From Pseudomonas sp. WJP1 (GTDB lineage: Bacteria; Pseudomonadota; Gammaproteobacteria; Pseudomonadales; Pseudomonadaceae), in NCBI RefSeq assembly GCF_028471945.1, contig NZ_CP110128.1, forward strand, positions 2,840,501 through 2,904,500: 64,000 bases of DNA, given 5' to 3'. Below the pieces are notes generated by a model. That model was not told the DNA's origin and did no database searches. It saw nothing but the letters and a program-made list of their open reading frames with translations. The position numbers were made by a program, and so were the translations under genes. Of the stretch, positions 1 through 64,000 are shown piece after piece (within the stretch, counting starts at the first letter, position 1; each line of letters begins with the position of its first letter).

Positions 1-1014
1 TATTTCCTGGCGGGCGACTTGCCCGCCCAGCCGGCGCTGCGAGACCGCGTGCTTTTGGCGGTCATGGGCTCGCCGGATGCGCGGCAGATCGATGGCATCG
101 GCGGTGGCGACTCGCTGACCAGCAAGGTGGCGATCATCCAGCCCTCCGCGCGCTTTGATGCCGACGTCGATTACCTGTTCGCCCAGGTGCTGGTCGATGA
201 GCCGCGCGTGGACTATGGGCAGAACTGCGGCAACATCCTCGCCGGGGTCGGGCCGTTCGCCATCGAGCGCGGGCTGGTGGCCGTGCAGGGCGATGTGACC
301 CCGGTGCGGATTTTCATGGAGAACACCGGGCAGATCGCGGTGTCCCATGTGCCCACGCCCCAAGGCGTCGTCAACTATGGCGGTGAAGCGCGGATCGACG
401 GGGTGCCCGGTGGCGGCGCGCCGCTGATCGTCGAATTCGAGGATGTCGCGGGGTCCAGTTGCGGAGCGTTGTTACCCACCGGCCAGGCTGTCGATGTGTT
501 AGATGGCATCGAGGTCACCTGTGTCGACAATGGCATGCCGGTGGTGCTGATCCGCGCTGCAGACCTCGGCCTGCGCGGCGATGAAAGCCCTGGGCAGCTC
601 GATGCCGATGTTACGTTGAAGGCCCGGCTCGAATCGATCCGCTTGCAGGCCGGGCCACGCATGAGCCTGGGTGAGGTCAGCCAGCGCAACGTGCCCAAGA
701 TGTGCCTGATTGCGCCGGCACAGGCCGGCGGCGCGCTCAGCACCCGCACCTTCATTCCCCATCGCTGCCATACCAGCATTGGTGTGTTCGGTGCGGTCAG
801 CGTGGCGGTTGGCTGTCTGATCGAGGGCAGTGTCGCGGCGGGCCTGGCCCGTATCGTCGAGGGGGACGTGAAGCAGCTTTCCGTGGAGCACCCCACCGGG
901 GAATTCACCGTCGAACTGCGCCTGCAAGACAGCGTTCTGGTGGGGTGCGGACTGATGCGCACTGCAAGATTGCTGTTTGATGGAAACGTGTGTGTGCCGG
1001 ATACGCTGTACTGA
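1..1014 (+). CDS. galD: 4-oxalomesaconate tautomerase (PrpF/GalD family), 5' truncated
   Basis: The reading frame is open from the first base and ends at TGA 1012-1014, so the N-terminus lies outside the window. The visible 337 residues match the PrpF-type isomerase fold. Near the start is a GSPDARQIDG stretch followed by GGGDSLTSKVAI, and further on DYGQNCGNILAGVGPFA, which holds the family's catalytic-region cysteine. GalD proteins convert the keto and enol forms of 4-oxalomesaconate in gallate/protocatechuate 4,5-cleavage; close relatives isomerise aconitate. The gallate assignment comes from overall resemblance, since no other gallate gene is visible. PrpF-type aconitate isomerase is the alternative. 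Confidence 0.8.
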   Translation, partial: YFLAGDLPAQPALRDRVLLAVMGSPDARQIDGIGGGDSLTSKVAIIQPSARFDADVDYLFAQVLVDEPRVDYGQNCGNILAGVGPFAIERGLVAVQGDVTPVRIFMENTGQIAVSHVPTPQGVVNYGGEARIDGVPGGGAPLIVEFEDVAGSSCGALLPTGQAVDVLDGIEVTCVDNGMPVVLIRAADLGLRGDESPGQLDADVTLKARLESIRLQAGPRMSLGEVSQRNVPKMCLIAPAQAGGALSTRTFIPHRCHTSIGVFGAVSVAVGCLIEGSVAAGLARIVEGDVKQLSVEHPTGEFTVELRLQDSVLVGCGLMRTARLLFDGNVCVPDTLY

Positions 1015-1076
1015 GGGGTGAGATAGACTCATACGGGGCTTATCACCGCAGGAGTGACACGCGTGGCAGGACTGCA

Positions 1077-2297
1077 ATGGATTCGCTGATCACCGCCGCA
1101 GCGCAGGCGTTGGCGGCGGGCGATCCGCTGGGTGCGCTGGACCGGATCGCGTTGCGCGACGATGCGCCCGCGCTGGCACTGCGCGGTATCGCCATGGCGC
1201 AACTGGGTGATTTGACCCGGGCCAAGGCGCTGGTGCGCCGGGCTGCGCGGGCCTTCGGGCCGAAAGAAGTCGTGGCGCGGGCACGCTGCGTCGTCGCCGA
1301 AGCCGAGATCGCACTGGCGTCGCGGGATCTCGGCTGGCCGGTGCAGGCGCTGGAAGCGGCGCGGGTCACGCTGCAAGCCCACGGCGACCTGATCAATGCC
1401 GCCCACGCTCGGTATCTGGGCATTCGACGCTTGTTGCTGATTGGACGGCTTGATGAGGCCCATGGGCAACTCGTTGAACTGGACCCGGCAACGTTGCCGC
1501 CACCCTTGCGGGCGACCCATGAACTGGTCGTGGCAGGGATCGCGATGCGCCGCCTGCATTCCCAAGCTGCACGGGCCGCGCTCGCCAGGGCTGAGCTCGC
1601 CGCACAGCTCGCCGGGATTCCTGCGCTGTCTGCAGAAGTGGACAGTGCATCAGCCATTCTCAACAGTCCCGCCGCACACCAACTCGTCCGTGGCGAAGAA
1701 CGGCCTCTGTTGCTCGACGAAGTGGAAGCGCTGCTCGCCTCGACGTCACTGGTGGTGGACGCTTGCCGCTCTGTCGTGCGTGGCGCGGGCATGTCGGTTT
1801 CCCTGTCCAGGCGTCCGATCCTGTTTTCCCTTGTGCGCGCACTCGCCGAAGCCTGGCCGGGGGATGTGCCCAGGGAGACCCTCATCGCCCGGGCCTTTCG
1901 TTTGAAGCTCAGTGATGACTCCCATCGAGCCCGGCTGCGGGTTGAAATCGGCCGCTTGCGCGCGGCGTTGAAACCCCTGGCTACGGTGACGGCCACCCGG
2001 CGCGGATTCGCCTTGGTTGCGCAGGTTTCACCGGACGTGGTGCTGCTCACACCACCGGTCGAAGAGAAATATGCAGCGGTGTTCGCCCTGCTTGGCGACG
2101 GCGAGTCCTGGTCGAGCTCGGCCCTGGCCCTGGCGCTGGGTAACAGCCAGCGCGGGGTGCAACGCGCGCTTGAAGCGCTGGCAGCCCAGGACAAGGTGCA
2201 GTTCTTCGGACAGGGGCGGGCGCGGCGCTGGCTGACCCCGCCGGTGCCCGGTTTCGCGACGACCTTGTTACTCCCGGTTCCGCTGCCCGGTGGCTAG
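1077..2297 (+). CDS. helix-turn-helix domain protein, putative regulator
   Basis: A 406-residue protein. ATG 1077 was preferred to the earlier in-frame GTG 990, because AGGA lies 5 nt upstream and the GTG would overlap galD. The first ~200 residues are alanine-rich helices that look like degenerate TPR-type repeats. Around residues 240-330 there is a winged-helix-like segment rich in Arg (RPILFSLVRALAEAWPG, then RARLRVEIGRLRAALKP), and a second HTH-like stretch follows near the C-terminus (SSALALALGNSQRGVQRAL). I recognise no named family. It starts 62 bp after galD on the same strand, so co-transcription is possible. A transcriptional regulator is the likely role, with unknown target. Confidence 0.6.
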   Translation: MDSLITAAAQALAAGDPLGALDRIALRDDAPALALRGIAMAQLGDLTRAKALVRRAARAFGPKEVVARARCVVAEAEIALASRDLGWPVQALEAARVTLQAHGDLINAAHARYLGIRRLLLIGRLDEAHGQLVELDPATLPPPLRATHELVVAGIAMRRLHSQAARAALARAELAAQLAGIPALSAEVDSASAILNSPAAHQLVRGEERPLLLDEVEALLASTSLVVDACRSVVRGAGMSVSLSRRPILFSLVRALAEAWPGDVPRETLIARAFRLKLSDDSHRARLRVEIGRLRAALKPLATVTATRRGFALVAQVSPDVVLLTPPVEEKYAAVFALLGDGESWSSSALALALGNSQRGVQRALEALAAQDKVQFFGQGRARRWLTPPVPGFATTLLLPVPLPGG

Positions 2298-2332
2298 GAT
2301 GGCTCCACCAACCCCTTTGGAGGAACACCGAG

Positions 2333-2962
2333 ATGAAACAGTCAGCCGCCCGGATCCTGCGTGAATATGGCCCTTTTGACGATGTCACTGACGTGCACGG
2401 CGTCACCTGGGACGGTCAGCAGGTGTGGTTTGCCACCACCGACAAGCTCCACGCCCTGGACCCCGATACCGGTCACTTGGTGCGCTCGCTCGATGTCGCC
2501 GCACATGCCGGCACCGCCTTCGATGGCACGCACCTGTTCCAGATTGCCGAGGACCGCATCCAGAAAGTCGACCCTCGCACCGGAGAAATCCTGGCCACGA
2601 TCCCGGCCCCCGGCGGTGGCAACGATTCGGGGCTGACCTGGGCCGAAGGCTCGTTGTGGGTCGGTCAGTACCGCGAACGGAAAATCCACCAGATCGACCC
2701 CGAGACCGGGAATATCCTGCGCACCCTGCAATCCAACCGTTTTGTCACGGGGGTGACCTGGGTCGAGGGCACCCTGTGGCATGGCACCTGGGAAGGCGAG
2801 GAAAGCGAATTGCGCCGGGTCGACCCGAGCACTGGTGAAGTGCTGCAAAGCCTCAGGTTGCCGGACGGCATCGGAGTATCGGGGCTTGAGTCCGACGGTG
2901 GCGAGCGGTTTTTCTGTGGGGGTGGCAGTAGTGGACGGGTGAGGGTGGTGCAGCGGCCTTGA
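2333..2962 (+). CDS. beta-propeller-like protein (PQQ/glutamine-cyclotransferase-like repeats)
   Basis: A 209-residue protein with a strong GGAGGA ribosome site 8 nt before ATG 2333. It contains at least four blade-like repeats of about 45 residues, each with a D-P-x-T-G turn (ALDPDTGHLV, KVDPRTGEIL, QIDPETGNIL, RVDPSTGEVL) and tryptophan-rich strands (VTWDGQQVW, LTWAEGSLWVG, VTWVEGTLWHGTWEG). This pattern is seen in glutaminyl-peptide cyclotransferase-like and Vgb-like propellers. No signal peptide is visible, so it is probably cytosolic. It is short for a full propeller, and substrate binding is unknown. Confidence 0.6.
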   Translation: MKQSAARILREYGPFDDVTDVHGVTWDGQQVWFATTDKLHALDPDTGHLVRSLDVAAHAGTAFDGTHLFQIAEDRIQKVDPRTGEILATIPAPGGGNDSGLTWAEGSLWVGQYRERKIHQIDPETGNILRTLQSNRFVTGVTWVEGTLWHGTWEGEESELRRVDPSTGEVLQSLRLPDGIGVSGLESDGGERFFCGGGSSGRVRVVQRP

Positions 2963-2980
2963 GGGGTTGATTTGGATTGG

Positions 2981-3755
2981 GTGTATATCCATTGCTGCGG
3001 TAACGGCCACCTAGGGTTTCGCCCTTACGGCGAGTCACTTGGAAAAACGGAACGCCGCCCGGCCCTAAGTAACCAAGGGCTCTTGCCCCTGGCGTTCGGT
3101 GCCTCGCTAAGGCTCGGCATACCCTCGCTCCGGTCCTGCTCCGTGGGTCGCCGCGATGGGCCATCCATGGCCCAGCGCGGCTAAACCGGCATCCATGCCG
3201 GTTTACCCACTGCGCAGAACCTCCACTCGGCCTCTCGAGGGGGCAAGAAAATCAAAAGCCAAAGCAGATCAAAAGCGCGCGAGGCGGCCTTAGAGCCGAC
3301 CTGATCGGGAGCCGTACGCGTTCCCCCCCCCCCCCTGTAGGAGCCAGGCTTGCCGGCGAAGAACGATAACGCGGTACAACAGATACACCGCAGCGCCTGG
3401 TTCGCCGGCAAGCCTGGCTCCTACAAGGGATTGGGTTTCTGGAAAAAATCAGGTCGGCTTTAAGGCCGCCTCGCTTTTGTTTTTGATCTGGGTGCCCCGT
3501 TAACCACGCTGGCCGAACGCAGGCATTGCGCAGTGGGGAAACCGGCAGGACGCCGGTTTAGCCGCGCTGGGCCAGGGATGGCCCATCGCGGCGACCCACG
3601 GAGCAATGCCGGAGTGAGGGCATGCCGAGCCCTAGCGAGGCACCGAGTGGTGGGGCAAAGCCTTTTGCTTACTTTTCGGCGTTTGGAAAAGTGAGTCGCT
3701 GTAAGAGCGAAACCATAAGTAGCCGTTACCGCAGGAATGGATATGTACACCCCCA
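2981..3755. repeat. long imperfect inverted repeat, copy 1 of 3
   Basis: This element starts with a ~65-base arm (ATATCCATTGCTGCGGTAAC, then GCCCTTACGGCGAGTC) and ends with its reverse complement (GACTCGC..GGGCGAAACCATAA-type sequence). Inside, the left half holds CCGTGGGTCGCCGCGATGG and TAAACCGGCATCCATGCCG, and the right half repeats both inverted. The whole ~770 bp is therefore a giant hairpin with a REP pair (3335-3426) at its centre. Copies lie at 20142-20887 and 37725-38475. This copy alone has a run of 13 C (3323-3335). The short frames inside it are not credible genes. The remainder of 2963-3911 shows nothing else clear. Confidence 0.85.
3335..3426. repeat. REP pair (inverted palindromic doublet)
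   Basis: CTGTAGGAGCCAGGCTTGCC on one side is mirrored by GGCAAGCCTGGCTCCTACA on the other, around a ~50-base centre containing AACGATAACGCGGTAC. This is the central part of the long repeat copy 1. The same doublet recurs at 6033, 16107, 20472 and 38059. Confidence 0.85.
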
Positions 3756-3911
3756 AGTTTTACATACGACCCCATGCTTAAGTGAACAGCATTGCGCTTG
3801 CTCATAGGGTACAACTGGCGTAAACAGAGCGCGCATCGATAGCCGCCGCGAGAGACGGCTATCGATGCGGGAAATATCACATCTTGTTCAACACGAAAGA
3901 CGAGGCGAACG

Positions 3912-4922
3912 TTGGTAGAGCGACGTCAGTTCAGCGGTGCCATGAAGGGCAAAAACCTTCGCTACCTCAACGACCATGAAGGCCAGTCCGTGCGGGCCCG
4001 GGCCGGCTTCCTGCTGCTGGAACATTTTTCGTTGCCGGCATTCACCCAGGCGCTCGATACCATCGTCACCGCCAACCTGCTGCGGCCCGAGCTGTTCTCA
4101 ACGAAAACCTTCGGTTTGTCCGAAGGGGAAGTCGTCAGCGATCTGGGGTTGGTGATTCGACCCGATGCGCGCCTTGACCCGGTGGAAATACAAACACTGG
4201 ATCTGCTGGTTGTCTGCGGTGGCTACCGCACGGCGCTCAAGGCGGATGACGCGCTGACCGGCCTCTTGCAAGGCGCGGCCGAACAGGGCGTTACGCTGGC
4301 CGGCATCTGGAACGGCGCCTGGTTTCTCGGGCAAGCCGGTTTGCTGGATGGCTATCGCTGCGCCATACACCCGGAGCATCGTCCGGCGCTGGCGGAAATC
4401 GCCCGACTCACCCAGGTCACCAGCGAAGCCTATGTGGTGGATCGCGACCGCCTGACAGCGTCCAGCCCAACGGGTACTTTCTACATGGCCCTGGAGTGGA
4501 TCAGGAGCTTGCACGACAAGGCGTTGACTGACGGTATCGAAGATATCCTGGCGTTCGAAGCGTCCCGATTCCGGCGCATCAAACCCTCCTTGAATGTGTC
4601 CGTCAGTGGCCCGCTGAGGGAGGTGGTCAACCTGATGGACGCGAATCTGGAAGAGCCGCTGGAGATGGAGGCGCTCTGCCTGTATGCCGGGCGGTCCCGT
4701 CGGCAGATCGAGCGCCTGTTCAAGGAACAGTTGGGCACGACACCCCAGCGCTACTACATGGACCTGCGCATCACTGAAGCGCGTCGATTGCTGCAGCACA
4801 CCACATTGACCATTGTTGAAGTCTCAGTAGCCTGCGGCTTCGTTTCACCGAGCCACTTCAGCAAGTGCTACAGCGCCTATTTCGGTTACCGGCCGTCCCG
4901 GGAAACCCGGCTGGTGAAGTAA
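3912..4922 (+). CDS. GlxA-family AraC-type transcriptional regulator
   Basis: A 336-residue regulator with an N-terminal DJ-1/PfpI-like class I amidotransferase-fold domain (residues ~20-200; the LAGIWNGAWFLGQAGLL stretch occupies the nucleophile-elbow region with Asn instead of Cys) and a C-terminal AraC double HTH (residues ~235-335; AGRSRRQIERLFKEQLG, CGFVSPSHFSKCY). Start is TTG 3912 with GAGG 8 nt upstream; ATG 3942 is the alternative. It is a close paralogue of the protein at 43935-44948, whose GTG start sits at the matching position. GlxA-type regulators in Pseudomonas often sense betaines, carnitine or related amines. It has no co-directional partner and may act on remote genes. Confidence 0.85.
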   Translation: MVERRQFSGAMKGKNLRYLNDHEGQSVRARAGFLLLEHFSLPAFTQALDTIVTANLLRPELFSTKTFGLSEGEVVSDLGLVIRPDARLDPVEIQTLDLLVVCGGYRTALKADDALTGLLQGAAEQGVTLAGIWNGAWFLGQAGLLDGYRCAIHPEHRPALAEIARLTQVTSEAYVVDRDRLTASSPTGTFYMALEWIRSLHDKALTDGIEDILAFEASRFRRIKPSLNVSVSGPLREVVNLMDANLEEPLEMEALCLYAGRSRRQIERLFKEQLGTTPQRYYMDLRITEARRLLQHTTLTIVEVSVACGFVSPSHFSKCYSAYFGYRPSRETRLVK

Positions 4923-4936
4923 CGGCTCGCTGAAGT

Positions 4937-4961
4937 ACCGGGCATCGCGACGATGCCCGGT
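4937..4961. terminator. perfect hairpin between convergent genes
   Basis: ACCGGGCATCG and CGATGCCCGGT form an 11-bp perfect stem with a 3-base loop, between the regulator ending at 4922 and the CAP gene ending at 4969. There is no T-tract on either side, so a bidirectional RNA-end or stability hairpin is more likely than a classic intrinsic terminator. Confidence 0.6.
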
Positions 4962-4968
4962 GCATGGG

Positions 4969-5829
4969 TTATTGCGCGCCGAACACCATTGTCCAGTAGA
5001 CCCCTTGATCACTGCGTGCGTCCGTCGCATAGGCCGCACCCACTTGGGTGAACATCGGGTTCATCAGGTTGGCGCAATGCCCGGGGCTGGCCAGCCAGCC
5101 GGCCATGGCCTTGTTCGGTGAACCTTGGCCAGCGGCGATGTTTTCACCGATCTGCCGGCCACGGAAACCCGCGGCGCGCGCGCGGTCGGCGGGCATGTCG
5201 CCATCGGGGTCCTGGTGGGCGAAGTAATTGCCGTAGGCCATGGCTTTGCTGTGCCCTTGCGCCGCAGCGCCGAGGCTGGCATTCCAGGCCAGGGGCCGCG
5301 CGGCGGCGAAGCGTTGGCGACCGCACAGGCGCGGTTTGGCCCGGGCGGCGTTGACCTGGGCGAGCAAGGTTTTGCCGACACTACGCGGATCGCTTACCTG
5401 ATTGTCCAGCACAGGTCGCGCCAGCACCACTTGCCATTCCCCGCGACTGCGACTGACGCCGATGTCGGCGTACTGGTTGTCCAGCAAGGCGGCGCAATGG
5501 TCACCCTGCAGCATCTCGAACGCCTCTTCGGCATCTCGCGCACCCACCACGCGGATGGAACGCACCGCCACGGCCTGGTATCCGGAAGTTTTCAAACGAT
5601 CGCGCAAACCACCGCCGTAGCCGATCGGCAAGGCCAGGCTCGACTTCAGGGCCAGTGGCGACAAGCGTTGGGCGGGACGCCGTGCGCAGTCTTGCGGGTG
5701 GGCTCGGTAATCGTTGATGGCATCCACCAACTGTCGCTCCGCGCCGGCGTGGGCGGGGGTGGAAACCAAGGGCAGCGAGGTCAACAGGCACAGCGAAGTG
5801 AAGCGCAAGACGAGGGCGGTTGGGCGCAT
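4969..5829 (-). CDS. secreted CAP (SCP/PR-1) domain protein
   Basis: A 286-residue protein with a signal peptide of about 28 residues ending at TPAHA. The N-terminal part (~30-140) is not recognised. The C-terminal ~130 residues form a CAP domain, with GHSKAMAYGNYFAHQDPDG, IGENIAAGQGSP, SPGHCANLMNP and a final YWTMVFGAQ, which cover the usual His/Glu cavity motifs. Bacterial CAP proteins are exported, with poorly known roles in envelope or interaction biology. It is monocistronic and convergent with the GlxA regulator. Product family is secure, function is not. Confidence 0.85.
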   Translation of the reverse strand: MRPTALVLRFTSLCLLTSLPLVSTPAHAGAERQLVDAINDYRAHPQDCARRPAQRLSPLALKSSLALPIGYGGGLRDRLKTSGYQAVAVRSIRVVGARDAEEAFEMLQGDHCAALLDNQYADIGVSRSRGEWQVVLARPVLDNQVSDPRSVGKTLLAQVNAARAKPRLCGRQRFAAARPLAWNASLGAAAQGHSKAMAYGNYFAHQDPDGDMPADRARAAGFRGRQIGENIAAGQGSPNKAMAGWLASPGHCANLMNPMFTQVGAAYATDARSDQGVYWTMVFGAQ

Positions 5830-6032
5830 GGTGCGGACAGCTCTGATGAGATGACAACGATGGGGAGGAGGAAAAATGCCCGTCTAAGACTGGCGTCTTG
5901 AGACAAGGTTCAAGGTGGGGGGAGGCGTTTTGTTTGTCGGATCGTGCATCCGACGGAGGGTATGGGGGCGGTGCGACCCCGGCCGGCGAGGGCGTCGTAG
6001 AACATTGCCTTGATCTATCGGGCGCATTCGTC

Positions 6033-6124
6033 CGTAGGAGCCAGGCTTGCCGGCGAACCAGGCGCTGCGGTGCATCTGTTGCACCGCATTATCGTTCTTC
6101 GCCGGCAAGCCGGGCTCCTACAGG
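6033..6124. repeat. REP pair overlapping the ridA stop codon
   Basis: GTAGGAGCCAGGCTTGCCGG is mirrored by GCCGGCAAGCCGGGCTCCTA about 50 bases later. The right end (CCTGTAG read on the minus strand) overlaps the last codons of the RidA gene and supplies its TAG stop at 6118-6120. Confidence 0.85.
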
Positions 6125-6495
6125 TCAAGACAGGCGTACACCACCAGCTCCACCAACATCTCCTCCCGAGCCAACCCCGCCACGACGATGGCCGCGCGGT
6201 TGGGGTAGGGGGCCTGGAAATACTCACCGTAAATCGCATTCACCGTCGCCAGGTAATGGCGGTCGGTGACATAGATCAGCACTTGGGTGACCGCGTCCAA
6301 GGTGCTGCCGGCGGCTTGCAGGGTATGACGCAGATTGTCCAGGGTCTGCCGGGTTTGCGCCTCGATGCCGCCACTGACGACCTGGCCTTCGCGGTCGATG
6401 GGGATCTGCGCGGTGTACAACGTGCCGTTGCCGACCACCGCCCATTCCAGTGGCGCGCGCGAGGCGAAAAGGTCGGTCTTGATCGCGTGTTTCAT
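6118..6495 (-). CDS. RidA family reactive enamine/imine deaminase
   Basis: A 125-residue protein starting at ATG 6495 (MKHAIKTDLF); the longer in-frame start lies inside the preceding gene. It shows family features: an early APLEWAVVGNGTLYTAQIP strand pair, GIEAQTRQTLDNLRHTL, and NRAAIVVAGLAREEMLVEL near the end, where the substrate arginine normally sits in a PNRAA-like context. RidA proteins hydrolyse 2-aminoacrylate and other enamines or imines released by PLP and oxidative enzymes. It is last in the minus-strand run from the ALDH gene and begins 28 bp after DUF3726, which suggests imine intermediates in that pathway. Its stop codon lies in a REP element. Confidence 0.85.
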   Translation of the reverse strand: MKHAIKTDLFASRAPLEWAVVGNGTLYTAQIPIDREGQVVSGGIEAQTRQTLDNLRHTLQAAGSTLDAVTQVLIYVTDRHYLATVNAIYGEYFQAPYPNRAAIVVAGLAREEMLVELVVYACLDL

Positions 6496-6523
6496 TGATT
6501 GATTCCTGATGCATTGCAAGGTT

Positions 6524-7246
6524 TTATCGGGCATCGCTGCTTTCGCCGGCACCACGCCGACGCGACTCCTCGGTGCTTTCCACCAGCACCCGCTCGCCGA
6601 GTTTTTTCAGTTGGGCCCAGACCTCGTCGTCGACGACCAGCCCCTCCGCGGGCTGCGAGTGGGTGGCAGGCTCGGCATCCTCGGCATCCTCGGCACTGAG
6701 TCGCGGCAGCAGCGTGAAGTGCCGGGAGATCAGCACATTGATGCTTTGTTCGTCGCTCTGCGCCGGTTGCGGCAGGTCATACACCCGCAGGGTCGGCCGG
6801 GTTTGCCCGGCGCTGAACGTGGCGACCATTTCCTGCCGCGCATCGCGCCAGTAGACGCAAAAATTCAGCGCCTCCGGGGCACAGCGCGCCAGGTAACCGA
6901 GCAGCAGGATGCGGTTGTGGCAATGGCGGATGCGGATCAACGCACTGCCGCCACGCAAGGCCTTGCCCACACCCAGCTCGACCGCCTGGGCGGCGCAGCG
7001 CAAGACACTTTGGCCATGGGCATCAAGGGTCAACTGCCCGGCGTCTTCGTAGCAGGTTTCGATCGGGCGATCGACTTCGTCGTGGAGGAAGGCCAGGGCC
7101 TTTTTCAACGCGCCGATGCCATCGAGGCCTTGCAGTTGCAGGCGCGCGATCATCTCGGCGGCGTCGTCGCAGTCACCGGGGGCGAAGCCGATGCCCTCGA
7201 AGGCCTTGCGGCAGATCACCTGGATTTCATTGAGCGAGACGCGCAT
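6524..7246 (-). CDS. DUF3726 domain protein
   Basis: A 240-residue protein recognised as DUF3726. The first ~60 residues (SLNEIQVICRKAFEGIGF, then LQLQGLDGIG) resemble the helical N-terminal layer of malate/lactate/sulfolactate (Ldh_2) dehydrogenases, but the NAD-binding remainder is not apparent. The C-terminal ~40 residues are charged and probably disordered, with repeated EDA and a run of Arg/Glu. It starts 1 nt after the stop of the 571-aa gene, so the two are almost certainly co-translated. No enzymatic role is established; an accessory or substrate-binding function in the BCCT operon is inference. Confidence 0.7.
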   Translation of the reverse strand: MRVSLNEIQVICRKAFEGIGFAPGDCDDAAEMIARLQLQGLDGIGALKKALAFLHDEVDRPIETCYEDAGQLTLDAHGQSVLRCAAQAVELGVGKALRGGSALIRIRHCHNRILLLGYLARCAPEALNFCVYWRDARQEMVATFSAGQTRPTLRVYDLPQPAQSDEQSINVLISRHFTLLPRLSAEDAEDAEPATHSQPAEGLVVDDEVWAQLKKLGERVLVESTEESRRRGAGESSDAR

Positions 7247-7247
7247 A

Positions 7248-8963
7248 TCAGTGTTCTCCGGCAGCGGTGGGCAGTGTCGGCATCACGGCGAAATTCCAGT
7301 CATCGGCGAAAGGCTGGCCAATTTCACTGACCAGCGGAGCCCCCTGGAACAAGGTGATGCGCACCCAGCGGCTGGACTTGGGGTCGAACTTGCCGGCGCC
7401 GAAGAACGCCAGTTTGCAGCGCAGCAGGTGGATTGGCAGCATGTTGCGGTCCATCAGGTTGGCGCGAATTTCCCCGAAGGCGCAACGGGCCATGCCCTGC
7501 AACCGGCACACGGTGCCTTTGAACGACGGCTGGGCGAGCAGGAAATGCGCGGTCAGTTGCTGCGGATGTTGTTCGCGGTAGGCCAGCAAGGCGCGGTGGC
7601 AACGCTGGATATTGTGGGCGATGCCCAGTTGCATTTCCTTTTCCGCGCCAGGCTCCATGGCGCGTTCCCCCAGGCGCGGTTCTTCCTTTTCCGCCGAGCG
7701 ATACCAGAAGAAATGGTTGGCCTCGGCACCGCCAAGGTCGTAGTCGAGCGCCCAGCGGTAGCGGGTCTCGATCAGGGTGCACAGCGCGTCCAGCGGCATC
7801 TCTGCGTTCAGGCGAAAGCCCTCGTTGGCCGACATCTGCCCGGCCAGCGGATCGACCTGTTCGGGGTACAGTTCCAGCAGCAGGCTGACCAGCAGTTCCT
7901 GGCAGCCGAAGCCGGCGTTCAGTTCGGCCCGATCCTGCAGACGTGACCACAGATCGGCGCTGACAGGCTGACAGGCGAACCACTGGCTCAGTTGATCCAG
8001 ATCGGCCAGGGTCTGTTGGTCGATTGCGCTTTGCCGTTGGTCCTCGGTGCTGGTTTGTTGCAGGTGCTGACGAGCCCGCTGCAACAATGCCTGGAACCGC
8101 TGCGCGCGGGGCGCGTCAGCCGGTTCAGCCACCACCCGCGCCAGTGCGGTTTCACGGGCATACACCCACTGGTCCACCAGTTGCGGGTGATTGACCAGGA
8201 AGGGCGCCATGCCCAGCCCCGTGGAGTTGCCGACCCCCAGGTAGCGTTGCAGCTCGGCGTCCAGCCCGACCGCCCGTTGCGGATTGCGCGCCCGGGCCAT
8301 GTGTTCGATCTGCTCGATGCTGAAATGCCGCAGCAGGTACACGGTGAACATCTGCGCGCTGAACGGTTGGGTGAAGTCGGCACTGCCTTGCAGGCAACTG
8401 AAGTCGGCGATGCCGAACTTGCCGTTGCCGTACACGGCGGTAGTGCGATACAGGTAGCCGACCTCGGCCAGTTGCCGTGGGTCTGGCTGGCAACCTTCCG
8501 CCAGCGCCCCGAGGAAGCGCTCGAAGTTGCGCAGGCTGCGGTTGGCCCGGGACAGCACCAGCACCCGCGCATCGAAACGCCCGGCCTCCTGCAACGGCAC
8601 GTTGCGCTGTAAATCGGCCAGTTGCGCCTCGTCGACATCGCCGGCCAGCAGCACGAAGCTGACGTCCCATTGATCGGCGATGACCCGGTCACTGCGTTTT
8701 TCCGGCGGCAGGTACGCCGAGAAAATCACGCAGTGATAGTGGGCACTGGCGGTGTCGATCCGGTAGATCGTCGTGCCGAAGCCTTCGGCGTCGAGGTCGA
8801 AGCGAGTGCGCTCGATACGCCATTGCTCGTTCATCATCTTGCGCATGCTGCTGCGCACGAAACTCAGGCGGCTCTGGAAGTGACTGCCCAGCCGCTCCAG
8901 GTCCATGACCCGGGCGGCAGGGCGCAAGGCCGAAGAGGTGTCTGTGTCGGTGTGCGACATCAT
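7248..8963 (-). CDS. unknown 571-aa protein of the BCCT/DUF3726 operon
   Basis: No family is recognised. ATG 8963 was chosen because AGGA lies about 7 nt upstream and earlier starts run into the BCCT gene. The protein is soluble, with no signal peptide or membrane segment, and rich in aromatic and charged residues. Visible stretches include FVRSSMRKMMNEQWRIERTR, YHCVIFSAYLPPEKRSDR, RFLGALAEGCQPDP, MGVGNST-like NSTGLGMAPFLVNHPQL, and a C-terminal MARCAFGEIRANLMDRNMLP. It sits between the BCCT transporter (24 bp) and DUF3726 (1 bp). Tight linkage suggests a large catalytic or regulatory component of the same pathway. Confidence 0.6.
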   Translation of the reverse strand: MMSHTDTDTSSALRPAARVMDLERLGSHFQSRLSFVRSSMRKMMNEQWRIERTRFDLDAEGFGTTIYRIDTASAHYHCVIFSAYLPPEKRSDRVIADQWDVSFVLLAGDVDEAQLADLQRNVPLQEAGRFDARVLVLSRANRSLRNFERFLGALAEGCQPDPRQLAEVGYLYRTTAVYGNGKFGIADFSCLQGSADFTQPFSAQMFTVYLLRHFSIEQIEHMARARNPQRAVGLDAELQRYLGVGNSTGLGMAPFLVNHPQLVDQWVYARETALARVVAEPADAPRAQRFQALLQRARQHLQQTSTEDQRQSAIDQQTLADLDQLSQWFACQPVSADLWSRLQDRAELNAGFGCQELLVSLLLELYPEQVDPLAGQMSANEGFRLNAEMPLDALCTLIETRYRWALDYDLGGAEANHFFWYRSAEKEEPRLGERAMEPGAEKEMQLGIAHNIQRCHRALLAYREQHPQQLTAHFLLAQPSFKGTVCRLQGMARCAFGEIRANLMDRNMLPIHLLRCKLAFFGAGKFDPKSSRWVRITLFQGAPLVSEIGQPFADDWNFAVMPTLPTAAGEH

Positions 8964-8986
8964 TGCGATTCCTGGACTGTTCATCA

Positions 8987-10540
8987 TCAGACTGCCTGTT
9001 CCCGAGCCATCTGGCGGGCGATGCGCAATGCATCCCAGAGCGACGGCAGGATCAGCAGCGAAACCGGTACGGCGGTAATTACGATAAAGGATTGCAGCGC
9101 GGTGACCCCCCCCGAGCCAATGGTGATCAGCACCACGGCGGCCAGGCCCATGCCGATTGCCCAGAAGGCGCGCAGCCATGCCTTGGGCTTGTCATTGCTC
9201 GACATTGCCATCGCCACGGTGAAGGCCATGGCATCGCCATTGGTGGCCACCGAAATGAAGCTCAGGAACAGGAACAGCGCCGAGATCAGCCCGCCCAGCG
9301 GCAGGTTCTGGGTCACGCCCAACAGCAGGTCTTCAGGCTGTGCGCCGTGGGCGGTGACGATGCCCGGGGTTTGCAATTCCATGCCGATGCCGGCGCCACC
9401 AACAATGGTGAACCAGAACATGGTCACCAACGGGGCGATGATCGACAGGGTCATGATCACTTCACGGATGGTCCGGCCCCGGGAAATCTTCGCCACGTAC
9501 AGCGCCACCATCGGTGCGTAACCGATGAACCAGCCCCAGTAGAACACCGTCCACCAGTCCAGCCATTTCGGATCGGCACGGAACAGGGTCATCGGGATGA
9601 ACTGTTCAATGTGCAAGGCAAACGCCGTGGGGAAACCACCGAGGATGAACGCGGTGGGGCCGAGCAGCACCATGAACACCGCCAGGCCGATCATCAGCCA
9701 GACGTTGATCCCGCTGACGAAGCGGATGCCCTCGAGCCCGACCAGGCAGGAGATGGTGTACATCACCGTGACCAGCACGATGGTGATGGACTGCACCATC
9801 AGGTCATTGGGAATGCCCCACACCGAATGCAACGCGCTGCTGATCTGCAGGCCGAGGAAACCGATCGGGCCGATGGTGCCGGCGACCACGGCGATGATCG
9901 ACGTGGCATCGGCCAGGGTACCGATCGGCCCCTTGATTGCACGTTCGCCGAACAGTGGATAGAGCAGGGTACGCGGTGCCAGGGGCAAGCCTTTGTCGTA
10001 GTGCAGGTGCATCAGCACAATGGCCAGCAAGCTGCCCAATACCGCCCAGGCGAGGAAGCCCCAGTGCACGAAGGATTGCGCGAGCGCGGCGTGGCCAGCC
10101 GCTTCGGTATGCGCTTGCATGCCGGCGAACAGCGGTGGCGGGCTGGCGAAGTGCATCATCGGTTCCGCCGCCGCCCAGAAGGCGCCACCGCCGGCGAGCA
10201 GGGCGCACATGATCACGGCGATCCAGTTGAAAGTGCTGGTATCGGGACGCTGGTCGACGCCGCCGAGCCGGACGCGCCCGCACTTGCTGAAGCAGATGAA
10301 CAGGCTCATGGCGAAGGTCGCCAGCATCAGGACCTGCCAGTACAGGCCGAAGAATTTCGTCGACCAGGCGAACAGCGTGTTGACCAGCAGCGACACGCCC
10401 TGGATGTCGACCAGGGCCGCGATCAGGAAGGCGCCGAGGAAGCCGCCACTGATCAGGAACAGCGGCCAGTCGATGTCTTTTTTCGGTGCGGACGCTTGCA
10501 GCGGCTGGCTGTCGGCTTGCAGTGTGGTGGTGGTTTTCAT
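8987..10540 (-). CDS. BCCT family betaine/choline/carnitine-type transporter
   Basis: A 517-residue integral membrane protein with about twelve hydrophobic segments. The family signature is in the middle: WWTVFYWGWFIGYAPMV followed by ISRGRTIRE. GGAGG precedes ATG 10540 by 4 nt. BCCT carriers move quaternary ammonium compounds (glycine betaine, choline, carnitine) or sulfonium analogues, driven by sodium or proton gradients or by exchange. It lies 126 bp after the dipeptidase-like gene on the same strand. Its presence argues that the operon's substrate is a trimethylammonium-type or similar compound. Exact substrate cannot be read from sequence. Confidence 0.9.
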   Translation of the reverse strand: MKTTTTLQADSQPLQASAPKKDIDWPLFLISGGFLGAFLIAALVDIQGVSLLVNTLFAWSTKFFGLYWQVLMLATFAMSLFICFSKCGRVRLGGVDQRPDTSTFNWIAVIMCALLAGGGAFWAAAEPMMHFASPPPLFAGMQAHTEAAGHAALAQSFVHWGFLAWAVLGSLLAIVLMHLHYDKGLPLAPRTLLYPLFGERAIKGPIGTLADATSIIAVVAGTIGPIGFLGLQISSALHSVWGIPNDLMVQSITIVLVTVMYTISCLVGLEGIRFVSGINVWLMIGLAVFMVLLGPTAFILGGFPTAFALHIEQFIPMTLFRADPKWLDWWTVFYWGWFIGYAPMVALYVAKISRGRTIREVIMTLSIIAPLVTMFWFTIVGGAGIGMELQTPGIVTAHGAQPEDLLLGVTQNLPLGGLISALFLFLSFISVATNGDAMAFTVAMAMSSNDKPKAWLRAFWAIGMGLAAVVLITIGSGGVTALQSFIVITAVPVSLLILPSLWDALRIARQMAREQAV

Positions 10541-10666
10541 GATGCCTCCAAAATACGCGCCTGGGGCTGTGCATCGCCGGTCGGGGGGATGAACGGGAGG
10601 CTATTGTTGTTATTTTTCATGCTGTGCTGTCCTCACGGTGTGAAACCAGGGTCAGTGGATCAAGGG

Positions 10667-11653
10667 TCAGATTTGCGCGGTGGTCGCGCTTTCCAGCAGG
10701 CGCAACCAGTTGAGTCCCATGATGTTGCGTACCTCGTCCTCGGCGAAGCCACGGTCGCGCAGGCCCTGGGCGATGATCGGGAAATCCCGGCTGTCGCGGA
10801 ACCATTGCAGCGGTGACGGCCAGTGGGCGTTGTCCTTTGAGCCCTCGCCGTAGTCCTTGTCTTTGCTCCAGCGCCCGTTGCGCATCCATTCGAGCACTTG
10901 CAGGGGTTGCTGCTGGCACAGGTCGGTGCCGATGCCGATGTGCTCCACGCCCATCAGTTCGGCCGTGCTGGCGACCATGTCGCAGAACGATTCCAGGCTG
11001 CAGCCCGACGCGCCCTTGAGGTGGAACGGGTAGGTGCTGAAACCGAGCAGGCCGCCGGACTCGGCAATCGCCTGCAGCACGGCATCAGACTTGTTGCGCT
11101 TGGCGGCGTGGAAACTCGACGGGTTGGCGTGGGAGATGATCACCGGCCGGCTCGACAGCTCAATGGCTTCCAGGGTGCTGCGTTCGGCGCTGTGGGACAT
11201 GTCGATGAGCATGCCGACGCGGTTCATCTCGGCGATGACCTGGCGGCCGAAGCGGCTGATGCCGTTGTCTTCGTTCTCGTAACAGCCGCTGGCCAGCAGG
11301 CTCTGGTTGTTATAGGTCAGCTGCATGATCAACACGCCGAGCTGGCGGAAGACCTCGACCAGGCTGATGTCGTCTTCGATGGGCGAGCAGTTCTGGAAAC
11401 CGAAGAAGATCCCGACGCGGCCTTCCTGGTGGGCCAGGCGAATGTCCGAGGCCTCACGCACCGGACGGATCAGCTGCGGCCAGGTTTCGAAGCGGCGGTT
11501 CCATTCGCCGATGCGCGACAGGGTTTCCCGGGCGTTCTCGTGGTAGGCAATGGTGGCGTGCACCGCGCTCAGGCCGCCGGCCTGCATCTGGCGAAAGATG
11601 TCTTCGCTCCAGGCGGAATATTGCAGGCCATCGATCATCAATAAATCGTGCAT
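10667..11653 (-). CDS. M19 (renal dipeptidase-like) amidohydrolase lacking the HxD motif
   Basis: A 328-residue protein of the M19 membrane-dipeptidase fold, with RVGMLIDMSHSAERSTLEA, PVIISHANPSSFHAAKRNKSD and HIGIGTDL. The first metal-binding pair (H-x-D after D-G in canonical enzymes) is replaced: the protein reads MIDGLQYSAW. From memory, the dipeptidase-like protein of the Pseudomonas glycine betaine catabolic locus has the same loss, which fits this gene's BCCT neighbour. Peptidase activity is therefore doubtful. It begins 13 bp after the ALDH stop, within the same operon. Confidence 0.8.
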   Translation of the reverse strand: MHDLLMIDGLQYSAWSEDIFRQMQAGGLSAVHATIAYHENARETLSRIGEWNRRFETWPQLIRPVREASDIRLAHQEGRVGIFFGFQNCSPIEDDISLVEVFRQLGVLIMQLTYNNQSLLASGCYENEDNGISRFGRQVIAEMNRVGMLIDMSHSAERSTLEAIELSSRPVIISHANPSSFHAAKRNKSDAVLQAIAESGGLLGFSTYPFHLKGASGCSLESFCDMVASTAELMGVEHIGIGTDLCQQQPLQVLEWMRNGRWSKDKDYGEGSKDNAHWPSPLQWFRDSRDFPIIAQGLRDRGFAEDEVRNIMGLNWLRLLESATTAQI

Positions 11654-11666
11654 GGTGATCTCCCGT

Positions 11667-13109
11667 TCAAGGTCGCACGTAGGTGGTCTTGACCACGGTG
11701 TAGAACTCGCGGGCGTATTGCCCTTGCTCGCGCGGACCGAAGCTCGAGTTTTTGCGGCCGCCGAACGGCACGTGGTAATCGGTGCCGGCAGTGGGCAGGT
11801 TGACCATCACGCAACCGGTACGGGCGCGGCGCTTGAAGTCGCTGGCATAACGCAGCGACTGGGTGATGATTCCGGCGGTCAGGCCATATTCGGTGTCGTT
11901 CAGTACGGCCAGGGCCTGCTCGTAGTCGCTCACCCGGATCACGCAGGCAATCGGCCCGAACACTTCTTCGCGGTTGATGCGCATCTGGTTGGTGGTGTGG
12001 GTGAACAGCGCGGGGCGCATGTAGTGCCCGGCCGGTTCCAGGGCGAGCAAGTCGCCGCCTTCGACCAGGGTCGCGCCGTCTTCCTGGGCCAGGCGCAGAT
12101 AATCAAGGTTCTGTTGCAGTTGCCGGGCTTCGGCGACGGGGCCGATCTGCACCCCTTGTTCAAGGGCATGGCCGACTTTCAGCTGGCGCATGCGTGCGAC
12201 CAGTGCTTCGACGAACCGGTCATGGATGCCGTCGCAGACGATCAGGCGCGAGGAGGCGGTGCACTTTTGCCCGGTGCCGAAAAAGGCACCGTTCAAGGCG
12301 CATTCGACGGCGATGTCGAGGTCTGCATCATCCAGCACGACCAAGGCGTTCTTGCTGCCCATCTCCAGCTGGCAGCGCACCAGGTTGCCGGCGGTGGCCA
12401 CCGCGACGCGGCGGCCGGTCTGCAGGGAACCGGTGAACGTCAGCGCATCGATATCGGCCGACTGGATCAGGCTTTCGCCCACCACGCTGCCACTGCCCAT
12501 CACCAGGTTGAAGGTGCCTGCGGGCAGGGGCTGGCGGCTGATGATCTCGGTCAGGGCCCAGGCGCTGGCAGGCACCAGGTTGGCCGGCTTGAATACCACG
12601 GCGTTGCCGAAGGCCAGGGCCGGGGCGATCTTCCACGCGGCGGTGGCCATCGGGAAGTTCCACGGGGTGATGATGCCGACCACGCCCACCGGTTCGCGCT
12701 GGACTTCGATCTCGATCCCGGGACGTACCGAGGCAGCCGTCTCGCCCATCTGGCGCAACACTTCGGCGGCGTAGTAGTGGAAGAATTGCGCGCTGCGATG
12801 GACTTCACCGATGCCCTCGGCCAGCGGCTTGCCCTCTTCGCGCGAGAGCAGTTCGCCGAGCTCTTGCTTGCGCGCCATCAGCTCGTCGCCGATCGCCATC
12901 AGGATTTGCTGGCGCTGTTCCAGGCCGCTGGCCGCCCACTGTGGCTGGGCGTCACGGGCCGCCGCGATGGCGTCCAGGGTCTGTTCGGCGCTGGCCTGGT
13001 GGTAGTGCCCAATCAGGTCTTCGACATCCGAAGGGCTGTGGTTGGCGATAAGACCCTGGCCTTCGCACCAGTTGCCGCCAATGAAATTTTTGTAGGGTTG
13101 CAGTGCCAT
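11667..13109 (-). CDS. NAD(P)-dependent aldehyde dehydrogenase, 2-oxoglutarate-semialdehyde type
   Basis: A 480-residue ALDH starting at ATG 13109 with GGAGG 5 nt upstream. Catalytic features are present: WNFPMATAAWKIAPALA, FTGSLQTGRRVA, the Glu region LEMGSKNALVVLDDADLD, and the nucleophile in GTGQKCTASSRLI. The LDDADLD and GQKCTASSR variants resemble 2,5-dioxovalerate (2-oxoglutarate semialdehyde) dehydrogenases. It is first in the minus-strand operon, divergent from LysR. The final step of the pathway may thus yield 2-oxoglutarate; betaine aldehyde is the alternative substrate. Confidence 0.85.
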   Translation of the reverse strand: MALQPYKNFIGGNWCEGQGLIANHSPSDVEDLIGHYHQASAEQTLDAIAAARDAQPQWAASGLEQRQQILMAIGDELMARKQELGELLSREEGKPLAEGIGEVHRSAQFFHYYAAEVLRQMGETAASVRPGIEIEVQREPVGVVGIITPWNFPMATAAWKIAPALAFGNAVVFKPANLVPASAWALTEIISRQPLPAGTFNLVMGSGSVVGESLIQSADIDALTFTGSLQTGRRVAVATAGNLVRCQLEMGSKNALVVLDDADLDIAVECALNGAFFGTGQKCTASSRLIVCDGIHDRFVEALVARMRQLKVGHALEQGVQIGPVAEARQLQQNLDYLRLAQEDGATLVEGGDLLALEPAGHYMRPALFTHTTNQMRINREEVFGPIACVIRVSDYEQALAVLNDTEYGLTAGIITQSLRYASDFKRRARTGCVMVNLPTAGTDYHVPFGGRKNSSFGPREQGQYAREFYTVVKTTYVRP

Positions 13110-13140
13110 GGGAACCTCCGATTGCGTTGGTCCCATCTTG

Positions 13141-13153
13141 AGAGTATTACTCT
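13141..13153. promoter_or_regulatory. candidate LysR operator between ALDH and lysR
   Basis: AGAGTA-T-TACTCT is a perfect 6-bp dyad in the AT-rich 91-bp gap between the divergent ALDH and LysR genes. A short palindrome at this position is the usual layout for a LysR-type binding site. Assignment is inference. Confidence 0.4.
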
Positions 13154-13200
13154 GCAAATAAAAATTAATAATAAATATGAAACGATAAGGAAAACTAACC

Positions 13201-14097
13201 GTGTTGCCCGAGCTGAAGATCACCCAACTGCGTTATTTCGTGCTCGTCGCCCAGCTCAAAAGCTTCCACGGCGCGGCCCGGCAGGCATATCGCACGCAAC
13301 CGGCGTTGTCGTTGGCCGTGCGCGAGCTGGAACAGAAGCTCGGCCAGCCACTGTTCGAAAAGGGCGGTAAAACCGAGCTGACGCCGTTTGGCGCGCACTG
13401 TCTGCCGCTGTTCCAGGATTTGCTCGCCCATCACGATCGCATCGCCCGGGAAGTGAGCCTGCTGGCGCGGCACGAAATCGGCCAGGTGAGCATTGCCACG
13501 GTTCCGTCAGTGGCCAGCCGCTTGTTGCCGAGCCTGCTCGCGCGGTTCGTGGGCGAGCACCCGAAAATGCAGATCAGCATCCAGGACGGCACCGCCGACA
13601 GCGTGCAGCAGCTGTTGGTCCAGGGGCAGGTGGATTTTGCCATCAGCAGCGTGTGGGTGGCGGATGAGAACATCGAGTTCGTGCCGATCCTGAGCGACCG
13701 GGTCGGGGTGGTCTGTCGGCATGATCATCCGCTGGTGGCCAACGGCGGGGCGCTGCACTGGTCCAGCCTGCAAGCCTACCCGCTGGTGCGCAACGGTACC
13801 TCGCGCCTGCTGGCGGGAACCGATGCGGAAGGCTTGCTCGACAGCAGCCTGCTGTTCGTCTCCAACATGATTTCACTGATCGCAATGCTCGAAGAGGGCA
13901 TCGGCATCACGACCTTACCGTCCCTGGCTTTTCCCAAGGGCAATGAACAGCTGGTGTTTCTGCCCCTGGCCGAGCCCCGGGTGGAACGCCAGATCGGCAT
14001 TCTGTGTCGCAAGGGCCATAGCCTGTCGCCGGCGGCGGCCGAGTTGATGGGGTTTCTGCGGGCGCAGATGCAGATGCCCGGGCTGCAAGGTCAGTGA
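13201..14097 (+). CDS. LysR family transcriptional regulator of the BCCT operon
   Basis: A 298-residue LysR protein starting at GTG 13201 with AAGGA about 9 nt upstream. The N-terminal HTH (residues ~8-65) reads QLRYFVLVAQLKSFHGAARQ and QPALSLAVRELEQKLG, followed by a two-lobed effector-binding domain (from ~95, VSIATVPSVASRLLP). It diverges from the ALDH gene with a small palindrome between them, so it is the probable regulator of the ALDH-to-RidA operon. Its 3' end overlaps the convergent regulator gene by 7 bp. Confidence 0.9.
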   Translation: MLPELKITQLRYFVLVAQLKSFHGAARQAYRTQPALSLAVRELEQKLGQPLFEKGGKTELTPFGAHCLPLFQDLLAHHDRIAREVSLLARHEIGQVSIATVPSVASRLLPSLLARFVGEHPKMQISIQDGTADSVQQLLVQGQVDFAISSVWVADENIEFVPILSDRVGVVCRHDHPLVANGGALHWSSLQAYPLVRNGTSRLLAGTDAEGLLDSSLLFVSNMISLIAMLEEGIGITTLPSLAFPKGNEQLVFLPLAEPRVERQIGILCRKGHSLSPAAAELMGFLRAQMQMPGLQGQ

Positions 14098-14720
14098 TGG
14101 GGCGGTGGCTCCGCCGGCCGTAGTTTGAAACGGCAGACAGTGCCGCCGCGCACCATGCATTCTGTGTGATCGACTTCAGCGCCGCCCAGTGCGCCGATCA
14201 ACGCCAGGTCCAGTTCACAAACGACCGGGTGCGCGGCGGCGAGACGGTGAAACACGCAGTTGTGGGCGACGATTTCCGGATCGCCGGACGAGCGAAAAAA
14301 CACCTCGGCTTCATAGCCCGCCTGATTCATGTGCTGCACGATCTTCGCTTCATCGACGACCTGCTGTTCGCGGTCCAGGGCCAGTTTGCGACCCAGGTTG
14401 CGCATCAGCGTTGCCAGCGCCTCGGGGCCGATGATGTCGGCCACTTCATCGATCAGCGCGCTGGCGAGCAGTTGGTACTGGCGCGGGAACTGCTCCCTGG
14501 CGTGGTCGGTGAGTTGATACAGCTGCTCAGGACGACGCCCCGTCGGCCGGGTTTCGCCGCGCGACACCAGGCCATCACGCTCCAGCGCCGCCAGGTGTTG
14601 GCGAATCGCCGTGCGCGTGACGGCCAGATGCTCGGCCAGTTCGTCGATGCTCATGCCGCTGGCATGGTGCAGCAGCGCATTGAGCAGGTCCTGCTGGGTT
14701 CGACCCAGTCCTTGCAGCAT
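14091..14720 (-). CDS. HTH regulator with four-cysteine C-terminal domain (SufR-like)
   Basis: A 209-residue protein. The N-terminal winged HTH (residues ~10-75) contains MSIDELAEHLAVTRTAIRQH and GRRPEQLYQL in the wing. The C-terminal half holds four cysteines at 155, 168, 188 and 196 (C-x12-C-x19-C-x7-C) within NCVFHRLAAAHPVVC and ECMVRGGTVCRF. That pattern occurs in DeoR/ArsR-like regulators of the SufR type, which bind an Fe-S cluster. The cysteine spacing differs after the first pair from the classical SufR spacing. It lies 19 bp after a secreted-protein gene and is probably co-transcribed with it. Iron, redox or NO sensing is inferred. Confidence 0.7.
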   Translation of the reverse strand: MLQGLGRTQQDLLNALLHHASGMSIDELAEHLAVTRTAIRQHLAALERDGLVSRGETRPTGRRPEQLYQLTDHAREQFPRQYQLLASALIDEVADIIGPEALATLMRNLGRKLALDREQQVVDEAKIVQHMNQAGYEAEVFFRSSGDPEIVAHNCVFHRLAAAHPVVCELDLALIGALGGAEVDHTECMVRGGTVCRFKLRPAEPPPHH

Positions 14721-14739
14721 GGTGTGGCCTCGCGCCGTG

Positions 14740-15369
14740 TCAGAACTTGTCGGGGAATTGCTTGACCAGTGCCGCGGTCAGTGCGTCTGCCAGCGCCAAT
14801 ATGTGCGTGCGCATCATCGACCAGGTACGCGCTTCGCCGGCGTAGTCGTGCGCCGCGAATTCATCGATCTGGGCGATGTGGTGACCGCCATGGGCCGACA
14901 GCAGATTGACCAGCGTCGCCTCCGGCAGATTCGGGTTGGCCCCGGCCAGGAACGCTGCAATCGCCTTGGCGTTGCTGGTCAAATCCGCAACGGCGGCCTG
15001 TTTGCCTTTGCTGTCCTTGGCCACCGTGGCGTCGCTGTAGTGTTTCACCGCGCCCCAGTGACCGGCAAGCAGCTTGAGCAGTTGATCGGCGGCTGGTTGG
15101 CCATAAAGTGGTGCGATGCTGTTGGCTATTTTAGTGGCGTTGTCGACCACCTGGTCCGCCGCCACTTTTGCCTGCTGGCGGTCTGCGGCCTGGTTGGCGA
15201 GCGCGTAGTTCCTGATCCAGAAGATGTGCTCGACCCAAAGGTCGCGCAGCGCCAGGCGCGTGGTCAGCGCGGCGCTGTCGGCGGTTGGAGCAGCCGCGGG
15301 AGCGGTCTGGCTCCAGGCTGGTTGCGCCAGGAAAGCCAGGAGGATCAGTGCAAGGATCTTGATATTCAT
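14740..15369 (-). CDS. periplasmic helical protein of unknown function
   Basis: A 209-residue protein with a clear signal peptide (hydrophobic core ILALILLAFLAQ, probable cut after AWS). The mature protein is almost all helix, with aromatic/His positions (LRDLWVEHIFWIRNYALANQ; SAHGGHHIAQIDEFAAHDY). That gives a four-helix-bundle impression with several potential metal-binding His. I recognise no named family. It precedes the four-cysteine regulator by 19 bp. The promoter region upstream (15370-15430) is AT-rich. Confidence 0.6.
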   Translation of the reverse strand: MNIKILALILLAFLAQPAWSQTAPAAAPTADSAALTTRLALRDLWVEHIFWIRNYALANQAADRQQAKVAADQVVDNATKIANSIAPLYGQPAADQLLKLLAGHWGAVKHYSDATVAKDSKGKQAAVADLTSNAKAIAAFLAGANPNLPEATLVNLLSAHGGHHIAQIDEFAAHDYAGEARTWSMMRTHILALADALTAALVKQFPDKF

Positions 15370-15519
15370 GACAGCACCCTCTGAGAGTGGGAACGTTCGA
15401 CAATATCAATTAAAGCATATAAATATGTTTTTATTGGGTGTGGTTGAAATCGCCGATCAGCGGTGCTGTAAGAGGGATAGAACCAGCTGGTCGGCTCGCC
15501 CACGTAAACGCTACGAGAG

Positions 15520-15543
15520 CGCTATGGTGGTTCCTACACAGCG
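15520..15543. promoter_or_regulatory. ModE-like imperfect palindrome upstream of molbindin
   Basis: CGCTATG and CACAGCG flank a 10-base centre, giving a near-symmetric site 57 bp before the molbindin ATG. Known ModE boxes are CG-x-TATAT-type dyads of similar size, so molybdate-responsive control is plausible but unproven. Confidence 0.3.
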
Positions 15544-15599
15544 TTTATGCAGGTAATCTGATAAAAAACTAACTCCAAAGTCAACAAAGGATGCTTCCC

Positions 15600-16028
15600 A
15601 TGAAAGTCAGTGCACGCAACGTATTCAAAGGCCAGGTCAGTGACGTTCAGGCCGGCGCGGTCAATGCCGAGGTGAGCCTGACCCTGCCCGGCGGTGAGCA
15701 ACTGGTGGCCGTCGTGACCATGGAGAGCATCAAGAACCTGGGGATTGCCGTCGGCAAGGAAGCGATCGCCCTGATCAAGGCGCCCTGGGTGATGTTGATG
15801 ACCGAGTCCGATGACATTCGCCTCTCGGCGCGTAACTGCCTGCAGGGCAAGGTGCTGAGCGTCAACGACGGCGCCGTCAACGCCGAAGTGGTGATCGAAC
15901 TGGCGGGCGGTGCGAAGGTGTATTCGATCGTGACCCGCGACGCCGTCGCAGAACTGGGGCTGGCACCGGGTGTCAGCGCTACGGCGGTGATCAAGGCTTC
16001 GCACATCATCCTGGGCGTCCCGGCCTGA
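15600..16028 (+). CDS. molbindin (tandem Mop/TOBE domain, molybdate binding)
   Basis: A 142-residue protein made of two ~68-residue Mop domains. The first begins KVSARNVFKGQVSDVQAGAVNAEV and the second LSARNCLQGKVLSVNDGAVNAEV; each ends with an I-K-A-x-W/H-x-I/V-M/L strand (ALIKAPWVML; AVIKASHIIL). Such proteins bind molybdate or tungstate in the cytosol for storage and homeostasis. ATG 15600 has AAGGA upstream. No molybdate transporter is adjacent. A four-unit 9-bp tandem repeat follows the stop directly. Confidence 0.85.
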   Translation: MKVSARNVFKGQVSDVQAGAVNAEVSLTLPGGEQLVAVVTMESIKNLGIAVGKEAIALIKAPWVMLMTESDDIRLSARNCLQGKVLSVNDGAVNAEVVIELAGGAKVYSIVTRDAVAELGLAPGVSATAVIKASHIILGVPA

Positions 16029-16064
16029 CGGCGAATCCGGCGAACCCGGCGAACCCGGCGAAAA
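16029..16064. repeat. 9-bp tandem repeat, four units
   Basis: CGGCGAATC, CGGCGAACC, CGGCGAACC and CGGCGAAAA follow directly after the molbindin stop codon. The outer units have diverged and the two inner ones are identical. Replication slippage is the likely origin. Confidence 0.7.
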
Positions 16065-16106
16065 ATATGACACGGCCTGACAAATCCACCGCAGCGTCTG
16101 GTTCGC

Positions 16107-16213
16107 CTGTAGGAGCCAGCGGGCGGCGTTCCGACTTGCCGGCGAAGAACGATAACGCGGTCTTGCAGATACACCGCAGTGCTTCGGTTCGCCGGCAAGC
16201 CTGGCTCCTACAG
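16107..16213. repeat. REP pair with insertion in one arm
   Basis: The right arm is the standard GCCGGCAAGCCTGGCTCCTA. The left arm starts CTGTAGGAGCCAG but then has ~16 extra bases (GGGCGGCGTTCCGAC) before TTGCCGGCGAAG. The element touches the 3' end of the hydrolase gene (stop at 16218). Confidence 0.75.
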
Positions 16214-16217
16214 CCAG

Positions 16218-17006
16218 TTACAAACCATCCTCCAGCGCCTTGAGGTATTCAGGGCTGTTGCCGATCGAGTTGTGCCCGGTGCCCGCAATCACCTGCAGCG
16301 TCGCCACGCCCGGAGGGAAATGGCTGTAGAGCCGCCGGGTGCTTGCCCCTGGAATCACTTCGTCGTGCTCAGCGGCGAGCAGGCGCGTCGGCACCGTGAT
16401 GTGCGCGGCGTAGCGCCAGGATTCGAATTTATCCTTCAGCAGCCACTGCACCGGAAGCCAGCGGAACTGGCGCTCAGCCAGCTCCTCCAGGCTGTTGTAG
16501 GGCGTGACCAGCAGTAGTTTCGCCGCCGGCCGATAACTGGCCAGGCGCACCGCAACCCCCGAGCCCAGGCTGCGCCCGACCACGGCAATCTGCGGGTGCT
16601 CGGCGTAGACCTTGTCGAACAAAGTCATGGCATCGCGGGCAAGCGCTTCTTCTGAGGGGGAACCGCTGCTGCCGCCATAGCCACGGTAATGCAGCAGGTA
16701 CAGGGCATGGTCGGGGAAGGCCCGGTCGAACGCCGGCAGGCTGCGCGAAACGTCCTCGGCATTGCCGCCGAAATAAATCAGCGCCTTGGGGCCGACATGC
16801 GGGCGCACCGACACCAGCACCTGCGCCTCGTCGACCGGCAACGTCAGCAACGTCCCGGGCGCATCGACGGCGCGGGGCTGCGGGTAGTAGATGAGCGCGC
16901 GCTGAAATACGAACAGGGCCGCGCAGAGCGCCAGGTACAGCGCAGCGGCGATGACGACGAGTAACACCAGGGTTCGGGACATTCGGCTAACGTTAGTGGG
17001 CGACAT
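16218..17006 (-). CDS. membrane-anchored alpha/beta hydrolase
   Basis: A 262-residue protein starting at ATG 17006 (GGAG 7 nt upstream). One N-terminal membrane segment (~residues 10-32, LVLLVVIAAALYLALCAAL) is followed by a serine hydrolase domain: ALIYFGGNAEDVS near the oxyanion region, the nucleophile elbow GRSLGSG, and the catalytic His in GTGHNSIG. It resembles BEM46/YfhR-type hydrolases anchored in the inner membrane. It diverges from the nucleotide-exchanger-like gene with a 52-bp gap. Substrate unknown. Confidence 0.8.
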   Translation of the reverse strand: MSPTNVSRMSRTLVLLVVIAAALYLALCAALFVFQRALIYYPQPRAVDAPGTLLTLPVDEAQVLVSVRPHVGPKALIYFGGNAEDVSRSLPAFDRAFPDHALYLLHYRGYGGSSGSPSEEALARDAMTLFDKVYAEHPQIAVVGRSLGSGVAVRLASYRPAAKLLLVTPYNSLEELAERQFRWLPVQWLLKDKFESWRYAAHITVPTRLLAAEHDEVIPGASTRRLYSHFPPGVATLQVIAGTGHNSIGNSPEYLKALEDGL

Positions 17007-17058
17007 TGACGGCTCCGGGGTGCCGTCAAAGTGTAGCTGGCGGCATAGGAGGGCACCG

Positions 17059-18336
17059 ATGCCCATCGCGCTCAAGTGGCTCAACGTGTTGCCTGCGGAA
17101 AGAGCGGCCCTGGCCCTGGGTTTTGCGTTCCATTTCTGTGTGCTGGCCAGCTATTACCTGGTACGACCGTTGCGAGATGCCTTGGGTCTGGAAGGCGGCG
17201 TCGAAAAGTTGCAATGGCTGTTCACCGCCACCTTCTTGGTGATGCTGCTGATGGTGCCGGTGTTTGGCGCGCTGGCATCGCGCCTGCCGGCCACGCGCTT
17301 CGTGCCGTTGATCTACCGCGCGATCGCCGTGTCGATGCTGGTGTTTGGCCTGTTGATCGGCAACCACGTCGCGCCGGTGGCGGTCGGGCGGGTGTTCTTT
17401 GTCTGGATCAGCCTCTACAACCTGTTCATCGTCTCGATTTTCTGGAGCGTGCTGGTCGACCGTTTCTCCAGCGAGCAAGGGCGACGGCTGTTCGGCTGCA
17501 TCGCGGCCGGCGGTACCCTGGGCACCTTCATCGGGCCCTTACTGGCGGCGACCATGGCCACTCGTCTGGGCCCGCTGGCGTTGACCGTCGGTGCGGCGCT
17601 GCTGCTGGAACTGGCGGTACGTTGCTATCGGGGGCTGCTGGCGCAGACGCAATCGCAGCAGGGTAACCGCTTATTGGACGAACGGCGCCTGGGCGGCAGC
17701 ATGCTCGCCGGGATCACGTTGATCCTGCACTCGCCTTATCTATTGGGGTTGGTGGCCTTCATGCTGTTGCATACCAGCGCCGCGACTTTGTTGTATTTCG
17801 AGCAGGGACGGATCGTCGCTGGCAGCTACGCTGATGTAGGCAGCAGGACGCAATTTTTCGCCGTGGTCGATTTGCTGGTGTCGGCGCTGACCTTGATCTG
17901 TCAGTTGCTGCTGACGGCACCGTTGATCCGCCTGCTGGGCATCGGCGGCGCGCTGCTGGCGTTGCCCCTGGCGACCGTCGTGGCGTTTTGCGCCATGGCA
18001 CTGGCGCCGGTGCCGGCCAGCGTGGCACTGGCCCAGGGGCTGCGCCGCGCGGTGGAGTTCGGCATTGTGCGGCCGGCGCGGGAAGTGTTGTGGACGGTGG
18101 TCAGCCGTGAAGAGAAGTACAAGGCCAAGAATGTGATCGAAACCCTGGTCTATCGTGGCGGTGACGCCGCCAGTGGTTGGTTGTCGGCCGGTTTGACGGC
18201 CCTGGGCGCAGGCTTCGGCCTGGTCGCGCTGGCGGTCGTGCCGGTGGCGGGAGTGTGGGGCGGGTTGTGCCTGTGGCTGGCCAGGCGCCAGGCGCGAATG
18301 GCCGAAGCTGGCCCACAGGAGCCGGGCCACCGGTGA
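17059..18336 (+). CDS. NTP/NDP exchanger-like MFS carrier
   Basis: A 425-residue membrane protein with about twelve hydrophobic segments; AGGAGGG lies 6 nt before ATG 17059. Early residues (SYYLVRPLRDALGLEGG) and the internal REVLWTVVSREEKYKAKNVI are typical of the ATP/ADP-translocase-like (TlcA) branch of the major facilitator superfamily. Free-living bacteria have short relatives annotated as NTP/NDP exchange transporters without a known substrate. The next gene (aldo/keto reductase) follows after 10 bp, so the two are likely co-transcribed. Confidence 0.75.
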   Translation: MPIALKWLNVLPAERAALALGFAFHFCVLASYYLVRPLRDALGLEGGVEKLQWLFTATFLVMLLMVPVFGALASRLPATRFVPLIYRAIAVSMLVFGLLIGNHVAPVAVGRVFFVWISLYNLFIVSIFWSVLVDRFSSEQGRRLFGCIAAGGTLGTFIGPLLAATMATRLGPLALTVGAALLLELAVRCYRGLLAQTQSQQGNRLLDERRLGGSMLAGITLILHSPYLLGLVAFMLLHTSAATLLYFEQGRIVAGSYADVGSRTQFFAVVDLLVSALTLICQLLLTAPLIRLLGIGGALLALPLATVVAFCAMALAPVPASVALAQGLRRAVEFGIVRPAREVLWTVVSREEKYKAKNVIETLVYRGGDAASGWLSAGLTALGAGFGLVALAVVPVAGVWGGLCLWLARRQARMAEAGPQEPGHR

Positions 18337-18346
18337 GGGAAGCGTC

Positions 18347-19291
18347 ATGAACCATGCGCAAGGTTTGACCCGCAGGCAAATACTCACGCTGGCTGCCGCG
18401 GCTTCGGCGGTCTTCACGCTCGGCCCGAGCGGTGCGCAAACCTCGCCAGCGGCGGGAACAGGAGGCAAGACCATGATGACCCGCGTCATTCCTTCCAGCA
18501 AAGAGCCTTTGCCCGCTGTCGGCCTGGGCACCTATCGCGGCTTCGACGTGGCGCCTTCGGATCCTGCATACCGCAGCTTGTCCGCCGTGCTTGACGCGCT
18601 GTTCGACAAGGGCGGCAAGGTCATCGACAGTTCACCGATGTACGGCCGCGCCGAGCAGACCACCGGCGAGCTGCTGTCGATTCACGAGCCACGATCGCCG
18701 GCCTTCCTGGCGACCAAGGTGTGGACCCGTGGGCGCGAGGAAGGCATTGCGCAGATGGAACAATCGTTCAGGTTGCTGCAGACCGACCGCATCGACCTGA
18801 TGCAGATCCACAACCTGCTGGACTGGCAAACCCACCTGCCGACCCTGCGCCAATGGAAGGAAGAAGGGCGCATTCGCTACATCGGCATCACCCATTACAC
18901 GGCGTCGGCCTATGACGAAGTGGAGGCGCTGCTCAAGGCCGAGCCACTGGACTTCCTGCAGATCAACTACGCGCTGGATGACCGCGGCGTCGAGAAACGC
19001 ATCCTGCCACTGTGTCGCGACCGCGGCGTGGCGGTGATCTGCAACCGGCCGTTCGGCGGCGGTAACTTGATCGCGCGATTGAAGGGCAAACCGTTGCCCG
19101 GCTGGGCCGCCCAAGTCGGGATCAAGAGCTGGCCGCCCCTGGCCCTCAAGTTCCTGTTGTCGCATTCGGCGGTGACCTGCGTCATCCCCGGTACCGGCAA
19201 CCCGCGCTACATGACGGAAAACGCCAGCGCCGGTTTCGGCCCGATGCTCACCGATGCGCAGCGTCATCAGTTGATCGCCTTGGTGGATTGA
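18347..19291 (+). CDS. aldo/keto reductase with Tat-type leader
   Basis: A 314-residue protein. The leader LTRRQILTLAAAASAVF has the twin-arginine motif, so export of a folded protein is likely. The reductase domain has the standard tetrad: Asp in KVIDSSPMYG with Tyr at its end, Lys in LATKVWTRG, and His in LMQIHNLLDW. A late SHSAVTCVIPGTGN covers the phosphate-binding region. Cofactor would be NADPH if cytosolic, which sits oddly with Tat export; a remodelled cofactor use is possible. It follows the carrier gene by 10 bp. Confidence 0.8.
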   Translation: MNHAQGLTRRQILTLAAAASAVFTLGPSGAQTSPAAGTGGKTMMTRVIPSSKEPLPAVGLGTYRGFDVAPSDPAYRSLSAVLDALFDKGGKVIDSSPMYGRAEQTTGELLSIHEPRSPAFLATKVWTRGREEGIAQMEQSFRLLQTDRIDLMQIHNLLDWQTHLPTLRQWKEEGRIRYIGITHYTASAYDEVEALLKAEPLDFLQINYALDDRGVEKRILPLCRDRGVAVICNRPFGGGNLIARLKGKPLPGWAAQVGIKSWPPLALKFLLSHSAVTCVIPGTGNPRYMTENASAGFGPMLTDAQRHQLIALVD

Positions 19292-19396
19292 CGCTAACGC
19301 AAGTTTTGCCAGTCAGGTTCCTGACTACACTGATTGAGGTTTGAAAAACCTGAGCATGCAAGACATCCCCGACCATTACCCAAAAGGAGATCGAAC

Positions 19397-20050
19397 ATGA
19401 CTATCCGCATTGGCGATGAGGCACCGGATTTCACCGCCGACAGTACCGAAGGGCCGATCCGCTTCCACGAATGGATTGGCGACAAATGGGCCATCCTGTT
19501 CTCGCACCCGAAAGACTTCACCCCGGTCTGCACCACCGAGCTGGGCTATATGGCCCGGTTGAAGCCGGAGTTCGACAAACGCAACACCAAGGTCGTCGGC
19601 TTGAGCATCGACCCGGTCAGTGATCACCATGCGTGGATCGGCGACATCGAGGAAACCCAGGGCCATGCGGTCAACTATCCGATGATCGGTGACGACAACC
19701 TGGTGGTGGCCAAGCTCTACGACATGATTCACCCCAATGCCAGCGGCGGCCAGCGCACCGCCGTGGACAACGCCACGGTCCGTTCGGTGTTCATCATCGG
19801 CCCGGACAAGAAGGTCAAGGCGATGCTGATTTACCCGATGAGCGCCGGGCGTAATTTCGACGAAGTGTTGCGCCTGCTCGACTCGCTGCAACTGAACGCC
19901 AAGCACACGGTCGCCACGCCGGTGAACTGGCGTCCGGGTGAAGATGTGATCATTCCGACGTCGGTGTCCGATGAGGATGCCAGGAAGAAGTATCCGGATG
20001 GGTTCAAGACCCTGAAACCGTATTTGCGCGTGGTGCCGCAACCCAAGTAG
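19397..20050 (+). CDS. 1-Cys peroxiredoxin (Prx6 family, LsfA-like)
   Basis: A 217-residue protein starting at ATG 19397, with AAGGAG upstream; the in-frame upstream start is unsupported. The peroxidatic cysteine is Cys45 in HPKDFTPVCTTELG. The length and the C-terminal extension (VATPVNWRPGEDVIIPTSV) are those of the Prx6 class, which lacks a resolving cysteine. It reduces hydrogen and organic peroxides. Relatives in Pseudomonas include the sulfonate-starvation protein LsfA, though I cannot separate that paralogue from others here. Long repeat copy 2 follows. Confidence 0.85.
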   Translation: MTIRIGDEAPDFTADSTEGPIRFHEWIGDKWAILFSHPKDFTPVCTTELGYMARLKPEFDKRNTKVVGLSIDPVSDHHAWIGDIEETQGHAVNYPMIGDDNLVVAKLYDMIHPNASGGQRTAVDNATVRSVFIIGPDKKVKAMLIYPMSAGRNFDEVLRLLDSLQLNAKHTVATPVNWRPGEDVIIPTSVSDEDARKKYPDGFKTLKPYLRVVPQPK

Positions 20051-20141
20051 GCCCTGGTGGCTGGCCTGTACACCGCTCCTGTGGGGACGGTGTGCAGGGA
20101 ATGCTGTTCGATTAATCATAGGAATGTATGTAAAACGTGGG

Positions 20142-20887
20142 GTGTACATATCCATTCCTGCGGTAACGGCCACTTATGGTTTCGCCCTTACGGCGAGTCA
20201 CTTGGAAAAGCCCCAAGTAACCAAGGGCTCTTGCCCTTGGCGTTCGGCCCCTCGCTAAGGCTCGGCATGCCCTCGCTCCGGTCCTGCTCCGTGGGTCGCC
20301 GCGATGGGCCATCCATGGCCCAGCGCGGCTAAACCGGCATCCATGCCGGTTTACCCACTGCGCAGAACCTCCACTCGGCCTCTCGATGGGGCAAGAAAAT
20401 CAAAAGCCAAAGCAACGGCCAAAGCGAGGCGGCCTTACAGCCGACCTAATTGGTAGCCGTACGCGTTCCTCCTGTAGGAGCCAGGCTTGCCGGCGAAGAA
20501 CGATAACGCGGTACAAGAGACACACCGCAGCGTCTGGTTCGCCGGCAAGCCTGGCTCCTACAGGGGATTGGGGTTTCTGGAAAAAATCAGGTCGGCTTTA
20601 AGGCCGCCTCGCTTTTGTTTTTGATCTGGGTGCCCCGTTAACCACGATGGCCGAACGCAGGCATTGCGCAGTGGGTAAACCGGCAGGACGCCGGTTTAGC
20701 CGCGCTGGGCCATGGATGGCCCATCGCGGCGACCCACGGAGCAATGCCGGAGTGAGGGCATGCCGAGCTCTAGCGAGGCACCGAGTGGTGGGGCATGCCT
20801 TTTGGTTCCTTTTTGGCGTTTGAAAAAGGGACTCGCCGTAAGGGCGAAACCATAAGTGGCCGTTACCGCAGGAATGGATATACACCC
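20142..20887. repeat. long imperfect inverted repeat, copy 2 of 3
   Basis: The same giant dyad as copy 1. The left arm is GTACATATCCATTCCTGCGG and the right arm CCGCAGGAATGGATATACAC, with CTTACGGCGAGTCACTTGG near the left and CGCCGTAAGGGCGAAACC near the right. The central REP pair is at 20472-20563. It fills the gap between the peroxiredoxin and the dienelactone hydrolase (20051-20935); nothing else is seen there. Bases at the centre differ from copy 1, which has the 13-C run. Confidence 0.85.
20472..20563. repeat. REP pair at centre of repeat copy 2
   Basis: CTGTAGGAGCCAGGCTTGCC and GGCAAGCCTGGCTCCTACAG, with AACGATAACGCGGTAC between them, as in copy 1. Confidence 0.85.
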
Positions 20888-20935
20888 AATCCAAATAAGC
20901 ACCTGCAGCCCCCCAACCTGAAGTGAACAGTTCGA

Positions 20936-21823
20936 TCACACCAAATATTTACGAAACCACCCCAGCGTCCGCTCCCACGCCAGCTTCGCCGCCGCCTCGT
21001 CGTAACGCGGTGTGGAGTCGTTGTGAAAGCCATGGTTGGCGCCGGGGTAGATATAGGCTTCATAGGTCTTGCCGCCGGCCTTCAGCGCCTGCTCATAGGC
21101 GGGCCAGCCCTCATTGATTCGCGTATCCAGTTCACCGAAGTGCAGCATCACCGGCGCCTTGATCCGGGGCACATCCTTGGCGTCCGGTTGCCGGCCGTAG
21201 AACGACACCGCCGCGCCCAGTTCCGGGTAAGCCACGGCTGCCGCGTTAGTGACTCCACCGCCATAACAGAAACCGGTGATGCCGACTTTTCCACTGGCGT
21301 CGGGATGCTTCATCATCCACTCGACGGCGGCAAAGAAGTCATTCATGAGCTTTTGCGGGTCGACCTTTTCCTGAAGCGCACGGCCCTTGTCGTCGTTGCC
21401 CGGGTAACCGCCGACCGAGCTCAGGCCGTCCGGGGCGAGGGCGATGAAACCGGCCTTGGCCAGGCGCCGCGCAACGTCTTCGATGTAAGGATTGAGCCCG
21501 CGGTTTTCATGGACGACCACCACCGCCGCGACCTTGCCGGCGGCTTTTGCCGGACGCACCAGATAGGCCCGCACCTGCCCGTTGCCCTTGGGCGAGGGGT
21601 AAGTCACGTACTCGGCGATGATGTCCGGGTCGGTGAACTCGACCTGTTCGGCAAGGGCGTAGTCCGGGCTCAGGGATGCCAGCAGTGCACTGGCGGTCAA
21701 GCCGCCCAAGGTGAACAGCGCGGCGCGGTCGAGAAATTCGCGCCGGTTGATCAGGCCATGGGCGTAGTAGTCGTAGAGCTCCAGCAATTGCGGGGAAAAG
21801 TCTTTTGCAGTGAGACGGGTCAT
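20936..21823 (-). CDS. dienelactone hydrolase family protein with Tat-like leader
   Basis: A 295-residue protein starting at ATG 21823 with GAGGA upstream. A leader with NRREFLDRAALFTLGGLTA sits about 30 residues in, after a cytosolic-looking stretch, as in YghX-type enzymes. The catalytic triad is visible: Cys in GITGFCYGGG, Asp in HFGELDTRI, His in GANHGFHND. DLH-family enzymes hydrolyse lactones or esters; the natural substrate here is unknown. It is downstream of glcG by 54 bp on the same strand, so read-through from the glc genes is possible but no functional link is evident. Confidence 0.85.
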   Translation of the reverse strand: MTRLTAKDFSPQLLELYDYYAHGLINRREFLDRAALFTLGGLTASALLASLSPDYALAEQVEFTDPDIIAEYVTYPSPKGNGQVRAYLVRPAKAAGKVAAVVVVHENRGLNPYIEDVARRLAKAGFIALAPDGLSSVGGYPGNDDKGRALQEKVDPQKLMNDFFAAVEWMMKHPDASGKVGITGFCYGGGVTNAAAVAYPELGAAVSFYGRQPDAKDVPRIKAPVMLHFGELDTRINEGWPAYEQALKAGGKTYEAYIYPGANHGFHNDSTPRYDEAAAKLAWERTLGWFRKYLV

Positions 21824-21877
21824 CGGTGCGCTTCCTCTTCGGCGGATTGATGGCTCTTGCTGCGACATGCCCTGTGT

Positions 21878-22279
21878 TCAACCGAGACACTGCGCCCCGG
21901 CTTTCGCTACCTGTGCATCCTGTTCGGCCCTGACCCCGGAAACCCCGACCGCGCCTATTACCTGGCCGTCGACCGTGATTGGCACTCCGCCTTCGAGGGA
22001 GGTCAGCAGCGGGGCCGACAGAAAGGCCGTACGCCCGCCATTGACCATCTCTTCATAGCCTTTGGATTCACGCCGCCCGAGGGCCGAGGTGCGGGCTTTT
22101 TCGGTGGCGATGTAGGCACTGATGGGCGGCGCGCCATCGAGGCGTTCGAGGGCCAGGGGATGGCCGCCGTCATCGACCACCACAATGGTCACCGGCCAGT
22201 GGTTGGCCTGGGCTTCGGTGCGCGCGGCAGCGAGAATCTGGCTGACTTCAGCCTGGCTCAGGACGGCTTTGTGGTTCAT
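21878..22279 (-). CDS. glcG: GlcG/HbpS-family protein of the glycolate operon
   Basis: A 133-residue protein starting at ATG 22279 (GGAG 6 nt upstream; MNHKAVLSQAEV). The family motifs are VVVDDGGHPLALERLDGAP and EGGVPITVDGQVIGAVGVSG. GlcG-type proteins occur at the end of glycolate operons and bind haem or small ligands in some relatives; the molecular role is not settled. It sits 18 bp after glcF. Confidence 0.85.
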   Translation of the reverse strand: MNHKAVLSQAEVSQILAAARTEAQANHWPVTIVVVDDGGHPLALERLDGAPPISAYIATEKARTSALGRRESKGYEEMVNGGRTAFLSAPLLTSLEGGVPITVDGQVIGAVGVSGVRAEQDAQVAKAGAQCLG

Positions 22280-22297
22280 GGCGTTCTCCATTGGGCG

Positions 22298-23518
22298 CTA
22301 TTGGGACAGGGCGTCTTCGACCAGTTCGATCCAGTGCCGCACGGGGGTTCTGCCCGCACCGTCGAGGTGCGACTGACAGCCGATGTTGGCGGTGACGATG
22401 ACTTCAGGGTAGCCGCTTTCCAGGGCGTTCATCTTGTTGTCGCGCAGTTGCCGGGCCAGTTCCGGTTGGGTCAGCGAATAGGTGCCCGCCGAACCGCAGC
22501 ACAAATGGCTGTCGGGAACGCTGGTGAGGTTGACCCCCAGGCGGATCAGCAGTTTTTCCACCGCGCCACCGAGTTTTTGCGCGTGCTGCAAGGTGCAGGG
22601 ACAATGGAACGCCACGCGGTGGGCGTTGTGGATGCCCAGCTGTTCCAGCGGTTCGTCGCGCAAGACTTCCACCAGGTCCCGGGCCAGCGCGCTGACCCTC
22701 CTGGCTTTTTCGGCATAGACCGGGTCGCGTTCGAGCAGATGCCCGTAATCCTTGATAAAGGCACCGCAACCGCTGGCGGTTTGCACGATGGCTTCGGCAC
22801 CTTGTTCAATGCCCGGCCACCAGGCGTCGATGTTGTGCCGGGCGCGATCGAGGCCGGCGGCCTGGGCGTCCAGGTGATAATCCACGGCGCCGCAACACCC
22901 GGCCTCGCGGGCCGGCATGACGCTGATGCCCAGCCGGTCCAGTACCCGGGCGGCGGCCACGTTGGTATTGGGCGACAGGGCCTGTTGCACGCAACCTTCG
23001 AGCATCAGCACCTGCCGGGCATGGCGGGGTGCGGGACGCTGCTTGGGCGCCGGGAGGTTGCGCGGCAGTTTGCTTTGCAGGGTGCCGGGCAGCAGCGCGC
23101 GTAATGTCTGGCCGCTGTTGACCAGGTGCTTGAACAGGTCTGGATGCGGCACCAGCGTACGCAGCCCCTCGCGCAACAGGCGCTGGCCGATCGGACGCGG
23201 CACCGCCGCATCGACCACGGCCCGGCCGATGTCCAGCAAGTTGTGGTAATCGACCCCCGAAGGGCAGGTGGTCTCGCAGTTGCGACACGACAGGCAGCGA
23301 TCCAGGTGCTGCTGGGTTTTTTCCGTGACCTCATTGCCTTCCAGCACCTGTTTGATCAGGTAGATGCGTCCGCGCGGGCCATCGAGTTCATCGCCAAGCA
23401 ATTGATAGGTCGGGCAGGTGGCGTTGCAGAAACCGCAGTGCACGCAGGTGCGCAGGATGCTGTCGGCTTCTTCGGCACGGGGCAATCGGCGGGCGCGTTC
23501 GCTCAAGGTGGTCTGCAT
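22298..23518 (-). CDS. glcF: glycolate oxidase iron-sulfur subunit
   Basis: A 406-residue protein. Two 4Fe-4S sites lie in the first 110 residues (CVHCGFCNATCP and CLSCRNCETTCP). Two CCG domains follow (EAGCCGAVDYHLD; DSHLCCGSAGTY), typical of the electron-transfer subunit of glycolate dehydrogenase. It passes electrons from the FAD subunits GlcD/GlcE to the membrane quinone pool. It starts 3 nt after the glcE stop. Confidence 0.93.
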   Translation of the reverse strand: MQTTLSERARRLPRAEEADSILRTCVHCGFCNATCPTYQLLGDELDGPRGRIYLIKQVLEGNEVTEKTQQHLDRCLSCRNCETTCPSGVDYHNLLDIGRAVVDAAVPRPIGQRLLREGLRTLVPHPDLFKHLVNSGQTLRALLPGTLQSKLPRNLPAPKQRPAPRHARQVLMLEGCVQQALSPNTNVAAARVLDRLGISVMPAREAGCCGAVDYHLDAQAAGLDRARHNIDAWWPGIEQGAEAIVQTASGCGAFIKDYGHLLERDPVYAEKARRVSALARDLVEVLRDEPLEQLGIHNAHRVAFHCPCTLQHAQKLGGAVEKLLIRLGVNLTSVPDSHLCCGSAGTYSLTQPELARQLRDNKMNALESGYPEVIVTANIGCQSHLDGAGRTPVRHWIELVEDALSQ

Positions 23519-23521
23519 GAT

Positions 23522-24586
23522 TCATAACTCCGCGTACAGGCGTCCGGGGTTGAAGATGCCCTGGGGGTCGAGTTGCCGCTTGAGGCTCTGATGGTAGCGC
23601 AGCAGCGCGTCGGGCAACGGCTGGAAGGGCGTGTCGGTGAGCCCGTGGCTGTAGCAGGTGACGTGCCCGCCGGCCTCTGCGACGACCTGGCGAATGAACC
23701 TGGCCTGGGCATCGGACTTGAGCCAGCGCTGGGCGCCGCCCCAGTCGATCAGTTGCCGACCGGGCAGGGACAGTCGCGGTGTGTTGTTGGGCACGGACAG
23801 GCGCCACAATGGCTGGTCTTCGTCGAAGAACGCTAGGCGCTGTTCGTTGAGATCGGCCCAATACGCAGCGTCGAGCACCTCGCCACCCAGGCGTTCATGG
23901 GCCGCCGCCACCGAGCCTTCGCCGCCCTCGAGCCGCAGGTGCAGGCGCTCACCGTCATGACACGCAGCGCTGATCGGCAGCGGTTGCTGGCCCCATTCCG
24001 CCAGGCGCAGCAGGGCATGCTCGGCGCTCATTTGCAGGCTGATGCTCAGGGCCTGCCGGGGCTTGGGCAGGACCTTGAGCGAGACCTCGGTGATCAGGCC
24101 CAGGGTGCCGTAACTGCCGGCCATCAGGCGCGACAGGTCGTAACCGGCGACGTTCTTCATGACCTCGCCACCGAAACGCAAATGCTTGCCGAGCCCTGTG
24201 ATCACCCGCGTGCCCAGCACGAAATCCCTGACCGACCCCGACCACGGCCGACGCGGCCCGGACAACCCGCAAGCGATCATGCCGCCGACGGTGGCGTCAT
24301 CGCCGAAGGCCGGCGGTTCGCAGGGCAGCATCTGCTGCGCGGCGTCCAGCACCTTGGCCAGTTCCGCCAGTGGCGTGCCGCAGCGCACAGTGATCACAAG
24401 CTCGGTCGGGTCATAGCGCACGATGCCCCGGTGCGATCGTGTATCGAGTATTTCCCCCGCCGTCACGCGGCCCAGGAACGCCTTGCTGTTGGCGCCCTGA
24501 ATCCGTAGCGGCGTGGCGTTGGCCAACGCCTGGTTGACCTGCTCCAGCAGCGCAACGCTGTCATCGAGATCAGCGGGTGGGTGCAT
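23522..24586 (-). CDS. glcE: glycolate oxidase FAD-binding subunit GlcE
   Basis: A 354-residue protein with one FAD-binding (PCMH) domain: GANSKAFLGR, then LPCEPPAFGDDATVGGMIA and FGGEVMKNVAGYDLSRLMAG. It ends in QLDPQGIFNPGRLY, the usual FAD-linked oxidase tail. It lacks the full C-terminal cap of GlcD, as is normal for GlcE. The start codon shares one base with the glcD stop (TGATG), indicating translational coupling. Confidence 0.92.
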   Translation of the reverse strand: MHPPADLDDSVALLEQVNQALANATPLRIQGANSKAFLGRVTAGEILDTRSHRGIVRYDPTELVITVRCGTPLAELAKVLDAAQQMLPCEPPAFGDDATVGGMIACGLSGPRRPWSGSVRDFVLGTRVITGLGKHLRFGGEVMKNVAGYDLSRLMAGSYGTLGLITEVSLKVLPKPRQALSISLQMSAEHALLRLAEWGQQPLPISAACHDGERLHLRLEGGEGSVAAAHERLGGEVLDAAYWADLNEQRLAFFDEDQPLWRLSVPNNTPRLSLPGRQLIDWGGAQRWLKSDAQARFIRQVVAEAGGHVTCYSHGLTDTPFQPLPDALLRYHQSLKRQLDPQGIFNPGRLYAEL

Positions 24587-26085
24587 CAGAAACGCTCCAG
24601 GTCAGGGAAGGGCAGTTTTCCTGCGTGCACATGCATGGCGCCAAACTCGGCGCAGCGGTGCAGGGTCGGTATGTTCTTGCCGGGATTGAGCAGGCCGCCG
24701 GGGTCGAATGCCGCCTTGACCGCATGGAACAGGGTCAGCTCATCGCTGTTGAACTGCGCGCACATCTGATTGATCTTTTCCCGGCCCACGCCGTGTTCAC
24801 CGGTAATGCTGCCGCCGACCTTCACGCACAGCTCGAGGATCTTGCCGCCCAGGGCTTCGGCGCGATCCAGTTCGCCTGGCGTATTGGCATCGAACAGGAT
24901 CAGCGGATGCATGTTGCCGTCCCCGGCATGGAACACGTTGGCCACCCGCAGGCCGTACTCCGCCGAGAGTTCGGCGATGGCCTTGAGCACGCCCGGCAGC
25001 TCACGGCGCGGGATGGTGCCGTCCATGCAGTAGTAATCCGGTGACAGGCGGCCGACCGCCGGAAAGGCGTTCTTGCGCCCGGCCCAGAAGCGCACGCGTT
25101 CGGCCTCATCCCGGGCCTGGCGCACTTCGGTGGCACCGGCCTGCTCCAGCACCTGGCGCACGCGATCGCAATCGTCACGCACGTCGGCTTCGACGCCGTC
25201 GAGTTCGCACAGCAGGATGGCCTCGGCCTCCACCGGGTAACCGGCGTGGATAAAGTCTTCGGCGGCGCGGATGGCCAGGTTGTCCATCATCTCAAGGCCC
25301 CCGGGAATGATACCGGCGGCAATGATGTCGCCGACGGCGCGGCCGGCTTTTTCCACGGAGTCGAACGCCGCCAGCAGCACCTTGGCGGATTGCGGTTTGG
25401 GCAGCAACTTGACCGTGACCTCGGTAATCACGCCAAGCATGCCTTCGGAGCCGGTGAACAAGGCCAGCAGGTCCAGGCCTGGGGAGTCCAGGGCGTCGGA
25501 GCCCAGGGTCAGGTGTTCGCCGTCGACGGTGAGGATGTCGACCTTGAGCAGGTTGTGCACGGTCAGGCCGTATTTCAGGCAATGCACGCCGCCGGCGTTT
25601 TCGGCGACGTTACCACCGATGGAACAGGCGATTTGCGAGGACGGGTCGGGCGCGTAGTACAGGCCGTACGGTGCGGCGGCCTGGGAAATCGCCAGGTTGC
25701 GCACCCCCGGCTGCACCCTGGCGGTACGGGCGGCGGGGTCGATCTGCAGAATCTGGTTGAAGCGGGCCATCACCAGCAGCACGCCTTTTTCCAGGGGCAG
25801 TGCGCCGCCGGACAGACCGGTCCCGGCGCCTCGGGCGACCACCGGGACCCGGCGTTCATGGCACAGGCGCAATACGCCCTGCACCTGGGCAATCTCGCGC
25901 GGCAGCACCACCAGCATCGGCGTGGTGCGGTAGGCGCTCAGGCCGTCGCATTCGTACGGTTTGAGTTCTTCGCGCTGGTGCAGGATCTCCAGATCGGGCA
26001 GTTGCGTACGCAAGGCCTGCAACAAGGCGGCCTTGTCGACGTCTGGCAGAGCGCCATCAACGCGTTCATCGTAGAGAATATTCAT
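24586..26085 (-). CDS. glcD: glycolate oxidase catalytic subunit GlcD
   Basis: A 499-residue FAD-linked oxidase. The FAD-binding part has VVARGAGTGLSGGALPLEKG and IGGNVAENAGGVHCLKYG; the C-terminal cap has ANVFHAGDGNMHPLI and GSITGEHGVGREK with its active-site histidines. It oxidises glycolate (and D-lactate in some relatives) to glyoxylate. It is first in glcDEFG. No glcC regulator lies next to it; a hairpin (26110-26141) separates it from the permease gene upstream. Confidence 0.93.
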   Translation of the reverse strand: MNILYDERVDGALPDVDKAALLQALRTQLPDLEILHQREELKPYECDGLSAYRTTPMLVVLPREIAQVQGVLRLCHERRVPVVARGAGTGLSGGALPLEKGVLLVMARFNQILQIDPAARTARVQPGVRNLAISQAAAPYGLYYAPDPSSQIACSIGGNVAENAGGVHCLKYGLTVHNLLKVDILTVDGEHLTLGSDALDSPGLDLLALFTGSEGMLGVITEVTVKLLPKPQSAKVLLAAFDSVEKAGRAVGDIIAAGIIPGGLEMMDNLAIRAAEDFIHAGYPVEAEAILLCELDGVEADVRDDCDRVRQVLEQAGATEVRQARDEAERVRFWAGRKNAFPAVGRLSPDYYCMDGTIPRRELPGVLKAIAELSAEYGLRVANVFHAGDGNMHPLILFDANTPGELDRAEALGGKILELCVKVGGSITGEHGVGREKINQMCAQFNSDELTLFHAVKAAFDPGGLLNPGKNIPTLHRCAEFGAMHVHAGKLPFPDLERF

Positions 26086-26109
26086 AGTCGTTTTACGATA
26101 CTCCGTTCA

Positions 26110-26141
26110 TGAAAGCCCGGGCGATTGCCCGGGCTTTTTTA
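26110..26141. terminator. intrinsic-terminator hairpin between permease and glcD
   Basis: AAAGCCCGGGC and GCCCGGGCTTTTTT surround a 4-base loop. It would end minus-strand transcription from the permease gene with a short U-tract, and plus-strand reads with a longer one. It suggests that glcD has its own promoter or that coupling with the permease is partial. Confidence 0.75.
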
Positions 26142-26175
26142 ACAGAGTTGCGCGAGCAACCCGGGTGGTGCCGAA

Positions 26176-27939
26176 TCAATGGCCGCCCACCACCATATGG
26201 CTGAACGGAGCCACGTAGGCCTGCAACGTCACCAAGCCGCCGACCAGAATCGCCAGGACGATCGAGTGGAAAAACACATAGCGCAGGATTTCCCCTTCAT
26301 GGCCATACCAGCGGGTGGCGGTGGAGGCGACCACGATCGACTGGGCGTCGACCATCTTGCCCATGACCCCGCCAGAACTGTTGGCGGCGGCCATCAACAC
26401 CGGGCTGAGCCCCAGTTGCTCGGCGGTGACTTTTTGCAAACCACCGAACAGCACGTTGGAGGCGGTGTCCGAGCCGGTCAGGGCCACGCCGAGCCAGCCC
26501 AGCAGGGTGCCGAACATCGGATAGAAAATCCCTGTCGCGGCAAAAGCCAGGCCCATGGTCGCGTCCAGCCCCGAGTAGCGGGTCAGGAAGCCCAGGGCGA
26601 GCATCGCGGTAATGGTGATCAGTGAGTAGCGCACCACCCACAGCGTGCGCAGGTACTGGTGAACCAACTGCGGGATGGAGTAGCCCATCAACAGCCCACC
26701 GAGGATCGCCGACAGCAGGATGCCGGTGCCGGTGCTGGTGAACCAGGTGAACTTGTAGATCGCTTCTTCGGTCTTCGGCGCGGGCACCACGGGCGGAACC
26801 TTTTCGATCTGCTGGTGAATCGTGGTGAAGGTCAGGATCGGGGCGAAAATCGGGTTGGCCTCGCGCAGCGGTTTACCCTGGGGGTCGAGTTTGGCCGTGC
26901 TGGTGGCCGGATCGATCGCCGGGCGGGTGTCAAACATGTTCTTGAAGCCTTGGGTACCCCAGGCGAAAACGAAGACGGTGAGGATGATCCACGGCATCCA
27001 GGCGCGCATCACCGCGGGCTTGGCATCGCTGGCAAAGGTGGCGCTGGCGACCGGTTTTTCGTCGTGCTCCTCGGCGATGGCCGAGTTGTCGACGCGCCCG
27101 GACAGGGCCGCAGAGGTATGCACGCTGGCCGGTTTCCACACCTTCAGGAAGCCTGTCAGGCAGGCCATGGAGATCAGCGCGGCGATCACGTCCACCAGCA
27201 TCGGCCCGTGATAGTTGGACACGATGAACTGCGGAACGGCAAAACTGACCCCGGTCACCAGGATCGCCGGCCAGATTTCCAGCATCTTGCGCCAGCCGGC
27301 GAAAGCCCAGATCAGCCAGAAGGGCACGATCACCGAGAAGAACGGCAATTGCCGACCGACCATCATCGACAGCTCCATTTCATCGAGCCCGGTGACTTTG
27401 GCCAGGGTGATGATCGGTGTACCCAGGGCTCCGAAGGCCACGGGGGCGGTGTTGGCGATCAGCGCCAGGCCCGAGGCCGCCAACGGTGAGAAGCCCAGGC
27501 CGATGAGGATCGCACCAGTCACCGCCACCGGTGTGCCGAACCCCGCCGCGCCCTCGAAAAAGGCGCCGAAGCAGAAAGCGATCAGCAGCAATTGCAGGCG
27601 GCGATCGTCGGTGATTCGCGCCAGGGAGTCCTGCAGCACTTTGAACGAGCCGTTCTCGGTTGTCAGCCGATGCAGGAAAATGATGTTCAACACAATCCAG
27701 CCGATGGGCAGCAAACCGTTGGCGGCGCCGTACAACGCGGCCGACCCCGCCATGTCGGCGGGCATGCCGAAAGCGAAAATCGCGATCACCAGGGCCGATG
27801 CCAGGGCGAGCAGTGCCGCCAGGTGTGCCTTGACATGGAAGAACGCGAGGGCTGCCAGCATCACCACCACCGGCACGGCGGCCATGAGGGTTGAAAGCAC
27901 CGGGTTGTTGAACGGATCGTAGATTTGCTGCCAGACCAT
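26176..27939 (-). CDS. LctP-family L-lactate/glycolate permease
   Basis: A 587-residue polytopic protein with 12 or more hydrophobic segments. Family stretches include GAFFEGAAGFGTPVAVTG, the double GTPIITLAKVTGLD, LTGSDTASNVLFGGLQ and ANSSGGVMGKMVDAQSI. LctP proteins carry lactate and glycolate with protons; the adjoining glc operon favours glycolate (a GlcA role), while LldP-type lactate uptake remains possible. It is upstream of glcD on the same strand, separated by a terminator-like hairpin. Confidence 0.88.
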   Translation of the reverse strand: MVWQQIYDPFNNPVLSTLMAAVPVVVMLAALAFFHVKAHLAALLALASALVIAIFAFGMPADMAGSAALYGAANGLLPIGWIVLNIIFLHRLTTENGSFKVLQDSLARITDDRRLQLLLIAFCFGAFFEGAAGFGTPVAVTGAILIGLGFSPLAASGLALIANTAPVAFGALGTPIITLAKVTGLDEMELSMMVGRQLPFFSVIVPFWLIWAFAGWRKMLEIWPAILVTGVSFAVPQFIVSNYHGPMLVDVIAALISMACLTGFLKVWKPASVHTSAALSGRVDNSAIAEEHDEKPVASATFASDAKPAVMRAWMPWIILTVFVFAWGTQGFKNMFDTRPAIDPATSTAKLDPQGKPLREANPIFAPILTFTTIHQQIEKVPPVVPAPKTEEAIYKFTWFTSTGTGILLSAILGGLLMGYSIPQLVHQYLRTLWVVRYSLITITAMLALGFLTRYSGLDATMGLAFAATGIFYPMFGTLLGWLGVALTGSDTASNVLFGGLQKVTAEQLGLSPVLMAAANSSGGVMGKMVDAQSIVVASTATRWYGHEGEILRYVFFHSIVLAILVGGLVTLQAYVAPFSHMVVGGH

Positions 27940-28117
27940 GTTCCACCTCTGCTTTTTATTGTTGGGAGTGCAGCCCCTTGGGGGGGGAGGTGGCCTCTAG
28001 TATAGGTGGCATTGCGCCGCTGTCAGGGCGCGGTCGCCGTCGCCTCGATCAACGCTTTGCACGCGCCTGAGCTAGCATTGCCGATAGGTCGAAACCAGCC
28101 ACGGGAGGAGAGCAGCA

Positions 28118-28354
28118 ATGACTGAGCGCCATATCGAGCACAAGGAGACGCTTTCGAACGGATGCAAAATCAAGGTCACGGCCGAGATCCTGAAGGACGG
28201 CTCGTTGGGCATGTTCATCGGTGTCTACCGACCGGATGGCTCGGCCATTGACGAAAACCACGATCCAAAACCACATATGCTGGACATGGAAGCGGCAATG
28301 GACTGGGGGATCGACATTGCCAAGGGCATTGGCAATAGCCAGAGGACGCTGTAG
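28118..28354 (+). CDS. small conserved-looking hypothetical protein, 78 aa
   Basis: GGGAGGAG precedes ATG 28118 by 9 nt, a strong ribosome site. The product begins MTERHIEHKETLSNGCKIKV and is an acidic, soluble protein with no signal peptide. I recognise no family. The good initiation site and coding-like codon use support a real gene. A REP half-site follows it. Confidence 0.6.
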   Translation: MTERHIEHKETLSNGCKIKVTAEILKDGSLGMFIGVYRPDGSAIDENHDPKPHMLDMEAAMDWGIDIAKGIGNSQRTL

Positions 28355-28388
28355 CGGATGGCGGGGGATTGGGTGTGCCGCCATCGCC

Positions 28389-28416
28389 TGTAGGAGCCAG
28401 GCTTGCCGGCGAACCA
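28389..28416. repeat. solitary REP half
   Basis: CTGTAGGAGCCAGGCTTGCC then GGCGAACCAG matches the left arm of the REP pairs, but the mirrored arm is missing. GACCGCCCTTCGCGGGCACG follows instead. This marks a decayed element beside the rearranged patD/IS110 patch. Confidence 0.6.
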
Positions 28417-28483
28417 GGCGATGCGGTGTCTTAGACAGACCGCCCTTCGCGGGCACGTCGGATCGCCGCACCCGCGATGCTTT

Positions 28484-28777
28484 TTAGTGCTTGAACCTCA
28501 CATGCCGAACAACGGTGTAATCCGCCAACCCATACATCGACATGTCCTTTCCATACCCCGACAGCTTCTGCCCACCATGGGGCATTTCGCTGACCAGCAT
28601 GAAGTGCGTATTCACCCAGGTGCAGCCGTACTTGATGCTGCTGACCGCGGCATCGACCTGGGCCTCGCTGGCTTCGTTGATTTCCACCAGCGCACGGCCC
28701 AGCGCGGGGTTGAACACCGGTTGGGCGGGGCCTTCGCCGGTGAGCAGTTGGCGCTTGATCAGGAGTTGGGTTTGCAT
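28484..28777 (-). pseudogene. patD: patD (gamma-aminobutyraldehyde dehydrogenase) remnant, large internal deletion
   Basis: The first ~45 residues (MQTQLLIKRQLLTGEGPAQP to QVDAAV) match the N-terminus of PatD/YdcW-type aldehyde dehydrogenases. The last ~50 (YGCTWVNTHFMLVSEMPHGG, then KLSGYGKDMSMYG and VVRHV) match the C-terminus. The two are joined in frame, with roughly 380 residues missing, including the NAD site and the catalytic cysteine. The 97-residue product cannot be an active dehydrogenase. It lies directly next to an IS110 transposase remnant, which may have mediated the loss. Confidence 0.85.
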
Positions 28778-29210
28778 GACATCGTTCTTTTCAGAACTGT
28801 TGTTTTTTCCCCCAAGGCCTGGGTTTTCGAGAAGCCTCTAGCCAGATAGGACTCGTAAAACGGTTTCCATTTAGGCGAGCGACACGCCGCCATTGCGGCG
28901 TTGTACGCCAGGCGGCGAACTTCCGGGTCGCCTTTCTTGGTCAGATGCCGCAGGCCACTCTTCTTGCCGGCGTCATCGACTCCCGGGTCCATTCCTAAAA
29001 AAGCGATAAACGCGGCGCTGTTCGCAAAATCTCCCCGCATAAAAGTCGTCGCCAACCTGGTTGCAGTCAGTTCGCCAACGCATTCTATGGCTTTGCAGCG
29101 ATTGATATTCTCCTCAAGCCCGGCCTCTTTGCTGACCTTGTGTAGTAGTTACTGAATAGCCTGATCCGCTTGCTAGAACGCCTTCTGCTGAGTAGCCTTT
29201 GACACTCCGA
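28759..29210 (-). pseudogene. IS110-family transposase remnant (C-terminal half)
   Basis: Read on the minus strand, the frame gives GVSKATQQKAF-stop-QADQAIQ-stop-LLHKVSKEAGLEENI, then CVGELTATRLATTF, and a final block with FLGMDPGVDDAGKKSG, KKGDPEVRRLAYNAAM and KPFYESYLARGFSKTQAL. This is the C-terminal domain of IS110/IS1111-type transposases. The stops lie at 29173-29175 and 29149-29151. The N-terminal DEDD catalytic half is not found, and the tail past SKTQAL has changed frame. It is inactive. Confidence 0.8.
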
Positions 29211-29575
29211 GGAGTGACCGAACAGGGACTAACGGGCAATATTATTTTTCCGAACTTCGCCAGTTTTCGCAGGACCAAATCGATCTAAAAATACCGACCC
29301 ACCCCCCGAGTGTTTTGCTACTCTGAAGTTGTAGGTGAAAACGCAGACTGATGCGCAAGCGGATAGCGAGGACGCGTGGGGCGCGCTCCGAAGGGTACAC
29401 GGTTAGAAAGATCTCCGCGCTGAGATCCAGCCCTTATGCCGTGTGAAGCAGGACAGCGCTTATTGCTGTTGCTGTGAGAGTCCTGATAAACCTCGTAAGC
29501 CAGAGACCAGCGCTGGCCACCTACTTGGCTCTTGAAGCCGACTTGTGCAGCTGAATATATGCAGCTAGCCAAGAT
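29211..29575. other. non-coding, hairpin-rich region beside the IS110 remnant
   Basis: No supportable gene lies here. From about 29320 the sequence is unusually structured: GATCTC-N6-GAGATC lies inside ACACGG..CCGTGT (about 29397-29450), and CCAGCGCTGG is a 10-bp palindrome near 29507. IS110 elements carry a structured non-coding end that encodes a bridge RNA upstream of the transposase, on the side where this region lies. That identity is inference; a small RNA of other kind is equally open. Confidence 0.4.
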
Positions 29576-29607
29576 CAAATGCCCCGACTTCCGGGGCATT
29601 TGTTTGT
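29576..29607. terminator. hairpin downstream of ohr
   Basis: CAAATGCCCCG and CGGGGCATTTG flank a short ACTTC loop, followed by TTTGT on the plus strand. It lies 33 bp past the ohr stop and probably ends ohr transcription; it would also stop plus-strand reads from the structured region. Confidence 0.7.
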
Positions 29608-29639
29608 CTGGCATTTACTACCGAGTATTCAATACCGGC

Positions 29640-30059
29640 TTACACCAGGTTGATCGTGACATCGATGTTGCCACGGGTTGCCTTGGAGTACGGGCAGGTC
29701 TGATGCGCCGCGTCCACCAGCGTCCTGGCCAGCACGGGGTCCAGGCCCGGCAGGCTGACGTTCAAGCGCGCCTGGAGGAAGTAGGCGTTGCCGGTATTGC
29801 CCAGGTCCACTTCGGTAGCAACGCTCACGTCAGCTGGCAAGCTCACCTTCAACGCAGTGGCTGCCTTGCCCATGGCGCCGATGAAGCAAGCCGACCAGCC
29901 CGCACCCAACAGCTGTTCCGGATTGGTGCCGCTACCGGAAGAACCGGGCGGGGACAGCTTGATGTCCAGACGCCCGTCGTCACTGCGCGACTCACCTTGA
30001 CGGCCTCCGGTGGTGACGGTCTTGCCAGTGTAAAGGACGGTTTCGATTTGATTGATCAT
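29640..30059 (-). CDS. ohr: organic hydroperoxide resistance protein (Ohr)
   Basis: A 139-residue OsmC-fold protein. The two catalytic cysteines are Cys58 (GWSACFIGAM) and Cys122 (HQTCPYSKATRGN), and the intervening VSVATEVDLG is typical of Ohr rather than OsmC. Ohr reduces organic and fatty-acid hydroperoxides using lipoylated partners. The usual MarR-type regulator OhrR is not adjacent. It is monocistronic with its own terminator-like hairpin. Confidence 0.92.
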   Translation of the reverse strand: MINQIETVLYTGKTVTTGGRQGESRSDDGRLDIKLSPPGSSGSGTNPEQLLGAGWSACFIGAMGKAATALKVSLPADVSVATEVDLGNTGNAYFLQARLNVSLPGLDPVLARTLVDAAHQTCPYSKATRGNIDVTINLV

Positions 30060-30220
30060 GGAAGTCTCCTGCTGAGGTTGGGGTGCTTCAGCCCTCGCTG
30101 AAGGGCGACCCGCCTACTGTTTCATCTGCATGTCAGGCGAATGTGTCTTGAACCGACGGTTGTGTATCGCTGTGTAGGTTCGCCAGCGATCAATACAGAC
30201 TGATACAAATCACCGGGACC

Positions 30221-30988
30221 TCAGGCTTTCACCCAACGCTGGCGACTCCAACTGCTCAGGGTGTCGACGGCAAACACCAATACCAGCATCGCCAGAATGA
30301 CCGTGCTGGCCTGGGCCTCCTGGAACAGGCTGAGGCTCAGGTAAAGCATCTGCCCCAGGCCGCCGGCGCCGACGAAACCGAGCACGCTGGCCATGCGGAT
30401 GTTGTTTTCCCAGCGGTAGAGGATGTACGCCAGCAACTGCGGGAACAGATTGGGCAGGGTGCCATAGCAGAATGCAAAGATGGCGTTACCGCCCTGCAGG
30501 CGGATCGCATTGGCAGGTTCCGGCGGGGTGTTTTCCAGCGCTTCGGCAAACAGCCGGCCGAGCACACCGGTGGTGTGCAGCGCCAACGCCAGGGTGCCGG
30601 CATTGGGGCCGAGCCCGGCGGCCAAGACCATCAGCACCGCCCACACCAACTCTGGAATTGCGCGCAAGGCATTGAGCATCAGGCGCGACAGGCCCTGCAA
30701 CGGCCAGCCGAATCGACCGGCCGCCGGCAACGCCAGCAGCAAGCCGAACACCGTCGCCAACAACGTGCCCAGGGCCGACATCGCGAGGGTTTCCAGCGCG
30801 CCTCGGGCAATGGCCTGCAAATGCCCCGTGCTCAGGTCCGGGCTGAGAAAACGCTGCACGTAGGCGGCCATCTGTTTCAGGTTGGCGCTGGCGCCCAGTT
30901 CACCGAGGTCGATGCCCAGGTAGCGGAACGAAGCGAGCACCGCGGCGCCGATGCCCAGCACCAGCAGCAAGTTGACCAGGCGCTTCAC
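30221..30988 (-). CDS. PhnE-type ABC transporter permease (2)
   Basis: A 255-residue inner-membrane permease with about six hydrophobic segments. The EAA-like loop near residues ~165-195 (LENTPPEPANAIRLQGG) and a late GFVGAGGLGQMLYLSLS place it in the phosphonate/PhnE-type group. The start overlaps the preceding permease by 4 bp (30985-30988). It forms the transmembrane part of the importer together with its neighbour. Confidence 0.85.
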   Translation of the reverse strand: MKRLVNLLLVLGIGAAVLASFRYLGIDLGELGASANLKQMAAYVQRFLSPDLSTGHLQAIARGALETLAMSALGTLLATVFGLLLALPAAGRFGWPLQGLSRLMLNALRAIPELVWAVLMVLAAGLGPNAGTLALALHTTGVLGRLFAEALENTPPEPANAIRLQGGNAIFAFCYGTLPNLFPQLLAYILYRWENNIRMASVLGFVGAGGLGQMLYLSLSLFQEAQASTVILAMLVLVFAVDTLSSWSRQRWVKA

Positions 30989-31812
30989 GCCAGCCTCCAG
31001 CGCAGCAGCCGGCTCAGTTGATCGGCGAACAACACCAGGACGAGGAAGGTCAGCAACAGGCTGGCCACTTCACCGCCGGCGAACATGCGCATCGACAGGT
31101 CGATTTGTTGGCCCAGGCCACCGGCTCCGACGAAGCCCATCACCACCGAAGCGCGAATCGCGCATTCCCAGCGGTACACCGTGTACGACAACAGCTCCGC
31201 CGCGACATTGGGCAGGATCCCGTAGCAGAACGCCGCGAGTCGACCACTGCCGGCTTGCAGCAGCGCGTGGGCGGGGCGCTGGTCGACCGACTCGAAGATT
31301 TCCGCGTAGACCTTGCCCAGCATGCCGCTGTAGGTAATGGCGATGGCCAGCACCCCGGCCGTCGGACCCAGGCCGACGGCGCGCACAAACAGCAGGGCCC
31401 AGACGATTTCCGGCACGCTGCGCAGGAATATCAGCACGCCGCGTACCGGCCAGCGCAGCAGTTGCCCCCAAAGACTGGGGCGACCGGCGCGGGACGCTGC
31501 CGACAGCGACAGGGCGCGGCTGGCCAGCAGGCTGGCGGGGATCGCCAGGAGCAGCGCCAGGGCCATGCCGGCCGTGGCGATGGCCAGGGTCTGCAAGGTG
31601 GCTTGCCACAACAGCTGGAGGAATTCTGCGCCATGGGCGGGCGGCCAGAAGGTCGCGACAAAGCGGCCCATTTCGCTCTGGCTGTCACTGGCCAGCAACA
31701 CGCGCAGGTCCAGTTCGCTCAAGCGCATGCCCGGCCACAGCAGGGCAATCGCCAGCAGGCTGAGCAGCAGGCGTGGCCGGGCGGCGGGATCTCGGGTGTC
31801 ACGGCTCAGCAT
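30985..31812 (-). CDS. PhnE-type ABC transporter permease (1)
   Basis: A 275-residue permease of the same group (GMLGKVYAEIFESVDQRPA loop; GFVGAGGLGQQIDLSMR), with an Arg-rich N-terminus before the first membrane segment. It overlaps the ATPase gene upstream by 7 bp and the second permease by 4 bp. Heterodimeric PhnE-like permease pairs are common for phosphonate, phosphite and selenate-type importers. Confidence 0.85.
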   Translation of the reverse strand: MLSRDTRDPAARPRLLLSLLAIALLWPGMRLSELDLRVLLASDSQSEMGRFVATFWPPAHGAEFLQLLWQATLQTLAIATAGMALALLLAIPASLLASRALSLSAASRAGRPSLWGQLLRWPVRGVLIFLRSVPEIVWALLFVRAVGLGPTAGVLAIAITYSGMLGKVYAEIFESVDQRPAHALLQAGSGRLAAFCYGILPNVAAELLSYTVYRWECAIRASVVMGFVGAGGLGQQIDLSMRMFAGGEVASLLLTFLVLVLFADQLSRLLRWRLA

Positions 31813-32603
31813 CGGGGAATCTGCACGCTCAAGGGGGGAACCGGGGCTGGCGAGGGCTGCAATTGTTCGTTGGCGTAGAGGGTATCGAGCCGCTCGCGGT
31901 CGACGGCGCTGGCCGGCAGGTCGAAGAGGATCTGCCCGTCACGCAAGCCGATGATCCGCGAGAAGTGCGCCAGCGCCAGCTCCACCGCGTGCAGGCTGGC
32001 GACCAGGGTGACGGCGTGCTCCCGCGCATGCTCACAGAGGACCTTGAGCGTATGGCCGGCCAGCACCGGGTCCATCGCCGATACCGGTTCGTCGGCCAGC
32101 AACACCTCGGGCGCCTGATACAGCACCCGGGCAATGCCCACGCGTTGCAGTTGGCCGCCGGACAATTGCTGGCACTGGGCGAAGAGCTTGTCGTGCAGGT
32201 CCAGCCTGGCCAATGCCGCGCGAGCCCCCGGAACATCCAGTGGATGCACCAGGTTCAACAGGCTCTTGCCCAACCCCCATTGACCGATTTTTCCCGCCAG
32301 CACCGCAGTGATCACTCGCTGCCGGGGTGGCAGCGGCGGCGCTTGATGCACCAGGCCGATGCGCGCGCGCAGGCGTTGGCGCTGGCGGGCCGAGAGGTGC
32401 CAGGGTTGTTCACCCAGCACCTGCAACTCGCCGATGCCAGGGCGCAGGCCGGTGGCGAGGACGTTGAGCAGGCTCGACTTGCCCGCGCCGGATGGGCCGA
32501 TGATGGCGACCTGTTCACCGGCTTCGATGTGCAGGTCCAGGCTGCGCAGGGCCTGTACGCCGTTGGCGTGGGTGAGGCTGACCCGGGTCAGGTGCAAGGT
32601 CAT
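31806..32603 (-). CDS. ABC transporter ATP-binding protein (PhnC-type)
   Basis: A 265-residue ATPase starting at ATG 32603, which overlaps the binding-protein stop by 4 bp. Walker A is GPSGAGKSS, the signature is LSGGQLQRV, and Walker B is VLLADEPVSAMD with the switch His in LVASLHAVE. The tail after residue ~230 is Pro-rich. It powers import through the two PhnE-like permeases. Confidence 0.88.
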   Translation of the reverse strand: MTLHLTRVSLTHANGVQALRSLDLHIEAGEQVAIIGPSGAGKSSLLNVLATGLRPGIGELQVLGEQPWHLSARQRQRLRARIGLVHQAPPLPPRQRVITAVLAGKIGQWGLGKSLLNLVHPLDVPGARAALARLDLHDKLFAQCQQLSGGQLQRVGIARVLYQAPEVLLADEPVSAMDPVLAGHTLKVLCEHAREHAVTLVASLHAVELALAHFSRIIGLRDGQILFDLPASAVDRERLDTLYANEQLQPSPAPVPPLSVQIPRC

Positions 32604-33451
32604 TTGAGCAGGTCGGCGGCGCGAGCGGCTTCCTCGATGCCCTTGTAGTTTTCGGGCCGGGTCTCGATGAAGCGGCTGGCGGCCTGCAAGTCCAGGATCG
32701 CTTTTTGCTCGGGGTTCGCCGGGTCGAGCGCGAGGAAAGCGGCCTTGATCTTCGCCGCCAGCGCCGGGTCGAGGGTGCCGCGCACGGTCCAGTTGTAGTC
32801 GTAGTAGGCCGGCGTGGTGGCAAAAACCTTGACCTTGTCGGTGTCGACCTTGCCGGCCTTGACCAGTTTTTCCCAAACGCTGGCGTTTAGGACACCGGCG
32901 TCGACCTTGCCCGCCTGGACCCAGGCAACGGTGGCGTCATGGGCGCCGGAGTAGCCCACGCGACTGAAGAACGTTTCCGGCTTGATGCCGTCCTGCAGCA
33001 TGAAGTAACGCGGCATCAAGCTGCCCGAGGTCGAAGACACCGAGCCAAAGGCGAAGGTCTTGCCCTTGAGGTCGGCGAGGGATTTGACGTTCGGGTCGGC
33101 GGTGATGAACTTGCTGGTGAACTGGGCATCCTGTTCGCGCTGTACCAACGGTATGGCATTACCGGTTTTCAGGCGCGCCTGGACGAAGGTGAAGCCGCCC
33201 AGCCAAGCCAGGTCGATCCGGTCGGTGGCCAGCGCTTCGACCACGGCCGGATAGTCGCTGACCGGCACGAACTCGACCTTCATCCCCAGTTGCTGTTCCA
33301 GATAAGCGCCCAGGGGCTGGAACTTGCGCAGCAGTTCGGTGGGGGCTTCATCCGGAATGGCGCTGACCTTCAAAGTGTCGGCAGCCTGGGCCAGCAGGGT
33401 GGAAAGCGACAGGGTCAGGCCGACAGCCAATGCCAGGGTGCGTTTGAGCAT
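32600..33451 (-). CDS. phosphonate/selenate-type ABC substrate-binding protein
   Basis: A 283-residue periplasmic protein starting at ATG 33451 (GGAG 7 nt upstream), with signal peptide MLKRTLALAVGLTLSLSTLL and a cut after AQA. The mature part is PhnD-like: LKVSAIPDEAPTELLRKF, DLAWLGGFTFVQAR, FGSVSSTSGSLMPRYFML. In Pseudomonas such proteins are often named putative selenate ABC binding proteins; phosphonate, phosphite or another oxyanion is equally possible. It is first in the four-gene operon, followed by the ATPase and two permeases. Confidence 0.83.
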   Translation of the reverse strand: MLKRTLALAVGLTLSLSTLLAQAADTLKVSAIPDEAPTELLRKFQPLGAYLEQQLGMKVEFVPVSDYPAVVEALATDRIDLAWLGGFTFVQARLKTGNAIPLVQREQDAQFTSKFITADPNVKSLADLKGKTFAFGSVSSTSGSLMPRYFMLQDGIKPETFFSRVGYSGAHDATVAWVQAGKVDAGVLNASVWEKLVKAGKVDTDKVKVFATTPAYYDYNWTVRGTLDPALAAKIKAAFLALDPANPEQKAILDLQAASRFIETRPENYKGIEEAARAADLLK

Positions 33452-33556
33452 GGAAGTTCTCCGGTTCATGAGCGCAGGTAGGTGCAAGCGCCTGACACAC
33501 AGGGATAGCGGCCGGGCGCCTTTTGAGGGTAGACGAAGTGCGGCGATGTGTTCCCG

Positions 33557-34426
33557 CTACCCGCATTCCGGGCTTTGGCCTTGCAGCTGGCGCATCAACC
33601 ATTCGCTGAAACTGCGTGCACTGTTCTCACTGTCGCGATGGGTTAGCAGGGCCCAGTTCGGCCCGCGGATGCTGTGTTCCACCAGCGGTTGCAACAACCC
33701 GTTGGCGCAGGCCTGCCGGCTCAACAACTCACTCACCAGCGCAATGCCGAGCCCCGCGCAAGCGGCATCGAGCAACAGGCCGGGGTCGGAGAAGTTCATC
33801 CCCTGATCCTGCTGGCCGACATCGATGCCAGCTTCCACCGCCCAATGACTCCAGTCCATTTCCCGCTCGCCGTGAAGGGTCGTGCGCTGTTCCGCAGGCA
33901 AGGCCAACACACTTGGATGACAGGCCGGAAACAGGCGGTCGGCGTGCAGCACCCTGAAGCTGCATTCAGCCTGGGAGCTGATGTCGTCGCGCAGCGCCAG
34001 GTCGATGGTCTGGGTGGTCATGTCCGGGACTTCGTCGGTGCTGAAAATCCACAGATCGACCTCTGGGTGCTGTTGGCGAAAGTCTCCCAGGCGTGGCAGC
34101 AGCCAGTGACGGGCGAACGCTGGCGTGGTGTTGAGCACCAGTTGGTTGGGTTTCTGGTACTGGCCGAGGCGCCGAATGCCCACTGCCAGTTGCTGCAGCA
34201 GCGCCTGGGTGGTGCTGAGCAGGTCATGGCCGGCATCGGTCAGGCTGACGCTGCGCCCACTGCGGAAAAACAGCGGTTGTTCAAGGTACGCCTCAAGGCT
34301 GCGGATCTGCTGGCTGATGGCGGACTGGGTAAGGTGCAATTCCTCGGCAGCCTTGTGGAAACTGCCCAGCCGGGCAGCCGCCTCGAAGCCGCGCAAGGTA
34401 CTGAGCGGCGGCCAGTGTTTGAGCAT
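33557..34426 (-). CDS. LysR family regulator (GcvA-like), divergent from aguA
   Basis: A 289-residue LysR protein. The HTH reads LRGFEAAARLGSFHKAAEEL and TQSAISQQIRSLEAYL (residues ~10-60), followed by an effector domain typical of the GcvA/AmpR group (FARHWLLPRLGDF). It diverges from aguA with a 136-bp gap. The canonical agmatine regulator AguR is TetR-type and not present, so this LysR protein is the likely controller of the aguAB-binding protein unit. Confidence 0.87.
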   Translation of the reverse strand: MLKHWPPLSTLRGFEAAARLGSFHKAAEELHLTQSAISQQIRSLEAYLEQPLFFRSGRSVSLTDAGHDLLSTTQALLQQLAVGIRRLGQYQKPNQLVLNTTPAFARHWLLPRLGDFRQQHPEVDLWIFSTDEVPDMTTQTIDLALRDDISSQAECSFRVLHADRLFPACHPSVLALPAEQRTTLHGEREMDWSHWAVEAGIDVGQQDQGMNFSDPGLLLDAACAGLGIALVSELLSRQACANGLLQPLVEHSIRGPNWALLTHRDSENSARSFSEWLMRQLQGQSPECG

Positions 34427-34562
34427 ATCGATAAGTTCCTCTAATCAGTTGTGCGCAAAATCCATCGTTTGTTGCGCCGTTTTTACAGCCGTAGCATGCA
34501 TGACAACGCCGACAAGCTGTTTTTCATTGAACACAATAACTTAACTGAAAGGGCTTTTTGTC

Positions 34563-35615
34563 ATGCAGCAGAACGAATCTTTAAACAGCGGTTGGATGAT
34601 GCCCGCCGAGTGGGCCAGGCACGCCGCGACCTGGATGGTCTGGCCGCATAACAAGGCACTCTGGGAGTCGGGATGGGGCGTCACGCTGCCATTGGTTCAG
34701 GAAGACTTCGCTCGCGTTGCCAACGCCATTGCCCGTTTTGAACCGGTAAAAATGGTCGTCGACCCGTCGGCGGTCGCCAGTGCCGAACGCTTGTGTGGTC
34801 CCAACATCGAATTGATCGAACTGGCGGTGAACGACAGTTGGTGCCGCGACTCCGGCCCGAGCTTCGTTTGCCATCCGCAACAGGGCCTGGCCGGCGTGAG
34901 CTGGCGTTTCAACGCCTGGGGCGGCAAGTCGGCACATGAGCTGGACGAAGGCCTGGCGCGCCGCGCACTCAATCGCCTGGGGCTGCCGTGCTTCGGCACA
35001 CCCCTGAGCAATGAAGGCGGTGCCATTCATGTCGACGGGGAGGGTACGCTGATCACCACCGAGTCGGTCTTGCTCAACCCCAATCGCAACCCGGGCATGA
35101 ACAAGGCGGAGATGGAGGAGATCTTTGCCCGCCTGCTGGGGGTGAAAAAGACCATCTGGTTGCCGGGCGATCCAGACTATGTCACCGGTGACATGACTGA
35201 CGGCCATGTCGATGGCGTTTGCGCCTTCGCCCGACCTGGCGTGCTGCTGGTAGACGCCACCCACGACCGGCAGTCGGTGTATGCAGAAGTGGCCCGCGAA
35301 AACCGCCGTGCCCTGGAGTTGGCCACCGATGCGCGAGGCCGCAGGTTCGAACTGATCGAACTGTATGAGGCCAGTGAGGCGGTGGACACCGAGGCGCAAG
35401 TGTTCTGCGCTTCCTACACCAACTTCTACATCGCCAACGGCGCCATCATCATGCCGGCCTATGGCATCGAGGCGGACAACGCGGCGGCCGAAGTGTTGGT
35501 GCAGGCATTCCCCGGACGCGAGGTGGTGCCGGTGCGCATCAACCACCTGGCCCATGGTGGCGGCGGGGTGCATTGCATCACCCAGCAGCAACCTGCCTGG
35601 CCGGTGGAGGGTTGA
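34563..35615 (+). CDS. aguA: agmatine deiminase
   Basis: A 350-residue protein of the pentein fold. Motifs are MPAEWARHAATWMVWP at the start, NDSWCRDSGPSF (Asp), LSNEGGAIHVDGEGT, MTDGHVDGVCAF (His), and the nucleophilic Cys338 in AHGGGGVHCITQQQP. It hydrolyses agmatine to N-carbamoylputrescine and ammonia. It is followed at once by aguB. The divergent regulator is LysR-type rather than AguR, as in a second, separately controlled agu set. Confidence 0.93.
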   Translation: MQQNESLNSGWMMPAEWARHAATWMVWPHNKALWESGWGVTLPLVQEDFARVANAIARFEPVKMVVDPSAVASAERLCGPNIELIELAVNDSWCRDSGPSFVCHPQQGLAGVSWRFNAWGGKSAHELDEGLARRALNRLGLPCFGTPLSNEGGAIHVDGEGTLITTESVLLNPNRNPGMNKAEMEEIFARLLGVKKTIWLPGDPDYVTGDMTDGHVDGVCAFARPGVLLVDATHDRQSVYAEVARENRRALELATDARGRRFELIELYEASEAVDTEAQVFCASYTNFYIANGAIIMPAYGIEADNAAAEVLVQAFPGREVVPVRINHLAHGGGGVHCITQQQPAWPVEG

Positions 35616-35619
35616 TGCC

Positions 35620-36528
<909 letters not shown>

Positions 36529-36529
36529 T

Positions 36530-37636
36530 ATGCACGCTTCCCATAAACACCTGCTCACTGCCCTGGGGTTTTCCCTGTGCTGCGTCGTCGTGCCGTCGCT
36601 GCACGCCGAGGAGAAAACCCTGCGGCTTTACAACTGGGCCGACTATTTTGCCGAGGACACCCTGAGCCGCTTCACCGCCGAAACCGGGATCAAGGTGATC
36701 TACGACGTCATGGATGGCAGCGAGACGCTGGAGGCCAAAATGCTCGCTGGTGGCAGCGGCTATGACCTGATCTTCCCCGGCGACACCGTGGCCGAACGCT
36801 TGATGCGCGCCGGTAGCCTGCAGCCGCTGGACCGCTCGAAACTCACGGAAGTGGACGACATCGAACCCGGCTTGCAGAAACTGCGCGCACATTACGAGCA
36901 CGCCAGCCAGGCCACCGTCCCTTATACTTGGGGCACCATCGGCCTGACCTACAATGCCGAGCAAATCCGGCAGCGCCTGCCAGATGCGCCGGTCAACAGC
37001 CTGGACATGCTGTTCAAGCCCGAACTGGCGGCGCGGTTTGCCGATTGCGGCATCTCGGTGATCGACTCGCCGGACGAAGTGCTGGCTGTGGTGCTCAACT
37101 ACCTGGGCCGGGAGCCGCGCAGCGCCAAACCGCAAGACCTGGAGGCGGCGAGCCAATTGCTGCTCAAGTTGCGACCGTACATTCGCAAATTCCAGTCGCA
37201 GCCGGTGACCGACCTGGTCAATGGCAACCTGTGCCTGTCGCTCGGCTACAGCGGCGACATGACCCAGGCACAACGAACGGCCGATTCGGCCGGGAAGAAA
37301 TCCGTGTTCCAGTACCGCATTCCCCTCGAAGGCACGACGGTCTGGATGGACACCATGGCCATTCCGGTCGATGCCAGGCATCCGGAGTATGCCTATGCGT
37401 TCATCAACTTCGTCATGCGCCCGCAGAACATGGCTGCCATCAGCAACTTCACCGGCTATCCCACCTCCAACGCCAAGGCGCGACCGGACGTCGATGCGAG
37501 CATGCGCAACAACCCCGATATCTACATCGACGAGGCCACGTATGCGCGGTTGATTCCTGGCAAGGATATCCCCCAGGCGGACATGCGGGCGCGCATGCGT
37601 ACCTGGACCAAGTTCAAGACAGCCACCGCCCGATGA
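36530..37636 (+). CDS. polyamine ABC substrate-binding protein (PotF-type), agu-linked
   Basis: A 368-residue periplasmic protein with a signal peptide (cut after SLHA). The mature part starts EEKTLRLYNWADYF; later VPYTWGTIGLTYN and SLGYSGDMTQAQR match the PotF/SpuD/SpuE family, where Trp and Asp residues cage the amine. It starts 1 nt after the aguB stop. No permease or ATPase accompanies it, so it probably docks on another polyamine importer such as the one at 56945-59879. Putrescine or agmatine is the likely ligand. Confidence 0.88.
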   Translation: MHASHKHLLTALGFSLCCVVVPSLHAEEKTLRLYNWADYFAEDTLSRFTAETGIKVIYDVMDGSETLEAKMLAGGSGYDLIFPGDTVAERLMRAGSLQPLDRSKLTEVDDIEPGLQKLRAHYEHASQATVPYTWGTIGLTYNAEQIRQRLPDAPVNSLDMLFKPELAARFADCGISVIDSPDEVLAVVLNYLGREPRSAKPQDLEAASQLLLKLRPYIRKFQSQPVTDLVNGNLCLSLGYSGDMTQAQRTADSAGKKSVFQYRIPLEGTTVWMDTMAIPVDARHPEYAYAFINFVMRPQNMAAISNFTGYPTSNAKARPDVDASMRNNPDIYIDEATYARLIPGKDIPQADMRARMRTWTKFKTATAR

Positions 37637-37724
37637 TTTCAGATTCCCGTCGTGGGACAGCGTTGTAGTGCAAGGGGGGGCGGTGGTCCGACTGGCCGGC
37701 GAAGGTTTTGCGTCAGGCGATATT

Positions 37725-38475
37725 TGTACATATCCATTCCTGAGGTAACGGCCACTTAGGGTTTCGCCCTTACGGCGAGTCACTTGGAAGAGCCCCAAGT
37801 AACCAAGGGCTCTTGCCCCTGGCGTTCGGCCCCTCGCTAAGGCTCGGGGTACCCTCGCTCCGGTCCTGCTCCGTGGGTCGCCGCGATGGGCCATCCATGG
37901 CCCAGCGCGGCTAAACCGGCATCCATGCCGGTTTACCCACTGCGCAGAACCTCCACTCGGCCTCTCGATGGGGCAAGAAAATCAAAAGCCAGATCAAGAT
38001 CAAACGCAAAAGCGAGGCGGCCTTAAAGCCGACCTGATCGGGAGCCGTACGCAATTCCCTGTAGGAGCCAGGCTTGCCGGCGAACCAGGCGCTGCGGTGT
38101 ACCTGTTGTACCGCGTTATCGTTCTTCGCCGGCAAGCCTGGCTCCTACAGGGGGTTGGGGATATCTGCAAAGATCAGGTCGGCTGTCAGGCCGCCTCGCT
38201 TTGCTTTGGATTTGGGTGCCCCGTTAACCACGATGGCCGAACGCAGGCATTGCGCAGTGGGGAAACCGGCAGGACGCCGGTTTAGCCGCGCTGGGCCATG
38301 GATGGCCCATCGCGGCGACCCACGGAGCAATGCCGGAGTGAGGGCATGCCGAGCCTAAGCGAGGCACCAAGTGGTGGGGCAAAGCCTTTTGGTTCCTTTT
38401 TGGCGTTTGAAAAAGGGACTCGCCGTAAGGGCGAAACCATAAGTGGCCGTTACCGCAGCAACGGATCTACACCCC
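37725..38475. repeat. long imperfect inverted repeat, copy 3 of 3
   Basis: The left arm TGTACATATCCATTCCTGAG and the right arm CCGCAGCAACGGATCTACAC are the most diverged of the three copies, while the inner parts (CCGTGGGTCGCCGCGATGG; CTTACGGCGAGTCACTTGG) are near-identical to copies 1 and 2. The REP pair is at 38059-38151. It follows the agu unit and precedes the hydroxyproline-type block. Confidence 0.85.
38059..38151. repeat. REP pair at centre of repeat copy 3
   Basis: CTGTAGGAGCCAGGCTTGCC with mirrored GGCAAGCCTGGCTCCTACAG; here the central stretch (TACCGCGTTATCGTT) is inverted relative to copies 1 and 2. Confidence 0.85.
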
Positions 38476-39154
38476 CTGGCATGTCGCACAAGACCGCTAC
38501 CATGACGCCCCCAGACTGCCTCAACCGCCGAGCGCCCAGAACCGGGACAAAAAAAGCGTTCAATTCACGACAACAAACATTCCTGTTAGCGACCACAAGA
38601 ATTGACAGCAAAACCACAAGTCATTGTTTTAAAACGAATATTTAATAGTTCTATGTGAATATCAACAGTATTCCGTCTGTATACATAGAGAATACTAAGC
38701 GTTGACGGTGCGCTCAACGCGTGCGAATCTGGACTCCACACCAAGCCGGAGGCGCTGTAAAGGCGACCTTGGGAGAGCGTAGTGAAGAACAACCAGAACA
38801 CTCAAATCGACCTGAAGCGTCGTTTCCCCACCCCGGAACCGGGTACTGAAAAGACCCCCGGCCACCGCCCCGGTGATCAGGCCTTTTCAGCTTTCTCGCG
38901 AAAGCACGCAAAAGCCAACTTTTCCTGCAATGAGCGCAGACCCGCCTATCTAGTCTTTAATTATATTGATCCCGGCCAAACTCACGCCCAGGCTCAATAA
39001 AAGTGAAGTCGAAATAGCCAAAGGCAATAAGTTTCAATCAGTCAGGGAATGACAGGAATTACCTGTAATAGAAGGTGGGCTTACTGTTGTACACCGCGGA
39101 CTTCTGTTTCTGGAAGTTAATATAACAAGTTCCAATCGTAGATCGAGGAAGGCC
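38476..39154. other. AT-richer regulatory gap before the ABC importer
   Basis: No convincing gene lies here. One frame, GTG 38782 to 39000 (72 residues, starting MKNNQNTQIDLKRR), is open but has no recognisable family. The stretch 38620-38700 is clearly AT-richer than its surroundings and may hold a promoter. ACAGG-AATTA-CCTGT (39052-39066) is a small dyad about 90 bp before the importer start and could be an operator for one of the two local regulators. Confidence 0.4.
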
Positions 39155-40002
39155 ATGAAGAAGATTTGGAAGGCAATCTGCGCAGTCGCTGTAGCGGGCA
39201 TGATGTGTTTACCCGTTCATGCAGAAGAAAAACCATCACCATGGGCACATTATCCTGGGAAGACTTGACGCCTATTACCGGTATCACCAAGAAAGTACTT
39301 GAAGATTCTGGTTACACGGTGAAAGTCATTGAGTTTTCCGAGTGGGGCATTGCTTACGCTGCACTGAGCAAAGGCGACATTCAGATCCTCACTTCCCAGA
39401 CCGACTATGCGGCGCACGACTACTGGAACAAGAACAAGAACCGTCTGGAAAAACTGTCCCCGGTGTCCTTCGGGCTTTACCAGGGTTTTGCCGTTCCCAA
39501 GTATGTTGATATCGACTCGATCGACCAGCTGAACGACAACGCCGACAAGCTGGGCGGCAAGATCGTCGGCATCGAGCCCGGGTCTGGCCTGATGAGTGAT
39601 GCCACCAACGCCGTCAGCGGCTACGGTCTCAAGCTCAAACTGCTGGAAGGCAGTACCGCTGCGATGACCGCCGCCTTGAAATCGGCAGTCGATCGTAAAG
39701 AGCCGGTTGTCGTAACGATTTGGGAACCGTCTTGGATGGTGCAAAAGTTTGACCTGAAGTTCCTCAAGGATCCAAAAGCCATTTTCCCTCCAGCACAGGG
39801 TTACTACTGGATTGGTCATAAAGGCTTCTCGGCAGAGTACCCGAAAGCGCGCGAAGTGATCGCAAGCGTATACGTGCCCCTGGGCGATATCACGGCGATC
39901 AACAGCGAAGTGAAGGATGGCAAGACCATGGATCAGGCCATTCAAGACTGGACAGTTAAAAACGCTGAGCTGTTGAAGCGTTGGGAAAACATCAAGAAAT
40001 AA
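39155..40002 (+). pseudogene. quaternary amine/proline ABC substrate-binding protein, frameshifted
   Basis: ATG 39155 (GAGGAAGG upstream) opens a good signal peptide, MKKIWKAICAVAVAGMM to VHAEEK, but this frame stops soon after. The mature protein continues in a different frame: TITMGTLSWEDLTPITGI onward to the stop at 40002. One A appears to be missing from the A-run near 39228-39232. The mature part is an OpuAC-type binding protein (LTSQTDYAAHDYW; VVTIWEPSWMVQKF with cage Trp; YYWIGHKGF). As written, no exported protein is made. Real mutation, sequencing error or slippage are all possible. Confidence 0.85.
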
Positions 40003-40079
40003 ACAGCGTCTCTTTTCTTCGCCACTGCCGCCCTTTGATTCAATAGAGAAACCAGAAAACTGGTTCACGGGTTATAAAA

Positions 40080-41198
40080 ATGACAACGGCCAAAATTGAC
40101 ACCAACGAAGTGCTGATAGATTGCCAGTCAGTCTGGAAAATCTTCGGTAAAGCCGCGCCTGCAGCGATGAATGCCGTCGTTCAGCAGGGGCTGACCAAGA
40201 CTCAGATCCTGCAAAACTACGGTTGCGTGGTCGGCGTCTCCGACGTCAGTCTCCAGGTTCGCCGAGGAGAAATCTTCTGCATCATGGGCTTGTCCGGCAG
40301 TGGCAAATCTACCCTCATCAGGCTTTTGAACAAGCTCATCACGCCCAGTGCCGGCAAGATCGTGGTCAAGGGCAAAGAGCTCTCTTCCTTGAATGCAGCG
40401 CAGCTGCGAGAGGTGAGGGCGCGTCATATCGGCATGGTCTTTCAAAGCGTGGCACTGCTGCCTAACCGCACGGTCCTGGAAAACACCGCGTTTGGCCTGG
40501 AAGTGCAGGGCGTCGGCAAGGCCGAGCGTTACAAGGTGGCCGAGCAGGCCTTGGCCAAGGTTGGCCTGAGTGACTGGATGTCGCGATATCCCACTGAGCT
40601 GTCAGGCGGTATGCAACAACGTGTCGGCCTTGCACGGGCGATCACGGCGGACCCTGAAGTGATCCTGATGGACGAGCCGTTCAGTGCGCTTGACCCCCTG
40701 ATTCGTCGACAGCTGCAGGATGAATTCCGCCAGCTGACCAAGGAGCTGGGCAAGTCGGCGGTGTTCATCACCCACGACCTAGACGAAGCGATTCGCATCG
40801 GCGACCGCATCGCGATCATGAAAGACGGCGCGATCATTCAAGTCGGTACGGCCGAGGAGATCGTGCTCAATCCGGCTGACGACTACGTCGCGGAGTTTGT
40901 GGCGGGCATTTCCAGGTTGCATCTGGTGCGGGCGCATTCGGTCATGACACCGGTCGAACCGTTCAAAGTGGCGAACCCGGGCTGTGACATCGCCCGACTC
41001 CCGAAAACCACACCCGATGCCGACATCAACGAGCTCATCGGATTGACCATGAAGTCCGAGCGCGATGCCCTTGCCGTGGTGGATAACGGAACGGTAGTCG
41101 GCATCATCACACCACGTGACCTGCTGCGCGGCGTTCAAGGCATTCCGAACGAATTCGCGCAGGCGCCTGCCGGCACGGTTCTGGAGGCGTCGACATGA
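40080..41198 (+). CDS. quaternary amine/proline ABC ATP-binding protein (ProV/OpuAA type)
   Basis: A 372-residue ATPase. Walker A is GLSGSGKST (residues 70-78), the signature is LSGGMQQRVGLARA, and Walker B is VILMDEPFSALD. A C-terminal region of about 100 residues has a CBS-like segment (ALAVVDNGTVVGIITPRDLL), as in osmoprotectant importers that sense ionic strength. The N-terminal insert (QGLTKTQILQNYG) is typical of the ProV group. It lies 77 bp after the binding-protein gene and overlaps the first permease by 4 bp. Confidence 0.9.
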   Translation: MTTAKIDTNEVLIDCQSVWKIFGKAAPAAMNAVVQQGLTKTQILQNYGCVVGVSDVSLQVRRGEIFCIMGLSGSGKSTLIRLLNKLITPSAGKIVVKGKELSSLNAAQLREVRARHIGMVFQSVALLPNRTVLENTAFGLEVQGVGKAERYKVAEQALAKVGLSDWMSRYPTELSGGMQQRVGLARAITADPEVILMDEPFSALDPLIRRQLQDEFRQLTKELGKSAVFITHDLDEAIRIGDRIAIMKDGAIIQVGTAEEIVLNPADDYVAEFVAGISRLHLVRAHSVMTPVEPFKVANPGCDIARLPKTTPDADINELIGLTMKSERDALAVVDNGTVVGIITPRDLLRGVQGIPNEFAQAPAGTVLEAST

Positions 41199-42043
41199 GC
41201 ATCCCTGACTTTTCCAATCAATTCGACGCGGTCATCGACTCGAGCCTTGAATGGCTGATGGACAACGGCGAGTTTGTGTTCGACACGGCCAATACGGCGT
41301 TGAAGGGAATTTTTGAAGGCGTGCAATGGTGCATTGCCTATCCACCGTATTACGTCATCGCGATCGTCATGGCCCTGATTGGCTGGCGCGCTGTGGGAGT
41401 ACGCTTTGCGATTCTTACCGGTTTAGCGTTGTTGTTCTGTGACGTCATTGGCTTGTGGCCGGAAACCGTCAGTACCCTTGCCTTGGTGCTGACCGCCACC
41501 GTGCTCGCGCTGGTAGTAGCCATACCCCTGGGTGTGCTGGCAGGGCTCGCTCCGTCCTTTGATCGAGTGGTGGATCCGTTCCTGGATCTGGTGCAAACCA
41601 TGCCGCCCTACATCTACCTGCTTCCAGCCATCGCGCTGCTGGGTTATGGCACTGCCACCGCACTGTTGGCGACCTTTATCGTTGCCGTGCCGCCCGCCAT
41701 GCGCCTGACCTCCCTGGGGATTCGAATGACGCCCAAGGAATTCATCGAGCTAGGGGAGGCCAGCGGCGTCACCGGGTGGCAGATGTTCTTCAAGATCCGC
41801 TTGCCGTTCGCCATGCCCAGCATCATGGCAGGAGTGAACCAAAGCCTGATGATGGCCTTCGGCATGGTGGTGATCGCCGGCATCGTCGGTTCAGGCGGCC
41901 TGGGTGAATCGATCTACGGCGCCGTTCGCACACTGGACATCGCCAAGTCGATCAACGCGGCCATTGCCATCGTGATCCTGACCATGATCCTCGATCGATT
42001 GGCGCAGAGCGCTGCGCGGTCCCGGATGGGAGACTCCCAATGA
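41195..42043 (+). CDS. quaternary amine/proline ABC permease (1)
   Basis: A 282-residue ProW/OpuAB-type permease with about six hydrophobic segments. Its EAA loop is KEFIELGEASGVTGWQMFFK. The VQTMPPYIYLLPAIALLGYG and GSGGLGESIYGA stretches are family-typical. It overlaps both neighbours by 4 bp, so the importer is one translationally coupled unit. Confidence 0.9.
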   Translation: MSIPDFSNQFDAVIDSSLEWLMDNGEFVFDTANTALKGIFEGVQWCIAYPPYYVIAIVMALIGWRAVGVRFAILTGLALLFCDVIGLWPETVSTLALVLTATVLALVVAIPLGVLAGLAPSFDRVVDPFLDLVQTMPPYIYLLPAIALLGYGTATALLATFIVAVPPAMRLTSLGIRMTPKEFIELGEASGVTGWQMFFKIRLPFAMPSIMAGVNQSLMMAFGMVVIAGIVGSGGLGESIYGAVRTLDIAKSINAAIAIVILTMILDRLAQSAARSRMGDSQ

Positions 42044-42891
42044 GTACTGCAGAAATCCATTTCTCTCCTGGTGAATTCCTCGCGCCTGCGGTCGATTGGC
42101 TGAACGCTAATTTGCATGGGTTGTTCAAGGTCATCAGCCAGGTTATCGAAGCCGTACTCGGCGGCGTCGAAGGGGCGCTGCTGGCGCCGCATCCCTACGC
42201 CATGATCGGCGGTGTGGCGTTGCTGGCGTTCTTTTTCGCCAACAAGAAAGTGGCGGTGTTTTCTGCCTTGATGTTGGCATTTTGCTTGTTCTCCGGGCTT
42301 TGGGTGGCGTCGATGCAAACCATCGCGCTGGTCTCGGTGGCCGTGCTGATCTCCGTCGCCATCGCGTTTCCGCTCGGTGTGCTTGCCGCGCGTGTAAAGA
42401 AGGTGGATGACGCATTCCTGCCGATCCTCAACATCATGCAGACCGTTCCGCCTTGGGTTTACCTGATTCCCGCGGTGATGCTGTTCAGCCTGGGTCGCGT
42501 GCCGGCAATCATCGCCACCATCGTCTACGGCATTCCGCCGATGCTCAGGCTGACGACCCTGGCCTTCAAGCAACTGCCCAAGGAGTTCCTTGAGCTGGGG
42601 CAGGCTATCGGCGCTTCGCCCAGGGCGATCCTGTTCAAGATCGAGTTGCCGACTGCCGCACCGACGCTGCTGGTGGGGCTCAACCAATGCATTCTGCTGT
42701 CTTTGGCGATGGTGGTTCTGGCGGGCCTGGTGGGTGCTGGCGGACTTGGCGCCGAAGTGACCCGCGGCCTCACCCGGATGGAGATGGGCTTGGGTCTTCG
42801 TGCGGGCCTGGCGATTGTCGCGGTGGCACTGCTGCTGGATCGGCTGTCGCGCGGCGCGTTGCAGCGTCATTCCCCACGCAAACTGGTTTAG
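42040..42891 (+). CDS. quaternary amine/proline ABC permease (2)
   Basis: A 283-residue permease paralogous to the preceding one (MQTVPPWVYLIPAVML; KEFLELGQAIGASPRAILFK; GAGGLGAEVTRGL). Two different ProW-like permeases per system are usual in Pseudomonas betaine-type importers. The racemase-family gene follows after 11 bp. Confidence 0.9.
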   Translation: MSTAEIHFSPGEFLAPAVDWLNANLHGLFKVISQVIEAVLGGVEGALLAPHPYAMIGGVALLAFFFANKKVAVFSALMLAFCLFSGLWVASMQTIALVSVAVLISVAIAFPLGVLAARVKKVDDAFLPILNIMQTVPPWVYLIPAVMLFSLGRVPAIIATIVYGIPPMLRLTTLAFKQLPKEFLELGQAIGASPRAILFKIELPTAAPTLLVGLNQCILLSLAMVVLAGLVGAGGLGAEVTRGLTRMEMGLGLRAGLAIVAVALLLDRLSRGALQRHSPRKLV

Positions 42892-42902
42892 GGATTTTCA
42901 GA

Positions 42903-43901
42903 ATGAGACGTAGCTTTTTTTGTGTGGACTCCCATGCGTGCGGGAACCCGGTGCGGGTAGTGACAGGCGGCGGGCCGCTGTTGCCCTCCGTTTCGATGGC
43001 GGAACGCCGAGACATCTTCGTGCGTGATCATGACTGGATTCGCACCGCGTTGATGTTCGAGCCCCGGGGCCATGACGTGATGTCGGGGGCGATCATCTAT
43101 CCCTCCACGCGGGATGACTGCGATTTTGGCGCATTGTTCATCGAAGTCAGTGGCTGCCTGCCCATGTGTGGCGCCGGCACCATCGGCATGTCCACCGTGG
43201 TGATCGAGGAAGGCCTGGTCACACCGCGCGAACCTGGCACGCTGGCCATCGAGACGCCTGCCGGGCGAGTCGACGTGGCCTACACCATGAGCGGCGAATA
43301 CGTTGACTCGATTCGCCTGTTCAACGTCGCCAGTTACCTGCACAGCGCCGATGTGGTGGTAGAGGTGCCCGGTGTCGGTGAGCTGGTCGTGGACATCGCT
43401 TACGGCGGCAATTTCTACGCGGTGGTCGAGCCGCAGGAAAACTGGGCTGGCCTGCAAGGCTTGACCAGCGCCGAGATCGTTGGCCTGAGCCAGAAATTGC
43501 GCGCGGCCCTGGCTGAAGTCAGTGACCCGGTGCATCCCGAGAACAGCAGGATCAGCGGCGTTCACCATGTCATCTGGTGCGACGACGGACACACGCTGGC
43601 GGCCGATGGTCGCGGCGCAGTGTTCTACGGCGACAAGGCCATTGACCGGTCTCCCGGTGGCACCGGTACTTCTGCGCGAATGGCGCAGTTGTTCGGCAAG
43701 GGTCGGTTGAAGGTGGGGGAGACGTACCGCAACGAAAGCCTGATCGGGACGATCTTTGAAGGGAAGGTCGAAGCGGCGGTCAAGGTCGGAGCCTACGAGG
43801 GTATCCGGCCGAGCATCGGTGGCTGGGCGCAGATCACCGGGCACAACACCATTTTTGTCGACGACCGCGACCCCCTGCGCCATGGCTTTCAGTTGGCTTG
43901 A
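42903..43901 (+). CDS. proline racemase/4-hydroxyproline epimerase family protein with altered active site
   Basis: A 332-residue protein starting at ATG 42903. The overall match is to 4-hydroxyproline 2-epimerases (VDSHACGNPVR; LMFEPRGHDVMSG; VDIAYGGNFYAVVEP; TGHNTIFVDDRDP). The first catalytic cysteine is kept (Cys89 in LPMCGAGTIG), but the next-but-one residue is Ala91 where His is usual. The second catalytic cysteine position is Gly252 (DRSPGGTGTSARM), where Cys is expected for epimerases and Thr for trans-3-hydroxyproline dehydratases. Two-base racemisation is thus unlikely; a one-base reaction is possible. Its operon context remains hydroxyproline-like. Confidence 0.8.
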   Translation: MRRSFFCVDSHACGNPVRVVTGGGPLLPSVSMAERRDIFVRDHDWIRTALMFEPRGHDVMSGAIIYPSTRDDCDFGALFIEVSGCLPMCGAGTIGMSTVVIEEGLVTPREPGTLAIETPAGRVDVAYTMSGEYVDSIRLFNVASYLHSADVVVEVPGVGELVVDIAYGGNFYAVVEPQENWAGLQGLTSAEIVGLSQKLRAALAEVSDPVHPENSRISGVHHVIWCDDGHTLAADGRGAVFYGDKAIDRSPGGTGTSARMAQLFGKGRLKVGETYRNESLIGTIFEGKVEAAVKVGAYEGIRPSIGGWAQITGHNTIFVDDRDPLRHGFQLA

Positions 43902-43934
43902 TGTGTTCTCGAACGTAACAGGGTAGATCGACCC

Positions 43935-44948
43935 GTGATCGAACGACGCCAATTTAGCGGAGGCATGAAGGGGAAAAATCTTCGCTATCTCAATGACAAC
44001 CCCAACGCCATGGCGCGAACGGTGCGAGCAGGCTTCCTGCTGCTCGAGCACTTTTCGCTCCCGGCATTCACGCAAGTGCTGGATACGCTGGTCACGGCCA
44101 ATCTTCTGCGACCCCAGCTGTTCACCACCCGCACGTTCGGCATGAGCGACGGTGAGGTGGTCAGCGACCTGGGCCTGGTCATCCGGCCAGATAGCCAGAT
44201 CGATTGCGCAGCGATCAAGGAGCTGGACCTGCTGGTGATCTGCGGTGGCTACCGCACGGAACTGAAGGCGTCGGAGGAGCTGACCGGCCTGCTCGCAAAA
44301 GCCGCCGAGCTGGGCGTCAGCCTGGCCGGCTTGTGGAATGGCGCCTGGTTCCTGGGGCGCGCGGGTTTGCTCGAGGGTTATCGCTGCGCCGTGCACCCCG
44401 AACATCGCCCGGCGCTGGCGGAGTTCTGCAAGGCGACGCAGGTCAGTAGCGAGCCCTACGTGATCGATCGGGACCGGCTCACCGCGTCCAGCCCGTCGGG
44501 GGCCTTCCACATGGCGCTGGACTGGATCAAGGGCCTGCATGACAAAGCGCTGGTCGAGGGCATCGAGGACATCCTCGCGTTTGAGGAATCTCGCTACCGA
44601 CGGATAAAACCGGCGGAAAACATCTGCGTGAGTGCGCCGTTGCGTGAGGTGGTGAAGCTGATGGACGCCAACCTGGAAGAGCCCCTGGAGTTGGAGCAAC
44701 TGGCGGTTTACGCCGGGCGATCGCGCCGACAACTCGAGCGTTTGTTCAGGGAGCAACTGGGTACCACGCCACAGCGTTATTACATGGAATTGCGCATTAC
44801 CGAGGCACGACGGCTGCTCCAGCACACGGAGTTGTCCCAGGTCGAGGTGCTCGTGGCCTGTGGCTTCGTTTCGCCGAGCCACTTCAGCAAGTGCTACAGC
44901 TCGTATTTTGGTTATCGGCCCTCCAAGGAAGTCAGGCTGGTGAAATAG
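43935..44948 (+). CDS. GlxA-family AraC-type transcriptional regulator
   Basis: A 337-residue paralogue of the 3912-4922 protein, very similar throughout (SLPAFTQVLDTLVTANLLRP; LAGLWNGAWFLGRAGLL; AraC domain with CGFVSPSHFSKCY). Start is GTG 43935, equivalent to the TTG of the other copy. It is 33 bp after the racemase-family gene and transcribed with it. Relatives control betaine, carnitine and similar catabolic genes, so it probably senses the substrate or an intermediate of this block. Confidence 0.87.
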   Translation: MIERRQFSGGMKGKNLRYLNDNPNAMARTVRAGFLLLEHFSLPAFTQVLDTLVTANLLRPQLFTTRTFGMSDGEVVSDLGLVIRPDSQIDCAAIKELDLLVICGGYRTELKASEELTGLLAKAAELGVSLAGLWNGAWFLGRAGLLEGYRCAVHPEHRPALAEFCKATQVSSEPYVIDRDRLTASSPSGAFHMALDWIKGLHDKALVEGIEDILAFEESRYRRIKPAENICVSAPLREVVKLMDANLEEPLELEQLAVYAGRSRRQLERLFREQLGTTPQRYYMELRITEARRLLQHTELSQVEVLVACGFVSPSHFSKCYSSYFGYRPSKEVRLVK

Positions 44949-44975
44949 CCGGCCCTCAAAGTTAGTATATTAATT

Positions 44976-45026
44976 GTAGACACAAAGAATAATGCTGTTT
45001 TATAGTGATAATACAGGTAGTAGACA
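44976..45026. promoter_or_regulatory. repeated GTAGACA motif before gntR-type gene
   Basis: GTAGACA occurs at 44976-44982 (inside TTGT-AGAC-ACAA, a 12-base dyad) and again at 45020-45026. The two copies are 44 bp apart, about four helical turns, in the AT-rich promoter region of the GntR gene. An autoregulatory operator is a reasonable guess. Confidence 0.35.
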
Positions 45027-45054
45027 ACGCTCACTTACCCGTAAGGTTTCCATC

Positions 45055-45777
45055 ATGGCAACGAAAGATCTCGAATCCCAAGCTTCCTCCGAACTGCCTG
45101 TTGACCGTAAGGCCGTACTGGGAGAGACGCTGCGGCGCCGTATCCTGAGCATGGAGCTGGCGCCCGGTGCCGTCGTTGACGAGCTGGCCTTGTGTGACGA
45201 ATTCGGACTTTCCCGTCCCCCGGTGCGCGAGCTGATGCGCCAGATGGCTGCTGAAGGCTATATCGACCTTGAAGCGAACCGGGCCGCCCGGGTGTCGTCG
45301 ATGAACTATCAATCGCTGCGCAGCTTTTTCCTGGCGGCCCCCTTGATCTACATCGCGACCACCCAACTGGCCGCCACGCACGCGAGGCCATCGGAGATTG
45401 CCGAGCTCAAGCGCATCCAGGAATGTTTCCGCGAAGCCATCGAGGAAAAGGATGTCGAGAAACGCGTGCTGTACAACGATGAATTCCATTTGCAGATCGG
45501 CAAGATGGCGCATAACGCTTATTTGATGCCGAGCCTGCAGCGTTTGTTGATCGACCATGCACGCCTGGGGAAGATCTTTTATCGCCACCCAACGACCGTC
45601 GATATGCAGGAAGACCTGAAGTTGGCGACCCAGCAGCATGACGAAATGATCGCCGCTATTGAAAACCATGATCCGGCCCAGGCGGGCGATATCGTGCGGG
45701 CGCACCTTGAACTGTCGCGCCGCCGGATGTCCGAATACGCCGCACCGGAAGGGTTGGAAGTCGCCATTAATTTTTGA
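45055..45777 (+). CDS. GntR family (FCD-type) transcriptional regulator
   Basis: A 240-residue protein starting at ATG 45055 (TAAGG upstream); the earlier in-frame start is unsupported. The N-terminal winged HTH includes LRRRILSMELAPGAVVDE and FGLSRPPVRELMRQMAAEGY. The C-terminal all-helical FCD domain has NDEFHLQIGKMAHN and QHDEMIAAIENHD, with the Asp/His positions that usually hold a metal and a carboxylate ligand. It lies between the GlxA regulator and the FAD oxidase, and is likely a local repressor. Confidence 0.87.
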   Translation: MATKDLESQASSELPVDRKAVLGETLRRRILSMELAPGAVVDELALCDEFGLSRPPVRELMRQMAAEGYIDLEANRAARVSSMNYQSLRSFFLAAPLIYIATTQLAATHARPSEIAELKRIQECFREAIEEKDVEKRVLYNDEFHLQIGKMAHNAYLMPSLQRLLIDHARLGKIFYRHPTTVDMQEDLKLATQQHDEMIAAIENHDPAQAGDIVRAHLELSRRRMSEYAAPEGLEVAINF

Positions 45778-45803
45778 TAGGCCGCCGGTTCTACTTGCAT
45801 AAG

Positions 45804-45870
45804 CACTTCACATGAAGTGATTTGATCGATGCAGACGGGCGGCTTATAGCACTATAAAAAACCCGGGTTT
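45804..45870. promoter_or_regulatory. two palindromes upstream of the FAD oxidoreductase
   Basis: CACTTCA-CA-TGAAGTG (45804-45819) is a perfect 7-bp dyad and a good operator candidate for the neighbouring regulators. AAACCCGGGTTT (45859-45870) is a perfect 12-base palindrome only 5 nt before the ATG, in the place where a ribosome site would be expected. No Shine-Dalgarno sequence is visible. Confidence 0.45.
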
Positions 45871-45875
45871 CGACA

Positions 45876-47195
45876 ATGGCAAAGATCAGATACACACCGG
45901 CAGATGATTCTACTTGCGGCTGGTTTCACCTTAGCCAGCCCAGGGTGGCCCGTGCGTCCCACTCTGGCAACCGCTCGGCCCGCTGGGTCGTGGTGGGTGC
46001 TGGTTTCACCGGACTTGCGGCGGCGCGTCAGCTGGCGCTGAATTTTCCTGATGACGAGATCGTGCTGATCGAGGCCCAGGAAGTGGGTTATGGCGCCTCC
46101 GGAAGAAACGCCGGCTTCGCCATTGACCTGCCACACGATATCGGCGCTGACGACTATATCGGTGATATCAAGACCGCCAAAATCAGCATGGAATTGAACC
46201 TGATGGGTCAATCCATTTTGAAAGATCTCGTTGAAAAACACCGCATCGACTGTCAGTTTCGCCTGTGCGGAAAGTATCAGGCCGCCATCGAGAACAGAGG
46301 CATAGCGGTGCTGGATGCCTACCGTCGTGGCCTGGACAAGCTGGGCCAGGAATACCAGGTGATCGAAGAACAGGACTTGCCGAACCACATCGGCACGCAC
46401 TTCTATCGCAAGGCCCTGTTTACCCCGGGCACGGCCCTGATCCAGCCCGCGGCACTGGTCAAGGGCCTGGCCGACAGCTTGCCCGCCAACGTCACGCTTT
46501 ACGAAAACACCCCGATTACCGGCGTCGAGTACGGCGATAAAACCATTCTGACCCACAGCGCCGGTCGTATCGTTGCGGACAAACTGCTCCTGACCAACAA
46601 CGCGTTCGCCATGAGCTTCGGCTTTTTGAAGGGGCGCATGCTGCCGATTTTCACTTACGCGAGCCTGACCCGACCGCTGACGGAGCAAGAGCAGGCGCGA
46701 TTGGGTGGCTTGCCTTATTGGGGCGTGATTCCCGCTGATCCTTTTGGCACGACCTTGCGCCGCACAACCGACAATCGCCTGCTGGTGCGCAACAGCTTCA
46801 GTTTCAATGCCGATGGCCGCAGTCATCAGAAGTACCTGCAGCGGTTCAAACGACGGCACATAGAGTCTTTCGAACGCCGCTTCCCGATGCTCCCCGAGGT
46901 CAATTTCGAATACACCTGGGGCGGTTCGCTGGCGTTGTCCAGAAATCACATGGCGCACTTCGGCCAGCTGGCAAACAACGTCTATGGCGCCCTGTGTTGC
47001 AACGGGCTGGGTGTTACCCGGGGAACGGTGACGGGCACATTGCTGGCCGACTGGCTGGCGGGCAAAAAGAGTCATCTCACGGACTTTCTCCTGTCCTCCC
47101 CGGGGCCGAACAGAAACCCGCCTGAGCCGATCCTTTCAGCGGGCGTCAATATGAACTTGCTGTGGGGTCAATGCCGGGCAGGAAGGGAAAGCTGA
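45876..47195 (+). CDS. FAD-dependent oxidoreductase (DAO family)
   Basis: A 439-residue flavoprotein with the dinucleotide motif VVVGAGFTGLAAARQ (residues ~38-52), GYGASGRNAGFAIDL shortly after, and a late WGGSLALSRNHM and CCNGLGVTRGT. It belongs to the glycine oxidase/D-amino-acid dehydrogenase/PuuB-like group. In a hydroxyproline-type route it would oxidise the D-imino acid to the pyrroline; gamma-glutamylputrescine oxidase-like activity is an alternative. No ribosome site is evident. Confidence 0.83.
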   Translation: MAKIRYTPADDSTCGWFHLSQPRVARASHSGNRSARWVVVGAGFTGLAAARQLALNFPDDEIVLIEAQEVGYGASGRNAGFAIDLPHDIGADDYIGDIKTAKISMELNLMGQSILKDLVEKHRIDCQFRLCGKYQAAIENRGIAVLDAYRRGLDKLGQEYQVIEEQDLPNHIGTHFYRKALFTPGTALIQPAALVKGLADSLPANVTLYENTPITGVEYGDKTILTHSAGRIVADKLLLTNNAFAMSFGFLKGRMLPIFTYASLTRPLTEQEQARLGGLPYWGVIPADPFGTTLRRTTDNRLLVRNSFSFNADGRSHQKYLQRFKRRHIESFERRFPMLPEVNFEYTWGGSLALSRNHMAHFGQLANNVYGALCCNGLGVTRGTVTGTLLADWLAGKKSHLTDFLLSSPGPNRNPPEPILSAGVNMNLLWGQCRAGRES

Positions 47196-47372
47196 TCAAG
47201 TAACAACTTATAGATAACCCAGTAATTAAAACCATTGATTGGAAGTTTTTAGTTCTATTGGCGCGTCCATGGAGGCTGATTGTTTCTGGTCGAGACGGTT
47301 TTCGTTCACCCGGATTTTGGGTTTTCGTTAGCCGCTGAGTTGAAAACATCCCTGACAGTTGGAGAGCAAATC

Positions 47373-48278
47373 ATGAAATTCGAAGGCATCTACACCCCGG
47401 CAATCACGCCCCTGACCGCCAGCGGTGACATCGACAAAGCGGCATTCGCCGAAGTGCTCGAGTACCTGATCGAGTCCAAGGTGCACGGCATCATCATCGG
47501 TGGCTCCACCGGTGAGTACTACGCCCATACCTCGCAGGAGCGCATCGAGCTGGCGACCCAGGCCAAGGACGTCATCGGCACACGCTTGCCCCTGGTGATC
47601 GGCACCGGCGCCATCCGCACCGAAGACTCGGTCGAATACGCCAAGGCCGCCCGCGCCATCAAGGCCGATGCCATCCTGGTGGGTTCGCCGCCGTACGCGC
47701 TGCCGACCGAAAAAGAAAACGCCATCCACGCGTTGACCGTCGACCGTGCCGCCGACCTGCCGATCATGCTCTACAACTACCCGGCGCGCATGGGCGTGAG
47801 CATGGGCCCGGAGTATTTCGCCGCGGTGGCCGAGAGCAAGAACATCGTCGCCATCAAGGAAAGCTCCGGCGACATGGCCCAGGTGCACCGCCTGGCGCGG
47901 GACTACCCGAACATCAGCCTGTCCTGCGGCTGGGATGACCAGGCCCTGGAGTTCTTCGCTTGGGGCGCGCGCAGCTGGGTGTGTGCCGGCTCGAACTTCA
48001 TCCCGCGCGAGCACGTGGCCTTGTATGAAGCCTGCGTGGTGGAAAAGGACTTCGATAAAGGCCGCAAGATCATGAGTGCCTTCATGCCCCTGATGGACTT
48101 CCTGGAAAGCGGCAAGTTTGTCCAGTCGATCAAGGTGGGTTGCGAGTTGAACGGCCTGCGCACCGGCAGTGTGCGTTCGCCGCTGCAGCCGATGTACGAG
48201 CACGAAAAACAGGCCCTGCAGGAGATCATCACCACGCTGAAACGTGAGGTCGCCCAGGTGACCGGGAGCGCAAAATGA
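47373..48278 (+). CDS. DapA-family (dihydrodipicolinate synthase-like) aldolase/deaminase
   Basis: A 301-residue TIM-barrel protein starting at ATG 47373 (GGAGAG upstream). The Schiff-base lysine is Lys162 in IVAIKESSGD and the conserved tyrosine is Tyr134 in IMLYNYPAR; GGSTGEYY covers the carboxylate-binding loop. In hydroxyproline catabolism a DapA-family enzyme deaminates 1-pyrroline-4-hydroxy-2-carboxylate to 2-oxoglutarate semialdehyde, and the order of genes here fits that step. It overlaps the dehydrogenase gene by 4 bp. Confidence 0.85.
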   Translation: MKFEGIYTPAITPLTASGDIDKAAFAEVLEYLIESKVHGIIIGGSTGEYYAHTSQERIELATQAKDVIGTRLPLVIGTGAIRTEDSVEYAKAARAIKADAILVGSPPYALPTEKENAIHALTVDRAADLPIMLYNYPARMGVSMGPEYFAAVAESKNIVAIKESSGDMAQVHRLARDYPNISLSCGWDDQALEFFAWGARSWVCAGSNFIPREHVALYEACVVEKDFDKGRKIMSAFMPLMDFLESGKFVQSIKVGCELNGLRTGSVRSPLQPMYEHEKQALQEIITTLKREVAQVTGSAK

Positions 48279-49768
48279 CTGGCCTTCTCAGCGCGGCTGA
48301 ATACGCCGCCATTGCCCGGGAATTGAAGTTCCCGACCCGCTCCTTCGTCAATGGCGAGGCCTACATCTCGTTGTCGGGCAACACCTTCACCACGACCAAT
48401 CCGGCGACCGATGAAGTGCTGGCCGAGATCACCGCCTGCAATGCCCAGGACGTTGACTTCGCCGTGGCCAAGGCCAAGGCGGCCTTTGAAGACGGTCGCT
48501 GGCACAAGCTGAGCCCCGGCGAGCGCAAGAAAGTGCTGTTGCGCTTTGCCGACCTGGTGGAGCAGAACGCCCACGAGCTGGCGGTGCTGGAAAGCCTGGA
48601 CAGCGGCAAGCCGGTGCGCGAATGCCAACTCACGGATGTGCCGGAAACCATTCACACCCTGCGTTGGCATGCCGAGCTGATCGACAAGATCTACGACAAC
48701 ACGGCACCGGTCGGCAACGGCGCCTTGACCCTGGTGGTGCGTGAAGCCATCGGTGTGGTCGGCCTGGTGCTGCCGTGGAACTTCCCGCTGCTGATGCTGG
48801 CCTGGAAGATCGGCCCGTCCCTGGCCGCCGGTTGCTCGATCATCGTCAAGCCGGCCAAGGAAACCACCCTGACCGCGTTGCGGGTCGCCGAGCTGGCGTT
48901 CGAAGCCGGTGTACCGGCCGGTGTGTTCAACGTGCTGTCCGGCGGTGGCGGTGAAGTCGGGGAGCCGCTGGGCCGGCACATGGACGTGTCGATGGTCAGC
49001 TTCACCGGTTCCACGGCGACTGGGCGGCGCTTCCTCAACTATGCGGCGGATTCCAACCTCAAGCGCATCGTGCTGGAGTGCGGCGGCAAGAACCCGGCCG
49101 TGGTCATGAAGGACGTGGCAGACCTCGACTCGGTCGCCAGCCACGTGGTCAACGGCGCGTTCTGGAACATGGGCGAAAACTGCTCCGCCTCCTCGCGCCT
49201 GATCGTGCATGCCGACATCAAGGACGAACTGCTCAAGCGCATCGGCGTGCAGATGCTGGAATGGAAAATGGGCAGCCCCCTGGACCCGGAAAACCGCCTG
49301 GGCGCCATGGTCAGCCGGGCGCATTACGAGAAAGTCCGCTCCTACCTCGAGCAGGCTGGCCTCGAGAAACTGCGGGTGGTGTTCGGCGGCAACACCCAGG
49401 GCGACATCTTCGTCGAGCCTACCGTGGTCGATGGCGTGGGCACCGATAGCAAGCTGTTCCAGGAGGAGATCTTCGGCCCGGTGCTCGCCGTCACGACCTT
49501 CACCACCCTCGACGAAGCCATCACCCTGGCTAATGACTCGGTGTATGGCCTGGCGGCCTCGGTCTACACCGACAACCTGCGCCACGCCATCAAGCTGTCG
49601 CGTGAAATCCGCGCCGGCATCGTCACGGTCAACTGCTTCGGTGAAGGCGATGCCTCGACACCGTTTGGCGGGTACAAGGAGTCCGGGTTTGGCGGGCGCG
49701 ACAAGTCCATCTGGGCGCACGATCAGTACACCGAGATCAAGACGATCTGGATTGATGCTTCTGAGTAA
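48275..49768 (+). CDS. NAD(P)-dependent aldehyde dehydrogenase of the hydroxyproline-type block
   Basis: A 497-residue ALDH: PWNFPLLMLAWKIGPSLA, FTGSTATGRRFL, LECGGKNPAVVM with the catalytic Glu, and nucleophile Cys in NMGENCSASSRL. It resembles PuuC-type gamma-glutamyl aminobutyraldehyde dehydrogenases. Translationally coupled to the DapA-family gene (ATGA overlap), it would oxidise the semialdehyde formed there; 2-oxoglutarate semialdehyde is the best guess. Confidence 0.88.
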   Translation: MTGLLSAAEYAAIARELKFPTRSFVNGEAYISLSGNTFTTTNPATDEVLAEITACNAQDVDFAVAKAKAAFEDGRWHKLSPGERKKVLLRFADLVEQNAHELAVLESLDSGKPVRECQLTDVPETIHTLRWHAELIDKIYDNTAPVGNGALTLVVREAIGVVGLVLPWNFPLLMLAWKIGPSLAAGCSIIVKPAKETTLTALRVAELAFEAGVPAGVFNVLSGGGGEVGEPLGRHMDVSMVSFTGSTATGRRFLNYAADSNLKRIVLECGGKNPAVVMKDVADLDSVASHVVNGAFWNMGENCSASSRLIVHADIKDELLKRIGVQMLEWKMGSPLDPENRLGAMVSRAHYEKVRSYLEQAGLEKLRVVFGGNTQGDIFVEPTVVDGVGTDSKLFQEEIFGPVLAVTTFTTLDEAITLANDSVYGLAASVYTDNLRHAIKLSREIRAGIVTVNCFGEGDASTPFGGYKESGFGGRDKSIWAHDQYTEIKTIWIDASE

Positions 49769-49787
49769 AGGGGCAGATCGACACATT

Positions 49788-49818
49788 CATCCCGATCATC
49801 CGCAAGGAAATCGGGATG
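49788..49818. terminator. hairpin after the aldehyde dehydrogenase gene
   Basis: CATCCCGAT and ATCGGGATG form a 9-bp perfect stem with a 13-base loop, 20 bp past the ALDH stop. No T-tract follows, so it is an RNA 3'-end hairpin candidate only. Confidence 0.45.
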
Positions 49819-49962
49819 ACTGCGTATCGCAACGTATCCGCCATTCACAAAGCTACAGTCGCATACAAAAACCGGGGTGACAGGACACGAAGGGGTTACA
49901 CGGCGAGCGCGTAATGCAACCGCCGCCTAACGGCTTTACCTTGCGCACACTGGAGAATCACC

Positions 49963-50412
49963 ATGTCCCGAACCCCCACCCGCTACGCGGCAGGCCTGCT
50001 CGGCGTTGCCCTTGTCACTGCGACCCTGACTGCTTTCACCGGCCTTGCCCAAGCCCAGGAGGCGGGCCAGCCCCCGGCAAAAAACTGGCAGGCCGGTCTC
50101 AAGCGCACGGACCTGGTACGCCGTGACCTGGATGTCGCCGGGCGCGAAGTCATCCAGGTGCGCGTTGATTTCGATCCGGGCGTGGTGTCGCCGAAACATT
50201 CGCACCCCGGGGTAGAAGTGGCCTATGTCATCGACGGCACCTTCGAATACCAACTCGAAGGGCAACCGCCCGTTACGCTCAAGGCCGGCGACTCCCTGTA
50301 CATCCCGGCCGGCACCGCCCATGTGGCCAAGAACGTCGGCCAGGGCAAGGCGTCGGAACTGGCGACCTACATCGTCAAGAAAGACACGCCGCTGGTGAAA
50401 CTGGAGCAGTAA
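49963..50412 (+). CDS. secreted cupin-domain protein
   Basis: A 149-residue protein with signal peptide (hydrophobic LLGVALVTATLTAF, cut after AQA). A single cupin domain follows: PKHSHPGVEVAYVIDG (metal His/His/Glu) and LYIPAGTAHVAKNVG (second His). It is a small periplasmic metal-binding fold of unknown reaction. Convergent with the MFS gene, whose stop lies 6 bp away. Confidence 0.83.
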   Translation: MSRTPTRYAAGLLGVALVTATLTAFTGLAQAQEAGQPPAKNWQAGLKRTDLVRRDLDVAGREVIQVRVDFDPGVVSPKHSHPGVEVAYVIDGTFEYQLEGQPPVTLKAGDSLYIPAGTAHVAKNVGQGKASELATYIVKKDTPLVKLEQ

Positions 50413-50418
50413 ACGCTT

Positions 50419-51681
50419 CTACCGCGCGTCAGCCTGCCTGCGCCACGCGATCAGGCAGGCGACGACGATCAGCCCCAACGCCACCACAAAGGTGGTGCGC
50501 ATAGCGCTGGCAATGGCCTGCGGGTGCGCGGTGCCGATGTCGGCCGCCTTTGAGGCCAGGGCGAAAACGGCGCCCAACGCCGAAGCCCCGGTGACCAGGC
50601 CCAGATTGCGCGACAGGTTGAGCAGGCCGGACACCACACCACGTTGGTCGGCCGGCACGTCGAGCATGACGGCGGTGTTGTTGGCGGTCTGGAATACCGC
50701 GTAGCCCAGGGTGACGACGATCATGGGCGCGAGGTAGCCGCCGACGCCGAACGACTCGGGCACGATCGACAACATCAAGCAGCCAAGCGCCATGCCCACA
50801 AGCCCGGCGAGAGTCATGCCAGGTGCACCGCAACGGTCGACGACGCGCCCGGCGGGCACACCGGTCAGCGCGGCGACCAGCGGCCCGACCGACAACACCA
50901 GGCCGATCTCCACAGCCGTCAACCCCAGGGTCTGCGAGAGGTAGAACGGCCCGACCAGCAGCGTGGTCATCATCACGCTCGTCACCAGCAGGCTCATGGC
51001 GAGGCTGCCACTGAGTCGCGTATCGCGAAACAGGGTCCGTAACAGCGTGCCCAGCGAATCGAAACTCGTACGCCCGGTTGTCGCGGGGCGATCCTCGGGC
51101 AAGTAGCGTTGCGCGAGCAGCCATGTCGACAGACCCAGGGGCACGCAGACGAGGAACATCGAGCGCCAGCCGAATTCGCCGATCAGCACACCCCCGAGCG
51201 CCGGGCCCATCGCGGTACCGATGGCCGACATGGTTCCCAACAGGCCCATGGCGCCACCGGTCTTGCCCTTGGCCACCGTCTCGCCGACAAACGCGATGGT
51301 CAGCGTCATCATGACCGCCGCGCCCAGGCCTTGCAGTGCCCGGGCAGCGATCAACAGGCCCAGATTGGGCGCCAGGCCGCACAAGGCCGACGCCAATGTA
51401 AACAGGGCAATGCCCCACAGCAGCAACCGGCGCCGGCCGACAAGGTCACCGAGTCGACCGACACTGACGATCAAGGTGGTAATGGCCAGCAGGTAGGCGA
51501 TGACGACCCACTGCACCTGTTGAAAGGACGCGCTGAACGCCTGGGTCAGGGATGGCAAGCCGACGTTGGCGATGCTGGTGCCCAGCGATGACAACAACAT
51601 CGCCAGCGACAGGCTGGCCAGCGCCCCTTTCACCGACGACGTCCGTTGAGCGACTGCCGCGATCGCAGAACTGTCATTCAT
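50419..51681 (-). CDS. MFS efflux-type transporter
   Basis: A 420-residue protein starting at ATG 51681 (GAGGG 5 nt upstream). It has about twelve hydrophobic segments, the loop GRLGDLVGRRRLLL between segments 2 and 3, and GPALGGVLIGEFGWR, the antiporter motif C region. This places it among drug-H+ antiporters. It diverges from a LysR gene, its probable regulator. Substrate unknown. Confidence 0.85.
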   Translation of the reverse strand: MNDSSAIAAVAQRTSSVKGALASLSLAMLLSSLGTSIANVGLPSLTQAFSASFQQVQWVVIAYLLAITTLIVSVGRLGDLVGRRRLLLWGIALFTLASALCGLAPNLGLLIAARALQGLGAAVMMTLTIAFVGETVAKGKTGGAMGLLGTMSAIGTAMGPALGGVLIGEFGWRSMFLVCVPLGLSTWLLAQRYLPEDRPATTGRTSFDSLGTLLRTLFRDTRLSGSLAMSLLVTSVMMTTLLVGPFYLSQTLGLTAVEIGLVLSVGPLVAALTGVPAGRVVDRCGAPGMTLAGLVGMALGCLMLSIVPESFGVGGYLAPMIVVTLGYAVFQTANNTAVMLDVPADQRGVVSGLLNLSRNLGLVTGASALGAVFALASKAADIGTAHPQAIASAMRTTFVVALGLIVVACLIAWRRQADAR

Positions 51682-51742
51682 GTTGTCCCTCTTTTCCTGG
51701 CCACTCCCGATTGGAGCTATCAGAAATCTACGCCGGGACATA

Positions 51743-51794
51743 ATATGGCGGAAGGCGCATGGATTGCACTTGATACGTGCACATGACGCCATAT
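51743..51794. promoter_or_regulatory. candidate LysR operators between MFS and lysR genes
   Basis: ATATGGCG (51743-51750) is mirrored by CGCCATAT (51787-51794), and between them TGCAC-N7-GTGCA (51765-51781) is a second dyad. Nested dyads in a 134-bp divergent gap fit LysR binding. Confidence 0.45.
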
Positions 51795-51815
51795 CAGCCG
51801 ACCCTGAGGCCATGC

Positions 51816-52706
51816 ATGTCCACACCCGATTTCAACCTGCTGATCACCCTCGATGCCTTGCTGGCAGAAGGTAGTGTCGCCCGCGCCGCCAAACGCTTGC
51901 GTTTGAGCCCATCGGCGATGAGCAGGGCGTTGGCGCGCTTGCGTGAAACCACCGGCGATCCGCTGCTGGTCAGGGCCGGTCGCGGCCTGGTGCCTACACC
52001 ACGCGCGCTGGAGTTGCGTGAGCGGGTCGGTCAGTTGGTGCAGGAGGCGCAAGCGGTGCTGCGCCCAGCCGAGCGACCCGATCTCATGCACGTGTCGCGC
52101 ACATTCACCTTGCGCACCAGCGAAGGTTTTGTCGAAAACTTCGGCGCCGCGCTGATCGCCCGCATCGCCGACCAGGCACCAGGCATCCGCCTGCGCTTCA
52201 TGCACAAGGCCGACAAGGACAGCACTGCCCTGCGCGACGGCACGGTCGATCTGGAAACCGGCGTGGTGGGTCAGGCCGCGGGCCCGGAACTGCGTACCCA
52301 AGGGTTGTTCCGCGACCGTTTCATCGGCGTGGTGCGCGCGGGGCATCCGTTGTGCGAGGGTGAGATGTCGCCCGCACTTTTCGCCGCGCACAGTCATATC
52401 AGCGTGTCACGGCGGGGAGTGGAGAAGGGGCCGATCGATGAAGCCCTGGAGTCGCTCGGTCTGCAGCGGCACATCGCGACCATGGTCGCCGGTTTCTCGA
52501 CGGCGCTGGCGCTTGCCCGATCCTGCGATCTGATTGCCAGTGTGCCCGAGCGCCATACCGCCAACCTGCGCTCAGGCATGCACAGCTTTGCACTGCCGCT
52601 GTCGCTGCCGGAAATTACCGTGGCGATGCTTTGGCATCCACGGCTGGATGCCGATCCAGTGCATCGATGGTTGCGCGAATGCCTGAGGGAAGTTTGTGCG
52701 CAATAA
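51816..52706 (+). CDS. LysR family transcriptional regulator
   Basis: A 296-residue LysR protein starting at ATG 51816 (TGAGG 6 nt upstream); two earlier in-frame starts lack support. The HTH reads LITLDALLAEGSVARAAKRL and SPSAMSRALARLRETTG. The effector-binding half is of the NodD/NahR-like kind (VSRTFTLRTSEGFVENFG). It diverges from the MFS gene. Confidence 0.88.
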   Translation: MSTPDFNLLITLDALLAEGSVARAAKRLRLSPSAMSRALARLRETTGDPLLVRAGRGLVPTPRALELRERVGQLVQEAQAVLRPAERPDLMHVSRTFTLRTSEGFVENFGAALIARIADQAPGIRLRFMHKADKDSTALRDGTVDLETGVVGQAAGPELRTQGLFRDRFIGVVRAGHPLCEGEMSPALFAAHSHISVSRRGVEKGPIDEALESLGLQRHIATMVAGFSTALALARSCDLIASVPERHTANLRSGMHSFALPLSLPEITVAMLWHPRLDADPVHRWLRECLREVCAQ

Positions 52707-52714
52707 GCACTTGC

Positions 52715-52972
52715 TCAGAAGTGATTGTGACGGGCACTGGCGGCGAACTCAGTCGCCAGCAAATGCTCGGCCAGCACATCATTGAGAAAGCGGAACTGAT
52801 CGTTGAGCCCGACCACTTCGTTGCTGAAGTGATGACCGGCTGCCGGAATCAGCAGCGCCTCGAATTTTTCGTCGAACATCAGGGTCAATACTTTACGAGA
52901 CTCGAATTGCTGCGAGTAGTAGTTGTTGCCGAACACCGGGAAGCTCACGGCCAGGGTGACGTTGGTGATCAT
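52715..52972 (-). CDS. hypothetical protein, 85 aa
   Basis: The product begins MITNVTLAVSFPVFGNNYYS and ends FAASARHNHF; it looks soluble and has no family I recognise. Its ATG overlaps the stop of a 30-residue membrane peptide gene (ATGA), which has a strong ribosome site, so the pair is probably translated together. The stop lies 8 bp past the end of the convergent LysR gene. Confidence 0.55.
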   Translation of the reverse strand: MITNVTLAVSFPVFGNNYYSQQFESRKVLTLMFDEKFEALLIPAAGHHFSNEVVGLNDQFRFLNDVLAEHLLATEFAASARHNHF

Positions 52973-53061
52973 GACGCGTGCTCCTCGGAAAGGACGAACC
53001 AGCCGAATACGCTCAACGTGAAGGCCGTCAGGGCCAGGCAGGTCAGGAGATGGATCAGCAT
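52969..53061 (-). CDS. 30-residue single-pass membrane peptide
   Basis: The minus-strand ATG at 53061 has GGAGGG 8 nt upstream. The product reads MLIHLLTCLALTAFTLSVFG followed by WFVLSEEHAS: one membrane helix with a short charged tail. It overlaps the following 85-residue gene by 4 bp. Small single-pass proteins of this kind often accompany respiratory or transport complexes, but no such complex is next to it. Confidence 0.6.
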   Translation of the reverse strand: MLIHLLTCLALTAFTLSVFGWFVLSEEHAS

Positions 53062-53269
53062 GGTTCGACCCTCCGCTACAGGGTTTGGGTGTTGGGTTGA
53101 AGTTGATCCTACGCTGTCGGCTGGTGGGCGGAAGGCATTCGTGGCGATGGTGAATATCGATGGGAGTGATGGTCGGTTCCGGGCGAGTAACCGCCGCGAC
53201 CTATACTCAAACCAGGGGCCTTAAAGCGCCGGACATGCCGCTCGGTGCACATTTCAGGAAAGCGCAATC

Positions 53270-54337
53270 TTGAAGCTGCGTTCGCTGATCGTCGCCGTGC
53301 TGGTGGTGTTGGCGGGATGCGTCACGGCCCCGCCTGTTCCGGTGGAAGTGCCGCAGATCATGGTTTCTCCGAGTACCTGGCAACAAGTGGACCGGGAAAT
53401 TGTCGATGCCTCGCAATCGGCCACCGAACAGGCAAAAATCTATGCGCGCGGTGCCATGGATTACTGGCGCACGCGGGTTTACCAGCTGACCGAAGAAAAC
53501 TTCATCCCCTGGTTCAGCAGTTACTGGACCCAGGAATGGCTGTCGGTGAAGGTCAGTTGGTACGCCATCAGCAGTTCCAAAGACGAGCAAAATGCCTCGG
53601 AAAAACGCCTGGCAGCGTATTTGCTGGAGAAGTACCAGGAAAAAGTACTGGCCCCGGCGGCGCTGGAGGTTGATCCGGATGCGATCCTCACCCTGGCCGC
53701 GGCGTTCTACCTGGACATCCTCAAGGAAGAATTGCAGAAAATTTCCCAACGCCATGGCGTGCCCATGGCCCAGCTCAATGGCCGCATCCAGAAAATTCCG
53801 GCGATTGCCCTCGGGCCGCCACCCGCCAGGGACGCCTCGCTGTACCAGGTGGTACACACCGAGCAGCTGACCGCGCTGCCGGCGTACGCCGCGCTGGTCG
53901 ACAAGGTGCACAAGGCCGGTGGCGACAAGGGCGTAGGCTCGACCGACACCGCCATGGCGCCGGTGGCCAAGCGCGCCAGTCAACGAATTGAAGCCGAGAT
54001 GGCCCCGCGCGGGGCGGCCAGCGCGGTTGCGGCGGCTGCAGGCAAACTGGCCGGTGCGTTGATCTCCGTCGGTGTCGCGGGTGTTCGGGCGATCATCCAG
54101 GCCAACGACCGGCCGGACAGTGAAGCGTTGATCCGCAGCAGCCTGGGCAACACGTTCGACAAGGCCTGGACGAAGCTGCTGCAGAACCCGACCACCGGCG
54201 TGATGGCAGGCACGTTGTACATGGCCTCGCAAATAGAAGGGAGCCTGGCGCAGAGCGCCGAACCGTCGGTCGGGTCAGGTACGGGATCTGTCGATTGGAG
54301 CCCCACGCAGTCGACTAACCAGCAGATCAACCCATGA
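53270..54337 (+). CDS. putative lipoprotein of unknown function
   Basis: A 355-residue protein starting at TTG 53270 (AGGAAAG upstream). The lipobox VLAGC puts the acylated cysteine at residue 17. The mature part has a helical region (VYQLTEENFIPWFSSYWTQE, YLLEKYQEKVLAPAALEVDP), an Ala/Gly-rich stretch (AASAVAAAAGKLAGALISVG) that might be membrane-active, and a Ser/Thr/Gln-rich tail. No family recognised. The next gene begins 16 bp downstream. Confidence 0.7.
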   Translation: MKLRSLIVAVLVVLAGCVTAPPVPVEVPQIMVSPSTWQQVDREIVDASQSATEQAKIYARGAMDYWRTRVYQLTEENFIPWFSSYWTQEWLSVKVSWYAISSSKDEQNASEKRLAAYLLEKYQEKVLAPAALEVDPDAILTLAAAFYLDILKEELQKISQRHGVPMAQLNGRIQKIPAIALGPPPARDASLYQVVHTEQLTALPAYAALVDKVHKAGGDKGVGSTDTAMAPVAKRASQRIEAEMAPRGAASAVAAAAGKLAGALISVGVAGVRAIIQANDRPDSEALIRSSLGNTFDKAWTKLLQNPTTGVMAGTLYMASQIEGSLAQSAEPSVGSGTGSVDWSPTQSTNQQINP

Positions 54338-54353
54338 CCCAAGGAGAACACCC

Positions 54354-54707
54354 ATGTCTTATGTCGATGGTTTTGTCGCTGCCGTACCCACCGCCAACCG
54401 CGAAAAATTCAAGAAGCACGCCGAGATGGCCGCGGCCATTTTCATGGAGAACGGCGCGCTGAGCCTTGCCGAGTGCTGGGGCGACGACGTCCCTGACGGC
54501 AAGCTGACCTCGTTCCCGATGGCGGTAAAGCTCAAGGAAGACGAAACCGTGGTGTTTTCCTGGATCGTCTGGCCGGACAAGCCGACCCGTGACGCCGGGA
54601 TGGCGAAACTGATGACCGATCCGCGGATACAACCCGACGTCAATCCCATGCCATTCGATGGTCAACGGATGATTTTCGGCGGTTTTGAAATGATCGTGAA
54701 GGCTTGA
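54354..54707 (+). CDS. DUF1428 family protein
   Basis: A 117-residue protein with AAGGAG before ATG 54354. Typical DUF1428 stretches are MSYVDGFVAAVPTANREKF, LAECWGDDVPDGKLTSFPM and FDGQRMIFGGF. The fold is related to ABM/dimeric ferredoxin-like proteins; function is unknown. It lies 16 bp after the lipoprotein gene. Confidence 0.88.
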   Translation: MSYVDGFVAAVPTANREKFKKHAEMAAAIFMENGALSLAECWGDDVPDGKLTSFPMAVKLKEDETVVFSWIVWPDKPTRDAGMAKLMTDPRIQPDVNPMPFDGQRMIFGGFEMIVKA

Positions 54708-54721
54708 ACCGAATCGCCGGA

Positions 54722-54916
54722 TCACTCCGCCGCCGGGGTGATCCGGCAACTCTTGCGGTTGCGGATTTCGTCATCGGTCGGTCGCTCGCGGACGAACTCG
54801 AAACGCGGCTCGCCTTCGCTGTAATGCACCAGCCAGCCCCAATCCAGCTTGAGCTCGTCCTGACCGGGTTCAGGCGGCTTCGCCCACCAGGGTTCCTTGC
54901 TGAGGATCTGTCGCAT
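54722..54916 (-). CDS. hypothetical protein, 64 aa
   Basis: ATG 54916 has GGAGGG 5 nt upstream and is preferred to ATG 54946. The product starts MRQILSKEPWWAKPPEPGQD and contains KLDWGWLVHYSEGEPRFEFV; it is Trp-rich and soluble. No family recognised. It is convergent with the DUF1428 gene. Confidence 0.6.
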   Translation of the reverse strand: MRQILSKEPWWAKPPEPGQDELKLDWGWLVHYSEGEPRFEFVRERPTDDEIRNRKSCRITPAAE

Positions 54917-55027
54917 GCTGCCCTCCGGTTGCTTCGCTTGCATCAACTATAACGTGCATGCCAGCAGATGCCAGGAAGGGGCTTGCCGGTTGTAGACTCA
55001 AGGCAATTCCCGGCAGAGATACCTGGC

Positions 55028-55567
55028 ATGAATGACGAAACCCATGAACCGTTCAAGCGGTTGTTTTTCGCCCTGGATTGCGCATCGGCGCAACGCAAGG
55101 CCATCGCCCAATGGCGCAGCGCCTTGCAACTGCGCAGCGGGCGTCCGGTGCCGGTCGAGAATTTTCATCTGACCTTGAAGTTTCTGGGGGCGGTGGGGAT
55201 CGCGCAGATTGCCGAGGTCTGCAAGGCTGCCGCGTCTGTGCGCACATCGGGCAAACGCCTGGTCGTGGAGCTCGATCGCCTGGACGTGTGGCGCAGGGCA
55301 GGGGTCCTGGTGCTGGCGCCCGAACAGGCATCGCCGGCGCTGTTGCGGTTGGTGTATGACCTGGAGCAGGCCATGTTGCCGTTTGTGCTTGCGGATGCGC
55401 CCCGGGAATTTCGCCCGCACCTGACCCTGGCGCGTGACTATCGGGCGCCGGTGCCGGAGTCTGCCACGCCACCGGAGTTCATCCTGCGTGCCGAGCGCTT
55501 CACCTTGTTCGAATCGCACAAGGGCCGTTACCGGGCGTTGGCCGAGTGGCCGTTGGGTGGGGCTTGA
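55028..55567 (+). CDS. thpR: RNA 2',3'-cyclic phosphodiesterase (LigT/ThpR)
   Basis: A 179-residue 2H-phosphoesterase starting at ATG 55028. Both catalytic H-x-T-x motifs are present: HLTL at residue 47 (NFHLTLKFLG) and HLTL in FRPHLTLARD. It opens 2',3'-cyclic phosphates at RNA ends to 2'-phosphates. Monocistronic; a terminator for the converging polyamine genes follows. Confidence 0.9.
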   Translation: MNDETHEPFKRLFFALDCASAQRKAIAQWRSALQLRSGRPVPVENFHLTLKFLGAVGIAQIAEVCKAAASVRTSGKRLVVELDRLDVWRRAGVLVLAPEQASPALLRLVYDLEQAMLPFVLADAPREFRPHLTLARDYRAPVPESATPPEFILRAERFTLFESHKGRYRALAEWPLGGA

Positions 55568-55574
55568 TCCAAAG

Positions 55575-55599
55575 CAAAAAAAAGGCGCCCGAGGGCGCC
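55575..55599 (-). terminator. intrinsic terminator of the potF transcript
   Basis: On the minus strand GGCGCCCTCGGGCGCC is followed by eight T. It lies 64 bp past the potF stop and is a strong rho-independent terminator for the polyamine-binding gene. Confidence 0.85.
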
Positions 55600-55662
55600 A
55601 AACTTCACCTTAACCGAGGAGCCAGGTGAGGGATGCAGCGGTGGTAAGGCGCTGCATAAATA

Positions 55663-56760
55663 TCACTGGCCCAATTTCACCTTGGTCCAGCCGCGGGTCA
55701 TCACCCGTTGCACGCCAATCGGCTGGTCAGGAATGGCATACAAAGTCGCCATTACCGCTTCAGGCGGATACGAGCCCGGGTCGTTGCGAATCGCCTCATC
55801 CACCAACGGTGTCGCGGCCGCATTGGCGTTGCTGTAGCCGATGTTGTTGGTGATCTCGGCGATGATGTCCGGGCGCATCAGGAAGTTCATGAACAGGTAG
55901 GCGTTCTCGACGTTGGCGGCATCGCGCGGGATGGCGACCATGTCGTAGAAACTGCCGGCGCCTTCTTTCGGGATGCTGTAGTCGATCTTCACCTTGTCCC
56001 CGGCTTCCTCGGCGCGGGCCTTGGCCTGCAGCACGTCGCCGGAGTAACCGACGGCCACGCAGATGTTGCCGTTGGCCAGGTCGGAGATGTATTTCGACGA
56101 ATGGAAATACGCCACCGACGGGCGGATCTTCATGAACAGCGCTTCGGCTTCGGCGATGTGCGCCTTGTCCTGATCGTTCACCGGGTAGCCCAGGTAGTGC
56201 AGGGCGGCCGGGATCATCTCGGTTGGCGAGTCGAGGAAACTGATGCCGCAGGCTTTGAGTTTTTCAGCATTTTCTGGCTTGAACAGCAGGTCCCAGGAAT
56301 TGGTCGGGGCATTGGTGCCGAGCACCTCCTTGACCTTCTGCGGGTTGAAGCCGATGCCGATCGAGCCCCACATGTACGGGAAGGCATGGGCGTTGTCCGG
56401 GTCGCTGGCGGAGGCGTTTTTCAACAGCACCGGATTGAGGTTCTGCCAGTTGGGCAGCTTCGACTTGTCCAGTTCCTGATAGACCCCGGCCTTGATCTGC
56501 TTGGCCAGGAAACTGTTGGACGGCACGACGATGTCGTAGCCGGACTTGCCCGCCAGCAAGCGGGCTTCAAGGGTTTCGTTGCTGTCGAACACATCGTAGG
56601 TCACGCGGATGCCGGTCTCGTCTTCGAACTTCTTGACGGTGTCCGGTGCAATGTAATCCGACCAGTTGTAGACGCGCAGAACCTTGTCATTGGCCTGGGC
56701 GCCCGAGGCGATCGCGCCCAATAAGGACAGTGTCAGCAGAGTCCTGCCAAACATTTTCAT
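55663..56760 (-). CDS. potF: polyamine ABC substrate-binding protein (PotF/SpuE-like)
   Basis: A 365-residue periplasmic protein starting at ATG 56760 (GGAG upstream), signal peptide ending at ASGAQA. The mature part starts [14 protein letters not shown]; later [13 protein letters not shown] and [13 protein letters not shown] give the amine-cage residues. It is similar to the agu-linked binding protein (36530-37636). It is last in the potGHI-potF order, behind a REP pair, which may raise its transcript level relative to the permease genes. Confidence 0.92.
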
Positions 56761-56834
56761 CGGTACAACTCCATTTCTTTTCTTATTCAAAATCACACGG
56801 CACACATCTGTGGCTAGAGCGCTTGCGCGCTCCT

Positions 56835-56937
56835 CTGTAGGAGCGAGCCTGCTCGCGAAAAACTCAAGGACGCCGCGCTAATTCTGGTAGCCCGCGTCAT
56901 CGTTGACGTCCATCGCGAGCATGCTCGCTCCTACAGG
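56835..56937. repeat. REP pair, GAGCGAGC subclass
   Basis: CTGTAGGAGCGAGCCTGCTC and GAGCATGCTCGCTCCTACAG enclose ~60 bases between potI and potF. This is a different REP subclass from the GCCAGGCTTGCC type in the first half of the window. Confidence 0.8.
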
Positions 56938-56944
56938 GGTGGTG

Positions 56945-57829
56945 CTAGGCGGTGGCTCCGACCATTGGCTTTTTCGGTTGTTGCCAGGATTCGCTTGCGG
57001 TCTGGTCCATTGCTTCCTGGATCGCCCGTTTACGGCTGGCTTCGGCACGGCGGCTGAAGTACCAGACCATGAAGGTCACAATCGACACGGCCAACAGGAT
57101 CAGGCTGGCCACGGCGTTGATCTCCGGCTTCACGCCCAGGCGCACCGCCGAGAACACTTCCATCGGCAGGGTGGTGGAGCCCGGGCCCGAGACGAAGCTT
57201 GCCAGTACCAGGTCATCCAGCGACAGGGCAAACGACATCATGCCGCCGGCCGCCAGTGACGGCGCGATCATCGGGATGGTGATCAGGAAAAACACCTTGA
57301 ATGGCTTGGCACCCAGGTCCATGGCCGCTTCTTCGATGGACAGGTCCAGCTCGCGAAGGCGGGCGGAGACTACCACTGCAACGTAGGCGGCACAAAACGT
57401 GGTGTGGGCGATCCAGATCGTGACGATGCCACGCTCCATCGGCCAGCCGATCAACTGCGCCATTGCCACGAACAGCAGCAACAGCGACAGACCGGTGATC
57501 ACTTCCGGCATTACCAGCGGCGCGGTCACCAGGCCACCGAACAAGGTGCGACCCTTGAAGCGCGTAACGCGAGTCAGCACGAACGCGGCCAGCGTCCCCA
57601 GCGCAACCGCGGCAATCGCGGTGTAGCAGGCGATTTCCAGCGAGCGCACCACCGAGCCCATCAGTTGCGAGTTGTCGAGCAGGCCGGCGTACCACTTGAA
57701 CGACCAGCCACCCCACACCGTCACCAGCTTGGAGGCGTTGAACGAGTAGATCACCAGGATCAGCATCGGCAGGTAGATGAACGACAGGCCGAAGATCAGC
57801 ATGAACTTTGAAAATCCGAAGCGTTTCAT
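56945..57829 (-). CDS. potI: polyamine ABC permease PotI
   Basis: A 294-residue permease with about six membrane segments (LIFGLSFIYLPMLILVIYSF first) and the EAA-type loop LRELDLSIEEAAMDLGAKPF. It forms the channel with PotH. It overlaps potH by 4 bp. Confidence 0.92.
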   Translation of the reverse strand: MKRFGFSKFMLIFGLSFIYLPMLILVIYSFNASKLVTVWGGWSFKWYAGLLDNSQLMGSVVRSLEIACYTAIAAVALGTLAAFVLTRVTRFKGRTLFGGLVTAPLVMPEVITGLSLLLLFVAMAQLIGWPMERGIVTIWIAHTTFCAAYVAVVVSARLRELDLSIEEAAMDLGAKPFKVFFLITIPMIAPSLAAGGMMSFALSLDDLVLASFVSGPGSTTLPMEVFSAVRLGVKPEINAVASLILLAVSIVTFMVWYFSRRAEASRKRAIQEAMDQTASESWQQPKKPMVGATA

Positions 57830-58740
57830 CCCCGTGCCTCCATCTCTTTGGCCTGACTGCGGTTGAACAGCAGAATCGGCACGATCAGAATCAACAGCAT
57901 CACCACCGCCAGGGCAGACGCCACCGGCCAGTCGCGGTTATTGAAGAACTCCTGCCACAGCACGCGACCGATCATCAGGGTCTCCGGGCCGCCCAGCAGT
58001 TCCGGGATCACGAATTCGCCAACCACTGGAATGAACACCAGCATGCATCCGGCGATGATGCCGTTCTTGGCCAGTGGCACGGTGATTTTCCAGAAGCTGT
58101 TGAAGGTGCTCGAACCCAGGTCCGACGCCGCTTCCAGCAGGCTCTGATCGTGTTTGACCAGGTTGGCATACAGCGGCAGGATCATGAACGGCAGGTAAGC
58201 GTAAACGACCCCTATATAGACGGCGGTGTTGGTGTTGAGGATCTCGATCGGGTGATCGGTCAGCCCGGTCCACATCAAGAAGCCGTTGAGCAGGCCGTTG
58301 TTGCTGAGGATGCCCATCCACGCGTAAACGCGGATCAGGATCGCCGTCCAGGTCGGCATCATGATCAGCAGCATCAAGACGTTTTGCGCTTCCTTGCTCG
58401 CCTTGGTAATGGCATAGGCCATCGGAAAGCCAATCACCAGGCACATCAGCGTACTGAACAACGCGACCTTCAACGAACCGAGGTAAGCCGAGAGGTACAG
58501 CTCATCTTCGCCCAGCAGCGTGTAGTTGCCGATGTTGAGCAGCAGATTGAATTTCTGCTCGGCGTAGGTGTAGATCTCCGAGTAGGGCGGAATGGCCAGG
58601 GCTGCTTCCGAGAAGCTGATCTTCATCACCAGGAAGAAGGGCAGCATGAAGAACAGGCACAGCCACAGGAACGGGATGCCGATGACGAGCTTTCGACCGC
58701 TGGGCACCAGGCGCAGGAATTGCTGATTGAAGGTTCTCAT
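57826..58740 (-). CDS. potH: polyamine ABC permease PotH
   Basis: A 304-residue permease starting at ATG 58740, which overlaps the potG stop (ATGA). Its N-terminal segment reads GIPFLWLCLFFMLPFFLV and the EAA-type loop is QSLLEAASDLGSSTFNSFW. Partner of PotI. Confidence 0.92.
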   Translation of the reverse strand: MRTFNQQFLRLVPSGRKLVIGIPFLWLCLFFMLPFFLVMKISFSEAALAIPPYSEIYTYAEQKFNLLLNIGNYTLLGEDELYLSAYLGSLKVALFSTLMCLVIGFPMAYAITKASKEAQNVLMLLIMMPTWTAILIRVYAWMGILSNNGLLNGFLMWTGLTDHPIEILNTNTAVYIGVVYAYLPFMILPLYANLVKHDQSLLEAASDLGSSTFNSFWKITVPLAKNGIIAGCMLVFIPVVGEFVIPELLGGPETLMIGRVLWQEFFNNRDWPVASALAVVMLLILIVPILLFNRSQAKEMEARG

Positions 58741-59879
58741 GCGCGCAGTACCACGCCGCTGTCGTCTTCCCACCACACGTAGACCTGATCGTCCCAGGTC
58801 GGACGTGCACCACGGCGTTCGGCGTTGGCCATGAACGATTGCACCACCTTGCCGCCAGGCAGTTCGACGTAGAACACCGAATGGCCGCCGAGGTAGGCGA
58901 TGTCATGCACTTTGCCGCTGGACCAGTTGTAGCGGGCGTCGGGCTTGGTGGTGCTGACCAGCAATTTTTCCGGGCGGATGGCGTAGGTGATCGACTTGTC
59001 CTCGACCGAGGTGCTGACGCCGTGACCGACGTAGATCTTCTGCTCCAGGTCCTTGCTGTGAATGATCGCGTGACCTTCCAGGTCTTCAACCACCGTGCCT
59101 TCGAACGCGTTCACGTTGCCGATGAACTCGCAGACCATGCGGCTGACGGGGGCTTCATAGATGTCGACCGGGCTGCCGATCTGGGCTATCCAGCCCAGGT
59201 GCATGATCGCGATGCGCTGGGCCATGGTCATGGCTTCTTCCTGGTCGTGGGTCACCATGACGCAGGTCACGCCGACGCGCTCGATGATCTCGACCAGTTC
59301 CAGCTGCATTTGCGAACGCAGTTTTTTATCCAGCGCACCCATGGGTTCGTCGAGCAACAACAGCTTTGGACGCTTGGCCAGGGAGCGGGCCAATGCCACG
59401 CGCTGGCGCTGGCCGCCGGACAACTGATGGGGTTTGCGCTTGGCGTACTGGGTCATGTGCACCAGGCGCAGCATTTCTTCGACCCGGGCATCGATTTCAC
59501 TGGCGGGCAAACGGTCCTGCTTGAGGCCGAAGGCGATGTTCTGCGCCACGGTCATGTGCGGGAACAAGGCATAGGACTGGAACATCATGTTGATCGGCCG
59601 CTCGTACGGCGGCATGTCGGTGATGTCCACGCCGTCGAGCAGGATGCGCCCTTCAGTCGGGCGCTCGAAGCCGGCGAGCATGCGCAGCAGCGTCGATTTA
59701 CCGGAACCGGAACCACCGAGCAGGGCAAAGATCTCGCCCTGATGGATTTCCAGGGACACATCGTCCACTGCGGTGGTCTCGTCGAACTTCTTGGTGACGC
59801 GGTCGACTTTCACCAACACCTTTTTCGGTGCCTGGTGACCTTCAAGAGCCTTCCTGTAGATGCTGGAGGCGTTTGCCAT
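58737..59879 (-). CDS. potG: polyamine ABC ATP-binding protein PotG
   Basis: A 380-residue ATPase starting at ATG 59879. Walker A is GGSGSGKST, the signature LSGGQRQRV, Walker B LLLLDEPMGALD, with the switch His in MVTHDQEEA. The C-terminal ~100 residues are a TOBE-type regulatory domain. It leads the potGHI-potF set. A 326-bp gap with a REP pair and a hairpin separates it from puuD upstream. Confidence 0.93.
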   Translation of the reverse strand: MANASSIYRKALEGHQAPKKVLVKVDRVTKKFDETTAVDDVSLEIHQGEIFALLGGSGSGKSTLLRMLAGFERPTEGRILLDGVDITDMPPYERPINMMFQSYALFPHMTVAQNIAFGLKQDRLPASEIDARVEEMLRLVHMTQYAKRKPHQLSGGQRQRVALARSLAKRPKLLLLDEPMGALDKKLRSQMQLELVEIIERVGVTCVMVTHDQEEAMTMAQRIAIMHLGWIAQIGSPVDIYEAPVSRMVCEFIGNVNAFEGTVVEDLEGHAIIHSKDLEQKIYVGHGVSTSVEDKSITYAIRPEKLLVSTTKPDARYNWSSGKVHDIAYLGGHSVFYVELPGGKVVQSFMANAERRGARPTWDDQVYVWWEDDSGVVLRA

Positions 59880-59961
59880 GTGAAACTCCCAACAGGTTTC
59901 AGTCGCCGGGCCAACGTGGCCTGGCTTAATAGTTGATTGCAAACCCGGATCTGGCAGTCCC

Positions 59962-60056
59962 TTGTAGGAGCGAGGCTTGCCCGCGAAGGCGGTGTATCAG
60001 GTATCGATGATGTCGACTGACATACCGTCTTCGCGGGCAAGCCTCGCTCCTACAGG
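59962..60056. repeat. REP pair, GAGGCTTGCCCGCG subclass
   Basis: CTTGTAGGAGCGAGGCTTGC and GCAAGCCTCGCTCCTACAG, with mirrored CCGCGAAG/CTTCGCGG inside. A third REP variant, between potG and puuD. Confidence 0.8.
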
Positions 60057-60139
60057 GTTACCGTTTCAGCCGGGTTTATCCGGTGCCGCCTTCCTGGCTG
60101 CGGTACTTGTTGTTATTGCAGTGTGTTGTTGTCGTGGGC

Positions 60140-60165
60140 GGCGGGCGCGCAAAGGCACGCCCGCC
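60140..60165. terminator. GC-rich hairpin after puuD
   Basis: GGCGGGCG and CGCCCGCC flank a 10-base loop, 41 bp past the puuD stop. It lacks a T-tract, so it is a weak terminator or processing hairpin candidate. Confidence 0.4.
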
Positions 60166-60205
60166 AGACCCGCGGGGGCAGTAAATGGATTGATCGCTTG
60201 TTACG

Positions 60206-60967
60206 TCAGCGCGAGTTCCGCAGCGCCGCCCGTTGTCGGCACGCGTCACCAAACGCCTGGAAAATTTTCAGGTACGGCGGGTTCTCAAGAACCTGCCATT
60301 CCGGGTGCCATTGCACACCGAGGGCGAAGGTCTTGCTGTTTTCCACCGAGACCGCCTCGATCAGGCCATCCGGCGCGAGCGCTTCGGCGCGCAGGCCGGG
60401 CGCGAGTCGATCGATGCCCTGGCTGTGAATCGAATTGACCTGGAACTGCGGGGGCAGGTCCAGCGCCTGGAACACGCCGCCGGGTTGCACTCTCACGGCA
60501 TGCGCCGCTGCGTATTGCACCGCCAGGTCAGGATGGTCGGCTTCGCGATGATCGAGGAAGCCGGGCAGTTCATGGACCTTCTGATGCAGGCTGCCACCGA
60601 ACGCCACGTTCATCTCCTGAAAGCCGCGGCAGATGCCGAGCACCGGAACGCCAGCGGCAATGGCCGCGCGGATCAGGGGAAGGGTGGTGCGATCCCGCTG
60701 GGGATCGTGTTCGGTGCCGGGCGCGCTGTCGGGGCCTTGATAGTGGAAGGGTTCCACATTCGACGGCGAGCCGGTCAGCAACAGACCGTCGAGCTGCGGT
60801 AGCAGGTCTTCGATTTCGGTCAGGTCGCCTAAGGAAGGAATAACGACGGGCAGCCCCAGCGCCGCAACGCTGACAGCACGCAAGTACTTGTCGCCGCTGA
60901 CGTGGTAGGGGTGCAGGCCAATCTGTTTGACGCATGCAGTAACGCCGATCAATGGCTTGAATGCCAT
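60206..60967 (-). CDS. puuD: gamma-glutamyl-GABA hydrolase (PuuD/SpuA type)
   Basis: A 253-residue class I glutamine amidotransferase-fold enzyme starting at ATG 60967 (GAGG 8 nt upstream). Nucleophile Cys is in GICRGFQEMN and the His-Glu pair in VQWHPEW. It releases glutamate from gamma-glutamylated aminobutyrate at the end of polyamine breakdown. It diverges from the glutamine-synthetase-like gene across a 280-bp gap, as SpuA and SpuI do in P. aeruginosa. Confidence 0.9.
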   Translation of the reverse strand: MAFKPLIGVTACVKQIGLHPYHVSGDKYLRAVSVAALGLPVVIPSLGDLTEIEDLLPQLDGLLLTGSPSNVEPFHYQGPDSAPGTEHDPQRDRTTLPLIRAAIAAGVPVLGICRGFQEMNVAFGGSLHQKVHELPGFLDHREADHPDLAVQYAAAHAVRVQPGGVFQALDLPPQFQVNSIHSQGIDRLAPGLRAEALAPDGLIEAVSVENSKTFALGVQWHPEWQVLENPPYLKIFQAFGDACRQRAALRNSR

Positions 60968-61247
60968 TTTTATCACCTCGAAGTTTCACACTTGAACGAG
61001 CTTTTCCGGAGCTTAGCCTTGTTGATTTTAATTAACAACTCTCATGTAAAAAATTCTAAACGCCGCACGTCCGAATGCGAGGATTTACGCGTGTTCCAGG
61101 GATGATCTGGCACTCTCGTACCCCTGAGAGGCCCGAAAATAAACGTTTAAAGGTGAGGTGTTCGCTATTGACTTCACTTTGCCTTTCGGATTGACTGGCT
61201 ACGTGAAAGGGCGGTGAACATAATAATTAACAGCTAATAGGTGCATC

Positions 61248-62624
61248 ATGTCGGTCCCTCTGCGTACCGTTCAACTCAACGAAGCAAACGCATTCCTTAA
61301 GAAATATCCTGAGGTTTTGTACGTCGACCTTCTGATTGCGGATATGAACGGTGTGGTGCGCGGCAAGCGCATCGAACGCACCAGTCTTCATAAGGTTTAC
61401 GAGAAAGGCATCAACCTGCCAGCGTCGCTGTTTGCTCTGGACATCAATGGCTCCACGGTGGAAAGCACCGGCCTGGGCCTGGACATCGGCGACTCCGACC
61501 GGATCTGCTACCCGATCCCCGGCACCCTGAGCATCGAGCCTTGGCAGAAGCGCCCAACCGCGCAACTGTTGATGACCATGCACGAACTCGAAGGCCAACC
61601 GTTCTTCGCCGACCCGCGGGAAGTGCTGGCCAATGTTGTGCGCAAGTTCGACGACATGGGCCTGACCATCTGCGCCGCGTTCGAACTCGAGTTCTACCTG
61701 ATCGACCAGGACAATGTGAACGGTCGTCCGCAGTCGCCACGTTCGCCAGTGTCCGGCAAGCGTCCGATGTCGACCCAGGTGTACCTGATCGACGACCTCG
61801 ACGAATACGTCGACTGCCTGCAGGATATCCTCGAAGGTGCGAAAGAGCAGGGCATCCCGGCTGACGCCATCGTCAAGGAAAGCGCCCCGGCGCAGTTCGA
61901 AGTCAACCTGCACCACGTGGCCGACCCTATAAAGGCCTGCGACTACGCGGTGCTGCTCAAGCGTCTGGTGAAAAACATCGCCTACGACCACGAGATGGAC
62001 ACCACCTTCATGGCCAAGCCGTATCCGGGCCAGGCGGGTAACGGTCTGCACGTGCACATTTCGATTCTCGACAAGGAAGGCAACAACATCTTTGCCAGCG
62101 AGGATCCCGAGCAGAACGCCGCGCTGCGACACGCGATCGGCGGTGTGCTCGAGACCCTACCGGCGCAGATGGCGTTCCTCTGCCCGAACGTCAACTCCTA
62201 CCGTCGTTTCGGCGCGCAGTTCTACGTGCCGAACTCGCCGAGCTGGGGCGTCGACAACCGTACCGTGGCGGTCCGCGTGCCAACCGGTTCACCGGACGCC
62301 GTGCGCATCGAACACCGTGTGGCCGGTGCCGACGCCAACCCGTACCTGTTGATGGCTTCGGTTTTGGCCGGCGTGCACCACGGCCTGACCAACCAGATCG
62401 AGCCGGGTGCCCCGGTGGAAGGCAACAGCTACGAGCAGAACGAGCAGAGCCTGCCGAACAACCTGCGCGATGCCCTGCGCGAGCTGGACGACAGCGAAGT
62501 CATGGCCAAATACATCGACCCGATGTACATCGACGTGTTCGTGGCGTGCAAGGAAAGCGAGCTGGCCGAGTTCGAGAACTCCATCTCCGACCTTGAGTAC
62601 AACTGGTACTTGCATACGGTCTAA
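61248..62624 (+). CDS. gamma-glutamylpolyamine synthetase (glutamine synthetase family)
   Basis: A 458-residue glutamine synthetase-fold enzyme of the PuuA/SpuI group: DLLIADMNGVVRGKRI at the start, AAFELEFYLID and PYPGQAGNGLHVHIS for metal and glutamate binding, and RIEHRVAGADANPYL near the end. The tyrosine adenylylation site of true GlnA is not present. It ligates glutamate to putrescine or another polyamine using ATP. It is divergent from puuD and followed by an aldehyde dehydrogenase of the same route. Confidence 0.9.
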   Translation: MSVPLRTVQLNEANAFLKKYPEVLYVDLLIADMNGVVRGKRIERTSLHKVYEKGINLPASLFALDINGSTVESTGLGLDIGDSDRICYPIPGTLSIEPWQKRPTAQLLMTMHELEGQPFFADPREVLANVVRKFDDMGLTICAAFELEFYLIDQDNVNGRPQSPRSPVSGKRPMSTQVYLIDDLDEYVDCLQDILEGAKEQGIPADAIVKESAPAQFEVNLHHVADPIKACDYAVLLKRLVKNIAYDHEMDTTFMAKPYPGQAGNGLHVHISILDKEGNNIFASEDPEQNAALRHAIGGVLETLPAQMAFLCPNVNSYRRFGAQFYVPNSPSWGVDNRTVAVRVPTGSPDAVRIEHRVAGADANPYLLMASVLAGVHHGLTNQIEPGAPVEGNSYEQNEQSLPNNLRDALRELDDSEVMAKYIDPMYIDVFVACKESELAEFENSISDLEYNWYLHTV

Positions 62625-62640
62625 GGACCTTCCCCAATCC

Positions 62641-62732
62641 CTGTAGGAGTGAGCCTGCTCGCGATAGCGTCATCACATTAAATAGTGATGGTGACTGATC
62701 CTCCGCTATCGCGAGCAGGCTCACTCCTACAG
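62641..62732. repeat. REP pair, GAGTGAGCCTGCTCGC subclass
   Basis: CTGTAGGAGTGAGCCTGCTC and GAGCAGGCTCACTCCTACAG are perfectly mirrored, with CGCGATAGCG/CGCTATCGCG continuing the stem; only ~30 bases separate the arms. It sits between the synthetase and the ALDH genes. Confidence 0.85.
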
Positions 62733-62804
62733 GGGAAAGGATTACCAAATTTTGATTGGCGGGCGTTCACCTGCCATCCAATCCCCCTGCGTCGAGTCAC
62801 AACC

Positions 62805-64000
62805 ATGACAATCACTCGCAGCGATTGGGAGCAACGCTTCCAGTCCCTCAACATCGAAAGCCGTGCCTTCATTGACGGCCAGTACTGCGCAGCCGCCAGC
62901 GGCGCCACGTTCGAATGCATCAGTCCCGTGGACGGTCGTTTCCTGGCAAACGTCGCCAGTACCGACGAAGCCGACGCGAACGCCGCCGTAGCCGTGGCCC
63001 GCCGCACCTTCGAATCCGGCGTCTGGGCCAACCTGGCCCCGGCCGAGCGCAAGCGCATCCTGATCCGCTTTGCCGACCTGATCCTGGCCAATCAAGAAGA
63101 ACTGGCACTGCTCGAAACCCTGGACATGGGCAAGCCGATCAGTGACTCCCTGGCCATCGACATTCCGGCAACCGCCAACGCGATTCGCTGGACCGCCGAA
63201 GCCATCGACAAGCTCTACGACGAAGTCGCCGCCACGCCCCACGATCAACTTGGCCTGGTCACTCGCGAACCTGCCGGCGTAGTGGCGGCCATCGTGCCGT
63301 GGAACTTCCCGCTGATCATGGCCAGCTGGAAATTCGCCCCGGCCCTGGCGATGGGCAACTCGTTCATCCTCAAGCCTTCGGAAAAATCGCCGCTGACGGC
63401 CATTCGCATCGCCCAGCTTGCTTTGGACGCAGGCATCCCGAAAGGCGTTTTCAACGTCCTGCCGGGCTTCGGCCACACCGTCGGCAAGGCGCTGGCGTTG
63501 CACATGGACGTCGACGTGCTGGCCTTCACCGGCTCCACGGCGATTGCCAAGCAACTGATGATCTACGCCGGGCAAAGCAACATGAAACGCGTCTGGGCTG
63601 AAGCCGGTGGCAAGAGCGCCAACGTGGTGTTCGCCGATGCGCCGGATTTGCGCGCCGCAGCGCAGGGTGCCGCTGGCGCCATTGCCTTCAACCAGGGCGA
63701 AGTCTGCACCGCCGGCTCGCGTTTGCTGGTGGAGCGCTCGATCCGCGATCAGTTCATCCCGCTGCTGGTGGAAGCCCTGCAAGGCTGGAAACCGGGGCAC
63801 GCGCTCGATCCTGCGACCACCGTCGGCGCAGTGGTGGATCAGCGTCAACTGGACAACGTGCTGCGCTACATCGACATCGGCAAGGAGCAGGGCGCGCAGT
63901 TGATCGCGGGCGGCAGCCGCACCCTCGAAGACACCGGCGGCCTGTATGTGGAGCCGGCGATTTTTGATGGCGTGAGCAACGCCATGACCATCGCCCAGGA
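62805..64000 (+). CDS. aldehyde dehydrogenase (PuuC/KauB type), 3' truncated
   Basis: Open from ATG 62805 to the window end (398 codons visible). ALDH features: PWNFPLIMASWKFAPALA, FTGSTAIAKQLM, AEAGGKSANVVF with the catalytic Glu, and the nucleophile in NQGEVCTAGSRLL. The EVCTAGSR variant and the neighbouring glutamylpolyamine synthetase indicate gamma-glutamyl-aminobutyraldehyde (or guanidinobutyraldehyde) as substrate. The C-terminus is outside the window. Confidence 0.9.
   Translation, partial: MTITRSDWEQRFQSLNIESRAFIDGQYCAAASGATFECISPVDGRFLANVASTDEADANAAVAVARRTFESGVWANLAPAERKRILIRFADLILANQEELALLETLDMGKPISDSLAIDIPATANAIRWTAEAIDKLYDEVAATPHDQLGLVTREPAGVVAAIVPWNFPLIMASWKFAPALAMGNSFILKPSEKSPLTAIRIAQLALDAGIPKGVFNVLPGFGHTVGKALALHMDVDVLAFTGSTAIAKQLMIYAGQSNMKRVWAEAGGKSANVVFADAPDLRAAAQGAAGAIAFNQGEVCTAGSRLLVERSIRDQFIPLLVEALQGWKPGHALDPATTVGAVVDQRQLDNVLRYIDIGKEQGAQLIAGGSRTLEDTGGLYVEPAIFDGVSNAMTIAQ

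Follow-up and report, generated by a model that had tools for sequence, protein, structure and literature searches.

In Pseudomonas sp. WJP1, genes for a hydroxyproline-like set of enzymes follow those of a quaternary-amine importer, and the question raised by this arrangement is which compound the block degrades. The block occupies 39155-49768 on the + strand of the window, the stretch of 64,000 nucleotides that was analysed. Using domain models, ten proteins were identified in it: those of the importer, a racemase-family protein, two regulators, an FAD oxidase, a DapA-family enzyme, and an aldehyde dehydrogenase (ALDH). All of the genes listed by the sequence-only reading were found in place on this one strand. 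The same reading described importer and catabolic genes as fused, which is not literally so: the genes are separate, and comparison of loci revealed modules with different histories.

The importer has the complete make-up of an OpuA/ProU quaternary-amine system. Specifically, it comprises a ProX/OpuAC-type binding protein (39155..40002, +; OpuAC domain, E 1.7e-62), a ProV-like ATPase with a CBS domain (40080..41198, +), and two ProW-like permeases (41195..42043 and 42040..42891, both + and BPD_transp_1). Trp 18, 74, and 173 of ProX, numbered on the translation from 39205, were kept in 70 of 70 aligned ProX rows. Each aligns with a Trp of OpuAC 3l6g or adjoins one, and the three may form the aromatic cage for the ammonium group. 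The frame of the signal peptide (ATG 39155) and that of the mature protein are out of register near 39228, the mature frame being open to 40002. The binding protein had been considered in need of repair; indeed, ProX is a single uninterrupted frame, with its signal peptide intact, in 5 of 5 relatives inspected. The regulators are a GlxA-type AraC protein (43935..44948, +; DJ-1/PfpI and HTH_18) and a GntR/FCD protein (45055..45777, +). The top NCBIfam model for the former was GbdR, at 234.6 bits versus a cut-off of 480.

The gene at 42903..43901 (+; residue 1 is codon 42906) encodes a full-length member of the proline-racemase superfamily (PF05544 Pro_racemase, E 5.3e-126, residues 1-325 of 325). 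Its NCBIfam label is 4-hydroxyproline epimerase (548 bits versus a cut-off of 376), and the dehydratase models of NCBIfam scored below cut-off. As had been noticed, the active site is altered: MCGHG reads MCGAG and DRSPC reads DRSPG, such that Cys/His/Cys is replaced by Cys88/Ala90/Gly251. The acid/base pair of 4HypE, Cys/Cys or Ser/Cys facing C-alpha, is accordingly incomplete, with Cys88 present and Gly251 in the second position. The residues that recognize the ring (Ser/Val, His, and Cys/Tyr; PMC4364671 and PMC1964878) are present as Ser60, His221, and Tyr241, based on our own mapping of the sites in the alignment. Position 241 is Ala in ordinary relatives at 45%, versus Tyr241 here.

The Cys88/Ala90/Gly251 pattern was identical in all 120 homologs listed, of approximately 8000 matches, and damage or sequencing error was rejected as its origin. 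Because the pattern is common to these 120, the altered site is, by the alignment, an inherited class. In most of the loci inspected, the racemase gene keeps its position, flanked by ProW and GlxA; this constancy, together with the uniform active site, indicates that the protein is under selection. Named homologs among the matches listed were labelled 4-hydroxyproline epimerase or proline racemase, although such enzymes are defined by a pair of catalytic cysteines, of which these proteins lack one. A partial 63% match in one genome (G149, residues 52-247) was left out of the classification. Separately, selenocysteine in the ordinary Pseudomonas epimerases was considered and rejected: where checked, the TGA was the usual terminating codon of the gene, and it fell at the Cys codon only in L024, whose match also lacked the first 23 residues.

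Earlier studies bear on what such a site might do. According to PMC4113996, Ser takes the place of His90 in certain active enzymes of the superfamily, a Ser/Cys enzyme epimerises, and there are superfamily clusters in which one Cys or both are missing; the 51 proteins assayed there may include a Cys/Gly protein. In PaHyPRE, replacing either Cys with Ser abolished epimerisation (PMC1964878). PA1255, another superfamily member, is reported as both a dehydratase and a 2-epimerase in a passage of PMC5144071 that does not give its catalytic pair. Based on PA1255 and the Ser/Cys enzyme, epimerisation cannot be called exclusive to Cys/Cys enzymes. No paper on a Cys/Gly member surfaced in the openly licensed literature using queries that did not name this residue pair, a result from which absence from print is not claimed.

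The remaining enzymes are an FAD oxidase of the DAO family (DAO1; 45876..47195, +), a DapA-family protein (DHDPS; proposed ring-opening deaminase/dehydratase; 47373..48278, +), and an ALDH (Aldedh; proposed 2-oxoglutarate semialdehyde dehydrogenase; 48275..49768, +). The segment at 47340..49768, containing DapA and ALDH, has a counterpart elsewhere in the genome, at 4.68 Mb, with which it shares 97.8% identity, and an MFS gene found at this place in relatives is missing at the seam of the segment. The window is thus a patchwork, with a DapA-ALDH segment present in two copies, a missing MFS gene, and a ProX signal peptide out of frame. One fixed operon was rejected as a description, as modules combine freely across loci. 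Elsewhere in the genome, at 3.16-3.18 Mb, a Cys/Cys epimerase is encoded amid apparently ordinary hydroxyproline genes; DapA and ALDH of that locus are 25-26% like those of the block. The block is best read as standing apart from this ordinary locus. The sequence-only reading is supported in that a hydroxyproline-like set with an altered first enzyme follows the importer, and in that the pathway appears not to be the ordinary one.

The neighbourhood comparison suggested by that reading was run across genomes. The same set of genes turns up in alpha-, beta-, and gamma-proteobacteria, and relatives of ProX, ProV, ProW, DapA, and ALDH adjoin 67-73 of 80-81 homologous loci. Eighty loci were kept of 99 confirmed; in 7 of 81, the racemase was not picked up by ORF calling. 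Catalytic residues were read in part of the 80, and at least three (L135, L138, and L141) are Cys/His/Cys, so the set represents relatives' loci, not all of them Cys/Gly. Within 10 kb, genes for a Stc2-like Rieske protein, an OYE-type flavoprotein, or formaldehyde metabolism occurred in 34-35 of the 80, depending on the threshold (9/25 Pseudomonas loci and 26/55 others), whereas 0 of 20 control loci with an ordinary 4-hydroxyproline epimerase had one; these controls were all Pseudomonas and were hand-picked from among the higher of the 36-41% matches. The other 45-46 loci had no demethylation-type gene within 10 kb, some of them ending early; since several loci stop at contig ends, the neighbour counts are lower bounds. 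A Pseudomonas neighbour gene that we presumed to encode a formaldehyde dehydrogenase matched zinc alcohol dehydrogenase in Pfam; the count of 9/25 is independent of this label because a Rieske gene is present in these nine loci as well.

On plasmid pRL12 of R. johnstonii, genes for an OYE-type protein, ETF, S-(hydroxymethyl)glutathione dehydrogenase, fghA, and gfa are followed by GntR-DapA-ALDH-FAD oxidase-ProXVWW-racemase-GlxA and then by an FAD-binding oxidoreductase and a ring-hydroxylating oxygenase. The island may act on more than one onium compound, given that two of its genes are annotated as DMSP lyase. In three other Pseudomonas (G019, G072, and G034, the last with a broken ALDH frame), the Rieske gene, OpuAC importer, GlxA, and DAO1-DapA-ALDH set occur without the racemase. 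A Pseudomonas-type Rieske (≥73%) was present in 7/17 genomes with the Cys/Ala/Gly racemase versus 42/280 without (hand count), and an OYE (≥87%) in 57/61 Rhizobium with the racemase versus 20/59 without, racemase presence in these 120 genomes being scored by E-value alone and not by catalytic residues; OYE was found in 0/7 Pseudomonas without DAO2. These co-occurrences are confounded by kinship.

For both Rieske sub-families, the three best PDB matches included 3vca/3vcp/5hl4 (E 1.3e-147 and 5.5e-104), of which we take 3vca to be the stachydrine demethylase Stc2. The nearest NCBIfam model for both was the glycine betaine monooxygenase GbcA (503 and 409 bits versus a cut-off of 670), and the sequences therefore do not point to hydroxyproline betaine in particular. 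The OYE-type flavoprotein, presumably a demethylase, matched enoate reductases and amine dehydrogenases in the PDB. A search of Pseudomonas sp. WJP1 with the Pseudomonas-type Rieske, one of the two sub-families, returned one match (E 3.1e-120), at the level common to the genus: a GbcA-like Rieske at E ≤ 1e-110 occurs in 280/297 genomes, approximately 45% identical where shown. The best OYE match in the genome was 42%. The earlier statement that a Rieske demethylase is lacking holds for the window's block and fails for the family of clusters.

Based on these neighbourhoods, we see an even chance that the block is a catabolic unit converting N-methylated 4-hydroxyproline, as hydroxyproline betaine or N-methyl derivatives, to 2-oxoglutarate. 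N-methylated hydroxyproline is a plant protectant and osmoprotectant. ProXVWW would import the quaternary amine, judging from its family and Trp residues. In relatives, Stc2-like Rieske and OYE-type enzymes would remove the N-methyl groups; in Pseudomonas sp. WJP1, some other enzyme may do so, or none at all. The Cys/Ala/Gly enzyme would work at the C-alpha position of the 4-hydroxylated ring; loss of His90 and of the second Cys is probably an adaptation that lets it accommodate or process an N-substituted ring. The next three steps are modelled on the known pathway: the FAD oxidase would yield a pyrrolinium or imine, the DapA-type enzyme would open the ring with loss of the amine and 4-OH, and the ALDH would produce 2-oxoglutarate. 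More tentatively, and with less than even likelihood, the Cys/Ala/Gly proteins may form a separate catalytic class using a single cysteine base on N-methylated hydroxyproline, in a second, enolase-independent hydroxyproline-betaine route of rhizobia and pseudomonads.

The NCBIfam label and the signature residues Ser60, His221, and Tyr241 would also suit a second pathway for free hydroxyproline, in which an isomer is imported, the racemase-family enzyme still epimerises, and the remainder is the known route. ProU-type systems take proline, and the Rieske search of this genome, PA1255, and the Ser/Cys enzyme are consistent with such a pathway. We nevertheless consider it rather unlikely, as the genome already has a Cys/Cys epimerase elsewhere, Cys-to-Ser replacement inactivated PaHyPRE, and demethylation genes adjoin the relatives. 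Four genomes (G067, G009, G024, and G025) contain ProXVWW-GlxA-GntR-oxidase-MFS-DapA-ALDH without the racemase, and none was annotated in the stretch inspected of Acinetobacter and Klebsiella plasmid cassettes, for which the gene table is incomplete. These clusters, and the best NCBIfam model for DAO1, L-pipecolate oxidase (below cut-off), favour an oxidase that is the first enzyme on the imported compound, the racemase serving a side isomer or being catalytically silent; DAO1 had one weak PDB match using phmmer. Selection on the racemase speaks against this, and we hold it to be unlikely.

The substrate could instead be another cyclic amine, such as pipecolate betaine, a cis-4-hydroxyproline, or an undescribed compound, with DapA a lyase of another kind. 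Consistent with this are the divergence of DapA and ALDH from the ordinary locus, the top PDB matches of DapA (dihydrodipicolinate synthases), and the best NCBIfam models of ALDH (PuuC and aminobutyraldehyde/betaine-aldehyde dehydrogenases, all below cut-off). The hydroxyproline recognition residues and the parallel of oxidase-DapA-ALDH with the hydroxyproline route make it improbable. The undescribed cyclic amine of the sequence-only reading, which is upheld in part overall, is not needed, as relatives' neighbourhoods, with a Stc2-like Rieske oxygenase and its reductase, formaldehyde genes, and an OYE-type flavoprotein, point to N-methylated 4-hydroxyproline, a known class of compound.

If the racemase-family protein does act on N-methylated hydroxyproline, the epimerase/racemase label of its homologs would be wrong, a model superfamily of acid/base chemistry would have a new active-site solution, and a plant osmoprotectant would be a predictable source of carbon and nitrogen for rhizobia and pseudomonads. 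The block shares four enzyme superfamilies in one cluster with the trans-4-hydroxy-L-proline pathway, which comprises 4HypE, D-hydroxyproline oxidase, Pyr4H2C deaminase, and KGSA dehydrogenase (PMC4113996 and PMC5144071). It differs in its OpuAC-type importer, its racemase class, its distant DapA and ALDH, and the N-demethylation genes beside relatives. Quaternary-amine uptake, demethylation, and a hydroxyproline endgame, as proposed here, would also resemble a hydroxyproline betaine pathway that Zhao 2013 and Kumar 2014 reportedly described, with the enolase-family epimerase HpbD. Here the cluster has a proline-racemase-family protein, and no enolase-family gene was annotated in R. johnstonii pRL12 548000-595453 or found among the ten proteins of the block. 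Five MR_MLE_C genes lie elsewhere in the Pseudomonas sp. WJP1 genome, outside this comparison. Finally, Sinorhizobium catabolizes stachydrine using the Rieske protein Stc2 and the N-methylproline demethylase StcD. Similarly, relatives of the block have a Rieske protein with Stc2 structures among its best PDB matches and, beside some, an OYE-type flavoprotein; the endgame here is DapA and ALDH rather than proline oxidation.

The block at 39155-49768 (+ strand) encodes, in order, ProX, ProV, two ProW proteins, a proline-racemase-family protein, GlxA, GntR, an FAD oxidase, a DapA-family protein and an aldehyde dehydrogenase (ALDH); every component that the sequence-only reading had placed on this strand is present. 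The window comes from the 2.84-2.90 Mb region of a single-contig, 7.0 Mb genome and its nearest named relatives are Pseudomonas. ProX has its signal peptide in one frame and its mature part in another, the change falling near 39228 at a short run of A (window 39155-39240); in five of five relatives compared, the two parts share one frame. The mismatch is either a true break or an assembly error. Upstream, at 34563-37636, translations look by eye like agmatine deiminase, N-carbamoylputrescine amidase and a polyamine-binding protein.

The racemase-family protein was numbered from the codon at 42906 (residue 1). The usual Cys88-Gly-His90 motif is Cys88-Gly-Ala90, and the usual Asp-Arg-Ser-Pro-Cys251 is Asp-Arg-Ser-Pro-Gly251, bearing out the earlier suspicion that the active site of the first enzyme is altered. 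All of the 120 top homologs listed by a search across 5.8 billion proteins share the Cys/Ala/Gly combination, which also occurs in 17 of 297 genus genomes, Pseudomonas sp. WJP1 included; one further genome has Cys/Ala/Cys. Among 120 homologs listed for an ordinary 45% relative, 119 are Cys/His/Cys and one, the ordinary-clade homolog P0220, is Cys/His/Gly, having lost the second Cys with the His unchanged. In a 53-row tree, the main Cys/Ala/Gly clade comprises 27 rows (support 95/91). The neighbouring group mixes members of the Cys/Ala/Gly, Cys/Ala/Cys and Cys/His/Cys types, which suggests repeated origins of Gly251, though several forks of the tree are open. In one other of the 297 genomes, a 61% relative, locus L024 (G277:C1:464854-465774), carries the stop codon TGA precisely where the catalytic Cys would be encoded and keeps the His and second Cys. 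The first 23 residues are missing from its match, and the gene is either a selenocysteine gene or a pseudogene.

The block is real, conserved and distinct from the ordinary hydroxyproline pathway. The latter appears to sit at 3.16-3.18 Mb of the same genome. That region encodes a Cys/Cys epimerase 37% identical to the window protein, a Ser/Thr member (30% identical), DapA and ALDH proteins that resemble their window counterparts at 25-26% and, judged by eye, a polar-amino-acid ABC importer and an oxidase. The genome-neighbourhood comparison proposed in the sequence-only reading was made using the window and 80 of the 99 homologous loci found, from named genomes (81 loci). The gene set recurs, each family in 57-72 loci: ProW and ALDH in 72 each, DapA in 70, ProV in 69, ProX in 67, GlxA in 66 (two sub-families, 45 + 21), the 448-residue FAD oxidase DAO2 in 59 and GntR in 57. 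The commonest order is GntR-DapA-ALDH-DAO2-ProX-ProV-ProW-ProW-racemase-GlxA. At the thresholds used, none of these families was found at 20 ordinary epimerase loci, where weaker ATPase and ALDH matches are present.

The window represents a minority type with DAO1, about 34% identical to DAO2, in its place. DAO1 of this type sits in a GntR-DAO1-MFS-DapA-ALDH cassette, and DAO1 (E ≤ 1e-180) was found in 11 of 79 genus genomes. Ten DAO1-DapA-ALDH cassettes outside racemase loci were compared. ProXVWW and GlxA adjoin four; an Stc2-like Rieske oxygenase, an OpuAC binding protein, ProV/ProW and GlxA adjoin three (in one, from genome G034, the ALDH frame is broken); and an OpuAC importer is absent beside three. 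Even without a racemase, then, seven of the ten oxidase-DapA-ALDH sets accompany genes for quaternary-amine uptake. Twelve stretches around DAO1 cassettes contained no racemase-family gene (best E 4.1), and Acinetobacter and Klebsiella plasmids also bear the cassette, again without an annotated racemase in the vicinity. A racemase, where present, may broaden or redirect the pathway. The window's DapA-ALDH segment (47340-49768) matches a second cassette of this genome, at 4.68 Mb, with 97.8% identity, against 81% for the GntR-DAO1 part upstream. At the seam, the window lacks an MFS gene that is present in relatives and in the second copy. A recent recombination event between the two cassettes, with loss of the MFS gene at that point, explains this pattern. 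The second copy adjoins genes whose model matches, below cut-off, include carnitine 3-dehydrogenase.

The sequence-only reading had also remarked that a Rieske demethylase was missing. This holds for the block itself but not for its relatives: 34 of the 81 loci have a Rieske oxygenase within 10 kb. These oxygenases split into sub-families about 40% identical and, since such sub-families adjoin the same cluster in Pseudomonas and Rhizobium (L072 and L101), were probably recruited more than once. PDB entries 3vca/3vcp/5hl4 and 4qup (titled demethylase) are among the three best matches of both sub-families searched; the closest NCBIfam model is GbcA, scoring below cut-off. At least one Rieske, OYE-type flavoprotein or formaldehyde gene was found at 9/25 Pseudomonas loci, 26/55 other loci and 0/20 controls (Pseudomonas alone versus controls, p = 0.0025). 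Against a role in demethylation, 45-46 of the 80 loci show none of these genes within 10 kb. The OYE-type flavoprotein, which we take to be a demethylase, occurs at ≥87% identity in 57 of 61 Rhizobium genomes with the racemase versus 20 of 59 without (120 genomes, kinship uncorrected). In the genus, it occurs (≥81%) in 8/9 genomes with DAO2 versus 0/7 without, one of the latter (G117) also lacking DAO1 in its stretch; G024, whose Cys/Ala/Gly racemase lies apart from the cluster and which also lacks the flavoprotein, was left out. The Pseudomonas-type Rieske oxygenase (≥73%) was counted by hand in 7/17 genomes with a Cys/Ala/Gly racemase versus 42/280 without.

Among substrate classes, N-methylated 4-hydroxyproline has the best support, and we give it an even chance. 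Against it, searches of the WJP1 genome returned nothing beyond GbcA-like level for the Pseudomonas-type Rieske oxygenase and no close match for the OYE-type flavoprotein. For WJP1 there are three options: another enzyme performs the demethylation; the oxidase takes the N-methyl ring directly, with methylamine released in the DapA reaction; or this strain's substrate is not N-methylated. For the Rieske genes beside relatives, the target could be glycine betaine or proline betaine. On plasmid pRL12 of R. johnstonii 3841, the cluster lies within an island that holds a second betaine-type importer, a P5CR-like gene, NADH:flavin oxidoreductase, ETF, S-(hydroxymethyl)glutathione dehydrogenase, fghA, gfa and an oxygenase-oxidoreductase pair, and that may serve several onium compounds. 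The island also has two genes annotated as DMSP lyases, which lie amid its OYE-type gene, ETF and its formaldehyde genes.

Ser60, His221 and Tyr241 of the window protein match hydroxyproline-recognition residues. A figure legend in PMC4113996 has the ring nitrogen held by His90 and Asp232, and the first catalytic residue acting in the trans-to-cis direction. Based on these roles, the window protein retains the base needed for an L substrate; a nitrogen contact and the opposite base have been lost. We infer that a Cys/Ala/Gly site fits an N-substituted 4-hydroxyproline. Cys-Cys, Cys-Thr, Ser-Cys and Ser-Thr types are named in PMC4364671; one or both Cys are missing in some superfamily clusters of PMC4113996, whose Results and Discussion text does not name Cys/Gly. 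The interest of the case lies in this class: Cys/Ala/Gly proteins are annotated as 4-hydroxyproline epimerases, yet fail the two-base test that defines that enzyme.
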